DNA of 64,000 nucleotides from the NCBI GenBank assembly GCA_030737835.1, contig CM060847.1, forward strand, positions 11,856,704-11,920,703, in the 5' to 3' direction. The notes under the pieces are model-generated. The model did not search any database. It had not been told where the DNA came from and was given only the letters and a program-made list of their open reading frames with translations. The position numbers were made by a program, and so were the translations under genes. Within the stretch, counting starts at the first letter, position 1. Each line of letters opens with the position of its first letter. Positions 1 to 64,000 of this stretch are shown here, piece by piece. This stretch comes from Acorus gramineus. Taxonomy: Eukaryota > Streptophyta > Magnoliopsida > Acorales > Acoraceae.

Positions 1-574
1 AACATATTACATCCATCTGCTAGTAAGTAATCTCAAAACAGATTCAAGCATCCATCTCTATAAAAACAATTAGATTGGTGCAAATATTTTAAGATGCAAA
101 TTCCATAAACAAAGTTCTTTTTCTTTTCTTTTCTTTTCCTTTTTTTATGATGTAGGTCCCACCTGATTACCCCCAAAGACCAAATATTCAACTACATGTA
201 TTCTTTGTAACCCAATAGAATCAGGACCTTCAGGTTAGTTGAAAAATAACTAACAAAAATTATTGACAAAAATAGAGGCATACCCTCCAACATTAGAGTT
301 AGCTACATTTGACAATAAATATATTTGTAACTCAATGGAAAAAATAGAAGGATACTTGAATTGTGAATCAAATGTTAAAAAATACATCAATCCTTAAATT
401 AGTGCTCCAAAAAAGAGGGAATGTTTTCGGCATTTAAGCACCAAATGGGAACAATGTAAATGAATAATATACACCAAAGTCTTCCAACAACGAATAGAAG
501 CAGTCTTTCGGCATATCTTTATTATTATTATCTAGTTCAAAGAAAGATGAGGGGCCATAAAGTTGATAACATAC

Positions 575-3500
575 TCAATAACTCCACCATGCACTCCAAC
601 TGAGTATAGCTTTTCAGGCACTTGTCCCTCCAATTCATTATTGTTTAATAGCCTGAAATAGATGGAAAGATGTAATATAAGGATGATGGCAATATCATGA
701 TTCTTTGGATGGAATTCAGTCGCATGGCGAGTTACACTTTTTTATGACGGTCAACATAAAAAATTATACAAGTACATGGAATTTTCATTTTCACGTAAAT
801 AAAGTGAGAGATGCACACAAAATATTTAAAATAGTTGCATGCAAATATTATGATACAATATAACACTGCCATGCAGCCATGCGTTATTGACCAAATATGA
901 TGTTCCAAAGCCACTAGAAAGAGATTATTTAACCATCAATAGTTCACTCCAGATGTAGGATACCAATCTGGAAAATATCTTTAGAACACCAAGAAACTAC
1001 AACCAAGAGTTGACCATTACATTCTTAAAACTAATTGTGAAAGGTTTGCAAATGGCCTGCCAGATAACAAAATTTTCATAGGCTAGAACAATTGCATTGA
1101 TTCGGGACCTTGCTAAACTCCAATCTATATAGTTAAAAGCTCAAAAGATACAATCTCCTGCTAACAATAATCCTCTGCTCAGGTCAGCCCACAGATCAAA
1201 TTTCTTTTTTATAGAAAACTAATTATCAAATAGAAAAAAACAGAATGAAAGATTGGACTTTAGGATTATATAATTGAAATCATTATCAATTAGTGCACGT
1301 ACGCGAGCTGCAAACTTGAAGAGCCCAAGCTGTCCGGAATTGCCCCTGATAATTGATTATTCGATAAATCACTGGATGCAACAAAAGAAAAAAATTTCAG
1401 AACAAGAGCATGAATCAGAAATCATAAAAAGCTACTATCGAACATGGACTTTCGAAGCACTGCATGCCACACAACAAGATCTCAATTGATTGTAACACTT
1501 TAATTTTTTAAGGAAAAAAGGAATATATCTCTCAGTAATATTGTTAAAGATCTCAGTGATGTTGTAAGTCTCAGAATAAAGTCCAAACTGACTAAAACTA
1601 ATGATTTCATACTGGAGGGCTAGTAGGTGAAAAATTTGTTGCAATATATTTGTTATGTCTGTAACACCAGTTGACTTGTGGTCAATAACAGCAACTTAAT
1701 CTCATTCGCTTATAATAGAAGTTGGATTCTTTATTTTCCTTTATTGGGCAAGTGTTATTCAAGGGAAGTTGAAGTTGATGTGCATTCTTGAGTAGTAGTG
1801 TTACTGGCTAAGATGGAAAAACGAAATAAGATATCTGATAAAGAACAAAGTTTATATCCATTGGTATTGCTGTTAAAGAACTGCAAAACTAGGTCACCAA
1901 GCTTGGTTTTGGCATGTACATAGGAGTTCTATCACGTCAAACATGACATTCTTTCAAACAGTGAAAGTTCTTCACAGTAAGTGTCCTCAAGTAGATGCCC
2001 ACCTAGTATGTACAGGTTCATAATAGTAATAACAATTTAAATAAAGTGATATTAGTCAAAGGAGGGACAAGCCAATGTAAAATTAATGTAAAAATGAGAA
2101 GAAATCTACTTACAGTCTCACAAGAGATTTTTGACCCATCCCCAAAGGCAAATTTCCTCTTAAAGAGTTAGAGCTCAAGTTCCTGAAGAAAAAGAAAATT
2201 TAATGAATCTTATAACTAGATGCATGAATTTACATCACCTAACATACTCCTATTTTGACGTGAAATAGTGAGGCAGAGTAGATGAATTATCACGATTCAT
2301 ATCAAGGGATAAATAGAGTAGGATGCCTAAGCAAGAAAAACCAAACACAGTAAATGTAATGGTGGATGGAAAATACGTAATAACAAACAATAATCAGAAA
2401 AAATTGCAGAGATGAGAAAACAACCAACAGTGAATTAATTAGTGAAAACAATGTCTTATCCCAGCAAATGGGGTCAACCATGAAGCATATATCGATGAAA
2501 TTAAAATAAAAAAAAGGCTTCAAAACAAGATCAGCATAGCTTTACGATGGATTGTCCCTCTAAAGGTGATATGTAAACAGAGGATGGTTAATAAAGGTGC
2601 TTCCATGAGTCCTTGGCAGAGACAAGTAGGTAACAAAGGAGACCAACATTATTGATTACAAGGTTTAATATACAATGAAGAAGCAACTTTTTAACTACTT
2701 AACGAGGAAAGCATGTAGATGAGGAGGTATAACTATTGCGATAGCATGAATCAAAAGATTGATTGCGTGTTAAGTGTTAATTTTTCCCTAGATAAATATA
2801 CTTTTTCCCTAGATAAATATACTTATTCTAATTAATATTCATCTTTGACAATTTCCAATTGCACTCATTGTTTAGTTTTTTTTTTTTTTTTTTGAAGAAA
2901 ACACTCATTGTTTAGCTGGTAGGGCTCAGAATTTGAACAACTAATAAATCTCAACAAATCCACAATAATCTTTCAAGTATCCTAAACTAAAACCGTAAAC
3001 TTATAGTCAATTAAGTACAGCAATGGCTATATGCTGGGATATCTACAAGTCAATAAATCAAGCACGTGACCCTTGTACTGTGAATTGACTCTTTTGCCTT
3101 CTTACTGAAGATGTAAACTAGGACGACCAAAACGAGGCGGCTAGAAATAGGAGCAACAAAGACAGGTCAAAGAATGGAAATAAGAGCAAGAAGAGAAATG
3201 AGTATTGTTGGCAGATCTCATTCATGGGTGGATGTGGAGTCTGCCGCAGCATCTAACCTCTCATGAATAAGCTTCATGGCGTCGCGGTGTTCTTAATAAA
3301 AGTACATTCGGCGATGAGCTTGTGCATATTTGCAGGGATAAAAAATCAGTTAATGAAGTATGTCGTTCAGTGCATAAAATATTCAGCGAGCACCACTCCT
3401 GTATAATGTAATGAAGGGGGGATATCCACAGTGGTGGCTACCACAATAGTGTATCAATTGTATGACCTCCTAAAACATAAAGCCTCATTCTAAGCTCTGA

Positions 3501-5709
3501 TTCTGTGGATCAATTGTTGTTTTAATAAAATAATGTCAAACAAGGATTAATACTTTAAATGAATGAATGATGTGTCACAAGAATATTGTGACAATGTTGG
3601 AATATTTTCATGAAATACATGGTACTGTCAACATCTGAATTCATACAATAAACAAGTCTTAAAGTAAAATGGCTTATAGAAATAAAGAGAATTGAGGACA
3701 ACTTGATACTTACAGGCTTACCAAGTTTGATAGAAGACTTATCTGATCACTGATATAACCTTTCAGACCTTGACTTCCAAGATCCCTATTGAGGATAAAC
3801 ACTTCATCAATTTAGGAACTAACAATGACAGTCAAAAAGGCCCATGCATGCAAGTGCCTGCAATGTTAAAAATGGCATTGGAACAACACTTACAATGCTA
3901 TTTTAATACATCAAATGGCTTTCACAAACCACGATTAAATCTAAAAAATTAATTTATTCCCACTAAAAATTATATACATACATTCCTCATCAGAGTATTT
4001 CTTGTTTTACAACACAAAAGTGGCACCCAGTAAACATTATCTCACTTTGTCGGATATGTTCCATGAATATAAACCCCGTGTTTTTTTTTATGTATGCCTG
4101 TCTAATTCTTCTATTAAAATCATCTCATGAAATAAACATGAAAATGCATGTTATCCATTTAATAAACTTGCTCAAAATGGCATATATCATCAAACACAAA
4201 ACCAGCAAAGGAAAGAAGTTGTGCACTCACAATTGAGTAACAACAAGGCTTCCTGATCCATCTGGATTAGGATGGCAGGTGACCCCCTCCCAGGCATCCC
4301 AAGTCGAGGGTGCACACGGATCACCATTCCAACCCATTCTATCAGGAATCCGGAGTGAATCCTTCAGCGCCCTCATCGCAGCCACTGCGATAAAACCAAA
4401 AACAAAAAAAGACACCAATTTTCAACCCAAAGGTCAAGAACCAATGCAACACCGAAAAAGATGCAACCTTTACACTCATTTCCAAAATGCACCTTGACTA
4501 GGAACAGTCGAGAAATCCAGCGGCACCATCGCATAATTCTCAAGCCCACTGATCAACGGCGGGCCAACCACCGATACGAACTTCACGCTGAGCGACGTGG
4601 TGTTCAGCTTCTCCACCACGTAATGCCAATCGAACGCCGAGAACGCCCCGACCTCCTTATACACATCAATCCTCCTCACATTCAACCCATCCACATAGAC
4701 ATCAAACACCCTCTGCCCTGCCTCCACCACCATCGGATCGATCTCCGCGAAGTGGAACCAGATCAAGTAATCAAGCCTAGTATCCACATTCAAGAAGTAC
4801 TCAATAATCCCTCCCCCCGCCCTGCTCTCCGTGGTGACCGCGGTCTGGTAAAGCCGCATCGGGAAGTAATTGCTCGGCCGTCCAGCATTAGCAATCACAT
4901 TCGTGGTGGACAAAACCCTAACCTTCGAATTGGCGTTCCGGGACGCGGCGTCCGACTGCCACACCCGTCCGAACGGATCGACATCATTGCTAAACCCCGG
5001 TCCGAACGTGTTCGATCCGCAGGTGAACCTCCCGTAGTTGACGAGCACGAGATCGGATCCGGTGGAGGAGGAATCGTAGGAGAGAGGATCGACCTGGACG
5101 AGCTCGAGAGAGGCGATGACGGGCGGATCCGTGGCTATGCTGTAGAAGCAGACGTCGGCGACGCCGTCTTTGACGAAGGCGAAGAGATCGGAGTAGGCGC
5201 CGTCCTTGGCGACGGTCTCGGGCCAGGGGGAGCGCCAGCTGAAGACGAGGGTGCCCTCGACGGAGACGTCGAAGCTCGGGGAGCGGAGCTTGCTGTCGTA
5301 GTTGTCGTAGACGGTGAAGGTCCGCAGGTAGTAGCGGCCGGAGGGGAGGGAGGGGAGGGAGTAGCAGTTCTTCTTGCCGTAGGAGTTGGGGGGGAAGAAG
5401 CGGAGGGTGCGCTCTTGGGGTTGAGGGAAGTTGTGGGGCTCGGAGACGAGGCCGGGAGCGCCGCCGGTGTAGAAGCGGTCGGAGAGCCAGGTGCGGTTGA
5501 GGTCGCTGGTGAAGTTGTTGAGGCCGCCGCAGTCGATCAGGTACGAAGTGGCTTTGAAAACACAGAGAAGAAGACAATGTGGTTAGAAGAAGTGGAGATT
5601 GTGAGAGAGAGATGGAGAGTTGGGGATACTTACAGAAGGGGAAGGGAGGGGGTTGGGAGGAGATGAGGGGGAGGAGGAGGAGGAGGAGAGAGAGTGAGAG
5701 GAGTGACAT
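575..5709 (-). CDS. RLP4: Malectin-like/LRR receptor-like protein, RLP4 type, 3' end outside window
   Basis: I read seven exons on the minus strand: 5709-5634, 5551-4493, 4384-4231, 3785-3714, 2182-2114, 1371-1303 and 652-575, about 525 residues, all joined by GT..AG in a consistent frame. Residues 1-19 are a signal peptide (MSLLSLSLLLLLLPLISSQ). About 28-378 form a malectin-like double domain (starts SYLIDCGG; contains IWFHFAEID). Next comes the linker with WNGDPC that precedes the repeats in this family, then LRRs, one per exon, in 69-72 nt phase-2 exons (DLGSQGLKGYI, NLSSNSLRGNLP, DLSNNQLSGAIP, LLNNNELEGQVP). The last visible exon ends at VPEKLYSVGVHGGVI, a stretch typical of RLP4-like proteins just before the GLCG and membrane segment, which must lie left of base 1. 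The ATG at 5709 was preferred to one at 5814 because it starts the signal peptide directly. GC is very high in exon 2 and falls downstream. The family is a kinase-less plasma-membrane receptor; the ligand is unknown. Confidence 0.88.
2862..2915 (-). mobile_element. Tail-only retroinsertion flanked by a 14 bp target duplication
   Basis: The sequence cactcattgtttag occurs at 2862-2875 and again at 2902-2915. Between them are only 18 T and gaagaaaa. Read on the minus strand the insert is TTTTCTTC followed by A18, which matches the 3' end of the SINE copy in LPP A (ends ATTCTTC then A-tail, near 18097-18112). It is therefore best read as an extremely 5'-truncated SINE insertion in an intron of the RLP4-type gene. 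Confidence 0.7.
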
Positions 5710-5990
5710 TGTTAATGGTGGTGGTGGAGGCGGAGGAGATGGAGATGACGGCGTGATTTTGGTGAGGTTTGACTCTGAAGGGGTCGTTGAAATTTGTTTG
5801 ATCTGAAAGAGCATTATTTTAGTTGCCGTCGTCGGTGCTGATTGAGATTTTGATTGTTAAATGAGTTGCTTAACTTTAATGGAAGATTTATTTGGTAAAT
5901 AATTTTATTCGGAATCATTCATCTTAGAAAATCTGTCACTTTAAATAGTTCTGTATATTTCATTGACTTTTTACATGGGATTTCTTTAAA
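5710..5990 (-). promoter_or_regulatory. 5' UTR and proximal promoter of the RLP4-type gene
   Basis: This 281-base stretch lies between the chosen start codon and the target duplication of the transposon at 5991. On the minus strand it begins with a CT-rich, Pro-codon-like leader, as plant 5' UTRs often do. I cannot place a TATA box or a transcription start. The transposon sits within 300 bases of the start codon, so it may have displaced upstream control sequence. Confidence 0.35.
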
Positions 5991-6920
5991 GGGAAAAATC
6001 TATATAACCCTCGTGTAATTTGGCCTAAATCCATATAACCCCTTACAATCTTGATAAATTCATATAACCCCCTGTAATCATTTCACTATATTCATAAAAC
6101 CCCCTCTGTCTGCATTTCGCCCGTCTGTTTAACGGGGCAGGGGGTTATATGGATTTATGACATATTACAGGGGGTTATATGGATTTTTTTAATTTTTTTT
6201 TAATTTTTTTTACATGTGGTTTAAAAATTGGGCTGTTTAATATTTATTTTTGAATTTTTTTCAAGATATCACGCACCTTTAATTTTAATAAAAGAAAAAA
6301 GATTATTCAGATCATAAACACATACAAGATCACCCATAAAAGAGATAGAAGTAAAAAAGATATATACTTTTTCTTTTGGTATTTCAAAAAAGAACCCAAA
6401 ACTACTCCTCCACGTACAGTTTATTCCCAACAAAATTCACTCATGACACCAACACAAGAGGTGCCCCAAGATTTAATAAAAAAACATAATTCGCATTTTT
6501 GAAATTTTGTTGGTTGATGTTACACATTTTTTGTTACAAAATTCATTCTCTTTTACTTCTATCTCTTTGGTGGGTGATCTTGTATGTGTTTATAATCTGA
6601 ATAACTCTTTTTCTTTTATTAAAATTAAAGGTGCGTGGTATCTTGAAAAAAATTCAAAAGTAAATGTTAAACAGTCCAATTTTTAAATCACATGTAAAGA
6701 AAATTAAAAAAAGAAGAAGAGAAAAATCCATATAACCCCCTGTAATCTGCCATAAATCCATATAACCCCCTGCCCCGTTAAACAGATGGACGGAAGGCAG
6801 ACGGAGGGGGTTTTATGGATATAGAGGGGTGATTATAGGGGGTTATATAAATTTATGAAGATTGCAGGGAGGGTTATATGGATTTAGGCCAGATTATAGG
6901 GGGTTATATGAATTTTTCCC
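5991..6920. mobile_element. Mutator-like MITE with about 365 bp inverted arms
   Basis: The element begins gggaaaaatctatataaccc and ends with the inverted counterpart at 6920. It is flanked by a perfect 9 bp target duplication, ttctttaaa (5982-5990 and 6921-6929), the hallmark of Mutator-like transposition. The two arms pair over roughly 365 bases around a loop near 6370-6540. Each arm carries several spaced copies of a catataacccc motif about 29 bases apart. There is no transposase ORF, so it is non-autonomous. The short spurious ORFs are not genes. Confidence 0.85.
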
Positions 6921-6929
6921 TTCTTTAAA

Positions 6930-8494
6930 ACCTTCGACTCTGATGTGTCCTACCAACAAAAGTGTTTCGTATGGACTTTTGATGGATGAATCTTTAAGTT
7001 GCATGTTATAACTTAATCAATTGTTAATGTAAACATCTCATAGCAGTCTAGGTTTTCAAAGAGATTGTGAATAAATAATGTTACTCACAGTTTTTTTTCT
7101 AAACCTGTTATTAGTCTATGCTATACCTCTTCTAATGAAGCAAAAAATATGTTCTAGTAAATAATATGTATTTATTTATAAAAAAATATAAAAAAAACTA
7201 CTGTAATATATATACTTTATTAATATGAGTTAAAAAAAATTGTGTAACAATTAAGTTTGATCAATATTACTACAAAGAGGCATAGTCGCATAGATTGTCT
7301 GATTTTAAATATATAAAAAAAAAAAAACTTTCTGTGCATCTTTCATACCATAGAAAATGGAAAGAACATGTTGTGAATCTATGGAGATGTCTTGGGACAG
7401 TGGACGTTGTGAATCTATGTACTGGGTGGGTGGGGGTGTCAATAAAAGACGAGGATTTATAAAAAAAAATTATAACGGGGAATAGGAGATTTGTTGGTGG
7501 ATTACAGTGAAGGACCGACTACGACATTTCTCCAACGCATATGTCATGTGAAGTGTGAACGAATATAATAATGTGATGGGTGGGTTTGTTGGTGGTGGTT
7601 CCTACTGGTCTCGTCAACTTTTATACTTCCACTCTCTCGGTGTCTCGGGTTCATCGGCGTAACAGAGGGATGAAAGTCAAACATCTTTACTAACCTTCAT
7701 CTTGGTCTTCATTCAGACAATCATAATTTTGAGAGAAGTTGGTAGAGGACTTCCATAGGGTCACTACGTGGGAGCAGGATTTTTTTTATAACTCATGTAT
7801 ATTTTTTTTAAAATTAAATTATTATATATATATTTTTAATTTCAATGACATAAATTAAAAAATAAATATGTATAAAATGAAATAAAGATATTCATATGAA
7901 ATATATCACTGAATAATTCTAAAAGATGATTGTCATATTTTAAAATAATATGTCAAATTTTATATTGATGATTTACAAAAAAAATTTAAACGTAAATCTA
8001 ATAAGCAATGCATATATTTAAATTTGATCTTGAGGAGTTTTCATATGTTGAAAATGTTGAATGATTTATCATTATCAATCCAACAATCTCAATGAATATA
8101 ATCAAATACGTGGTGCTTTGTATTTAAGGTGCTTATTTATATCTTAAATTTTCTTTATATGTTAGTGTATCAACGAATCATTTATTTACTTTATTCGGTG
8201 TTGAATTGTTGGGTTTTGGTGATATTGAGAGGGTCTCACACTCTTTCCATTATCTTCATCATCAGTTTATTCGTGGAGTGGGTAATAAAAATAAATGGAG
8301 AGCTTGTATGGATTTTTATTGTGATTAAGAGATTTTATAGAGTTTTCATCTTCATAAAGGGGGGGAGGGGGGGGGGGTTCTTTGATTTTCTAGATATATA
8401 AAAAATGGGTTATTGTTATTGCTATTGAGTTGTGGTGCTCATGACCTATAGCCTATATGTTATGAGTCCTAATAAAAAAGATCTTACAAATAGA
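6930..8494. other. Intergenic, no gene seen
   Basis: The stretch is AT-rich with poly-A/T runs. A moderately GC-balanced part at about 7370-7780 has no long open frame and no motif I recognise. The open frame at 8129-8401 encodes hydrophobic low-complexity sequence from AT-rich DNA and a G-run, and I do not accept it as a gene. Confidence 0.5.
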
Positions 8495-8504
8495 AAAAAG
8501 AGCG

Positions 8505-8760
8505 TTGATACACTCAGTCTATTTTGTAGCCCTATACACCATGATAACGTAGTATATACTGCGCTATCAGAGTGTATGAAAATATATCATAGTGTATAGT
8601 GTAAAAAAATTATCATTTTTTCAACACGAAAAAAATACACCAGTGTATCTCAGTATATACTTCATTTCATATAACTGCTTACACTTCAATTAGAAAGTAT
8701 ATGATTTAAAAAAAAAGAAAACTAATGTGAACTGCAATTGGGGTTGTAATTGGAACAAAT
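8505..8760 (+). repeat. Interspersed repeat, gtagtatatact family, copy 1
   Basis: This stretch matches 51062-51310 nearly end to end: both begin tgatacac, share gataacgtagtatatact, then tgtatctcagtatatact and catttcatataa, and end near an imperfect acaattgggattacaat. Truncated copies lie at 11210-11377 (minus, cut by a hAT-like element) and 32365-32510 (minus). It has no coding capacity. It is probably an old non-autonomous element, but I could not find its target duplication. Confidence 0.6.
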
Positions 8761-8763
8761 ACC

Positions 8764-8802
8764 GGGGGGGGGGGGGGGGGGGGGGAGGGGGGCATGCCCC
8801 CC
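8764..8802. repeat. G22 tract followed by a 16 bp perfect palindrome
   Basis: Bases 8764-8785 are 22 consecutive G, then one A, then ggggggcatgcccccc at 8787-8802, which is its own reverse complement. The tract could form G-quadruplex structure and is a likely site of length error in sequencing. Confidence 0.85.
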
Positions 8803-8880
8803 TCGTCCCTTGGTGGCTCCTGCCACTGGGGTCACTTGTCTGGGTCATCCCTCTTTTTTTTTCTTTTCTTATTTTTGTAC

Positions 8881-9428
8881 CCCCGTTTGCGGTGTGACAT
8901 AAGGTTATTCGCCCTTGATAGCTATACTAGGATTAAAAATAATCCATGCTGAATAGGTAAATTTTTGTTTGGTTGTCTTTTCTGTTATTCTCATTGGAAA
9001 ACATAAAATTGATCTTTTTGTTGTCTGGTTCACCTTGAATAAAATAAAGATAATTGATAGATAAGAGATGGATAAAAGTTTATGACTTTTTAAATGACAA
9101 TTATACCCTTGCATAAATTATTTGTATTTAGGAATAAGTATGAGAGATTTGTGTATGATATGATAGATGTGCCAGTTTTTGAAATGTGTGCAGAGAGTGT
9201 TAGGTTAGATAAAAATTTTAAAATGACAGAAAATGATATTTTTATCCATGGACATAGATAAGCCCTGATAAACAATTCTACTATTTTCTTAGAATAGTTA
9301 TCAGACATTATCCTAACTTATCCAGGCATAGCTATCAAGGTTTATTCTTGTTAAAATAAACAGCTGTTTGGGGACTATTCTACTGTATTCTCCCCTATCA
9401 ATCGTTTATGCTCCACCCCAAACGGGGG
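8881..9428. mobile_element. MITE-like element with ccccgtttg..ggtg ends
   Basis: The left end reads ccccgtttgcggtgtgacat and the right end, inverted, reads ccccgtttggggtggagcat. The same terminal pattern (ccctgtttggggtg) bounds the MITEs inside LPP B and LPP C. The interior is AT-rich and non-coding. The short overlapping ORFs on the minus strand (8905-9308) are chance frames. No target duplication is clear because the right end merges into a G-run. Confidence 0.5.
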
Positions 9429-9519
9429 GGGGTAAGTTTTAGACTTTTGTTTTCTTTTAATAATGAAATTGAGATTGAATGTCTATCATTTTTTTCAAAA
9501 AAAATAAAAAAATTTCATA

Positions 9520-10475
9520 GTGCCTGTGCCTAGGGCCAAGTATGATCTTCCATACTGCAACTTGGTTCAAGTTGGCGAAGGAATTTTCACTGGCGATTTA
9601 CTGGAAGATTGGGAAGGGGGACAGGGTGGGGGTTTTGGTAGGATAGATGGTTATATAGGAACTCATGTTGCTGCTATCCCACGTTCAACCATGACAACGA
9701 GGATTGGGAGGACATGGTAAGTTGGAGGAGTAATGCATCTTTTAAGCCATTCTCCATCAAAGAACGTTATCGATGGTGGTATAAAGTCTTTGCAGGGTTC
9801 AACCAATGGAGAACAAAATAGTGATGATTTGGAGTTGGCACATTCCTTTGAAAATCAAGAGCTTCCTGTGGATGGCTTTCCAAGGTAGACTAATATTGAT
9901 CAAATAATATAGGAGAAAATGGAGACTGGCAGAGGAAACCTCGTGCGCACTTTGTGGATGATAGTTGGAGCACCTCTTGTTGCTTTGTCCTGCAGCAGCC
10001 CACATGTGTTAGAATAGTCCATGCAGCACATTTTGTCTTTCGGCTCATTGGAGGAGCTTTGGGTGGGAATGGAAGCAATGTCAAGGAAGGGTAATAAATC
10101 CACTCGCGTGGGTAATGCAGGTCCTCATGCCTGCTAAAGTGTGGGCTCTGTGGCAGATGAGGAACAACACTATATTCACGGGACAATACTAACTGCTTTG
10201 AAAACTTGAGAGATCTAATGATCCAATGCGCGAAGGACTGGGGCTGCCACCTTGCTAGGGCCAAATGCGTGGCGTGGGAGGGGGGGAGGTGTATACATTG
10301 AGGAGTAGGCTCCGTATTTTGCGTTGTCACATGGCCACCCTTTCCGTCCTGTCATTTCTTTTTTCTTAGCTACTAAGCTAGCGCACCCCCCCCCCCCCTA
10401 CCCATTCGGGTCTGATAACTGCTTTCATTGAATTTATAAAAAGATCTAATTTTGCTAAAAAAATAAAATAAAAAT
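9520..10475 (+). mobile_element. Degenerate LINE (L1-type) fragment with zf-RVT region
   Basis: Across frames on the plus strand the sequence encodes FSIKERYRWW, then IWSWHIPLKIKSFLWMAFQG (about 9823-9882), then RRKWRLAEETSCALCG and EHLLLLCPAAAH. This order is that of the zinc-binding domain after the reverse transcriptase of plant L1-type LINEs (W..PLK.K.FLW...C..CG...E...HL...C). Stops and frame changes interrupt it, so it is dead and 5'-truncated. The 3' end is an A-rich tail near 10455-10475. The A-rich stretch just upstream (9470-9517) looks like the tail of another insertion. Confidence 0.7.
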
Positions 10476-11209
10476 TCAAGCATGTGTTGATAGGGTGTTA
10501 TTGATTTTTTGCCCGAGGAGTGGAATGGGACCCCTGGGATGTATAACTCTTGTATAAATTTTTAATGTATAGAAGTCAAATGTACTTAATGCCCTGGTTA
10601 TAGGGTCTTGCATACCAAAAATAAAATAAATAAAAAAACACGGTTGAGGGAGGAAGGGAAAGAATCAAAGAATTGAATGTTTGGGTTCAGTTTTAGAGAT
10701 CACAATATTAGGTGTATATACAGGGCATAGTTCAATGTTTTGGGGGTAAAGATCTGGTTAATAAAAAAAAAATTGATCTAAACTAATAGGAAAAAGACAA
10801 TCTTTTCAATACTCAATCAAATGTCTTCATTTAGACATTGATATAAAATGTGTTTGATTAAAAAATATTCAAGTTTTAGGTCTCTGAAATAGAACCCTTA
10901 TTTTGTGGATAGAAATAACCATGTTATTTGTTAAAAGGGACAGTTCGCAATACAATCATGGTCTGGTTTCATATATTTTGTACCTTTCCAACGAGATATT
11001 TAATTTGTTAGTATTTTTTTACATTAAAAAAAATCAGATTCATGCACTTTATTATAATAATATATAAGATGTGATTAATATTTTTTAAAAAATCAAAACA
11101 TACATGGATTGCACTGCACATTTAATTTATCTAACATTTTCCTTGCTAAAAAGTAAAAAGGAAAATGATATGTTCAGGCTCCATTACAGTCCACAAAGAT
11201 TTTTTTTAT
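10476..11209. other. Intergenic, possible second LINE tail
   Basis: A segment ending in an A-rich tail near 10612-10640 (ggtcttgcataccaaaaata) resembles the 3' end of a plant LINE. The remainder is AT-rich with no gene. Confidence 0.3.
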
Positions 11210-11377
11210 ATATAAAAAAACATACATTCTCTAATTGAAATACATTAGTGTATTTTTTTTTCAAGTTAAAAAAATAATAAATTTTTTTGTGTCATACACT
11301 GTGATAATACAGTATATACTATGTTAACATAGCATATAAAAATTATAAAACGGACTGTAAAACAAACTAAGTGTATC
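11210..11377 (-). repeat. Interspersed repeat, gtagtatatact family, copy 2, interrupted
   Basis: Read on the minus strand this matches the copies at 8505 and 51062 (tgatacac..tagtttgttttacagtcc..gataatacagtatatact order). It breaks at the hAT-like element starting at 11378, and a few bases of its end continue after 12030 (gtgtatcagcg). The hAT-like insertion is therefore younger than this repeat. Confidence 0.55.
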
Positions 11378-12021
11378 TAGGGGTCTGCAAAGGGCCGGGC
11401 CGAGCCGGCCCGTTGAAATAGGGCCCAGGCGGGCGGGCCTGCTTGGCCAGCTGGGCAGCGGCAAAAAAAAAACAGGGCCCAGGCCCTACCCACTGGCCCT
11501 GCCTTGAACGGGCCTCATGGGCCAAGCCTAGGTTCGAGCCCACAGGCGGGCTCAAATTCTAAACATCTTATTTCTTTTGATTTTTTAATTTTAAGTTGTT
11601 CATTTGTATATAATGTTAAAATAACATAAAATTTAAAGTATAACGTTAAAAAAAATATTTATATCTATTGAATTTTCAAAATAAAAATATTAAATGAATT
11701 AATTATTTGAAAAAATAAATAACTATATGTACATAAATAGGTTGGCACCTACATAAATGTCAATAATTTGTATAATTCAACAACAATTCAAATAAAAATT
11801 ACATGTTACTCATTTATTGGATTGTCCTCCCATGGGCCTACAGGCCGGGCCAGCTGGTGGGCCTCTGGGCCAGCCCAAATGGGCTCACTTCTGGTGGGCT
11901 GCGGGCCGGGCAAGGCCCCAGAAGGGTGGCCCGATCCCGGCCCGCCTTGAATACGGGCCGGTCCGGCCGGGCCACGAACCGGGCCGGGCTTTCGGGCCGC
12001 GGGTTTTTTTTTATGACCCTA
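11378..12021. mobile_element. Non-autonomous hAT-like element with GGGCC-rich arms
   Basis: The ends are taggggtc and the inverted gaccccta-like gaccct a. An 8 bp direct repeat, agtgtatc, flanks the element at 11370-11377 and 12022-12029, which fits the hAT superfamily. The arms (about 11378-11555 and 11820-12015) are rich in GGGCC/GGCCC and partly inverted to each other. The middle is AT-rich. All open frames here (for example 11803-12215) are products of the GC-rich arms and not genes. Confidence 0.75.
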
Positions 12022-12101
12022 AGTGTATCAGCGCTCAAAGTAAAAATAACTATGTGATTGGTGGGCGAGCCTCCTGTGCTCACGCACCACGTGCCTTCGA
12101 A

Positions 12102-12268
12102 GGCCCAACTATGCAACGTGGCCTGATCAGAAGCCCAGTCACATTAAGCCCAATTACAAGTGAGGGACATATCGGGTATTCCAAACCTAAACGAAGGGCA
12201 TTCCAGTCCAAATGAAAAAAACCACCAATCCCTTTTAATGCTCTTATCTTCGCAAAAACCCTAACCCT
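12102..12268 (+). promoter_or_regulatory. Site II and telo-box promoter of the RPL26 gene
   Basis: Three site II elements (TGGGCY, here as ggccca at 12102-12107 and agccca at 12132-12137 and 12147-12152) lie 171-221 bases before the start codon. A telo-box, aaaccctaaccct, is at 12256-12268. This combination is the known signature of growth-linked plant ribosomal protein promoters. The hAT-like element ends only about 80 bases further upstream. Confidence 0.75.
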
Positions 12269-12322
12269 CTCAACCTAAAACATTCACCCACTGCGCAGAT
12301 CCCCACCGCCGCCGCCGCCATC

Positions 12323-12781
12323 ATGAAGTACAACCCGAGGGTCACCAGCTCCCGCCGCAAGTGCCGGAAGGCCCACTTCACGGCGCCGTCGAGCGTCCGC
12401 CGGATCCTGATGTCCGCCCCGCTCTCCTCCGACCTCCGGTCGAAGTACAACGTCCGGTCTGTCCCGGTGCGCAAGGACGACGAGGTCCAGGTCGTGAGGG
12501 GGACCTTCAAGGGCCGGGAGGGGAAGGTCGTGCAGGTCTACCGCCGGAAGTGGGTGATCCACGTGGAGAGGATCACGAGGGAGAAGGTCAACGGATCGAC
12601 GGTGAACGTCGGCATCAACCCTTCCAAGGTCGTCGTCACCAAGCTCAAGCTTGACAAGGATAGGAAAAGCCTCCTCGAGAGGAAGGCCAAAGGGAGGGCC
12701 ACCGACAAGGCCAAGGGCAAGTTCTCCGCCGAGGAGGTCGCCGCCGCAGCCGCCGCACCGTCCCTACAGGAGATCGATTGA
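12323..12781 (+). CDS. RPL26: 60S ribosomal protein L26 (uL24)
   Basis: An intronless 152-residue protein starting [19 protein letters not shown]. It is a component of the large cytosolic ribosomal subunit and binds 25S rRNA near the exit tunnel. Residues about 51-85 form the KOW motif ([20 protein letters not shown]), followed by the conserved [20 protein letters not shown]. The basic C-terminal tail ends in an Ala run and LQEID. The length is close to the usual 145-150 of plant L26. GC at third codon positions is very high. The start codon is the first ATG after a GCC-repeat leader. Longer antisense frames (12244-12562) are shadows. Confidence 0.97.
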
Positions 12782-14582
12782 TTGATTTAGAAGGTCTGTG
12801 TTTTTTGGTTGGTTTTTGTTATCGGTTGATCTGCGAAGGACATGTTTTCATGGAAGGATATTCTCCGTGTTATTTCGGTTTTAGATGTAATTCTGTTTTG
12901 AGATGTTATGTTGCGATGGATCTGTGGCGCTGTAATGGTCTGAGTCTTCAATTTGATTGGAGATTTTATGGGTTTTTTATAATATATGTTCATGAACTTG
13001 CCTTTCTAGGGTTTATTTCTTAGTGGGGAAATGATTGGTCATTTGTGTTTTTGTTGGTTGATTATATGCATAAATGTGGATGTGGGTTATGTTGCATGGA
13101 TGCATGACCCTCTCGTAATCTGGATCTCATTTAGATTGGAAAGGATATATTTTTTGTTTGTCTATCTGGGTTTTTAGGGGTATTTTTATATTTTTTTTTA
13201 TAGGGTTTCTCAGTTTGAGATGTCTCTGTCACATGGATTTTGTTGGCTGATTAGATAATGAGGTCATGTTGGTTCACCTTTTATTTTTCAGTTTTCCATT
13301 GTAAATGTCTTCATTTTGTGTCCACTCCACTAGATATTACTATGACAGTATGACCTGATAATTGTGGGCATATATTATGGCATTTAATTATTCTGTTATT
13401 ATTTTGTAGGTCCGTCAGTTGTGTATGCTTGAATTTTTGTGTATGGTGATGTGCTGATGTTTAGTTGAGTGGTATTTGTTGTTTCACTGGATTTCTTAGG
13501 TTCTTCTATTTTTCTTTAATTTATGGGTTTCAGTGTCAGTTCTGTTAACTATCTATAATTTTGCATCTGCATTCTAGGGTCTGTTTTCCATGGATGCATC
13601 TTATTATGAAGTTTTTTTTTCTCTGACCCTTGACTGCTACGTGATTTTCCTATTAGTGTCCACGAAATGCCATTCTGTTTTTAGTACTCTTTCGCATGAA
13701 TAGATGGCATACCTTGATTATAAAAAGCATCATTTTTTGTCAAGATGTAGGGATTGAATGGATGGAATGTGGGAATCAATGTAGAATGGGCTGACTTGTG
13801 ATGAGTAATGACTTCATTGGAGACATTGAGGTTTAGGAAGGTGGAAGGAATATTAGGATACTCATTTTTTTTTTTCCTGTTTGCAATTACTTTATCTTAT
13901 AGCAACGTCCCATGGCGTCTCCCAATTATTTGGAGTTAACATTCAGAGTGATCATTGCAATGGTCCTTGCTATTATATGTTTCTTGATGTATAATTTGTT
14001 AGGCTAACTTTGTTTAGTTAGTTGATCAATTACCAATACACCTCCCTCTATTAGGTTGGCAGATAACAAGAACGTCAAACATGTATCAGCAATGTTTGAG
14101 TGCTTTTGTACTCTTTCCCACCCTTCTTCTAATGTTTGTTTGGGAATTTGCGATGGAAAACATGTATCATAATCTAGTTAATCAAGCATGTATGCAATCT
14201 TGAGAATTCAGATTTTTTGTTCCAAAATTCTGTTGTCGCTCCTTATCATGCCTCATCTATTTTACATTCTTATTTGATCGATACAATCAGTGTCCATATT
14301 TGTCAAGTATGCCTTTGTTCACATGAATGAATATACAGAGGATCATGGTTTTGTTGATTGATTCCAATACATTATTGGATGCTATGTTTGCTTCTTCTTC
14401 TTTTTTTCATCTTCTGTAATCAATAAATTGTTCAGCATCATGTATTTCTCGTTGGCTTCATTATTCCTTATATTTTTCCACTTTGGATTTGATGCTTTGC
14501 TCTTTGCCTTCGTTACCATGGTATCTTTTGGTCGATGGAAACAATGTATGGTCACTTCAATATAAAACATTGACCCACAATT
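12782..14582. other. Downstream region of RPL26, T-rich, no gene
   Basis: The first 200-250 bases are probably the 3' UTR. The remainder is T-rich single-copy-looking sequence without long frames, splice-linked exons or recognisable elements. Confidence 0.45.
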
Positions 14583-14810
14583 GAGTATTTCAAACATTTT
14601 GCAATGGTTGTATCTAATATCTATGATAGAGTGCTTCAAACATTTTGCAATGGCTGTATCAAATATCTATGATAGAGTATTTCAAACATTTTGCAATGGC
14701 TGTATCTAATATCTATGATAGAGTATTTCAAACATTTTGTAATGATTGTATCTAATATCTATGATGAGTATTTCAAACATTTTCTAATGGTTGTATGTGA
14801 TATCTATGAT
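14583..14810 (+). repeat. Tandem repeat, 46 bp unit, five copies
   Basis: The unit begins gagtatttcaaacatttt and ends atatctatgata. Five head-to-tail copies span 228 bases. The fourth lacks two bases and the last is the most divergent. It lies about 1.8 kb downstream of the RPL26 stop. Confidence 0.9.
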
Positions 14811-15330
14811 TTCTGGCTGCCTAGCATGCCTGCAGTAGGATAGTATCCCATGTTATGATATGGTGAGAGGTCTAGTTTTGTCTAACCATGAACTAGTATT
14901 GAAGAAATCTCTCTGTGGATAGGCTGTTATGATAGCAGTACTTGGAGCCCTAGCAGAAATTTTATGGTGTACAGGAACACTTTAAAGAATCCATTTGTGT
15001 TGCTTCAATAGCTGGATGCATATCTTACACAAGCAATGCCTGGTACATTGGTAGATGTTATAGAGGAATGAGAAGTTGAAAGGCTTGATAATTTTGCCAG
15101 ATATGTTGTGAAGAAATATTATAAATTTAAATTTCTGTTACTTGGGAAATAAAATTAATATTTACAGTTTCATTGAAGCAGAGCGTTAGTTCAATCACCT
15201 GTCAATTTTTTTCAGCATGGAAATAGGTTTTGGTTATGTGATGAAGGCCTGCAGTTAATGTATAATGTTATACATTTTTCTTCTGGGGAGGGTTAGATCC
15301 ACCCCCTAACCCCACCCCCTCAGTTATGTC
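14811..15330. other. Intergenic, no gene seen
   Basis: AT-balanced sequence without a convincing open frame or repeat. Confidence 0.4.
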
Positions 15331-15730
15331 TTTTTTATGGTGGAGTTTCAACATATAAAAGAAATGAGGAAAAAAGGGAGGAGAGATAGGAAGAGAACAG
15401 GGGGGTTGGGAGGGCAGCTGAGGAGGGACGGAGGGTGATGGCACGGGGGAGGAAACGGTGGAGGGGAGGGAGGAAGAGAGAGAAAGATGGAGGTAGAGAA
15501 AAGAGAGGGGGAGGGGGAGGTGGAGGTGGCGGCGGAGGGGAGAGAAAAAGAGAGAGAGAGAGGTGGCCGACCGTCATCCTCTGCCGTCCACCATCGGCCA
15601 CTTGTGCCACCGCAGCCTCCCTCCCAGCCCCAACTCTCTTTCTTTCTTGCACCTTTCTTCTTCTTCTTCTTCTGGAAGGAGAACTCCACCCCTTTTTTGT
15701 GTTCTCATGGAGTGGGGGCTTTAGTTGCCC
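15331..15730. repeat. Purine-rich (GA/GGA) low-complexity tract
   Basis: The plus strand is dominated by GGA, GAGA and GGAGGT repeats, mirrored by CT-rich sequence at the right end (about 15600-15730). The open frames on both strands here encode only Pro/Ser/Leu or Gly/Arg/Glu runs and are low-complexity artefacts. Confidence 0.6.
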
Positions 15731-16468
15731 TCCTTGTATTATTATTTTTGTTGTCAGTGTTTAGTAGGGATGTGTAAATCATGGATAAACTGTATCAATC
15801 CATCTTGGAATCACTATATAAACTGTGCCAATCTATCTTGGAATTATTATTAAGGTCAATGCTAGCTTGTGTTAGTTTATACCGTCGTAATTGTTGGATT
15901 TTATTTTGAGACGTGCCACGAGGATATGCACATGTAAACAACATTTAAATATCCCTGGATCACTAAAATATTACACATTTTGGTGCGTTGATGGACTTGG
16001 TCCTTTACACAATTTCATTTGTGTAATATATGAAATTATTTAATGTAATATACATTTTATTGTTTTTGTATATATTAAATCATATAAAAAACATAAATAT
16101 GTATATATTAATTCATATAAGTGTATATTTTATCTTTTATAAAAGAATGTGTTTCATCGATTCAATGTATAATCAAAACATATAAGATTACAAATAGGAT
16201 CCGATATAACACTTTCCCACAGTTTTATCCACCCCATCCCAAACCCCACCCCCCCCCCTCCCTAAAGATTGAAAAATTGGCTAAACATTAAAATTTCAAA
16301 AGTATAAGATCACAAAAGAACACAATTTAAGAACAAAAGGAATAAAAAAGGAACAGTAAGCACAACATGCATCAAAGCATGGAAAACTATAGAAGAGATG
16401 TACAATGACAAGAGTATAGATATGTCAAGAAATCCCTAGGGAAATCTACTTTACATCCAGACATACAA
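15731..16468. other. Intergenic, includes 3' UTR of LPP A
   Basis: AT-rich sequence with a C-run at about 16245-16258. The last 100-150 bases before 16469 are probably the 3' UTR of the minus-strand LPP gene. Nothing else is supported. Confidence 0.4.
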
Positions 16469-19379
16469 TCACTGCCTCCTCCCAGTTTCCATATCATCTA
16501 GAATTGGACCGGTTTCTCGTTCACCGATCTCCAGCGAGCCTCCGTTGCGCTCGGACGAACCATAACGTGTATCGACCTCCATCGGCCTTGGTGTAAGATG
16601 ATTCGAAGAGCTATGCGTCTCCGCAAGTGCATGAAAGAATGCATGTGGTCCCCAACCTGCATCATGTCCAAGAGGATCAGAAGAAGAAAACCCAGGAAAC
16701 AAATGAACTGTATTATCAAAGAGGGCATAGATACAGTCATTCCTGCAGTCCTTTCTCCTAACCTAATATTTACTAGGTCAAGGTAATACAGAAAGATATG
16801 CATTCAATTTATTCTAGTATTTTACTTCATTGTTTTTGTAAAGGTATGTGCTTCATTAAATAATGTAAAAAATTTCAAAACATGTTGGGGGGCTGCAAAA
16901 GGGACTGCAAGAAACCGTCCTTAACATTTTCCTATTTAAACACATTCGGTTTATCTCATCAAATTCAACAGCAATATTGAAAAACATTTGGTTTGATGTG
17001 GACAATGGGCAATTGTATTGTGTAGTTAGGAATAGAATATGATAGCACAGATATTATTGCCCATAATGATGATCCTCACGAGATGTTTAGACTTTAAATG
17101 TCCGAATAATTATGGTTAAATTCATCAGAGAGATCCTTGGTGTGATGGACTAGGATTAATTTAATAGACTAAGAGTAATGTTCCATGTAAGATATTATAA
17201 CCAGAGAATTTCAGTAATAAATAGTGGATTAGAAATCTATTGCAAAAAAGATTACTGCTTTTGTATCAGATAACCTGAGAGTAATCTAAATTTTCACGCC
17301 AATAGAACTAATTTTCAAATTGTATTCGAATTGCAACAACAATCAAGCAGTGTGTGAAGAAGAAATGATTGCAGAACTAAATAAAAAATAAAAAATCTTT
17401 GCGTAGAACATGGAATAGAAGGGTAGAAAACAAACCATCTGTGGAATATGGGGGTGGGAAAAATTGAAGATAGCAAAATGAGGCAACTGTCAGTCCTGCA
17501 TAACACATTGGGAAACAGTAAATATGTTGCAAAAAAAGAGAGAAAAGGTAACTATCTGCACAGTAATCAAATAAACAGACCTAAAAGGCCTCCTGCAAAT
17601 ACATCTTGCCAGTGATGCCAATAATCATCCACTCGAGATATTCCAACAAGAGCTGCAACAAGAAGGGGAAGGAATACAATGCAAAGTTTTGCGACATGGC
17701 CACTGCGGTCAAAGGCTTTAATTTTCCCTGCTATGTACCACGCAGCAAAACCAAGACCTGCAAAAGACCCTGCGGAATGGACAACAGACAAGGTTACCTA
17801 GATATTTTCTGTTCTTCCCTATCCTGCATCAATGAGTATCTGATCTCAATCAGAGGGATTCAAATCACCACTCCCAAGTATAGGGGTAAATGAAGTTACT
17901 ATAAGATAACTGTCTTCAAAAATTAAAGGTTTTCCCCCTAAACGAAATCATGCAATAACCAGGGCAATTTTTGTGTGTGTGTGTGTGTGAAAGTCCAGGC
18001 TCAAAAAGGTTTCAAGGGAAGATGCCACATGAAAGACATCTAAATGTTGATGGTGGGAATGATCACTGGGAAAGAGAAGAGATGAGCCTTTTTTTTTTTT
18101 TTGAAGAATGGTGCTCCCCATCAAAGTCCCTTGACCTCTTTCGCAGAGGTGAGAGGTGTTTACCGACCTAACCAAAGCTCTGTTGTCATTTTTCTTTCTT
18201 TTCTAATTGTTAGTGCAGTAAACCTTCTAAATAGACCAGCGACAGTCTATGAGCTTGCTTTTTACTCAAACTTGGGTTATTATGTGCATAGGAAAGGGCA
18301 CATCCAAGGGTGACAGGGATAATAGCAGTTAGTATCGGCACCACACTGGATCCAAACTCCAGTTTATAATGTTTGGCAAAAGCTTTAGTACATAACCTGG
18401 GAAAACTCAAACCAGAGATGTAACAAATTTCATGACACGCAAATGTACCAAAAGCCTAGACATATTAGACATTCAAAACCAGTAATAAAATTATCACTAA
18501 AAGCAGTGCCAGATGGTAAACAAATATGATTGAGCTACTTACATGAAGTATGACCACTTGGAAAACTCTTGTGCCCTTCCTTGATCACACTCTTCACTCC
18601 ATGACACACGACATTTCCTGTTACATTATTGTAAACCTGCCAATGTTGCAAGCTATGGTCTGTAATCTTACTATAGTATAAATAATAATATGCTATAAAC
18701 TAGAATGACAAAATAAGACAAAAAAAAATAAAGAAATGTTATCATGATAATACACACCGCCTTTCCATCTGGGAAACATCGCCAGAAGAAATCGGGCCGA
18801 GGTCGGCCAACGGCATCCTTGATCGCATCCGTTATGACTCCAGTAATAAGTACAGAGAATAGAAGCCCTATGTTTGCATGAGAAATCGTTATCAAGTGTT
18901 ACAGATGAACTCATTTCTTTAAGAAGTTGTGATAACTCAATCAACTGAAGACTAAAGGAAAGAAGATGTACCCAATATGGCATGATGCAGGTCATACACA
19001 TCCCTTCTGAAGATGTATATCACGATAAAGATTGCAATAGGCAACAATATTCCAATCACCTTGACATAAATAAAACCACTATTATTTCATTGCACTTTTA
19101 AAAGACATCAAAAGTCTCTCTTATTTTATATCACGATACAAATGCAACACCAGGACCAGAACATACCGGAACAGCCCAAAATGGCACTGTGTTGCTTTTC
19201 AATGGATATTTCAGGTCTGTCATCATGTCCTGTCCTACAAACCGGTAAAATGGATGTATGACATTCAATATGACCTCTATTACTGCAAGAAGAATGAGTA
19301 TAATCCAGTCATGCATATGGAATCTAGCCACTTTGAATCCATGTGATTTTATGGTGTGAGCTCCCAACTGAATTGGCAT
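16469..19379 (-). CDS. LPP: Lipid phosphate phosphatase A (PAP2 family)
   Basis: Seven coding exons on the minus strand: 19379-19167 (exon opens at acceptor 19385), 19059-18972, 18867-18758, 18636-18543, 17769-17581, 17495-17436, 16656-16469. They join in frame to 313 residues. The enzyme removes phosphate from phosphatidate and related lipid phosphates in membranes. The N-terminus [20 protein letters not shown] matches plant LPPs of the LPP1/LPP2 type. Six membrane spans are predicted. All three PAP2 motifs are intact: K117..R124-P125 (KDAVGRPRP), PSGH at 163-166, and SR..H..D at 213-224 ([12 protein letters not shown]). The C-terminal 60 residues diverge from B and C. For the sixth coding exon I chose acceptor 17495, giving [19 protein letters not shown], because it preserves the family's length. 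B and C next door share every intron position and phase. Confidence 0.93.
17972..17989. repeat. (TG)9 microsatellite
   Basis: Nine TG units in the intron between the fourth and fifth coding exons of LPP A. Confidence 0.9.
18097..18180 (-). mobile_element. SINE copy in an intron of LPP A
   Basis: Read on the minus strand it runs gagctttgg, gtcggtaaacacctct, gaggtcaaggga, ggggagcacc, attcttc and an A-tail. The same order of blocks occurs on the plus strand at 30860-30951. The conserved gtcgg..agcacct and ggtcaagggatcaaaccc-like blocks resemble degenerate A and B boxes of a tRNA-derived SINE. It is oriented with the LPP A gene. No target duplication was found. Confidence 0.55.
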
Positions 19380-21422
19380 TTTTTCCTGAACAGAGAAAAG
19401 TGGCAAAAAGGAGATTAATTTTAGGGCTCAATTAAATCATATGAACTTTAAAATTTGCATAATATTTAGTCAACCAAATAATAACAGAAAGTTACACAAT
19501 CTATACAAGCTCCTCATAGATTATTTAGGATGGTCAGGAAATTTACTTGTCCAGCATCTTCATGAGAAATTTATTAATATAATTAAAATAATTTATGTCA
19601 CGAAAGAAGAACATTGCTCCTGATTACTCATTAAACAAATGAAAATATAGTTAAATTTTTAACAATCTCAACAGTCTCTAGAGCTAAACAGGTTGTACAA
19701 ATGAAAAAAAAAAAACTTCAGATTCTAGGTTTCTTATGTGTAAGTAAAATTCCTTTTTCAGTTTGTTACATGTAATATGATTCCTAAATCCCGATCCATC
19801 CCAAGGGTACATATTTGTTCATGTATTGGCTTTAGGCCTTGTGCTATATATTGTGACTGTCAATGTTTAACACCAATTTAAAAAGTTAACACCCTTTACA
19901 CTCAAGGTTGCCTTAACAAGTCACAGATTAATGTACCAAAAGATAAAAATGAGCATATAGGATGAGCACTCGACCTCACAAATAAGTGACAGAAACAGGG
20001 AATTGTAAAACTCAAAAATCGAGTAACAGCTACCACACAACAGAATAAATTAAATGAATAGAGGAGATGACAGCTTCAGATATCCATCAATAGTAGTAAA
20101 CTATCATATCCTTGGGTACTCATTTCACCATTCGTTATATGCAAGATTTCAACACTGATTCACGTGAGATGACAGGCATAAGGTGCATTTATCTACCATG
20201 ATGACAAGGATACCTCAATTAACATCACCTATGATTAGACAGTTTTAGTAATTCTACCAATCAAAAAAAGATTTAGTTATTTGTAATCCCTTTCCACCTT
20301 ATCATATGTGCAGTGCTGATATATTTGAAACATCATGGCCTAGCGTGACAGATCAGTATCGTCTTTCTGTATATTGTAATTATTAAATTTTTAAACTAAT
20401 TTGCTTTTTAGATAGCAGGCCTTATCCAAGTCCCATAAATAAGACTTGCCACCATACCTCAATTTTCCTTGAGCAACATTTTAAGAATCATTGCGGAACA
20501 TATGGAATTGCATGCTGTGAATTGGTATTAAACCTTAGCCTTCAGATTATCTTCCTCTGCGTCTTCCCAAGCTTGACTATGACTAGAACCAAGAATCCCC
20601 TACGGAACACAATTTACAGGTTCAAGGCAGTTTGGACACCACCAAACATTTATCTATTATTTTCAAGTGTTAAAAGAAGATCTTCAAAGAATTTTAAAAT
20701 AGTGAATCTCTAACATTTATCACTAGGGACCTATTTTTTCCAAACACTACTTTGTGGTTCCCAATGCCTTAACACAACTAACAAATGTAGTATAAGACAA
20801 ATCTAACTCATAAATATCAAATCACTTGCTGATCATGGATTATGTATTACAAAAGAGAGAAATAATAGAAAGGGAAAAACCTTACAAAAACAGAAGTTGA
20901 CTCATTTAATCAGTTGAAATTCAGCAATGTTATTAGTAAAACCTTACTAGAACACAAGTTTACTCTTTTAATCAATCGACATTCAACAACGTTAATAGGA
21001 AAGCCTTACTATTTAATTCAAAACTACCGTTTGCTCCCAACCAAATCATACGCCCAAAAAAACACACCATCACTTTTGTTCAATACCAAAAATCAATGGA
21101 TCACAAAGAAGTGACCTTTGCATAAGAACCTCAACTGTCGAAATCAATGGGTAAACAAAATACCCGTCTTAATCAACAAATAAAACTAAAGGAAGACGAG
21201 TCCAAATCCCAAATTTCCATACAAAATCAAATGGGTCAAGAGTCAATTCAACAGAATGCAAGAAATCTCAACTGTTGGGCAAAAAAGTCATTTTAATGTT
21301 ACAAAATCCATATAATCAAACACATAATCCGATCATAGAATACCCACATCTACCTTCTCCTCTATATGACCACACCCACTAAAATCAACACCCCAAATGA
21401 AAAAAAAAAAAAAAATTCATAC

Positions 21423-21745
21423 CTCTTTGTGTGGAGAAACCAAACATTCCTCTAATGAATTCGACATCCAAAAATCCTACCTTTCTATCTGATTCTCTAA
21501 AAAAAAACTTTCTTGAACACCATATGAATGAAAACCAACAGAACATGTAAACCACCCACATATACACATTATCTTTCAATTCATATATCCAGCTCAAAAA
21601 ATATATATTAAACAAAATACGGACGATTTGTCGATTGGAGATACGAAGATCAGACGGACCTGGAAAAATCTGAACAGAGAGAGTGTCAGAGACAGAGACA
21701 GAGAGCATAGAATAGCCACCAAAGCTGTAGAGAGAGAGAGAGAGA
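21423..21745 (-). promoter_or_regulatory. Probable 5' UTR exon of LPP A
   Basis: The first coding exon of A opens with an acceptor six bases before its ATG (19385), so an upstream non-coding exon is needed, as in B and C. A strong donor, gag|gtatga, lies at 21423 on the minus strand, and the region above it holds a (GA) run at 21729-21745 typical of plant leaders. An alternative donor is at about 21663. The resulting first intron would be about 2 kb. Confidence 0.4.
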
Positions 21746-21759
21746 CTTGAATTTTCTCG

Positions 21760-22753
21760 CCGTGTTAATGTTTTGAATCGGCCATTATAGACGGGATAAC
21801 TCGGCCGAGACGTAAATAATAATAATAAAATAAGGATCCATTTGCGCGTCAATTGATCGGGCCGATTCCATTCTTATGGATCGGGATTGGTATTTCGGAA
21901 AGCCAGGATTTAATGGGATTATTTTTTATCTAATCTGAACGGTCAGAATTAATCAACATTAAGAATACTAATGTCTCGTAACGGTTACACATTGTAAATA
22001 TCTTATCTTGGAATTATATTTATTTATTTTATAGTGCATAAATAGCTTGTAAGATCAGTTCTACTTAATTGGTTAAATCTTTCATCCATTTTAAATTTAA
22101 TATGTCTTTAATATATCTACTATTTTATATGAATTAATTAAATAATATTTCTTTACTCTTAAAAATTATAATAACTGATTTATTAAAATATTAAATCAAA
22201 TAAAAAGTTAAGATTTTACTTAATAACAGCATAAGATCCTCATAAAACAAATGTTTACAAATCCCCGTAATGTCTTAGTTAAGTAGTTAATTGATTTAAT
22301 CCTTGATAAATATTAAAATTTAACACTGAAAAATTTATTAAATTTTTTTTATATTTTTTATAAATTTATTTGTTTAATAATAATTAATTAATATATTTAT
22401 TATGTTACCCAACGTCTTGTTTGATGTTTATGAAAAAAAAAAAAACAGTTCATTAATCGGATTCCGAGAAAATGAGTAGGTTTTGACTGACTTTTGCGCG
22501 TGTTTGAATTCAAAATCCGACGGTGAAGATTGTCCAAGCATAGAAAGGACGGTTGAGATCGTTTCGTTCCATTCACCTTTTTGAAAAAAAGAAGAGAATA
22601 AGAACTGCTGTTAACTCGTCACAATAACGACTTCGATTACGTGGATCATGACGATTAATAAATGATGTGACGCCCTTCGAAACGATCACCTGTGACCGAC
22701 AGACGATCCTATACGATGAGTGGATCTTATCTGGATTTTGAGTTTATTATATT
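21760..22753. promoter_or_regulatory. Upstream region of LPP A
   Basis: Presumed promoter and intergenic space. Isolated motifs include TTGAC/TGACG-type sequence near 22483-22650 and a single tacgtgga at about 22638. The paired ACGTGGC sites of B and C are absent. No gene is seen. Confidence 0.3.
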
Positions 22754-22761
22754 TGGTGTGA

Positions 22762-23191
22762 GTCCTCGGATTGTAATTTGGGTTCAGTTGAACCAGAATT
22801 TAACTGGTTGGATCTAATTTTTACATATATTAGATTGATCAAATCAGATTCGGATTGACTAACTCGGGTTAATTCACAAATCGGGTTAGGTTCTGGTTGG
22901 CCTCATTCACAACCCGACTCAATCCAAATCTGTAAACTAATAGTTAAAAAAAAAATCATAACCGTTCATTCTGTAGCTTCTAATCTGGATAATCCAAATT
23001 TTAAGTAAACCTAGTTAATCTTACGGGTTGGGTCGGGTTAATTTATTTAATTTGCACATCATGTTAGAAATTCGGGTTGGATCGGATTGGTCCAATTCCG
23101 GTTGAAAATCGGATTGGGTCGGATTAGGGTTGAGTAGTTTGAAATTCGGATTGGGGTCAACTCGAACTCAACCCGCCCAAATTATAGCCCT
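22762..23191. mobile_element. Degenerate hAT-like element with gggttgg-rich arms
   Basis: The interior has repeated cgggttgg/ccaacccg motifs in opposite orientations, and the right end reads ataatttgggcgggttg when inverted, against attgtaatttgggttcag at the left. Flanking octamers tggtgtga (22754-22761) and aggtgtga (23192-23199) match in seven of eight bases, consistent with a hAT target duplication. Confidence 0.5.
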
Positions 23192-23199
23192 AGGTGTGA

Positions 23200-24035
23200 C
23201 ATAAATATTTAATAGTTCTTGTCGATAATTCAAATAATGGAAATAGGATTAGCAAGGAAATTATTTTTGAATGTATTTCAGAAAATTTAGGCTCTCAGAA
23301 TCACTCACATTCTGTTATTTTTTTAATATAATAATTATAATTATTTTATTTATTTATAAAAATTGTTTTATTAAAATTTGTGTTTTGTTAATGTTGAATT
23401 CACTTGCATAAAACAAGTTTACAACCTCACCATGCATAGTTTGATGTATTGATAGTAACAAAAACAGCTAACAAATGTAACAGTTTCTGCACATAATAAC
23501 TATTCCATTAATGCAATAATTAATAAATCAAGAATATAATTGAAGCTGAAATTTCTTTTTTTTTTTAAAGGAGAAACATCAGCTCAATTCATTCAACAAC
23601 AATATTAATTAATTTGGAAGTGTAAAAAAAGTGAGAGTTTACCGTTGCTTCAGGCGTGGTTCTATGGGTGTATTGTATTCAACTCTTAATTTCAATGATT
23701 GTTTTGGAAAATGTTATAAGTTAAATACAAATAGTATGATAATATGGGTAGAAGAATAAATACAGAAGAAGGGTAAATGTTTGTTTGCAAGGAATATATG
23801 GGTATATTTATGTCATAATATGTAGCAATAAACTAGTATTAATATTCTAAATCTCATTATAATTATGTTATCCATTCATTTTAAATCACTTATCATTTGT
23901 TATAAATCATTGAACCACATCTTAAATTATTTATTTACATTTTACAAATCGATTAGACAACAAATTTTTTATTATTATGTCTTTCAATGACAACAATTGA
24001 GAACACAACCCAACATAAAATGATTCATAAAATGA
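23200..24035. other. Intergenic, possible LINE tail
   Basis: A T-run followed by aaaggagaaacatcagctca at about 23549-23600 reads, inverted, like the 3' end and A-tail of a plant LINE. Otherwise AT-rich with no gene. Confidence 0.3.
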
Positions 24036-24044
24036 TTTATTTTA

Positions 24045-24906
24045 GGGAAAAATCGATCTAGCTCCATGAAAACTTACAAAAATCAGAAAAAGTCCATGTA
24101 AAATTAGTAAATCCCCTCAGGTCTCTATCTTATTAGATAATATTTATTTTAGTCCCTATAACTAACCAGATGTGTGGTTAACCCTAACCATGCATGGTAA
24201 ATTACTGTTATACCCTTTTAAAATTTATTTTCTTTGTTAGAAAAAATTGATATAACTCCCTGAAAACTTATGAAAATTGAAAAAAGTCTATGTGAAATTT
24301 AAAAATCGTCTTAACTCCCTGAAATCTTCTAAAAATCATAAAAAATCCATATGATTATCTAAAAATATATACTGATTTATTTAAATTTTATTAAACAAAT
24401 TATAGTTTTATAGTCAAGGTGTTATGCTTTTTATTGCTAGTAATTTTGAGTTAAAAATGTATTATAGAATTTTGATTTGGTTTTTAAATTGTTTTCTTTA
24501 CTGATTTTGTAATTGAGTTAATGAAACTGTAATTTTTTTGTTCAGTCTCTTTAATGAGATTGAGGAGAGGAAAATCTTGAAAAATGACTCAATTTTGTAG
24601 ATCAATTGAGGTTCGACGGATATATATATTTTTTTACAGATGAGGATGACATTTCAGGACATGAGGATGTTGAAAAATGACAGAGGTATTTTTGTCTTAC
24701 AAAAGAACTAAATCTGATTTTATAAAGTTTGTAGGAACTGAATCCAATTTTAGTAAGTTTCAGATGACTTATTTCAATATATTTTTGACTGGGGGACTAA
24801 ATTCGTTAACCATATACACTTTATGAGGATCTAGGATTATTTTTTTATTTTAAATGGATTTTTTGTGATTTCAAGAAGATTTCAGAGAGTTAAGAAGATT
24901 TTTTCT
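24045..24906. mobile_element. Mutator-like MITE
   Basis: The left end is gggaaaaatcgatctagctc and the right end, inverted, is agaaaaaatcttcttaactc. A perfect 9 bp direct repeat, tttatttta, flanks it (24036-24044, 24907-24915). A second copy of the terminal arm begins near 24238, so one arm appears duplicated inside the element. No transposase is encoded. Confidence 0.7.
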
Positions 24907-24915
24907 TTTATTTTA

Positions 24916-25475
24916 TTGATATAATTATCTTTTTTGAATAGCTTATATCGTTAGTCAAATGAGGGTGTACAGAATGCAAGGATTGCACATATGATTTAAC
25001 ATTATCCAAAAATATTGGTATAACTAACATATATATCTCAACTGTATCGTCGCGAAAGGGAAGTTGCATTGCAAGAGTGCTACATTGATTCAAAATTTTC
25101 TATGGTTAGGTAGGCCAATTTGGAGATGAAGCAAACAAATGTGGTCAGCCACCACATGAATATATATAATTAAAGGAGCACATTTGATGGTAGAACAGTT
25201 GGTCCACTAGATTTCTATTAATTGACAATGAAAGAAGTACATGTTCTCCTTAAGCTCACATTAAATTATACCATTATAAATGGTGCAACTCAACATACTA
25301 GTATTAAAAAAAGGATTAACCTTGACATTGACCCAATCCTCACCCAAAGTAAGATTTGTGAGAGTTGTTGGAGATCAATTTTATTTTAAATGTATAAAAC
25401 AGTTTGGTTGGCATGTTTGCATGTTTGTTGATGCTTTGCTCATGGAATACCATTCCTTCAAAGTCACAAATGCTT
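24916..25475. other. Intergenic left of the LPP tandem duplication
   Basis: No gene is supported. The open frame 25280-25606 crosses the duplication boundary at 25476 and is not conserved in the second unit, so I reject it. Confidence 0.4.
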
Positions 25476-25691
25476 CAAAAACAAACAGCTTCCCATATAT
25501 ACTTCTTAATATTTATAATGTCACTAACTTCCACAAAATCAAATCATGTGTACAGCAAACACTAAAAAGAAAATTTGTAAGAGGCAACAAACATGAACAA
25601 GTGTAATCACCAGATATTACAAAAAAAAAAAAAGATCATCATGGCTGTAGTTAAAACTTAAAACGACGAATTACAAGGCTGAATATACAAA

Positions 25692-28600
25692 TTAGACGTC
25701 ATGATAACATATGTTACTTCCAGCTTCAAGATCCTCAAGTGTGGAGTTGGAGTTCTTAGGTTGTTGGAGCGTTACGACAGTCAATGCCCTGTCTGCATTG
25801 AAGCTGTTTGCAGTGTTTGCTTGGCGAATGCTACCTCCAGTCTCCTCCAACAAGCGAAAATACGTGTAAGTTCCCCAACCTAAGCACCAAAACAACCATA
25901 AAACCATCAGTGAATATCTTATGATGAATCAACTGTCATCAGAGGGGGTCTAATAAATTCCTCATTTGCAATTTCTTTTGTATGTACCACGAGACAACAA
26001 TACTAGTACGCTTGTTGCAGTTATCAGCTTCACATGGATTGTAATCAAGACCATCATTAGTTTCATCAAAACCAGATTTAGTGTCAGAAGGAATTAGATT
26101 ATGCAATGATACGCGTAGTTATTGACCACATCGTCATGGTCCTAGTTGCTAGTTTACCCAACAAATCTAAGGTGATAATGTGCAACAAAAGGTTTCCTGA
26201 TTTGCTCGGCGATTTTTTGAGAGCAGAATATACTATATGCAGAGGAGACAAGTAAAAAAATTGGCACAGTTCTTCTTGATTTGAATAAAACATGCCACCT
26301 TTCACAATATGAGATATCCAGACAATTATACAAGAACCATTTCTTATCAGCAAATCAGTGCTTGTGACACTACAGAACAAGGAAAATGTCAGATATAATA
26401 CATTATTAAATGTTTTCTCATGAACAAAAGGGGGGAGAGAATTGATTACTGTAGACAACATTGAAATTATATTTTAATACGTCTTCCCTCTTGAAATTGA
26501 TCAACATTCTCTAAACATTAGACAAAAAATACAGCAATTTTTTTTTTATCTATTTCCACTTTGCATAGCTTTTTCCCTAACATTAGTATGACACTGCCAC
26601 TCCCAACTCCACAGAATGGAGAGATTTGACACATTCACAGCTGATGTCAAATATTGTTAAACCTATGAATACATCATTGTTTCTAGGATTAAATATAGGT
26701 ATGCTATGTTGTCAAATTTTCGGTAAATGTAAGTTCCTTTAAGTTGTTTATTAGTAAGATTTGCTAAAAAGTGACAAAGAATTACCAAATATAAATAAGC
26801 AGGAAATAGTGGAAGGTATTAGGTACTTATCCCTCGTATATGGCTCCAAGCAACAAGGTTACACCAGTAAATATTGGACATTTGCTGGTGTCATCATTTG
26901 TTTTACTTCGTGACGGGTAAGCATAAGTAGATTAAATAAAATCACATTTCAAGATTTTACTCGATTTCTGGTGACATAAAATTGTCCTAAGACATGGACA
27001 ATAAAATCACTTCTTTCTTTCTGTAAAATTAAGAATACACAAATGGACAAAAAACAATATATACGAGCGAGAATCACAATGCACAGATTATATTCATGGA
27101 TAACTCCCTTACGTGCATGTAAAGAAATAAAGAATCAACATTCTTCTTCTCTCAAATTTTGTGCAATTTGGGTGACACACAAGAATCAACAATTTAATAG
27201 ACTTTCTTGAGCATACATGAATTCTTGTACGGAGTCACATATCTCACTAGTTGAAAAACTTAATTAAAGAAACTTCATTATTCATATCAATGCAGATAAA
27301 CTTCGATTCTCTATGTACTCCTGTAGCCACATACATATAAATGAAGATGTATGTAGAATGTAGTCATGCAAAAGAAATGGTCTAAACAAGTACAACAATT
27401 TCTTATTCTCCATGTAAAATAGATGTTCGGTGTGCCCGAAGAAGAAAAAAAAACAAAGCACTTCACAATGGCTTCATTAAAAATAGGTTGATGCATAAAC
27501 TGTAAAGTCACAGTATCAAAACTAGGCGAAAATGAATAAATCGTGCAACTTCCATAGCTCATATAAACAAGTTAACTGGACATATACATTGATTTTCAAG
27601 GCCTGGCATGGATGATCTAAAACACATGCATTTATCTTCGATGAGTAGAGTGTAAGGAAGTAGATCAAAGCATTGCTTAATATGTATTATTCAATTACAT
27701 GGATAAACACACTAAAGGCGGTCAACATCGTCACATCACATTGCTTACCATCTTCATGATAGGGAGCAGGGAAGAACTGCAGATAGCAAAACGTGGCGAC
27801 CACGACGCCTGAAAGGGAACATCATAAGGGGGAGGGGGGATTCAACATCAAGGTTTAAACAAAATAATCAACACTTATCTAACCATACACAATGACCAAT
27901 CACTGCTACAAACCTAGGAGGCCTCCAGCAAATACATCCTCCCAATGGTGCCAGTAGTCATTCACCTGTGATATACCAACAAGAGCTGCGACAAGCAGTG
28001 GAAGAAAGAGGAGGCAGAGTTTACTGACATGACCCTTGTTATCAAATACTTTCGTCTTCCCTGACAAATATAATGCGAGAAAACCAAGGCCAGCAAAAGA
28101 CCCTGCATAATGAAAGTTAAAATGTCAGATTTTGTTCCTTCATGTGGAATACTAAAAAAACATTTCTGAATATTGTTTACAGCCCAACATTGCATTAGTC
28201 TGATCCTATAAATACTTTGAAATGTTATCCGAATAAATGACACACCTCATATGTAACAAGTAAAAACAAAACTTGAGCTGAACTACAAAAGGGAAAAATG
28301 TGATCCTAGACTTTCTAATATAAATACTCATCCACTTAAAATTGCTATGTTGGAGCTTGAATGAAAGACTTTTCCCCTGTTTGGGGTGCAGAATAAGGGT
28401 CAGATAAGGTATGAAGATTCAAAAAACTCAATTGGTTTGGAAGAATAAAACCCGATAACTATGCTCAGATAAATTAGTATTGACAAAAATTCCAAGGGGA
28501 GGCTGGAATAACCTATCCATGCCTCCTCCAATCCAAAAAAGGACCAACGACGAAATTAATGATTACAAAATAAGAAAAGTGCAACCAAACAGAAACTATC

Positions 28601-29640
28601 CCAATAGGCTATTGGCGATAGCTATATATATCCCTGAATACCAAACTATCCCTGATAAGACCATGTTGCACCCCAAACAGGGGCTTTGTGACTAACAAGA
28701 AAATGAATCATTTATGCCCCTTACATGAAGTATGACCACTTGGAAAGCTCTTATGTCCCTCCCTTATGAAGCTTGCCACTCCCTTACAAATGACATTTCC
28801 TGTCACTTGATCATATACCTGCCAATAATGCACTTATCAGATGGGCTGAGCTAGGCTTTAAGGTAAAGAAGTTATACCATTAATAAAATCCTATCTGAAT
28901 AGAACTCACATCTTTTCCATCAGGAAAACAACGCCAGAAAAAGTCTGGCCGTGGTCGTCCAACTGCATCCTTGATTGCATCCGTTGTAACTCCAGTTATC
29001 AGCACAGAAAAAAAGAGGCCTATTGTTGCACAAGGTTCACATAACAAGCTCATAAATGTTTTTTATATGTTAAATGTTCATATTTAATAATTATACAATG
29101 AAAATATAGTTACCTAGTATTGAATGGTGCAAATCAAAGACGTCTCTCCTAAGATAATAGAAGACAAGAAAAATGGCAATTGGCAACAATACTGCAATCA
29201 TCTAAGAAAATCACGCGGTTAAAGTCAAAATTGGTATTTGCTTAATGTAAAATTTCATATCTGACATGGAGGAATTTAGTTAAATATAAACTCCTCAATA
29301 AGCATCAGATATTCAGATGTTCACAATAATCAGATGGCTATAGAGTGAATCAATTATCATGAAAAATTGGTTGTAATAATTATATAGGACCACAGATGGC
29401 TGGTTATGGTGTGATGAAACCTACCGCAACAACCCAAATTGGAACTGTGTTTCTTTGCATTGGATATTTTAAATCACTCATCATATCCTTTCCCACAAAA
29501 CGATAGAATGGATCGATAATATTCAAAATGACCTCCACAATGATGAGTAGTGTAAGCGAGAACCAATCATGCATATGTGTCCTTGCCAGCTGAATTCCAT
29601 GAGTTCTTATTGTGTGCACACCCAGCTGAACTTCTCTCAT
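25692..29640 (-). CDS. LPP: Lipid phosphate phosphatase B, motif 3 Arg replaced by Gln
   Basis: Seven coding exons, minus strand: 29640-29425, 29201-29114, 29019-28910, 28818-28725, 28102-27914, 27808-27749, 25879-25692. They join to 314 residues with the same phases as A and C. Motif 1 (KDAVGRPRP) and motif 2 (PSGH) are intact. Motif 3 reads [12 protein letters not shown]: Gln215, encoded at 27966-27968, replaces the Arg that A and C keep. Mutating this Arg in mammalian LPP1 abolishes nearly all activity, so B is probably inactive or much weakened. B also departs where A and C agree: DPFYRF for [14 protein letters not shown] for [15 protein letters not shown] for VPFWAVP, and GVTTD for GVITD. 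Its C-terminus ends [11 protein letters not shown] where C ends EAGRR. The reading frame is fully open and the splice sites are good, so it may still be expressed. Tandem sister of C. Confidence 0.92.
28377..28684. mobile_element. MITE in an intron of LPP B, shared with LPP C
   Basis: The ends are cccctgtttggggtgca and its inverted counterpart tgcaccccaaacagggg, a near-perfect 17 bp terminal inverted repeat. The homologous intron of C holds the same element at 37319-37650 with decayed ends, so it inserted before the tandem duplication. A flanking ctttt/ctttg pair is the only target duplication candidate. The small ORF at 28480-28695 lies mostly inside it. Confidence 0.8.
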
Positions 29641-30859
29641 ACTGACCTGGAGAAACATATGCAAATAAAATCAGCGTGAATTTGTTAGCCAGATTCAACT
29701 CAAATGGAAGGAAAATGGAGTTACACAACTATAATTCAATAAGAAGGTAGATGCACCATCATCACACACCCTTTGATATGTTAAACATAGTTCATAATAA
29801 ATCATCTAATTCAAGTATCCAAATACATAACAAAATACAGGGGTAAACCAGAATTGCCTGGCCCAATCATGATAAAAAAAAATTAAAAAAAGGAACAAGA
29901 CTTCATTAGAATAGAGTGAAGTAAAATGTGAGAAATTATTGGATTGAGAAGGCAACAAATATGTGCTTCTCTCTACTATCAAAATGACATACTAGAATAG
30001 AGTGAAGTGTTAAGATATTTGACTGACATCAAAATCAGAAATGTGGCAACTGTGACATAAGATAAGGTAAATGAGATACTTTCCAACATTATATTAAAGA
30101 ATAAATGCAAACAATTTAGCAGAAATATCTTCATTCAATGTGCTTAGCACTTTCTAATCACAGTAATCAAATAACATCCTCATCGATCCTCATTATTGAA
30201 CCTAAACATATCATATATGGGTTAAAGACTATACAAGCAACGTAAAATGGTATGATAATTACTTAACACAAGAATCGTCAAGATGGTCTCACAGCCTGAG
30301 TATATTATATATAAATTATATCCCAATGAACACTCTCAGCTTATGATATGTTTGTGTAACTAAACCCCCATAAGGCTAGTATTACTACCCAACCAAGTTT
30401 CCTAATATTAATGCTTTTAACGGAATTGCATAATTGAGCTCAGCCGTCCAGTTCCAAACTGAAATGTTAATACAATTCACCTTCTTTTCTCACACCCTTT
30501 GTACAACTTGTGACCATGAAAAAAAAATCCCCAATCATGTTATGTCCTTTATAATACCAAGCCAACTTTCCTTCTGAATTCAAACCATATACTTCAAGTA
30601 TACTTGAAGGAACACCAGCATAAATAGAGATTGAAGCAATGTTCTACAGACTACATATTATTTAATCCACAAATTCAAAAAATGTGAAACACCAACTCTT
30701 TACAATCTTACACTAAAAAATGAACTTGTAATCAAATCATTTCAACAAACTAAACTTCCTATAAAAAAAAGCACACCCAATTAGCACTCTTGTACTACTA
30801 CTCTCACCCATGATCAGAAGAGTAATACATGCCTTCTTAAACAACATGTAAACTGCAAA

Positions 30860-30951
30860 CCGAGCTTTGGGAAAGTCGGCTAGCACCTCCTCTCCATAAT
30901 GGAGGTCAAGGGATCAAACCCTTGGGGCACCAATCTTTGGAAAAAAAAAAA
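30860..30951 (+). mobile_element. SINE insertion in the 5' UTR intron of LPP B
   Basis: Blocks gagctttggg, gtcggctagcacct, ggaggtcaagggatcaaacc and ggggcaccaat are followed by a 12-base A-tail. The matching place in unit 2 (about 39511-39531) has uninterrupted aacaacatgtaaaccagtga, an empty site. In B this sequence is split, with acatgtaaac before and acatgtgaac after the insert, giving an approximate 10 bp target duplication. It is antisense to LPP B. Confidence 0.8.
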
Positions 30952-31183
30952 ACATGTGAACCATTGATCACAAGATAACCAACTTGTACTACATCATTGG
31001 GAAAAAAAGGCTCCTTGTAGCCTCAAGTAGAGAAATTCAAAAAAAAATAATGCACCACTATCAGTCTACACACAAAAAACTGAAAAATATAAAAACATTC
31101 AAACAAAGAAGCGAGAACACATACAAAGAAACAGACCATGTTATGTTCAGAGGACAAGAAACTCATTCAATATTGATACATAC

Positions 31184-31480
31184 CTTATCTTGAGAAGAAT
31201 CAATTGCAGACAAAATGGACAGTTAGAAAAAACAAAAAGATGAAAAATGTTGGTTGGTCCTGGGCACTTCTTTCTGGAATAAAAGTGAAAGCAGAGTGAG
31301 AGAAAGAGAGTGTGGTTGAGTTTCAAATGGGGAAGGGCTATTCCCACCATCCTCATTTTTTGGGGTGTGGGTTTGAAAAACTGAGATGGAGTGAGGGAGG
31401 GAAGGGGAGTAGAGGGTGGGTGGGGTAGTGGTTTTGAAAAAGAGGGTGGGGGGAATATCCCCTCCCAACAATTAAACATC
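31184..31480 (-). promoter_or_regulatory. Probable 5' UTR exon and core promoter of LPP B
   Basis: The first coding exon of B begins at an acceptor six bases before the ATG (29646). A donor, aag|gtatgt, lies at 31184 on the minus strand and its counterpart in C at 39746. The region above is CT-rich on the sense strand, as plant leaders are. The first intron is about 1.5 kb. Confidence 0.5.
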
Positions 31481-31537
31481 GGATTTTTTTTTTTTTATGG
31501 GAGGGTCCCCGTCTCTAGTAATAGATATTTTTTAAAA

Positions 31538-32069
31538 GGGAAAAATCCAAATAACCCCTTATAAATTGATTGAAATCTATATGACCCCTGACTTTTCTTA
31601 AAATTCATATAACCTTTGAAAACATTTAATAAATCTAAATAACTTCCTGAATGAAATTTTCATTAACAGATGGTGAATATTTTGTGAATATTTTATTTGA
31701 TTAATCTTGATTAAAAACACAATATATTAAAAACCTCCTAGAATGTGTTAAAAATGTGAAAAATCTTATAAAAATGACGATTTTATCCCTCTAAATTGAT
31801 TATAAAACATTTTCAGAATGAATAAAATCGTAATTTATAAAAGATTTTCTATATTTTTAATACATTGTAAAAAAATTTTGATATACTGTGTTTTCATCTA
31901 GGGTTAACCAAACAGAATAATCACAAAATATTCATCATATGTCAACGAAAATTTTATTAAAAGGGTTATTTAAATTTACTAGATATTTTCAGAGAATTAT
32001 ATGGATTTCAAGAAATGTCCGAGGGATTATATAAATTTGAATTAGTTTACAGTTGTACGGATTTTTCCC
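31538..32069. mobile_element. Mutator-like MITE in the LPP B upstream region
   Basis: It starts gggaaaaatccaaataaccc and ends with the inverted form at 32069. The direct repeat ttttttaaaa (31528-31537, 32070-32079) flanks it. Its terminal sequence is the same family as 5991-6920. It separates the leader of LPP B from the conserved ACGTGGC block at 32131. No ORF. Confidence 0.8.
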
Positions 32070-32130
32070 TTTTTTAAAAAATATCTACAATTTCTCTGTG
32101 TGTATAAGAGATATTGGAATAATGAAAGAG

Positions 32131-32282
32131 GCCACGTAAGCATTCACTTGAATACGTGGCACTCTCTGAGAATTTTCGTCGGGCCTGCGTGGCACTGAAT
32201 GGTTTGAGTTCCAAGAACACTATCTGTGGGCCTGGTGTCCCAACAGTTGTTTCGGCCCATGGGGCTACATTGTATCGTGCCT
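32131..32282 (-). promoter_or_regulatory. Conserved upstream block of LPP B with paired ACGTGGC sites
   Basis: gccacgta (32131-32138) and its exact inverse tacgtggc (32153-32160) are separated by 14 bases. A third gcgtggca and a site II-like ggcccat follow. The corresponding block upstream of LPP C (42644-42785) preserves both half-sites and the 14-base spacing while the surrounding DNA has changed a great deal. ACGTGGC is the core bound by ABA-response bZIP factors in plants. That role here is inferred. Confidence 0.55.
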
Positions 32283-32364
32283 CTCCCTTGATAATTTGAT
32301 GGAGGAAAATGATACGTCGAGACCCATTACAACCCAATTATAATCCACATTGTTTTTTTTTTTT

Positions 32365-32510
32365 TTTTTTTAAATCATACACTCTCACATTCAAGTGCAT
32401 ATTGTTATATGAAATAAAGTATACATGTGCAATAATATATTTTTCTTTATTTTAAAAAAATGATAAATTTTTTAATGTCATATTTGTGTATAAATTGAAG
32501 AATATTGTAT
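32365..32510 (-). repeat. Interspersed repeat, gtagtatatact family, fragment
   Basis: On the minus strand, tatactttatttcatataac and gtgtatgattta match the right half of the copies at 8505 and 51062. It lies next to a T20 run. Confidence 0.45.
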
Positions 32511-32894
32511 TCATATCCACCAAATCCAATGAAATATTTCTGTTAATGGGTTTTTTTGCATATATACCCCTAAAAAATCACATTTTATCAAAATACTCTT
32601 AATGATTTGTTATTTTTAGTAATACCCCTCAAAGGGTTTAAATGATGCATGAATACCATTTTTTAATTCATTTGAGGGATATTGATGATTTTAAAGTTTC
32701 AAATGAAAATTTTTGAAAACACAAGGTTTATTGAGTGATATATATGCAACAAGTCTTTTTTAGTTGTGATATATCCCTTTCATTTGTAACTTCAAAACAA
32801 ATTTTATTAACAATGAATCAATGATATTATATCACATAAAAGTGAATTGAAAAAAATGAGAATTTTTAGATAACTATTGTTATCAATAAATGAC

Positions 32895-33110
32895 TACATC
32901 CTTTTTTTTTTTTTTTTTACTTTTTTTTTTTGGTAGTACAAAGGTCTGAATAGGGCGATACAACAATCCCAATACAGACTTAGATCAAACATGGACCTCT
33001 GAAAAAAACTGTGGGCCAGGCCCACGGAAACCAGCCCAATTGAGCTGTACTATCTTTTTCTTTCACCTTGCTTGAAGCAAGGATTGACCCCCACAGTATT
33101 CACCCCAAAA
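32895..33110 (-). mobile_element. Possible SINE-like retroelement
   Basis: On the minus strand a GC-richer segment of about 190 bases ends in an A-tail (the plus-strand T-runs at 32902-32931). It contains gggggtcaatccttgcttca, vaguely like a B box. gactac occurs on both sides and may be a remnant of a target duplication. The evidence is thin. Confidence 0.3.
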
Positions 33111-33133
33111 AGTAGGGACTACTTTTTATTTTA

Positions 33134-33613
33134 GGGTGATACGTCTATGCAAACATAGGTAATCTCATATAAATTCTTATTAAAATTGAGATAAATGTAC
33201 AAATCCCTGAAAACTCACAATAACATAATTATCATCCCTATGTTAATTTTTATTCAAATGTAACAGAATATTATTATAATATTTCATTACCATATAATTG
33301 TGTAGACATTACAATCCCTATAAACAATCATAAAGACAAATTAATCTTTACAAAAGACCAAATTTTCCATGTAGGACTTTTAAATTTCTACATTATGAGG
33401 GAGGCATTGTTTGGAAGGGTAAATAAGTTGGGAACAATTTAGTCATTTCTCAGTATAAATTAGTGATAACTATGATAGGTTGCCAGGTTGGAGGTGACAG
33501 CAAAGACGTATATGAATTTTTTGAGTTTTCAAATACTTGTACATCTATCCCATATTTAACAAGAACTTATATGAGATTATCCATGTTTATAAGGACATGA
33601 ATTTCTTTAACCC
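33134..33613. mobile_element. Mutator-like MITE, decayed relative of 41345-42365
   Basis: The left end aligns with gggttaaagacatctaagtc of the element at 41345 and the right end with its inverse. A perfect 9 bp direct repeat, tttatttta, flanks it (33125-33133, 33614-33622). It is absent from the equivalent part of unit 2, so it arrived after the duplication or was lost there. Confidence 0.8.
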
Positions 33614-34663
33614 TTTATTTTATTGATGGTTTGTTCTTGAAGATTTATTAACTATTCATATTATATTATTCAATGGGTTGTAGGGATATGGGTGGGGTTG
33701 ATTTATTTTATTATTAAAAAATATTCACTTGGATTAAAGGGTAAAACATCATATTATTTTATTTTTTTATTTTCGATGGTGGATTTTTCATAAAGAATTA
33801 TTAACATATCATATTATTTTTTAATTTTATTTCCCCGGACATCCAGTGTAGGTGAAGATTTATTTCACTAATCAACATATTTCATTAAATAAAATATATA
33901 AATTCAAAAAGTCAAAACATGTATAAATCACAAAAAAGTTGTAAAAAAATTATCCTAACATTTTCTATCGATATTATAAACATAAAAACAAATCCTCAAA
34001 ACACTTGAGAATTATAGCAAATATTGCCCATAAGCTGCTCTTAACATTAACCTGAAAGATTATATACACAAAATATATATATATCACCAAAACCAATGTA
34101 ATGCATGTAGACAGTCACTGTTTTTTTCTTTATAATAAGTTTCTTTTTGACGAGGACTATTGTGTTAACATGACATAGTCAGGGAACATTACACCTAAGA
34201 TGTCAATTGGAAAAGAAAAAAAACAAAGGTCTCCTGCATTGGGTGCCTCAAAAGTCTTTGTTCTATATATTCCTTCTCTGGTATCTTAACTTAGGCCAGG
34301 TAGGACATAAATCAATATTATTTAATGATAATTCTGTCACTCACTTTTAGTCCCTTATTCAAGTTGCATGCAGTACTGAGTCCATGAAAGCTGTTCTGGC
34401 TGTTGAATGTATTTGTCTTATTCTGACAAAAACAAACAGCTCCCATATATACTTGTAAATAATGTTTGTGATATCACTAATTTGCACAAAATCAAATCAT
34501 GTGTACAGCAAACACTAAAAAGAAAATTTGTAGGTGGCAACGAACATCAACAAGTGTAATCACCAGATATTGCAAAAAAAAAAAAAAAAAGATCATCATG
34601 GTTGTAGTTAAAACGACGAATTACAAGGCTGAATATACAAACCAGAAGACATGATATCATATG

Positions 34664-37600
34664 TTACCTCCTCCCAGCTTCAAGATCCTCAAGTATGGAG
34701 TTAGAGTCCTGAGGTTGTTGGCGTGTTGCGACAGTCGATGTCCTGTCTGCATTGAAGCTGTTAGCAGTGTTTGCTTGGTGAATGCTACCTCCAGTCTCCT
34801 CCAACATGCGAAAATACGCGTAAGTTCCCCAACCTAAGCACCAAAACAACCATAAAACCATCAGTGGATATCTTATGATGAATCAACTGTCATGAGAGGG
34901 GGGGTCTAATAAATTCATCATTCACAACTCTTTTGTAAGTACCACGAGACAACAATGCTAGTACGCTTGATGCAGTTATCAACTTCACATGGATTGTAAT
35001 CAAGACCATCATTAGTTTCATCAAAACAAGAGTTAGTATATGGAGGAATTAGATTATGCAATGATACACGTAGTAGTTGACCACATCATTATGGTCCTAG
35101 TTGCTAGTTTACCCAACAAATCTAAGGTGATAATGCGCAACAAAAGGATTCCTGATTTGCTCAGCGATTTTCTGAGAGCAGAATATACTATATGCAGAGG
35201 AGACAAGTAAAAAAATTGGCACAGCTGTTCTTGATTTGAATAAAACATGCCACCTTTCACAATATGAGATATCCAGACAATTATCCAAGAACCATTTCTT
35301 ATCAGACTAGATGCAAATCAGTGCTTGTAACACTACAGAACAAGGAAAAATATAAGATATTATACATTATTAAATGTTTTCTCATGAACAAAACGGGAGA
35401 GAGAACTGATTACTGTGGACATATTTTTATAGAGAACATTGAAATTACATTTTAATACATCTACCATCTCGAAATTGGTCGACATTCTCTAAACATTGGA
35501 CAACATATACATCAATTTTTTTTTGTCCAATTCTACTTTGCATAACTTATTCCCTAATCCCAACTCCACAGAGGAGAGATTTACCACATGCACATATGAT
35601 GTCAAATATTGTTAAACCTATGAATACATCATTGTTTCTGGGACTACATATAGGTATGCTATGTTGTACAATTTTCGGTAAATGCAAGTTCCTTAAAGTT
35701 GTTTATTTAGTAAGATTTGACAAAGAGTGACAGAATTACCAAATCTAAATAAGCAGGAAACAGTGGAAGGCATAGGTACTTATCCCTCATATATGGCTCC
35801 AAGCAGTTAGTCACACCAGTAAATATTAACATTTGAGTGTCATCATTTGTTTTACTTCGTGACAGGTAATCCTAAGTAGATTAAAGAAAATCACATTTCA
35901 AGAATTTCCTCAATTTCTAGTGACATTCATGTCTTAGAACACTATTGAGCGTTGTTCTTCATCTTTCTTTCTATAAAATTAAGAATACACAAATGGACTA
36001 AAAACAATATATATGAGTGTAAATCACAATGCACCAAATTATATTCATGGATAATTCCCTTACATGCATATAAAGAATCAACATTCTTCTTCCCTTTTTG
36101 TTTGAAAGAAGTGTGAGGTGCACCAAATTTTGTTCAATTTGGATGACACACAAGGATCAACAATTTAATTGACTCTTTTTTGAGCATACATGAATTCTTG
36201 TACAGAATCACATATCTGGCTAATTGAAAAATGTAATAGAAGATACTTCATTATTCATGTTAATGTGAACAGACTTCGGTTCTCTATGTACTCCTGTAGC
36301 CACATACAAATGAAGATGTATGTATAATGTAGTCATGCAAAAGAGATGGTCAAAACAAGTAAAACAATTTCTTATTCTCCATGAAAAACAAATGTTAGGT
36401 GTGCCCAAAGTGGCTTCATTTAAAATAGGTTGATGCATAAACTGTAAAGTCACTGTATTAAAAACTAGGCGACAATGGATAAATCATGCAACTTCTATAG
36501 ATCATATAACTGGACATATACTTTGATTTCAAGGCATGGCATGGATGATCTAAAACTTATGCATTTTATCTTCGATGAGTAGAGGTGTAAGGATGTAAAT
36601 CAAAGCATTGCTTATTATGTATAATTCAATTACATAGATAAGCACACTGAAGGCGGTCAACAATAAGAATCAATGATCGTCGCATCACATTGCTTACCAT
36701 TTTCATGATAGGGAGCAGGGAAGAACTGCAGATAGCAAAGCGTGGCAACCACGATGCCTGAAAGAGAACATCAAAAGGAGGGGGGGGGGTGTTAATATCA
36801 AGTTTTAAACATAATAATCAACACTTACCTAACTATATACAATGATCAATCATTGTTACAAACCTAGGAGACCTCCAGCAAATACATCTTCCCAGTGGTG
36901 CCAATAGTCATTCACCCGTGATATACCAACAAGAGCTGCGACAAGCAGTGGAAGAAAGACGAGGCAGAGCTTACTGACATGACCTTTGTGATCAAATACT
37001 TTTGTCTTCCCTGACAAATATAATGCAAGAAAACCAAGGCCTGCAAAACACCCTGCATAACGAAGCTCAAACGATCAGGTTCTATTTCTTCATCATGTGA
37101 AATACTAAAACTTTCTGAATGTTTTTTACGGCCCAAAATTGCACTAGTTTGCTCCTATAAATACTTTGAAATGTTATCCGAATAATTGATACACCTCATA
37201 GGTAACAAGTAAAAACAAAACTTGAGCTGAACAACAGAAGGGAAAAAGGTGATCCTAGACTTTCTAATATAAATACCTATCCACTTAAAATTGCTATGTT
37301 GGAGTAATAGAATACTTTTCCCAGTTTGGGGTGTGGAATAAGGGTCGGATAAGGCAGGAACATTCAAAAACCTTGTTTGAACCAAGCAAAAAAAAAAAAA
37401 AATTTGTTTGATTCGGAAGAATAAAATCTAATAAATATGTTCGGATAAATTAGTATTAGTCCTACAGTAATTCTAAGGGGAGACTAAAATCACCTATACT
37501 TGCCTTCTGCAATCCAAAAAATGACTAAAGACAAAAATAATGATTACAAAATAAGAAAAATGCAACCAAACAAAAACTATCCCGATAGCTATCTATCCCA

Positions 37601-38624
37601 ATATACCACTCTTATCTCTGATAAGACTATGTCGCACCCCAAACAACAGCTTATGACTTAAAAAAAATTGAATCAACTATGTGCCCCTTACATGAAGTAT
37701 GACCACTTGGAAAGCTCTTATGTCCCTCCCTTATGAAACTTGGCACTCCCTTACAAATGACATTTCCCGTCACTAGATCATATACCTGTCCAGAATATGT
37801 ATTAACAATGCACTTATCAGATGAATCGAGCTAGGCTTTACGATAAAGAAATTATATCATTGATAAAATTCTAACAACTGAATAGAACTCACATCTTTTC
37901 CATCAGGAAAACAACGCCAGAAAAAGTCTGGCCGTGGTCGTCCAACTGCATCCTTGATTGCATCCGTTATAACTCCAGTTATCAGCACAGAAAAAAGGAG
38001 GCCTATTGTTGCATAAAGTTCACATAACAAGCTCATAAATGCTTTTTATATGTTAAGTGTTCATATTTTTAATAATTATACAATGAAAATATAGTTACCT
38101 AGTAATGAATGGTGCAAATCAAAGACGTCTCTCCTAAGATAATAGAAGACAAGCAAAATGGCAATTGGCAACAATACTGCAATAACCTAAGAAAATCATG
38201 CGGTTAAAGTCAGAATTGGTATTTGCCTAATGTAAAATTTTATATCTGACACGGAGGAATTTAGTTAAATATAAACTCCTCAATAAGCATCAGATATTCA
38301 GATGTTCACAATAATCAGATGGCTATAGAGTGAATCAATTATCATGAAAAATTGGTTGTAATTAATATATAAGACCACAGATGCTGGTTATGGTGTGATG
38401 AAACCTACCGGAACAGCCCAAAATGGAACCGTGTTGTTTTGCATTGGATATTTTAAATCAGTCATCATATCCTCTCCCACAAAACGATAGAATGGATGGA
38501 TAATATTCAAAATGACCTCCACAATGATGAGTAGTATAAGAATGAACCAATCATGCATATGTGTCCTTGCCAGCTGAATTCCATGAGTTCTTATTGTGTG
38601 CACACCCAGCTGAACTTCTCTCAT
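34664..38624 (-). CDS. LPP: Lipid phosphate phosphatase C (PAP2 family)
   Basis: Seven coding exons on the minus strand: 38624-38409, 38186-38099, 38002-37893, 37785-37692, 37052-36864, 36757-36698, 34833-34664, giving 308 residues. The start [20 protein letters not shown] is shared with B. All three PAP2 motifs are intact: [13 protein letters not shown], and [12 protein letters not shown] with Arg215. Six membrane spans are predicted, with the active site on the side set by the loops between spans 3-4 and 4-5. C agrees with A at most positions where B differs, so C looks like the functional member of the tandem pair. Its own changes are small (HTSWCFAG for HTSWSFAG, ATLCYL for ATFCYL). The protein ends EDLEAGRR. 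The family dephosphorylates phosphatidate and related lipids; in Arabidopsis LPP2 is tied to ABA signalling. Confidence 0.94.
37319..37650. mobile_element. MITE in an intron of LPP C, shared with LPP B
   Basis: The same element as 28377-28684, in the same intron and orientation. Its terminal repeats have decayed (cccagtttggggtgtgg and cgcaccccaaacaacag). An additional A14 run is present near 37388. Confidence 0.75.
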
Positions 38625-39745
38625 ACCGACCTGGGGAGAAGAATTTGTTAGCCAGATTCAACTCAAATGGAAGGAAAATTGAGTTACACAACTATAAGCT
38701 AAATAAAAGGTAGATGCACCATCATCACACACTTTGAAATGTTAAACATAGTTCATAATTCAAGTATCCAAAGACATTACAAAATATAAGGGTAACACAG
38801 AATTGCCTGGCTAATCATGATAAATTAAAAAAAAAAGGCATCAAGACTTCATCAAAACAATTTTTTAAGTTAAAGTAAAATGTGAGAAATTATTGGATTG
38901 ATAGGGAAACAAATATGTGCGTCTCTCTACTATCAAAATGACATATTAGAATAGAGTAAAGTGTTAAGATATTTGACTGACATCAATATCAGAAATGTCG
39001 CAAGTGCGGACATAAGAAAAGGTAAATGAAATACTTTCCAACATTATATTAAAGAATAAATGCTAATAATTCATCAGAAATATCTTCATTCAATGTAACA
39101 CTCTCTAATCACAGTAATCAAAAAAATCTTCATCAATCCTCATTATTGTACAACTTGTGTCCATGTAAAAAATTTCCCAAACCATGTTATGGGCTTTATA
39201 ATACCAAGCCATCTTTCTTTCTGAATTCAAACCATATACTTGAAGTACACTTTAAGGAACCTTAAATCCAGTCTCCAAAAACATAATCCAAGCAATCTCT
39301 ACATACTACATATTGAAAATAAACCAAATATTCAAAAAATGTCAAACATCAACTTTTATACAATCTTACACTGAAAACGAACTTGTCATCAAATCATTTC
39401 AAGTTTTCAACAAACTAAACTTCCTATAAAAAAAAAAAAAGTTATACCCAATCAGCATTCTTGTACTCTCCTTCCCAACCCAATATCAGGAGAGTAATAT
39501 ATGTCATCTTAAACAACATGTAAACCAGTGATCACAAGATACTCATCTTGTACTACATCATTGAAAAAAATTGCCTCCTTGTGGAGTCATGTAGAGAAAT
39601 TCAAAAAAATAATGCACCACTATCTGTCTCCACACAAAAAACTGAACAAAATAAAAACATTCAAACAAAGAAGGGAGAACATATACAAAGAAACAGACCA
39701 TGTTATGTACAGAGGATAAGAAACTCATTCAATATTGATACAAAC

Positions 39746-39965
39746 CTTATCTTGAAAAGAATCAATTGCAGACAAAATGGACAGTTAGAAGAAAAACAAA
39801 AATAAAAACATATAGAGCCAAAGCAGATGAAAAAATATTGGTTGGTCTTTGGCACTTCTTTTTGAAAGAAAAGTGAAAGCAAGGACAGACAGAGAGAATG
39901 TGGTTGAGTTTCAAATGGGGAATTGTTGGCGCTGGCCCGCAGGACTCGCAGAACAGTTTAAACAT
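39746..39965 (-). promoter_or_regulatory. Probable 5' UTR exon and core promoter of LPP C
   Basis: The donor aag|gtttgt at 39746 corresponds to 31184 in B. Compared with B, about 105 bases (31336-31455 in B) are missing just upstream of gagtttcaaatgggg, replaced by a short unrelated GC-rich stretch. The leader or core promoter of the two genes therefore differs. Confidence 0.45.
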
Positions 39966-40344
39966 CGGATTTTTTTTGTTCTTTTGAGGGCCACGTCTCC
40001 GTTAATAGATTTTTTTAATAAAAAAAAAAAACAGAGAAAATTAATCCCAGTTCTATGGAACCTGAATTAAATTTTAACTCCTGGAATATTTGAACATATT
40101 TTTAAATTCCTCAGTTTGTTGGGTATTATATCTAGTCATTCATCTAATGACTGTTATTTTTATTTTTTTATCAATTTTTTTTTATGTCTTTCTATTCTTA
40201 CAGTGTACACCGACAACAAAATTACAATATACAGATACAGTTAACAGTATATATAAACAGTAAAGAGGGGATGAAAATGAAAAATATGACCATTAATTTC
40301 ACTTAACTGTGTTTAGGCAGAAAAACTCAAATATATATAATAAT

Positions 40345-42463
40345 GGGTGAATTGTTCAAATGCTACTAGACCAGAGGTTTAATTTTTTTCTGCCTCTGAA
40401 CTTTTTTTAATTTTTTATTTATACTTGAAATCTAGTTCTATTTTTTTTTTTACCCCTGACCAGTACCACCTCATTTTTTATATTTAAATCACTCTTATCT
40501 GTCAATTAGTATTACATTTTTATAATTGATTGTTAAATATTTGTAATTGGTTATTACATTTCTGTAATTTATATGTCTTTTGTTTAATTCTATATATGAT
40601 ATTACGTATCTGTTTTGTAAATTGTAGTTTTTATAATTTCTGTTGTAATTGTTATAAGAATGATAAATGATATTATCTGTAAATGTTAGATTATGTCATT
40701 GAACATTACATTTGTAGTTTTTGTTGTACTTGTTATATAAATGTTAATTTTTATAATTGTTTAGTACATGAATCAAGAAGTAATTCTACTAAAATATTAC
40801 AATTGTTCATAAATTTTCAGTTTTGATTAATGCTATTACTATTTTTTTTTCGTATCGCTAAATAAAAATTTATTTAGGTGTTTAACTATTTGTTGTATTT
40901 TTTATGTTGCTTGAAAAGCTCATTCTTTGTTATAAAGTACATTGAATGTCTAGTTCAATGATTTTTTAGTGGGTTTCATTTCACCAAAGAGGACATGAAG
41001 AAGATTAAGGGGGAGACAACAACTGATCATTAAGATATGAAGAAAACATCGTAATTCAAACAATTGATGTATCTATTTTAACGAAACCTTAGAATTGTAT
41101 TTATAACAATTTTGCGTACGTTGAATGCACTTACTTATGATAGTGTAATGACACTGAGAATGTATATATGACCATTTTGTGTTTAAATATATTTGCATAC
41201 TTTAATATTTTTTATAAATAACTATTAAATATCTGTAACTATCTGTATAATTTCTGTATGTATCACATTATATTTCTATATTTCTGTAACTCTGTATGTA
41301 AAGGGTAGTTCGGGTATTATGAAAGTAAGGGACAAAAGAAAAAAGGGTTAAAGACATCTAAGTCCCTACAAACATGAGAAAACCCATATAAGTCCCTACT
41401 AAAATTGGGACAGACGTACGAGTCCCTGAAAACTCAGAAAAACCCAATTATCATCCCTGAGTTAAATTTCCATCCAAACTTAACGGAATATTCCCAGAAT
41501 ATTCCATCACATATAATTGTGTTGACATTGAAGTCCTTATAAACAATCATAAAGACAAATTAATCCCTGCAAAAGACAAAATTGCCCCTGAAAAACTTTT
41601 ACATTAAATTGTGTACACATTGCAGTCCCTATAAATAATCATAAAGACAAATTAATCCCTACAAAAGACAAAATTGCCCCTGAAAGATTTTTACATTTAA
41701 TTGAATAAACATTACAGTCCTTATAAATAATCGTAAAGACAAAATGGTCCCTATAAAAGACCAAAATGCCCTTGAAGAATGCATTCTATCGGTTAAAATA
41801 TTGGTTTTACATCCAAATTATGATCTTCAGGTGGAGTGTGATTGATAGGATAGAAGATGAAAAAATAAATAAATAAATTATATTATTTGTCTTTATGATT
41901 GTTTATAAAGACTGCATTCTTTATATGTAAAAATCCTTCAGGGGTATTTTTGTCTTTTACAGGGACCAATTTGTCTTTACGATTATTTATAAATACTAAT
42001 GTCTATTCAATTAAATGTAAAAGTCTTTCAGGGACAATTTTATCTTTTGCGGGGATTAATTTTCTTTATGATTATTTATAGGGACAGCAATGTGTACACA
42101 ATTTAATGTAAAAGTCTTTTAGGGACAATTTTATCTTTTGCAGGGAGTAATTTGTCTTTATGATTATTTATAAGGACTTCAATGTCAACACAATTATATG
42201 TGATGGAATATTCTGGGAATATTCCGTTAAGTTTGGATGGAAATTTAACTCAGGGATGATAAGTGGGTTTTTCTGAGTTTTCAGGGACTTGTACGTCTGT
42301 CCCAATTTTAATAGGGACTTATATGGGTTTTCTCATGTTTGTAGGGACTTAGATGTCTTTAACCCAAAAAAAATATGACCAGATTTCAGAAATAAATAAA
42401 AAATAAAAAAAAATTCAGGGATAGAAAAAAAATTAAACTCTTGGGCATTTAAACAATTCACCC
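40345..42463. mobile_element. Mutator-like MITE, split by a nested element
   Basis: The left end gggtgaattgttcaaatg is matched by the inverted right end (attgtttaaatg..). Flanking nonamers tataataat (40336-40344) and tgtaataat (42464-42472) agree in eight of nine bases. Without the inserted element at 41345-42365 it is about 1.1 kb. AT-rich, no transposase. Confidence 0.75.
41345..42365. mobile_element. Mutator-like MITE with near-complete inverted arms, nested
   Basis: It begins gggttaaagacatctaagtc and ends with the exact inverse at 42365. The two halves pair almost along their whole length (arms of about 460 bases, loop near 41790-41880). Each arm has about three tandem copies of a roughly 94-base unit (for example acaaattaatccctgcaaaa). 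The flanks are A-rich, so the target duplication is not clear. It lies inside 40345-42463. A decayed relative is at 33134-33613. Confidence 0.8.
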
Positions 42464-42643
42464 TGTAATAATTTACAATGAGATTTGGAAACTTAAAAAT
42501 AAATCTAAATATCACGTAGACCTAAAAATAATTCTAAAGTTCTTTTAAGGACCCGAATTAGTTTTTTTTTTTTTTTAAATATACACATATTTCTATCATA
42601 ATTGTGTGTTTGAGAGAGAATTCGCTGTAGAAGGACGGAGGAT

Positions 42644-42785
42644 GCCACGTAGGCATTCACTTGGTTACGTGGCATTCCCTGAGCATCCACGTTGTGCCTG
42701 CGTGGCACTGAATAGTTGGAGTTCCATGAACGCTAGCTGTGGGCTTGGTATCCCTTGTCGGCCCATGGGCCTACTCCGTACCATG
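42644..42785 (-). promoter_or_regulatory. Conserved upstream block of LPP C with paired ACGTGGC sites
   Basis: gccacgta (42644-42651) and tacgtggc (42666-42673) are separated by 14 bases exactly as upstream of B. The block continues with tgcgtggcactgaat and cggcccatggg. It now lies about 2.7 kb above the leader of C because of the transposons at 40345-42463. Confidence 0.55.
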
Positions 42786-42789
42786 TATG

Positions 42790-43480
42790 CTGTCTCACAT
42801 ATCGTGAAAGTTTTCAATACAAGAGGTATCTTATTAAATTTTCCGTATTTTTTATAAATGAGTTCCTACGAATTTTAAAATACATTTTTCATATTTTTAA
42901 TAAAAATATATTATTTCTAAAGAATCAAGACGTGTATAACCGATTATATGCTCAATTATTATTTAATGCTCCGAATAATTGCAAGAATGATTGAGTATAT
43001 CAGTATTCTTTTATTTAGAATTCTATATTATTGCGTTCATTAACGCACGACTTAATTTTTTTTTATCTTTTCACGGAATCTACTCGATCTATATTTTTTA
43101 AAAGAAGAAATTTTTTTCTTCTTCTAAAAAACAAGTTATCAAACTGACTCCAGAGTCTTTCCCTTTCTTTTCGCATCCCACTCGGATTTTTTTCTTCTAC
43201 GTATTAAAATAAACTCCAAACAAAGTCAAAACACATTAGAAGTACAAAAAGAGTATTGATTTTTCTATATAAAAAAAATCATTAATAAATCACAGCTTAA
43301 CTTAGATGGGCTCTAAATAGTCCCTAAAATTTATCCCATAACATGAGCCACACCTATCTGGCTCGCACCCCTAACTGGGATTAATTTAACCCTATGATTA
43401 CAGTCCTTACATAAGTCCTCGTTACAGTCATTGTAGTAATTTTTTTAATTTTTCAAGTAAATAAATTAGAGAAAATATAA
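42790..43480. other. Unit 2 intergenic stretch without clear match in unit 1
   Basis: AT-rich and without a gene. It occupies the place of 32300-34020 in unit 1, from which it differs by insertions and divergence. Confidence 0.35.
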
Positions 43481-43840
43481 TGTATGTCCTTGACATTAGC
43501 CTGGAAAATTATACACACACAGATCATCATCAAAACCAATGTAATGCATGTAGACATTGTCACTCTTTTATTTTTTTCTTTATAAAATATGTTTCTTTTT
43601 GACAAGGACTAGTGTGTTAGCGTGACATTGTCAGGGAACATTACACCTAAGACATCAATTGGAAAAGAAAGAAAAGAGTCTCCTGCATTGGGTGCCTCAA
43701 AAGTCTTGTTCTATTTATTCCTTCTCTAATAGGCCAGGTAAGACACCAATCAGTATTATTTAATGATAATTCTATGACTCCCTTTTAGTCCATGAAAGCT
43801 GCTCTGGTTGCTGAGTGTTTTTGTCTTCTTATGACAAAAA

Positions 43841-45799
43841 ATTCTTCATTTTGCACACCCATATGCATTGTTATATACATAGGGTTCTGTTTATAAGTAG
43901 ATTGAAAAAGTTTATTGAGTATCATTTTTATAAAAATATATGTTTTTTTTTCTCTATAGAAGGTATAGTATCTCAAATCCTTTGAAACAAGAATTAATCA
44001 TTCGGATGTCCGCACCGACCCACTCAGAGATTTACCTATGAAATCATGAGTAAGTTGATAGTAAAAATCAAACACGCATCAATGAAAAACAAACTTATGA
44101 TGCTAACTAACTCATCGAAATCTTAATGGATGTGAAAATATATTAAGAAATTAAAAGAGAGGACTGTGCATAGAAACGAGAGTTCTATGAAAATGCAATT
44201 CATTGAAATTTTCTAAAAATTGGTTCCAAACAATCTTTTTAACTAAGGTAGCTTTTTATTTATTTATTTTGGCTCGATCAACTTCTACAAGGTTTCGATC
44301 AGTGAGTTATAAATGAATATTTTCTTGAATGTTTTCAGTTGTGTAGCATCAAATATGATGTATAAAATCAAGTCATGGCTGATAGTGAAAAAAAGAGTAT
44401 ATCATATATAACCAAACTTTTAGATGGGGATTGGAATAGTTTATCTTTGTTGTTAATAAAAATAAACTTTTATATCATTTAAAAATTATCACATTTAATA
44501 ATTTCACTCACATCTCAAAATTTGGTATATCTCTGATGTAGATTGTCAAATACAAACAACTAACATTATCATAGAATTGTTAGTTTAAGAAGTATTAAAT
44601 TTTTATTTATTTTTTATCCATCAATAAAAGATGTATTTTATGTTTTTGGTGAAAATAACACATAATACAATTAAACAATAAAATCTATTGCTCTGCATGC
44701 ATAGAATGTTATCTATTGTTTACTATTATGACAAATAATATACACTATGTTCAGTGTTGATTTTTTTTATGGTGGTCTAACGGTAAGGAGAAAATTAAGG
44801 TTACAATGACAAATCAAATGATGATAGATTTTTCAACATATTTTATAATATGTAAGTTTTTATTTAAGATGTAGGCTTTAGACTTGAATTTTAAAATATA
44901 TGATATATATTATCTATCAAGGTCCATCATCCAAGAGAGAAAGCAAACATCAGTGTTAGTCAAGTGGTACATCAAGGTGTTACAACCCAATGTTTTATGT
45001 GAGGTCGCAATTAATGTTAGCTCAACCCTCCAACCAAAATTTATAAAAGTGAATTAAAAAAACACAGAGGTGGGGCCATTTTGAGAATTGGAGTGAATTG
45101 AAAGAATCAGTGGAGCCTAACATTTGAATGGAATAAATTATCCTGAACTTAAGAAACGATATTCCATTATTATGATCAAACTTAAGCAAATCTAATCCAT
45201 ACAGAGATATTATAAATTTCAAAAGAGGACCCACTATACCATTCTTTAAATTGCAGTGTGTACAGCCAAAAGAACTTGTCACCATTAAAAAAGTCTTCAA
45301 GCATAACATTCAATTCATCTAATCATCTGTCTCTTATTTTATTTTATTTTTTGGTGGAGGCGCGCACAAAGGATAAATCGATCCACATGGCACATATTTT
45401 GATATTTTGAATGCATATATATTTTTTTATATTATTCATAATAAAATATATAATGACATAGTATAATATATATTTTATATATATTTTATTAAAATTTTTA
45501 TATAATATATTAGGTTATATGATACTTGTAGAATAACTGTAAAAGTATCCGGCTGCAACCAAAGGAAATTATTTGTGTAATTTAATTTAATCATAATATG
45601 AAAAAAGAAGTAGCCAAGAAGACAAGACAATAGCAGAGGCAGCTATCCAAAGATTTGAATAAATAAAAGCATACACAAATAGGGAGAGAGTGAGTGGTTG
45701 AAAACAATGGTGAATGTGATAGGATTGCTAGAATTTCTTTAATTATATTGTTTCTGTTTTCAGAGTCTAAAAAGTGAGCAAGCTATGTAAAATTGAGGA
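43841..45799. other. Intergenic, no gene seen
   Basis: AT-rich sequence right of the tandem duplication. The minus-strand frame 45022-45309 has no recognisable domain, splice context or codon bias, and I do not call it. Confidence 0.4.
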
Positions 45800-45808
45800 A
45801 ATTATTTA

Positions 45809-46250
45809 AGGGTCCATGTAATCAATTATTTTTAGGTTTTTGAAAATGTTTAAGTTTTTTTAGGTTCCTAAAATGGTGAAAAATTATCTTTAGATCCTTT
45901 CAATCGAATGTGGTTCAAAAATATAAAAAATCCTCTCACCTAATTATGCGAAGGTTAACAATGTATTGGGAGTGTCAATAGTGTACTAAAGATACTTAAC
46001 AATGTACTGGAAGTGTTTACAGTGTACTTGAAATAATTGGATTGGAGGCATTTTATGCGAAGATTAATAATGTATTAAGGAATATTAATAGTATACTAGA
46101 TATAATTAACAATGTATTAAAGAGTGTTAACAGTGTACTAAAACAATTGGACAAGAACATCCGATTGGAGAGACCGTCTTAAGGACCTAAAAAAAACTTG
46201 AAAAATTCTAAAGACCTAAAATTAATAGACAGTTGAACGATTGAACTCCT
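45809..46250. mobile_element. Mutator-like MITE with internal tandem repeats
   Basis: The left arm (tttttaggttcctaa block) pairs with the right arm (tttttttaggtccttaa when inverted). Flanks aattattta (45800-45808) and aattaattt (46251-46259) agree in seven of nine. The centre repeats an aacaatgtatt..agtgtacta unit about four times. Confidence 0.55.
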
Positions 46251-46790
46251 AATTAATTTCACATAAAAATTTGATGTGTCGAATATTTTCAAGTACGAAG
46301 CACTCAGGATTTGCACCCACTGTGACATTAGGAAAAGTTGTGTGTGTATCTTTTCAATTAATTTATTAGCACTCTAAATTAAATCTCGTTGACCATTTTT
46401 GACACCAGTTTTTTTTTTTTTAAATGATGGTTACACAAGGGATGAGGAGTGTGACAGCTAATTCAAACAGATGAGATTAAGGTAAATTTAATTAATAAAA
46501 TAATAACTAGTTTGATAGCTGACATTTTCTAAATAATTATTTTGCTAAATCTTCTTTAACAATAAAAAAATCAGTGGTTAACCAACCTTTTCTATTTCTT
46601 TAGTTTTAAATTTAACCTTTCATTTTTAGATTTTGATTTTTATATTTTAAAAATAAAAAAATAATTTTTTTGGGAAAAAAGGAAAAAGATTGGGAATAGC
46701 TCTTTCTAAATTTATTGTATTATTTACAAATAAATATTGTTTATAAATATGATTCCAAAGTACAACCATTTAAAAGTCAATGAAATTAAA

Positions 46791-47170
46791 GGGGGCGTTT
46801 GGTTCAGCAGATTGCTGATTTTAAGTGTTGATTATTTAAGTGAAAAACTGTGTGGTTCGATAAAGAAAATAAATTCTTATTTGTGATGTTTATATAAGGG
46901 TATTTAAATCAGTTTTATGAAATATTTTGTTTATTAATATTTGATTCACCACTTTGTATAAAATGAAAAAATTGGTGATAAAAGGTCTTTCAACAATCAA
47001 TAACTAAAATATATTTTAAATAAACGTCAAACTGTTTACTTATTAAAAAAATATTTATTCATCAATAAATAATTATAAAAAGTACTTAAAACAAACACCC
47101 AAATAAGAACTAATTGTTTATTTTAAGTGATAAGTCAAATAAGTTCTTATTTTCCGCCAAACTAGACACC
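46791..47170. mobile_element. MITE-like element with ggcgtttggttc ends
   Basis: The left end gggggcgtttggttcagcag and the inverted right end ggtgtctagtttggcgg are similar to hAT/Harbinger-like MITE termini. The interior is AT-rich. No target duplication could be fixed. Confidence 0.4.
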
Positions 47171-48351
47171 TAACAGATGTTTATATTTTCAATTACAGTG
47201 GTTAAAATCATAGGCTACTTTGAGATCGAGATTGGGGTCCCCTTCATGTTAGGCCTCAAGTTGACAGGTAAGTTCTTAGATCTTAATCTGACATCCAATG
47301 GATATCTTATTCTTTTTTCTATAGGAATAGATGCGCTTTATTCGGGGACCCAGATAAAAAAAAAAAAACAAGGTCTTATTCAACAATACACTGCTGAATG
47401 GGATATGTTAAACCTTCTAATTTAAGTGTGATGAAAATTTGAAATAATGGGGATGAGATTAATAACGATTCATTATATTGTTGAGTTTGGTCAGTTTAGC
47501 AAAACACACATCCACACGTTATGAGTATTTATATTTTTCTGGTGTGTTTAAAAATCCGTCGAAACAATATTTTGTAAAACTCAATTATTTTAGCAATATT
47601 TGGATATGAAACACTGCCTTTATTTTTTGTGTAAATGTTATACTTTATATGAGTAATTTTTTGAAATTGTTATACTTAGTTATTCATGCATGCAGGTTGC
47701 AGTCACTTTTGCAGTCCAACAAATCTTTTTTTGAGTATATCCACTTGAATTTAAATGCATAATTCACATTTTTCTAATGGATTATATAGTCACATGGCAT
47801 AATATATATTTTATTGAGGATTTTATATAATGAGATATGATTACGAGATTGTTCCCGATAGTGATTGACTGTATTATTGTCCTTTCGATAGTTCGTTGTC
47901 ATTGTTTTCTTCGGATTTTTTTTTAACCATAATTCATTTATCCATGAATAATTTACCAAGAATCCAATTTTTATAAACTTTCATTTGCCAATAGATTTCT
48001 ATCCAAATTTTTTTTTGTGTTTGGTTCAATTCGTGCATAGAGAATGATAAAAATTTTGTTTTAAATATCAAAAATATCCTGACTAAAATTAAATAAAACA
48101 ATACAATATAAAATTAAGCATAAAATAAGAATAATACCACTAAATAATCTATAAATTACATATTATTTAAATATCAAAGTTGATAAGAGAGAGAAAAAAA
48201 GGGAGAATGAATTATTTCGTATAATTAGAAATATATCTGTCATAATTATTTAAAAACCAAATTATCGATGAATGATATAATTATGAGCAAACCTAAAAAA
48301 TCCACTAAAATCTCAAAAGCCAACCAAATTGATGGGACTAATTTTTCTACC
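47171..48351. other. Intergenic with one exon-like fragment
   Basis: The only notable segment is 47200-47268, an open 69-base piece bounded by ttacag and gacag|gtaagt, followed by ctatag at about 47325 (see findings). The remainder is AT-rich. Confidence 0.35.
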
Positions 48352-48582
48352 AGGGCTCCGTTTGGATCTACTTTTGGGTAGATTTCGTGTTAGAAAAGCT
48401 AAAAAAATTTCAATGTGGATCCAAACATATTTTCAGCATTTAGTTTTTCAAATCAACATCTTCCTTTTTTAGGTGCAAAAATCACGCGATTAAAAACTTA
48501 ATAAAACAACGCTTTTTAAAAACTGAGTTTGAAACACAAAATTCAAAAAATCTCAATATTTCAACTTCACACTCAAATACTT
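48352..48582. mobile_element. MITE family member (gtttggat..aagcgttttatta type), copy 1
   Basis: It begins agggctccgtttggatctac and contains tttagtttttcaaatcaaca and ttaataaaacaacgcttttt and aactgagtttgaaacacaaa. These blocks recur in the same order, inverted, at 56526-56949 and 60056-60280. Confidence 0.6.
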
Positions 48583-48731
48583 TAAATCCAACAGGGCAGA
48601 CAATTCCTTCTTAATTCACCACCAACCCAACAGATATACCTCAAATCCATCTTATAGTACCACCAATCTAATGTTCTTAAGAAGAGTATTAAATTTGAAT
48701 TCAATTAATGTACGCATATATGTATAAAATC
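48498..48731 (+). repeat. Direct repeat of 234 bp, first copy
   Basis: Matches 49358-49591 with about three differences, offset 860 bases. It starts inside the MITE at 48352 and runs about 150 bases past it, so it is a recent segmental copy and not a transposon unit. Confidence 0.9.
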
Positions 48732-48824
48732 GGGCACGGCTATCCCCACCAAGGGTTTTTCTTACCCCACCAATCGGGAAAAAAAAATCGGTGTTTTATC
48801 TTTTCCCACCGATCCGGCCAGGTC

Positions 48825-48938
48825 GACCAGATTTGGTCGCCACTTCAGGTTTTGGACGACCGGACTTGATCGCCATTTCAGATTTTGGGCGACCGGACTT
48901 GGTCGTCATTTCAGGTTTCGGACGACCGAACTTGGTCG
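48825..48938. repeat. 33 bp tandem repeat with palindromic GACC..GGTC core
   Basis: Three full units (48825-48857, 48858-48890, 48891-48923) and a partial fourth. Each opens with GACCNNNNNNGGTC or a one-base variant, followed by a cgccatttcaggttttgg-like spacer. The unit length is 33 bases. Much richer in GC than its surroundings. Confidence 0.85.
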
Positions 48939-49357
48939 AACAGGATTTGTAATAAAGTTTATAATTTTTTTTCTTGGAAACATAATCCCATGACGTATAT
49001 CTTCCTTGAATCCTTCATACCACTCCAAGTCTGAGTTGTAATGTAAGGAGAATCAATTATTATTCTTAAATGTAGAATATAAGAACAATTTTTTTTACAT
49101 AAGTGACGGACTAATTTTCAAAAGCCAAATATATAATGTGTTGGATCAACTGATAGGTTTTTTTTGTTTTCAAACCAAGAATCCTCTTAACTACGAATTC
49201 AAACGAAGCTTAAAAATGATATATATTTGTCTAATAAGATATTTTTCTATAAAAATTTGAATTAATTGAAAGTATACCTACTTACATTTTTTTCGGCCCC
49301 TTAGCTGTTGTTTGGATAAAAGAATAAATGTAGAATATGATGGATAAACCCAAAAAT

Positions 49358-49591
49358 TTAATAAAACAACGTTTTTTAAAAACTGAGTTTGAAACACAAA
49401 ATTAAAAAAATCTCAATATTTCAACTTCACACTCAAATACTTTGAATCCAACAGGGCAGACAATTCCTTCTTAATTCACCACCAACCCAACAGATATACC
49501 TCAAATCCATCTTATAGTACCACCAATCTAATGTTCTTAAGAAGAGTATTAAATTTGAATTCAATTAATGTACGCATATATGTATAAAATC
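49358..49591 (+). repeat. Direct repeat of 234 bp, second copy
   Basis: Second copy of 48498-48731. The two copies flank 626 unique bases that contain the 33 bp array. There are no TG..CA ends or flanking target duplications. Confidence 0.9.
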
Positions 49592-51061
49592 AGTCATGGA
49601 AGTCCTTTCGTCATAAATAAATAATAATAATAATAATGTACATATATACTATTTTTTAATACCTGTTGAGGAGATGGGCTTTGGAAACCATTTAATACGG
49701 TTAGACACGTCCAAAAAAATTCATTCTGTGGTTTTATTTTTTAAAATCGAAGAACTATCTTATATTCCTAAATCACCTAACATGAACTATTCTATAGTAC
49801 CTTTATTTTAAAAATTCCACATCACCCACCAGTCACTTCAAATATTAAAATAAATGCTAAACTCCCAAGATAGGATTTTAGGAACCTACCATATATCTAT
49901 ACGACCCCACCCCGCGACAAAGACTCCTCGCACGGGCTCCACGTGTCCCTCCTCCACCCCCGCATTCAATGAACTCCTCTTATTTTATTTTTTATTTTTT
50001 TTAAATAAAGTTAAATAAAAAATGGTTTAAAAAAAAAAAAAGTTTCATACTAATAGAGACAAAGTTCGTTCGTGTACGCGATAAATATTCGATAAATGTC
50101 ATGTTCAATATGATATATGTATATTCATAAATCATATATGATAAATATGAAAAATATGAAGATGATTATATTATTTTTAGATATTTTAAGTATTAGTGTG
50201 TGCTAATAAATTTCATATGCATTATGTTCGATGCAATATGTTTTGTATAGGAGATGTCTAATTAAAGTATTTTAACGAATATTTAAAAAAACACAAAGTA
50301 CTTTGTTTCCATGATAGCAATCATAAGACTATCTCAGAACATAACAATGTTAATCGCTCAATTATGTTGCGCTCTTATTTTTTTAATGTAGATAACTACC
50401 ATCTCCCATATGTTTTCTGGGTATACCAAAACATCCTTGAAAATCACTTCATTGCTTATCTTCCTCTCAAAAAATAAAAATGGGATATTTCGTACACATC
50501 CCCAATATAATTTGACTCTATCAAAATACTTTTGCTAAAGATAATTATATGAAATACTTTTGGAAATATTTAAGTGAGTGCAGGCCTATCCTTCCGTTAC
50601 ACATCATTCTGACCTGGATTACCAGACATGGCGAAATGATGAAAAAAATCACGCACTCAAAAAGCTAAGTATATTTGGCATGTAATATACCCCTCTTTTT
50701 ATTTTGTACGTACGCTCTACGTATATTTCAACCCAATGAGTTAAAATGTGGTACATGAGGTACACCACAATAGTGACAAGGGTTTGATCAGCCATCCACC
50801 ATTGAAGATGATTGGGATGATGTACTCATTACAAATGAGGTTGGAAACAATGGTTTGAAAATGGTTAAAAGAATGGAGGATTAAAAAGAAGCACAGAAGG
50901 GAGGACTCAATGATTTTGAATGGAATGTTGAACAAGTCATGTTGTTGATGGAATTTAAAGAGAGAGAGATGGTGAAGGGTGAGAGGACGCAGGGGTATAT
51001 AAAACATTTTACAAGCAACTTAAAAATAGAGCTTCTTAATCACTGCAAATAAAACATTGAA
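49592..51061. other. Intergenic, no gene seen
   Basis: AT-rich. Includes a short (TAA) run near 49623. The minus-strand frame 50741-51007 has no recognisable features. Confidence 0.4.
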
Positions 51062-51310
51062 GGCTGATACACGTAGTTTGTTTTGCAGTTTATATGCTAT
51101 GATAACGTAGTATATACTGTACTATCATAGTCTATATTACAGTCCATTTTTTTTATTTTTTCACAATGAAAAAAATATATTAATGTATCTCAGTATATAC
51201 TTTATTTCATATAATAGCATGCACTTTAAAGATTGAGTGTATAATTTTATAAAAATTAAAAAAAAAGATTTTTAATATACTACAATTGGGATTACAATGG
51301 GACTACATGT
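51062..51310 (+). repeat. Interspersed repeat, gtagtatatact family, copy 4
   Basis: Matches 8505-8760 over its whole length (gatacac, ataacgtagtatatact, tatctcagtatatact, catttcatataa). Confidence 0.6.
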
Positions 51311-52123
51311 ATCTTTTTCCTAAAACATTATCGCATGTATTCACCTAAAGATTTTTAAAGGAAAAATATTACGGACGATCCACGTATTTTTTAATCTTTT
51401 ATAAATAATAAATTTTATTTAATTAGACATATATTTTTTTAAAAAAATACATATACAATTTATGAGATATTGTATGGACCCATTCAATTAAAAGCATGAA
51501 AAAAAATTAAAGAGATATATATATCTCATTTGAGGCCGTTTGAACATGCAATGAGGCAAACATAAAAGTAGCGTCTGCATTTCAATATTAAAACCGATGT
51601 TTAAAGGCATATTTTTTTGTTAAATGACTATAAGGGTTTATTTAACTGACATGTTGAGTTAAGATTACGTGAATCATGGAATTCCAAATTCAAGTGGATT
51701 AAAATTAAAACTCTATCAACCTGTTTAATAAGAAACATGATTCAGAAAAATTCACTGTTCCAATCATGTGTTTGATAATATATAAATTATAATATAAAAA
51801 ATATATATTTTTAAACATAATACATATACACATACATATGCATATATAAGGAGAGATGAAAAGTCAAAGTAAAAATGATTTTTTTAAAATCCATCTAGAT
51901 AAAGATGGAGGAATATCACATCTTAATTGAGTTTTTCAATCCAAATATATATATATATAGATTGGTGTAAAATAGACTTATATAGCAAGAGTACATGTCC
52001 ATGTAAAAAAATTGCAATAAAAATACACAAAACATAGTGACATACAGCCTACAATCCGAGTCCTTAAAACCCCTCGATCTCATAAAAGCAGCCGCAAACG
52101 GCAGGTGCGAGTCGTGCGACACC
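51311..52123 (+). promoter_or_regulatory. Upstream region and leader of the PB1 gene
   Basis: AT-rich up to about 52040, with a (TA) run at 51945-51959. GC rises from about 52080, which marks the leader. An in-frame ATG at 52037 would add 29 residues of no known family character, so the leader probably includes it. Confidence 0.35.
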
Positions 52124-54059
52124 ATGGACCCCACTCCTCCTCCTCCCTCGTCCACCTACGCCGACTCCCTCTCCTCCTCCCCCCACTCCTCCTGGGACGA
52201 ACCCCCCCAAGCCCCTCCTCCGCCTTCCCCTCCCAAGCCCCTCCTCCGCCTCATGTGCAGCTACGGCGGCCACATCGTCCCCCGCCCCCACGACAAGTCC
52301 CTCTGCTACCTCGGCGGCGACACCCGGATCGTCGTCGTCGACCGCTGCTCCTCCCTCTCCGACCTCTCCCTCAAGCTCTCCAAGTCCCTCCTCCACGGCC
52401 GCCATGACTTCTCCCTCAAGTACCAGCTCCCCAACGAGGACCTCGACTCCCTCATCTCCCTCGCCACCGACGAGGACCTCGACAACATGATCGACGAGTA
52501 CGATCGCACCCTCAACCACTCCTCCTCCCGCCTCCGCCTCTTCCTCTTCCCCTCCAACCCCGACTCCTCCTCCTTAAAGTCCGAGTCTTGGTTCCTCAAC
52601 AGCAACTCCTCCAAGTCCGACTCCTCCTCCACCTCCGTCGACTGCCTCCTCCCCGGCTTCAATTCGCTCGATCTGAAGCAGACGGGGGACTCGCCGATGG
52701 TGATGGAGACCGGATCGTCTTTCGGGTCGGCCTCGTCGGGGCTGTCGAATCTTTCGCCGATTAGGGTTAGACCGGCGATGGCGGAGACCGGGGTCGAGGA
52801 TTACTTCACTCGGATGGGGTTGCAGATGGCGGAGGAGCATCGCCCTCCGCCGCCTCCGATGGTGGTGGGTGGGACGCCGTCGTCGTCGATCTCTCCGACG
52901 GAGAACCCTAGTAGGGTTTTCTCTGACTATGAGAGATCGGTTGATCAGGTCCGGAAGTGTCACTCGCCGCCGCCGGTCACGCCGCCGACGCAGGTGAAAT
53001 CGGGGAATCTTGAATTTCCGGCTCCGGATTCCTCCATCAATAGGTACTCTGCGTTTCTTGATTGATTTGCCAAAATTGGTGATGAAATGAATCAAATTAT
53101 TCTAATTTTCATGCCAATTGAAAACACGAACCTTTTCATTTCCTGGTATTTCGATTAATTGATTAAAGGATTGATTTCATTCATTATAATTCACCAAATT
53201 GTTCTGTGGTGATGAATTTAGGCACCAATTGCTTGAATTGTTTAACATACTGTATTAAATGGTATCCATGGTTTTGAAATTGAAGGGTGTTCTTTATGTA
53301 TTCAGGCCTGGATTCCATGAAGAGCAGGTCACTTCCATGGGTTCAAGAGAAAGGACTTCCCCAGCTGCCGTCGCCGCCACCGTCATTGCGGCCTCCGCAA
53401 ACACAATCCCCGATCCGAAACGGGAAATTCCACCCGACCCATATCGGATTCCAATACAAATACAAGATCCAAATTATGGGTTGCCCATCCAACCAGAGCA
53501 GCAGCAGCAGCTGCTGCAGCAGCCACCAGTCCCACAGTTCATCCACACAGGACCTCCTCCACATTACATACCCCACCATGCCCCTGTCACCTCTTACTAC
53601 CATCCGGTCCACCCCCAACACCAGCACCAGCCGCTCGATCAGCCGACCTACCCCGTCTACTACGTCCCCGTTCGCCCCCCTTACAACCTTGCCATGCCTC
53701 CCAACTTAGCTGAAGTCCCTCACAACAAACCCGCCACCATTGCCTCCTATAAAGAACCCACCACTTACTACCCGCCTCGACCGATCCCACCCAGACCTGA
53801 AATGGGTTCAAGTCTCTACAGAACTGCTGCTGCTGCCGCCGCCGCCGCTGCTCAGGCACCACCATCAACAGGGCAATTCATGTACAGTAATCAACTCCAA
53901 AACATGTCCCACTTAGCTTCCAATTTTGGATACGAGCAGGTTTACTATACTCCAGGCTCTTTGCCTCCTCAGTATCAGACGGTCACCTCGGCCATGATGA
54001 TGTCGGACGCCATCGCATTGCAGCCATCGGATCCAAAGCAGAATAGAACCTCCGCATAG
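52124..54059 (+). CDS. PB1 (Phox/Bem1p) domain protein
   Basis: Two exons, 52124-53043 and 53306-54059, joined by AG|GTAC..TTCAG|G into 557 residues (the join reads SSINRPGFHEEQ). After a Pro/Ser-rich N-terminus, residues about 40-143 form a PB1 domain: RLMCSYGGHIVPRP with the family's early basic patch, GGDTRIVVVDR, then the acidic OPCA-type segment YQLPNEDLDSLISLATDEDL. PB1 domains mediate head-to-tail protein pairing. The remainder is low-complexity: Ser-rich 145-190, a Gln run, a His/Pro/Tyr-rich stretch, an Ala run and a conserved-looking C-terminus with GYEQVYYTPG. This architecture matches the plant octicosapeptide/Phox/Bem1p group of unknown function. I chose the ATG at 52124 because it starts the MDPTPPPP sequence usual in the group. 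GC is very high at the 5' end and falls with distance. Confidence 0.9.
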
Positions 54060-54508
54060 CATTGTAAAAGAGAAGCGAAGGAGGGGAATTTTGGAGTTCT
54101 TGGTGGTGAGCAACTAAACCTGCTACCAGTATTACTATCAGCAGTTGTGTAATTGTATTGTCTGTTTTGACATTTGCATTTTGGAATTGTTTGTGTGTGT
54201 TTTTTTCTGTGATAGGAATAAGAGAGAGTTTATATACTAGTTAAGGGGGGTCTCCTTGTTTCCCTCCATGTATACTGAAGGAGACCTTTGTCCCTATTTG
54301 TTGTTGCATATATGTTGTGGTGATGTTAGTTTATTCATATTAATAAGTGTCAGCAATAAATATACAGAAGTCCTTCATTTGATTGTTATGGGTGCATGAG
54401 CGAAGGTCATTGATTTACTTCAGTCTCTGCATGAATGTATGATACTGAGAACTACTCTGATTTGGTTTGTGTGGTAACTTACGTGGCTGATGAGGTGGCC
54501 AGTCTGGA
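54060..54508 (+). other. 3' UTR of the PB1 gene and downstream space
   Basis: T-rich sequence with likely polyadenylation region near 54330-54370 (aataagtgtcagcaataaat). No further gene. Confidence 0.4.

Positions 54509-54510
<2 letters not shown>

Positions 54511-54541
<31 letters not shown>
54511..54541. repeat. (GA)15 microsatellite
   Basis: Uninterrupted GA repeat, 31 bases. It lies inside a chance open frame (54435-54638). Confidence 0.95.
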
Positions 54542-54543
<2 letters not shown>

Positions 54544-54779
54544 GTGGGGATATAAAAAGAGAGCAAAGTAGGTCACCTAAACCGAATGTGAAGGGGCGGA
54601 TATTTCCGCCACCTTATGTTTTAAGAACACCACCTTAATAAAACTCACACCCTGCATATTTGATTTTCTCCCGTACCCTCTACCCCATGTATATTATTCA
54701 ACAAAAACATCAGTCCAACACCTATTGTTTTTTTTTACATCTCACTCTTCTCTTCTCTTTGCTTTCTTTCTTCTCATCT

Positions 54780-55210
54780 CCCCCGCCACCTCTCCTCTCC
54801 ACCACCTCCTCCTCACCTCCGCCATCAAACCCTACCTCCCCCTCCTCCAATCAACCCCTCCCACCACCTGTCCCTCTCTGGTTGCCCTAACATGGTCACG
54901 CGTCAACAATAAAGGGGTTCTATGAGACGTGGCTCATGTGGTTGATGGAGGCGCATGGTTGCTCCCCGAACGTCATCACGATGTCGAGTTTCAGGCCGAT
55001 TTACGGATGAAGCCGTGGGGGAGCTGTTCGAGCTGATTACGATCGCGCAATGTTGGAGCACAAGGTGATCGGACGGAGCACATTCACGGTGCTCTTGCTC
55101 TTTGTGGCGAGTACAGTCTTGCTCGTGCCAATGACGGTGGGGGTCATCGTGTGGAGGGAAAGGCGGAAGATTGCCAGGGGGATGTCGATGGCGGTCCAAA
55201 ACCTACAGGT
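54780..55210 (+). pseudogene. Coding-like, GC-rich gene fragment of unknown identity
   Basis: GC and codon pattern resemble the 5' exons of the real genes in the window. An upstream frame reads LLTSAIKPYLPLLQSTPPTT, another FYETWLMWLMEAHGCSPNVI, and from about 55035 a frame reads ADYDRAMLEHKVIG followed by one membrane span (TVLLLFVASTVLLVPMTVGV) and WRERRKIARGMSMAVQNLQ. The frames do not join without shifts or introns that I cannot place. The last part ends at a possible donor (cag|gttttt, 55209). It may be a broken or partial gene for a small membrane protein. I do not recognise the family. Confidence 0.35.
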
Positions 55211-55470
55211 TTTTTTGTTCCATCAACCGGGACTTTGTCTATGTAATACATATACGTAGACACCTCACATGTCTAACTCCTTCCACAACCTATTTGTTTT
55301 CAAAACCTTTTTTTTTTTTTTTTTCTGTTTCCATTGACTGAGCCATTGTCTATAAAATATAAATATGTAGACACCGCATATGTCTAACTCATTTCAAAAC
55401 CTGAGTTTTTTTTTTTCCATCAACCGAGACTTTGTCCATATAATACATATATGTAGACACTAAATGTTCT
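55209..55470 (+). repeat. Three degenerate tandem copies, unit about 85-115 bp
   Basis: Each copy has a T-run, a tccatcaaccgggactttgt-like block, then atacatatatgtagacac and gtctaactc. Copy starts are near 55209, 55308 and 55408. The third copy is cut short. Confidence 0.7.
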
Positions 55471-56033
55471 AAGGATTGGATATAATTTGCTATCTGGCTA
55501 AAGATTAGAGGTTAAAATTGAACAGGGAGTTTTTTTTTTTTTCCTTCACTACCTTGTTAGGCATTAGAAAAGCTAAGGATTGGATGTCATATGTGGTGGA
55601 GTTGTGTGAGGGACTAACTGCTAAATATTCTTTTTGAATTTTCTTTGGTTGCCTTTCTGGGGTACTCAAAATTAAAATTGAAAGAGAGAAAAAAGAGAGA
55701 CGGACAAGCAAAAGTAATGGTAGATTTTGTCTTTTGCAAGAGAGAGAGATAAAGAGAGGGTGAGAGAAGCACGGCGGTGAGAGAACACCAGAATCTCTCT
55801 TCTTTTTCTGTTTCTATAAATCTATCTGATTTAAAGTGAGGGAACAAGCTTTATCTTTTCTATATAAAAAAAAAAACCCTCCGCCCCCCCCCCCCCCCCC
55901 CCAACCTCTCTCCTATCCTCTCCACCTCCAACATCCACCATTGTCCACCTCTACTATTTCTGGTCTTTGTCGATTTCTCTCTTCTTCTGGTTTTCCTTTT
56001 GTCATTCACCCAACCCTCAACTTTTTTTGGGGT
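55471..56033. other. Intergenic, low-complexity
   Basis: Contains GA-rich sequence near 55680-55760 and a C19 run at 55884-55902. Frames here are low-complexity. No gene. Confidence 0.4.
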
Positions 56034-56035
56034 TT

Positions 56036-56300
56036 TTATTTTTATTTTTAAATCCACGTGAACTATACAATTCAGTAATCAATTATTTTCTTTTTTATAT
56101 TATATATTAAATCCCCAGTTTAAATGTTATATTATTTTTTAGTCCCTTTTAAGCACTAATAAGTAAATCAAATAATTTATCGATAGGTCCCTCCCGGTGA
56201 CAACATAGTGTTTAAACCTGAGGATTTAAATTGTAAAATGATTAAGGTAGGGATTGATCACTAAAATCGTATAGTTTACTAGTACATTAAAATAAAAAAA
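56036..56300. mobile_element. MITE, gtaaactatac family
   Basis: Left arm tatttttaaatccacgtgaactatac and inverted right arm tttattttaatgtactagtaaactatac pair over about 45 bases. The same terminal sequence bounds 58881-60012. Non-coding. Confidence 0.55.
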
Positions 56301-56525
56301 TCCTTTTTTTTTGTTTGGGGAGGGGGTGAATGATACGAGGTGGGATTAAATGCACCCTTCATATTTTTATGCCTCTTTGTTCGAAATTTTATATAATGAA
56401 TAAGAGATTTTGGGTTGTAACTTGTTAGTTTGCATTTAGAATATCTGTCCATGAAATAAAGAATGTAATTGGACTAGATCAAAATTACAAATATATTATT
56501 TGGCTGTCGGGATTTGTATCTATTT

Positions 56526-56949
56526 AAGCTATATTTGGATGTGAGGTTGAAACGCTAAGATTATAAGAATCTTGTGTTTCACACTCAGTTTTTGAAAAAC
56601 GTTTTTTTATTAGTTTTTCAGTCACAAGATTTTTTGGCTTAAAAAGAAAGATGGTGGTTTGAAAAACTAAATAATGAAAATGTGTTTGGATATGAGTTTG
56701 AGAATTTTTAGCTTTTCAAACGTATAATCTATTTAAACTCAAATCTAAATGAGGCCTTAAAATTTTGTGTTTCAAACTCAGGTTTTAAAAAGCGTTATTT
56801 TATTAATTGTTCAATTACAAGATTTTTTAGCCTAAAAAGGAAATGTGATTTGAAAAGCTAAACACTGAAAATGTATTTGGATCTGAATGTAAGAATTTTT
56901 AGCCTTTCAAACACATAATCTACTTAAACTCACATCTAAACGAGCCCTA
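56526..56949. mobile_element. MITE family (gtttggat type), two copies in tandem
   Basis: Copy one about 56526-56757 and copy two about 56758-56949. They share ttgtgtttcaaactcag, aaaaagcgtt..ttattaat, aagattttttagcctaaaaa and ctaaacactgaaaatgt blocks. The outer ends (aagctatatttggatgtgag and inverted agggctcgtttagatgtgag) match each other, suggesting one composite element. Confidence 0.6.
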
Positions 56950-58880
56950 AATCTATGTTATTTGGTTCATAAATAGCATCCAACTTAATCTCTTCATTAA
57001 GTGAACCAATATTAGAAAATGTAGTATTATGTTTCTCACTCCCTCCTTATCATCTCCATATTATATGTTAATTATTATTATTTTTTAACATTATCAATGA
57101 TACATGCCATTGTTTGTCACTTGTAATTTTTTTTTGTCTAATCTTTTATCGCCTTCAAGATTAACAGTGGTAAAACTTAATTCAAAAGTGATTTTTTTTC
57201 TCTTAAACGAGAGTAATTAAGATTGTCCTTCATTAGGGTCAAAACATTATTTCAATGCCATTCAAAAATAAAGTTAAAAAAAATATTAGGATCCTTTTTC
57301 GTGTAGATACTTTTACTCCCATCCCATTTTAAAATTTTTAAAAGATACAAATTTTTGAATGAAACATATTATTTTACAAAACATAATCATATATACAATT
57401 AAATTGTACTATTTTTATATATTTGTTAAATATAAGATATACTGTCTAATCTTAGTATCTCGGGGGATTGGAAAAAAAAAACACACCACTATCTAAGCCA
57501 TCATACAATAAGAATGAGAAAAAAAATTTGATTGAAAACAAAAGGAAAAGGAAAATGTTGCTTCACATTCTTTTCAGGCCCATTTTCGGTCCACAATCCT
57601 TTTGTGATATGTGAAAGAGTGCAGTTACACTCAGTTTTTTTTATAGTTCAAATTATAGTATTATATATTTTGTTATAGATTCAATGAAATATATATCTTG
57701 TTAGACAATGTATATACCTCGTTAAATTTTTTCTTACACTTACTAATAATAGGCTCATTCAACTCAAAATGGATCGATATACACTTTTTATTAAAGCATA
57801 TACTTTATTATGTGATATTTACTATTTAAAAAAAATGAAAACATATGTGGTCTGAGTATTGGTTGGTAAAAATAACTGAATCTAACATTTTTCTTTATGA
57901 AAAAAAAAAGTCACACCGTCCTTGCATGCTTTTAAAAGGATATATAACATTAGGTATAGCCCTAAATGCAGTTCAAATACAAACCTCACATGTTTTAATT
58001 TTTAAAAAATAGTAAGCATCATTTAATGAAATACATACTTTGATAAAAAAATGTACGTCGCTTTGTTTTGAATTGAATTGACTTATTTATAGCTAATGTA
58101 AAAAAATAAATTAATGAGAGATATGTCTCACCCAATGAAGGTTTATACCTTATTGAATGGCTATTGAATGGCTAAAGAAGCACATAAGATCACATTTGGT
58201 ATTGTAAAACGGACTGCGTGTAACAGTGGTGTCCTAAAAATAATATACCTTTTTTTAAAAAAAACTGATAGACCAAAGCTATCACGGTTTATATTAACCG
58301 AATAGCCTTAGATCGAAAGAGATACAGAAGAGTGAAGACATAAGCAAAAGAAAGATAAAAGAGGAAAATGGACATGCAGTGCCTGATGGAATAGATGAGC
58401 TATCTATACCAATAAAGTGTATACTTTTAAAAAAATAACTCTAGTGAATTAGGTGGACCTATGTATAGAAAATGTAAGAAAACTTCTACAAATATATTCA
58501 TATATTATAGGGATAATATTATATTTTATTAGATAAATGTACAACTAACATTTTGGTCTTTCTACATGATTTAATCGTAATAATGAAAATATTTTTAAAA
58601 AAAATTTAGAAAGCTTATCTAGAGTGGTAATAATGTAATATGCAAAAATTTAAATATTTCAATGACATAAAACTAAATAAATTGTTAAAAAATAATTTTA
58701 TCATTGATACAATGCACATGAATTTTAGGAGAATTTTTTTTTGTATTTTAAGTAATATTTTTTAAGCCCCCCCTGTAAAAAAAAAATCTTGGGTCTACCA
58801 TATACCTCAAAAGCGACTTCCGTGTAAGAACATCTTTCTAGAATGTAAGTAAAAAACTTAGGGAGGACAATTAATCTAAG
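56950..58880. other. Intergenic, no gene seen
   Basis: AT-rich throughout, with several atatac/tatact patches that weakly recall the repeat at 8505. No supported gene. Confidence 0.4.
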
Positions 58881-60012
58881 GGATTTTTTATTTTTAAAGT
58901 ATGTGTAAACTATGCTATTTAGTAATCGATTCTTCATTTTTTATATTTCTTTTTAAGTCTTCAATTTTAAACGTCTATTTCGTTATTAATTTCTCTGTCA
59001 GTCAAATGATCATCTGTTTGGGCGGATAGTTGAAATTCTTAAAATATCATTTGAAATTTTTATTTTTAAGTCCCTGTAGACTATGCTATTTAGTGATCGA
59101 TCACTTCCTTCTTCATATTGCATTTTAAATCCTCAACTTCAAACGACTTCTTCATTATTATTTTCTACACAAAATGTCTGTCTATTTGGAGTTAATAGAT
59201 AGTTAAAATTTCTAATATATTCATCCCCTAAATGAAAAGAAACCCCAATGAAATCGATTTTTTGGTTCAGCCTATCTTCAACTTTCATAATTTGATACAT
59301 CAAATCAATGATGGTGTGCAGTAGCATAGTCAAGATTCTATAATAGTGTGGGAAAATTTCAGATCCTTTATGAATAAGATTTCAAATATAAACAAATAAA
59401 AATTAAATAATAGTAGCTTAAGTGTAAAAAAATATATAAATAATATAATTATGTTAGATTCCCATAAAATCACTGAATCTCTAAATAAATAAAAGTTTAA
59501 AACCACGCAAAATGAATTTTTCATTTACATACAAATTTTTTAATGATATTTAAATTTTTAAATTTAAAATTCTAAATACACTCAAAATATCTAATTTGAT
59601 ATATCATAATTTTCAACCAATAAAAAATCATTTAAATCAAAATTAAATAATGAAAACTCCTCAAAATTTGCTTATGTAATCATTCCTTTTGTGCTTATGT
59701 AATCAATCTTAATTAGATAGCTAAGGTTATAAGAGAATGCAATCTTGGATTGGGTGAGCATATAAAATGTTGAATAACATTGAAATTAGCATTGAATACC
59801 TAACAATGCAAATGTAGTTTTGTTTTAGATATTTCACCTAACATTTTGTATACAAGTTTCAAATATCAAAATACTTACAAAATCATACAGACATTTTATT
59901 CAGAGACTAAGAAGAAAAATGCGTTTGAAGTTGGGGACTCTAAATAAAATATGAAGAAAAAAGGGACCGATCACTGAATAACATAGTTTATACGAACTTA
60001 AAAATAAAAACT
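58881..60012. mobile_element. MITE, gtaaactatac family, long member
   Basis: The left arm ggattttttatttttaaag..gtgtaaactatgctatttag is matched by the inverted right arm tttttatttttaagttc..tataaactatgttattcagtg. A second copy of the left arm begins at about 59058, so that arm is duplicated. The interior is AT-rich with no transposase. The target duplication is not resolved. Confidence 0.55.
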
Positions 60013-60055
60013 CATTTAACAAACTAAAGATATATGGAATATTCTTTTAATATTC

Positions 60056-60280
60056 ACATGAGGTTGACACGCTCTGATTTTCAGAATCTTGTGTTTCAAA
60101 CTCAACTTTTAAAAAGCTATGTTTTATTATAATTTTTAACAGTAAGATTTTTTTGTCTAAAAAAGAAAGATAGTGGTTTGAAAAGCTAAACATTGAAAAT
60201 ATATGTGCTTGTATTTGAGTTTAAGAATTTTTAGCTTTTTAAACACATAATCTACATAAACTCATATCCAAACGAGCTTT
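60056..60280. mobile_element. MITE family (gtttggat type), copy
   Basis: Contains cttgtgtttcaaactcaa, gtggtttgaaaagctaaaca and catatccaaacgagcttt in the order seen at 56526-56949. Confidence 0.6.
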
Positions 60281-60826
60281 AAAAAATTTAATTGTCTAAT
60301 GTGTTCATGATAATTAAATCTTATCATTTTAAGATAATATATTAAAATTATGTTTATCATGATATGATAACTTGTGATAGTCATAAACGGATTAAAAAAT
60401 CAAATTATTCAGTTACTATTTTTTTCATAGAAAAATGTAAACATTCTACCTTAATTTGATCGAAAAAAAAAAAAAAAGCAGAACTATTCATTATTCAACT
60501 AGCATTGCAGCTGATCCATTCCAAAATAGTGATGCACTTTTTTTAGGAGAAAAAATGACAAACGCATGCAGTTTTTAAGCACGTGATACAAAAGGGAATG
60601 TCAACATCTCCGGAGAACTTTTGCATGGTTGGTCAGTCGCATTAAATGCTCTTTGTACGGATCTTTGAAAAATAAAATCCGTCAAAAAATAAAACCGTAT
60701 TCATCGTTAGTTTGAATTTTTATTCAGATTGAATTAATTTAATCATTTTAGATACAACAAAAATGAATCAATTGACTTTAGCGGAGAACTTATTACGATG
60801 TAATAAATATTTTTTTATTATTATTA
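60281..60826. other. Intergenic, no gene seen
   Basis: AT-rich, with an A15 run near 60463. Nothing recognised. Confidence 0.4.
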
Positions 60827-60835
60827 AAAATTAAA

Positions 60836-61584
60836 GAAAAAAATTAATATAACTCCTTTAAAATGAACTAAATCTATTTTAATACATATAAAATTAAAAA
60901 ATCATCATAAGTCTCCATAAAATATATAAATAATTAACCGATTTAGTCTTTGAATTAAATTGTTTTAATAAATACATTCAAATTAGTCTCTATAAAATAT
61001 AAAAAAATTAGTATTTTTTATGACAAAAAATACCCTTGTCTTTCTTGAAAATTCCCTGACTATCATATACTCACATATGGTAAAAAAACAAGGAAAAAAA
61101 ATTTTCCTCAAAATTTATGAAAAAAAAACCCTGTAAAATCTGTAAATAAACTTAAAGTTAACCACAAATCTGGTTAGTGTATTACAGTAATTTATCAAAT
61201 AAAATTTAAAAATATATTACAGTAATTTATCATGTATAATTATAGTCCACCATATATCTTGTTATTTTCAGTTACGGTAGAGACAAATAATTATTGTCTA
61301 ATAAGATAGGGACTTCAAGGAATTTTTCAATTTTATAAGAATTTTTTTCAATATTCATAAATTTTTTGGAAGCTATATCGATTTTTTAAAATAAGGGGTG
61401 AGGGCATTTTGATAACTTTTAATGTAAAGTTAATGTTAACCATGTTGTACCTGGTTAGCTAGAGGTGAGCGTAGGGCCTGAAACGATTTTTTTCTAATAA
61501 CATAGGGACTTATAATGATTTTATAATTTTACAGGAACTAAAACTGATTTAGCTAACTTCCATGGAGTTATATTGATTTTTTCC
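60836..61584. mobile_element. Mutator-like MITE
   Basis: The left end gaaaaaaattaatataactc and inverted right end ggaaaaaatcaatataactc pair. A perfect 9 bp direct repeat, aaaattaaa, flanks it (60827-60835, 61585-61593). Related to 24045-24906 by its terminal sequence. No transposase. Confidence 0.75.
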
Positions 61585-61610
61585 AAAATTAAATCGACAA
61601 AAAAAAAGTG

Positions 61611-62325
61611 GGAAAAATGCATCCACCCCCTGAAAGATGACTGATATTCAAAAGGATCCCTCAAATCTCAGTACATCCAAAATAACCTCTCACTTTTACC
61701 CTTAAATCTAAAAAACCTCATGTGGTAACTATTGATAACCTGTAGCTAAATTAAATTAATCCAACATTATTGAATTATCATCCTACCCCTAAACCTAGAA
61801 CAACTAAATCTAACCCCAACCCTTTTTCACCTTCATTCTTCTCCATCTTTTCTGCGCCTCCATCGACCGAACCCTCCCTTCCCCAGCCCCGTCACCCCTT
61901 GCTAACTGAACCCTCCAATGATCCCCCTAGCTCGCCTGCCAAAACATCCCGTTCATAACAAGTGCAAATGAAACTTTTTTTTTCAGATAATAGGATTAAA
62001 ATAAACAAAAAATAGGAACTTTGATTTAAATTCATGTGAAGGCGATGAATGAAAGAGGTATTTAAAGCCCCAAATCTCCGATAATGGGTAAAAATAATGG
62101 ACATTTGGGAGGTTAAAGAAGAGATATTTTGGGTCCTTTTGGATATTTGACAAAAGGTATAGGTTTTTTTTATATAAATATTTTGTTTATGTGGACAGAA
62201 GATTTTGGGTATATTCCTTATAAAGTGATGAAAATTCGACCAAGGGAGCAATTTGTTTAACCAATGCAAAAGTCAAGGTTTTTTTTTATATACTGATATT
62301 TGAGGGATCAATTCGTAGTCTATAT
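61611..62325. mobile_element. Possible MITE or Pack-MULE-like element
   Basis: ggatccctcaaatctcagta near 61655 is matched by inverted tgatccctcaaatatcagta near 62290-62315. Between them 61785-61955 is a C-rich segment with a Pro/Ser-rich open frame, unlike the AT-rich surroundings. The outer ends and target duplication are unclear. Confidence 0.35.
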
Positions 62326-63000
62326 TCAAAACCGTCGGCTCAACCAGTGAATTGATTAGTTTTATTCGATTTTTTATATTGTTGAGTTTTGATGGTAAAC
62401 ATAATCAAAATTCAAATAAAGTAAAGATTTAATCAGTTCAACCAGCTAGGTCGGATCGGATTTTAAAACGCATTTTATCATATTCAACTTTTTAACACTC
62501 ATTTAATGAAATCAATCAAAATATAAAACTGGTATAAAAATGAACCAAGTTTAATTTAAATGCAATTGAACCTTTGAAATTCTAGTGCTTGGTATTAATT
62601 GCCCACTAAGTGATGTATCCCTATTGAAGATGTGACTCTACTGTGACCAACCACAACCAGTAGGTCGGGTGGTGGTCCTATTGTGTGTAGTTTTTTTTCC
62701 CATTGTTTTCTATTATTGATTTCTTCCAACTTTATAATAAATTATAAGAACACATGATATAAGGTCATTGTGTGATATTCTATAAATTCAAATTTCAATT
62801 ATGATAGAGACGACAAATGTCATGTTCCTTGGTCAATGGCAATCAAAGTCTTCTAATCCAATTGTATTAATTTAAACAACCATGGTATGTTCAATCACCA
62901 CTAGTGCATCAATTATTAGGTTAAATGAAATGCAAATGACAGTATTTCGTAATTCAAATGCCAAGGTCAATAGACATTGGTCGTTCAATACTTCAATTTC
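62326..63000. other. Intergenic, no gene seen
   Basis: AT-rich, non-repetitive in this window. Confidence 0.4.
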
Positions 63001-63245
63001 AAAAGTGGAACATTGTATGCATTATTCTTTTTTTTTTTAAATAAAACGCTATTCAATTCTATTAATAAAAGAAGTAAGCTCAAATACAAAACAAGAAACA
63101 AACATAAAAAAAATAAGAAAAAAATATTTCAATATGAGACATCTACAAAAATCATTTCAAAGAAACCAGAAGCATACAAAACAAAAAATCTACTCCTAAA
63201 TCACCAAATGCCCTTGCTCTAAAAGTGGACATTGCATGCATTATT
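63001..63245 (-). mobile_element. 5'-truncated LINE 3' end with 25-26 bp target duplication
   Basis: The insert 63027-63220 read on the minus strand ends ctattaatagaattgaatag..tttatttaaaaa, typical of plant L1-type LINE 3' ends with an A-tail. It is flanked by 63001-63026 and 63221-63245, which agree except for two positions (both contain aaaagtgg and gcattatt). The annotated span includes both duplications. Confidence 0.75.
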
Positions 63246-64000
63246 AAATTGGAAAAAAAGATTGCATATGTTATTTAAATTTTATGTATTGCAAATTAAT
63301 AATATAGTATAATTTGAAATAGTATATGATATGAACAGATAAAATTATTGGATTCATATATTTTTAGAGAATACCCTGATATTATTAGTCATTGTGACAA
63401 TGGTGTACGTGGTCAATATTTAATAATTGTGGTCAAAATATAAAACTACACGAATGAGGTTTCACAAAAATAGAAATTTATGAAAACTACGACAATAGTA
63501 GCTCAAATATAGAAACACGAATAATATAAATATATTTGATTTTCACATAATCACAAAATCTCTTAATAAAGAAAAGTTTGGAATTATGCAAAATAAAATT
63601 ATCATTGATTGCATATCAATTTTTGATTAATGACATGTTAAATTTTTAATTTGATATTTTACAATTTTCAACCTGGAAACAAAATCAATTAAATCAAAAT
63701 TCAAAGGTTCATCTTTATTGGTTTACCTATAAAGATGACAAAAATTCCCAAATTTTATTTAAGTAATCATTCATCTTCTTAAATATAAAAAAATTAAAAA
63801 AAAAAGAATATCAACTAAATTCTAATAGAGGGGAAAAAAGACATGCTTGTAAAAGTTGTAAGGACAATGTAAGCAAAATGACTTTTTTTTATTCAATGAA
63901 TGAAATATATAAATTAACAAAATAAAAATACGACAGTGGGCGCGAGCACATAGCTTTCCTTGAATTTCCAAACAACAAGGGAGCTATGGCGCTTAGGGAA
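63246..64000. other. Intergenic to window end, no gene seen
   Basis: AT-rich. The last 60 bases become GC-richer (gtgggcgcgagcacatagct) and may lead into a feature beyond the window. Confidence 0.35.

Follow-up and report, generated by a model that had tools for sequence, protein, structure and literature searches.

When one of several tandem LPP genes has glutamine where motif 3 of the PAP2 active site has arginine, is the copy a decaying duplicate, a retained protein without catalysis, an enzyme with a narrower choice of substrates, or an artefact of a single base? The question is posed by a 64,000-nucleotide stretch of the Acorus gramineus genome (the window), which holds three such genes, A, B and C, all on the minus strand. 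A first-pass annotation had proposed that the middle gene, B, may be a full-length, membrane-embedded but inactive enzyme. We discuss below how far the sequence of B and its relatives, together with published mutants of distant homologues, agrees with that proposal.

Gene models of the three copies, built from exon boundaries with GT-AG introns and spliced in silico, each have seven coding exons, and run from 16469 to 19379 in A (313 amino acids), from 25692 to 29640 in B (314 amino acids) and from 34664 to 38624 in C (308 amino acids). Read along the minus strand, B begins with coding exon 1 (29425-29640, with the start codon) and continues with exons 2 (29114-29201), 3 (28910-29019), 4 (28725-28818), 5 (27914-28102, between an AG acceptor and a GT donor), 6 (27749-27808) and 7 (25692-25879). 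Motif 1 (K-x6-RP, here KDAVGRPRP, from B residue 118 in exon 3) and motif 2 (PSGH, from B residue 164 in exon 4) are intact in A, B and C, and the PAP2 domain (Pfam PF01569) scores 103.6 bits in B, 108.7 in C and 104.8 in A against a cut-off of 27.2. Six membrane spans are presumed for B, given its 90-98% exon-by-exon nucleotide identity to C. The tandem unit around B (25476-31334, minus strand) is homologous to 34427-39922 around C by blastn, with 85% identity over the main 4.9-kb piece and two further pieces upstream at 79% and 84%; the homology spans about 5.9 kb of B. It stops at 31334 and resumes at 32128-32268 (C 42641-42774); some 130 bases directly 5′ of the B leader region (31335-31470) have no counterpart in C, a short matching stretch follows this insert in the alignment, and no inverted repeats were found within it. 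Elsewhere in the window are reading frames for a malectin-like domain protein (4476-5582, minus strand), ribosomal protein L26 (12239-12781, plus strand) and a PB1-domain protein (52007-53065, plus strand), and no tRNA genes were reported within it.

One further close copy, D, occurs in the 398-Mb assembly (contig C6), where its exons 1-6 were modelled; its intron 4 (locus L038, 1516-6854) measures 5.3 kb, as against 622 bases in B, 639 in C and about 770 in A. All 26 matches from a protein search of the genome with B were exons of A, B, C or D, and a Pfam search of the same genome gave at least eight matches, namely five exons of A, B or C, one of D, and two distant PAP2 genes (L001, SRVYLGYH; L002, SRVLLGRH), both single open frames with arginine in motif 3, as read by eye. 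The assembly itself seems to represent 11 chromosomes, as suggested by the 11 of its 21 contigs seen that are 17-33 Mb long, the other 10 being about 140 kb at most.

The changed residue of B lies in the stretch 27914-28102 that the first-pass annotation singled out, which is exactly coding exon 5 of the spliced model. Positions 27966-27968 read CTG on the plus strand and hence CAG on the coding strand, placing glutamine at codon 215 of the 314-codon frame spliced in silico (R215Q), where the equivalent codon specifies arginine in A (CGA, codon 214), C (CGG, codon 215) and D (CGA). Motif 3, SR-x5-H-x3-D, thus begins SQ in B and retains its histidine and aspartate. Both the codons that had been given for A, B and C and the step from the CGG of C to CAG, one G-to-A transition inside a CpG, are upheld by the minus-strand reading and the spliced models. 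The 27-mer around codon 215 has one exact occurrence in the window and one more with two mismatches, in C, while the exon 5-6 stretch of B has one exact place in the whole assembly, followed by C at 91% and A at 75%. Synonymous differences between B and C at codons 219, 222 and 224 make a misplaced C read unlikely at this point. Because its motif 3 arginine is replaced, we file B as an LPP-derived paralogue and not as an active LPP.

Arginine stands opposite Gln215 in all five matched solved sequences (phospholipid phosphatases 1, 2 and 3, with variants). A contig scan with C, A and D confirmed one bacterial locus among 135 candidate stretches, and the genome concerned served as entry to a background set of 60 genomes of one phylum, 49 of which have a PAP2 match. 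In the 30 loci read from this set (L060 and L061-L089, the best match from each of 30 genomes), a pattern leaving the residue open located motif 3 in 26, with arginine in 26 of 26; the remaining four are weaker evidence, their motif having been found only by a pattern that requires arginine. The five solved sequences, and the mouse LPP1 mutant R217K, which is called catalytically inactive (PMC7564803, PMC6735510), agree with the earlier identification of the residue as the phosphate-site arginine of motif 3, and in a review the C3 arginine is assigned a part in substrate coordination (PMC7564803, section 4). No tested mutant with glutamine at this position was found in the sources on PAP2/LPP mutants. 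In Escherichia coli PgpB, R201A is reported to retain about 25% of its activity when the substrate is the pyrophosphate lipid C55-PP but about 0.3% with PGP, and its authors argue that pyrophosphate hydrolysis depends less on this arginine (PMC7413402). Plant LPPs are described as active on both phosphatidate and diacylglycerol pyrophosphate (DGPP) (PMC8286584). By the PgpB and LPP1 mutants, loss of the arginine should cripple hydrolysis of monophosphates and may spare part of that of diphosphates; the description of B as inactive therefore seems sound for phosphatidate, on the precedent of LPP1 R217K, but may overstate the case for diphosphate substrates.

Of the frame and splice sites of B, which the first-pass annotation took to be whole, the splice sites are so and the frame is so in part. 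Neither a premature stop nor the loss of a splice site was found in the B models, and the body of the frame is open, but the last exon has lost four bases beside codon 306 (near 25722, a position taken by hand from the model), which removes the ancestral stop (GRR-stop) and changes the C-terminus; that A ends GRRQ-stop supports a loss in B. The lesions of B are two, one active-site loss and one terminal deletion of four bases. Between B and C, the introns (3004 bases in B) show 42 indels and the coding sequence one, where 13.2 would be expected (P 3e-5), so the reading frame of the pair was guarded. For B alone, the estimated chance that its body would be free of stops and frameshifts is about 0.003 under lifelong neutrality and about 0.04 if neutrality began with the conversion discussed below, though both figures use intron indel rates that are probably too high for exons, and the true chances are likely larger.

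Divergence between B and C is uneven. It amounts to 12 of 316 sites (about 4%) in introns 1-2 and to 290 of 2582 aligned sites (11%) in introns 3-6 (Fisher p 9e-6), a contrast that suggests gene conversion between the two genes, probably over the low-divergence tract at about 28930-29700 (minus strand; limits approximate, by eye from blastn). If plant DNA changes at 7e-9 per site per year, the B/C duplication would date to about 9 million years ago and the conversion to about 3 million. The exons are uneven too, with 17 nonsynonymous and 2 synonymous differences in exons 1-3 against 9 and 12 in exons 4-6 (Fisher p 0.003). Gln215 is not alone in B, a point absent from the first-pass annotation: besides the terminal deletion, ten replacements are specific to B at sites where A, C and D agree (I28S, T55S, F68I, A70V, P72A, V73M, L104F, I113T, V201L and R215Q), and the same rule gives three in C (F83L, F239L and D252N; two-sided binomial p 0.09, or p 0.04 for exons 1-3 alone, with 8 against 1). 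Ten more differing sites are partly resolved, one leaning to B, three to C and six undecided, and inclusion of the leaning sites brings the replacements to 11 in B and 6 in C; codons with synonymous change only number three in each. Codon 28 differs between B and C at all three bases, and six codons out of a run of eleven (63, 65, 68, 70, 72 and 73) are changed between them, five by replacement, a clustering within exons 1 and 2 (29425-29640, 29114-29201).

The first-pass annotation had also named the dN/dS of B against C as a check. Fitted to exons 1-6 of A, B, C and D, a codon model puts dN/dS at 0.76 on the B branch, 0.52 on C and 0.12 on the remaining branches. The fit improves when B and C are raised together (p 5e-6), yet B does not differ from C (p 0.82), nor either from 1 (B p 0.74, C p 0.60), so these values do not single out B as relaxed. 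With every branch free, the estimates are 0.85 for B and 0.45 for C. A model that raises B alone (2.08) was set aside, since it ties C to the background branches and its fit is poorer than that of the model with both raised. In exons 4-6, dN/dS is 0.14 for B (p 0.16 against 1), 1.06 for C (p 0.99 against 1) and 0.29 for the two pooled, below 1 (p 0.006), where the B tests, as for exons 1-6, cover the whole branch and do not isolate the time after the arginine was lost. For exons 1-3, B comes out above 1 (p 0.04, nominal, as one of several tests), and B and C taken together give p 0.07. A dN/dS of 20.1, returned by some models, is the upper bound of the fit and is read simply as above 1. Measured against the introns of the tract, exons 1-3 show no significant difference in nonsynonymous rate (p 0.45), whereas the rate in exons 4-6 is far below that of introns 3-6 (p 2e-5). 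On the simplest account, exons 4-6 preserve the entire history of the pair, for the most part under constraint, and exons 1-3 only the time after conversion, with B drifting, although there could also have been selection for change in the N-terminal half of B.

We consider it somewhat more probable than all else together that B is a young, catalytically crippled tandem duplicate of C, drifting towards loss. B would have arisen as a young tandem copy of C, the pair would have been kept under constraint at the protein level for much of its life, and B would more recently have become free to drift, acquiring R215Q, losing its original C-terminus and accumulating other replacements at conserved sites. 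Its protein, if made, would be expected to enter membranes as before and to retain the catalytic histidines, yet to bind phosphatidate and other lipid monophosphates poorly, with a turnover only a small fraction of that of C; C and A would carry the function while B heads to loss. Codon 215 and its surroundings, the gene models and the uneven divergence are observations; the loss of activity we infer from mutants of distant homologues, and the order of events and absence of a selected role are likewise our inference. This reading draws support from the arginine shared by A, C, D, the five solved sequences and the 30 bacterial loci, from the excess of replacements in B over C, the raised dN/dS and the terminal deletion, from the contrast between exons 1-3 and 4-6 and the inactivity of LPP1 R217K, and from how improbable an intact body would be under lifelong neutrality. 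Several results pull the other way. Even with neutrality confined to recent times, a body still intact is somewhat unlikely. Against relaxation specific to B speak its exon 4-6 estimate, which equals the background while the high one belongs to C, the reduced imbalance once leaning sites are counted, and the equal numbers of synonymous-only codons. The estimate above 1 in exons 1-3, which could mean selection for change, goes against plain drift.

The first-pass suggestion was that B might bind lipid phosphates or pair with C. As a selected pseudoenzyme, B would be a stable membrane protein that does so without turnover, and its long membrane-protein frame, intact motifs 1 and 2, retained motif 3 histidine and aspartate, and the constraint on exons 4-6 in pooled B and C would all fit. 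There are precedents in that vertebrate PLPPRs, described as lacking LPA activity, still modulate LPA signalling (PMC9520309), and inactive LPP1 R217K lowered nuclear AP-1, a result its authors state without data (PMC6735510). Constraint is not demonstrable for B alone, however, and the protein carries a terminal frameshift. We found no evidence for binding or pairing; relaxed constraint explains the dN/dS of B and the frameshift at least as well, and we regard such a role as unlikely. We hold it marginally less likely still that B has been narrowed in substrate, sparing monophosphates such as phosphatidate while cleaving pyrophosphate lipids such as DGPP, and so making phosphatidate without destroying it. 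The activity that PgpB R201A keeps on C55-PP, the action of plant LPPs on both kinds of substrate and the other motif residues kept in B favour it, but B has glutamine and not alanine, the bacterial PgpB is distantly homologous, C55-PP and DGPP are different lipids, the mutant is reported to fail in vivo complementation without induction (PMC7413402), and there is no sign that selection retained B for such a purpose. The strong form of this proposal, in which loss of the motif 3 arginine would have turned B into a natural plant LPP selective for pyrophosphate lipids, converting DGPP to phosphatidate and leaving the latter in place, we judge improbable; if true, B would split two steps that its sister C performs together.

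Two further explanations concern the base itself. Transitions at CpG sites are common polymorphisms, and R215Q, a single base of this class, might reflect a mistake in sequencing or assembly, or a rare allele, with B itself a normal enzyme; but R215Q stands alongside further changes at conserved sites and a second lesion in B, and the single-copy match of its exon 5-6 DNA and the nearby synonymous differences from C make this improbable as well. Alternatively, the change might act mainly on splicing, by creating a site CAG/GTGAAT at 27966 that competes with the weak exon 5 donor TAG/GTTTGT (27914) and yields a truncated RNA; use of this site would shorten exon 5 by 52 bases and throw the frame out. 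U1 duplex energies, a crude stand-in for splice-site strength, are -8.4 at the new site and -5.4 at the real donor, but CGG/GTGAAT at the same place in C already scores -7.7, so the change adds little, and we think this the most doubtful of the explanations considered.

If the crippled, drifting duplicate is the right description of B, its decay is the ordinary course for a duplicated gene. If B is expressed, the B/C pair offers a natural experiment on the role of the arginine and on the separability of mono- and diphosphate activities. Catalytically degenerate PAP2 relatives are already known in animals; a limited look at the literature brought up no plant LPP that lacks the arginine of motif 3, though a published case may exist. 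With plant LPPs, B has in common the PAP2 domain, the seven coding exons also present in A and C, and motifs 1 and 2, and it differs from them by the SQ in motif 3 and the altered C-terminus. Its closest experimental counterparts are the laboratory mutants LPP1 R217K and PgpB R201A, in which the same motif 3 arginine is replaced, but by lysine in an engineered protein in the former, where B has a natural glutamine, and by alanine in the latter. The vertebrate PLPPRs, or plasticity-related proteins, are LPP-related six-span proteins with changed catalytic residues (PMC9520309); they form a family of their own in which several critical residues are changed, and PLPPR1, for which R246E is listed among engineered C2/C3 changes, probably still has the C3 arginine, whereas B is one copy in which one motif residue, that arginine, has changed.
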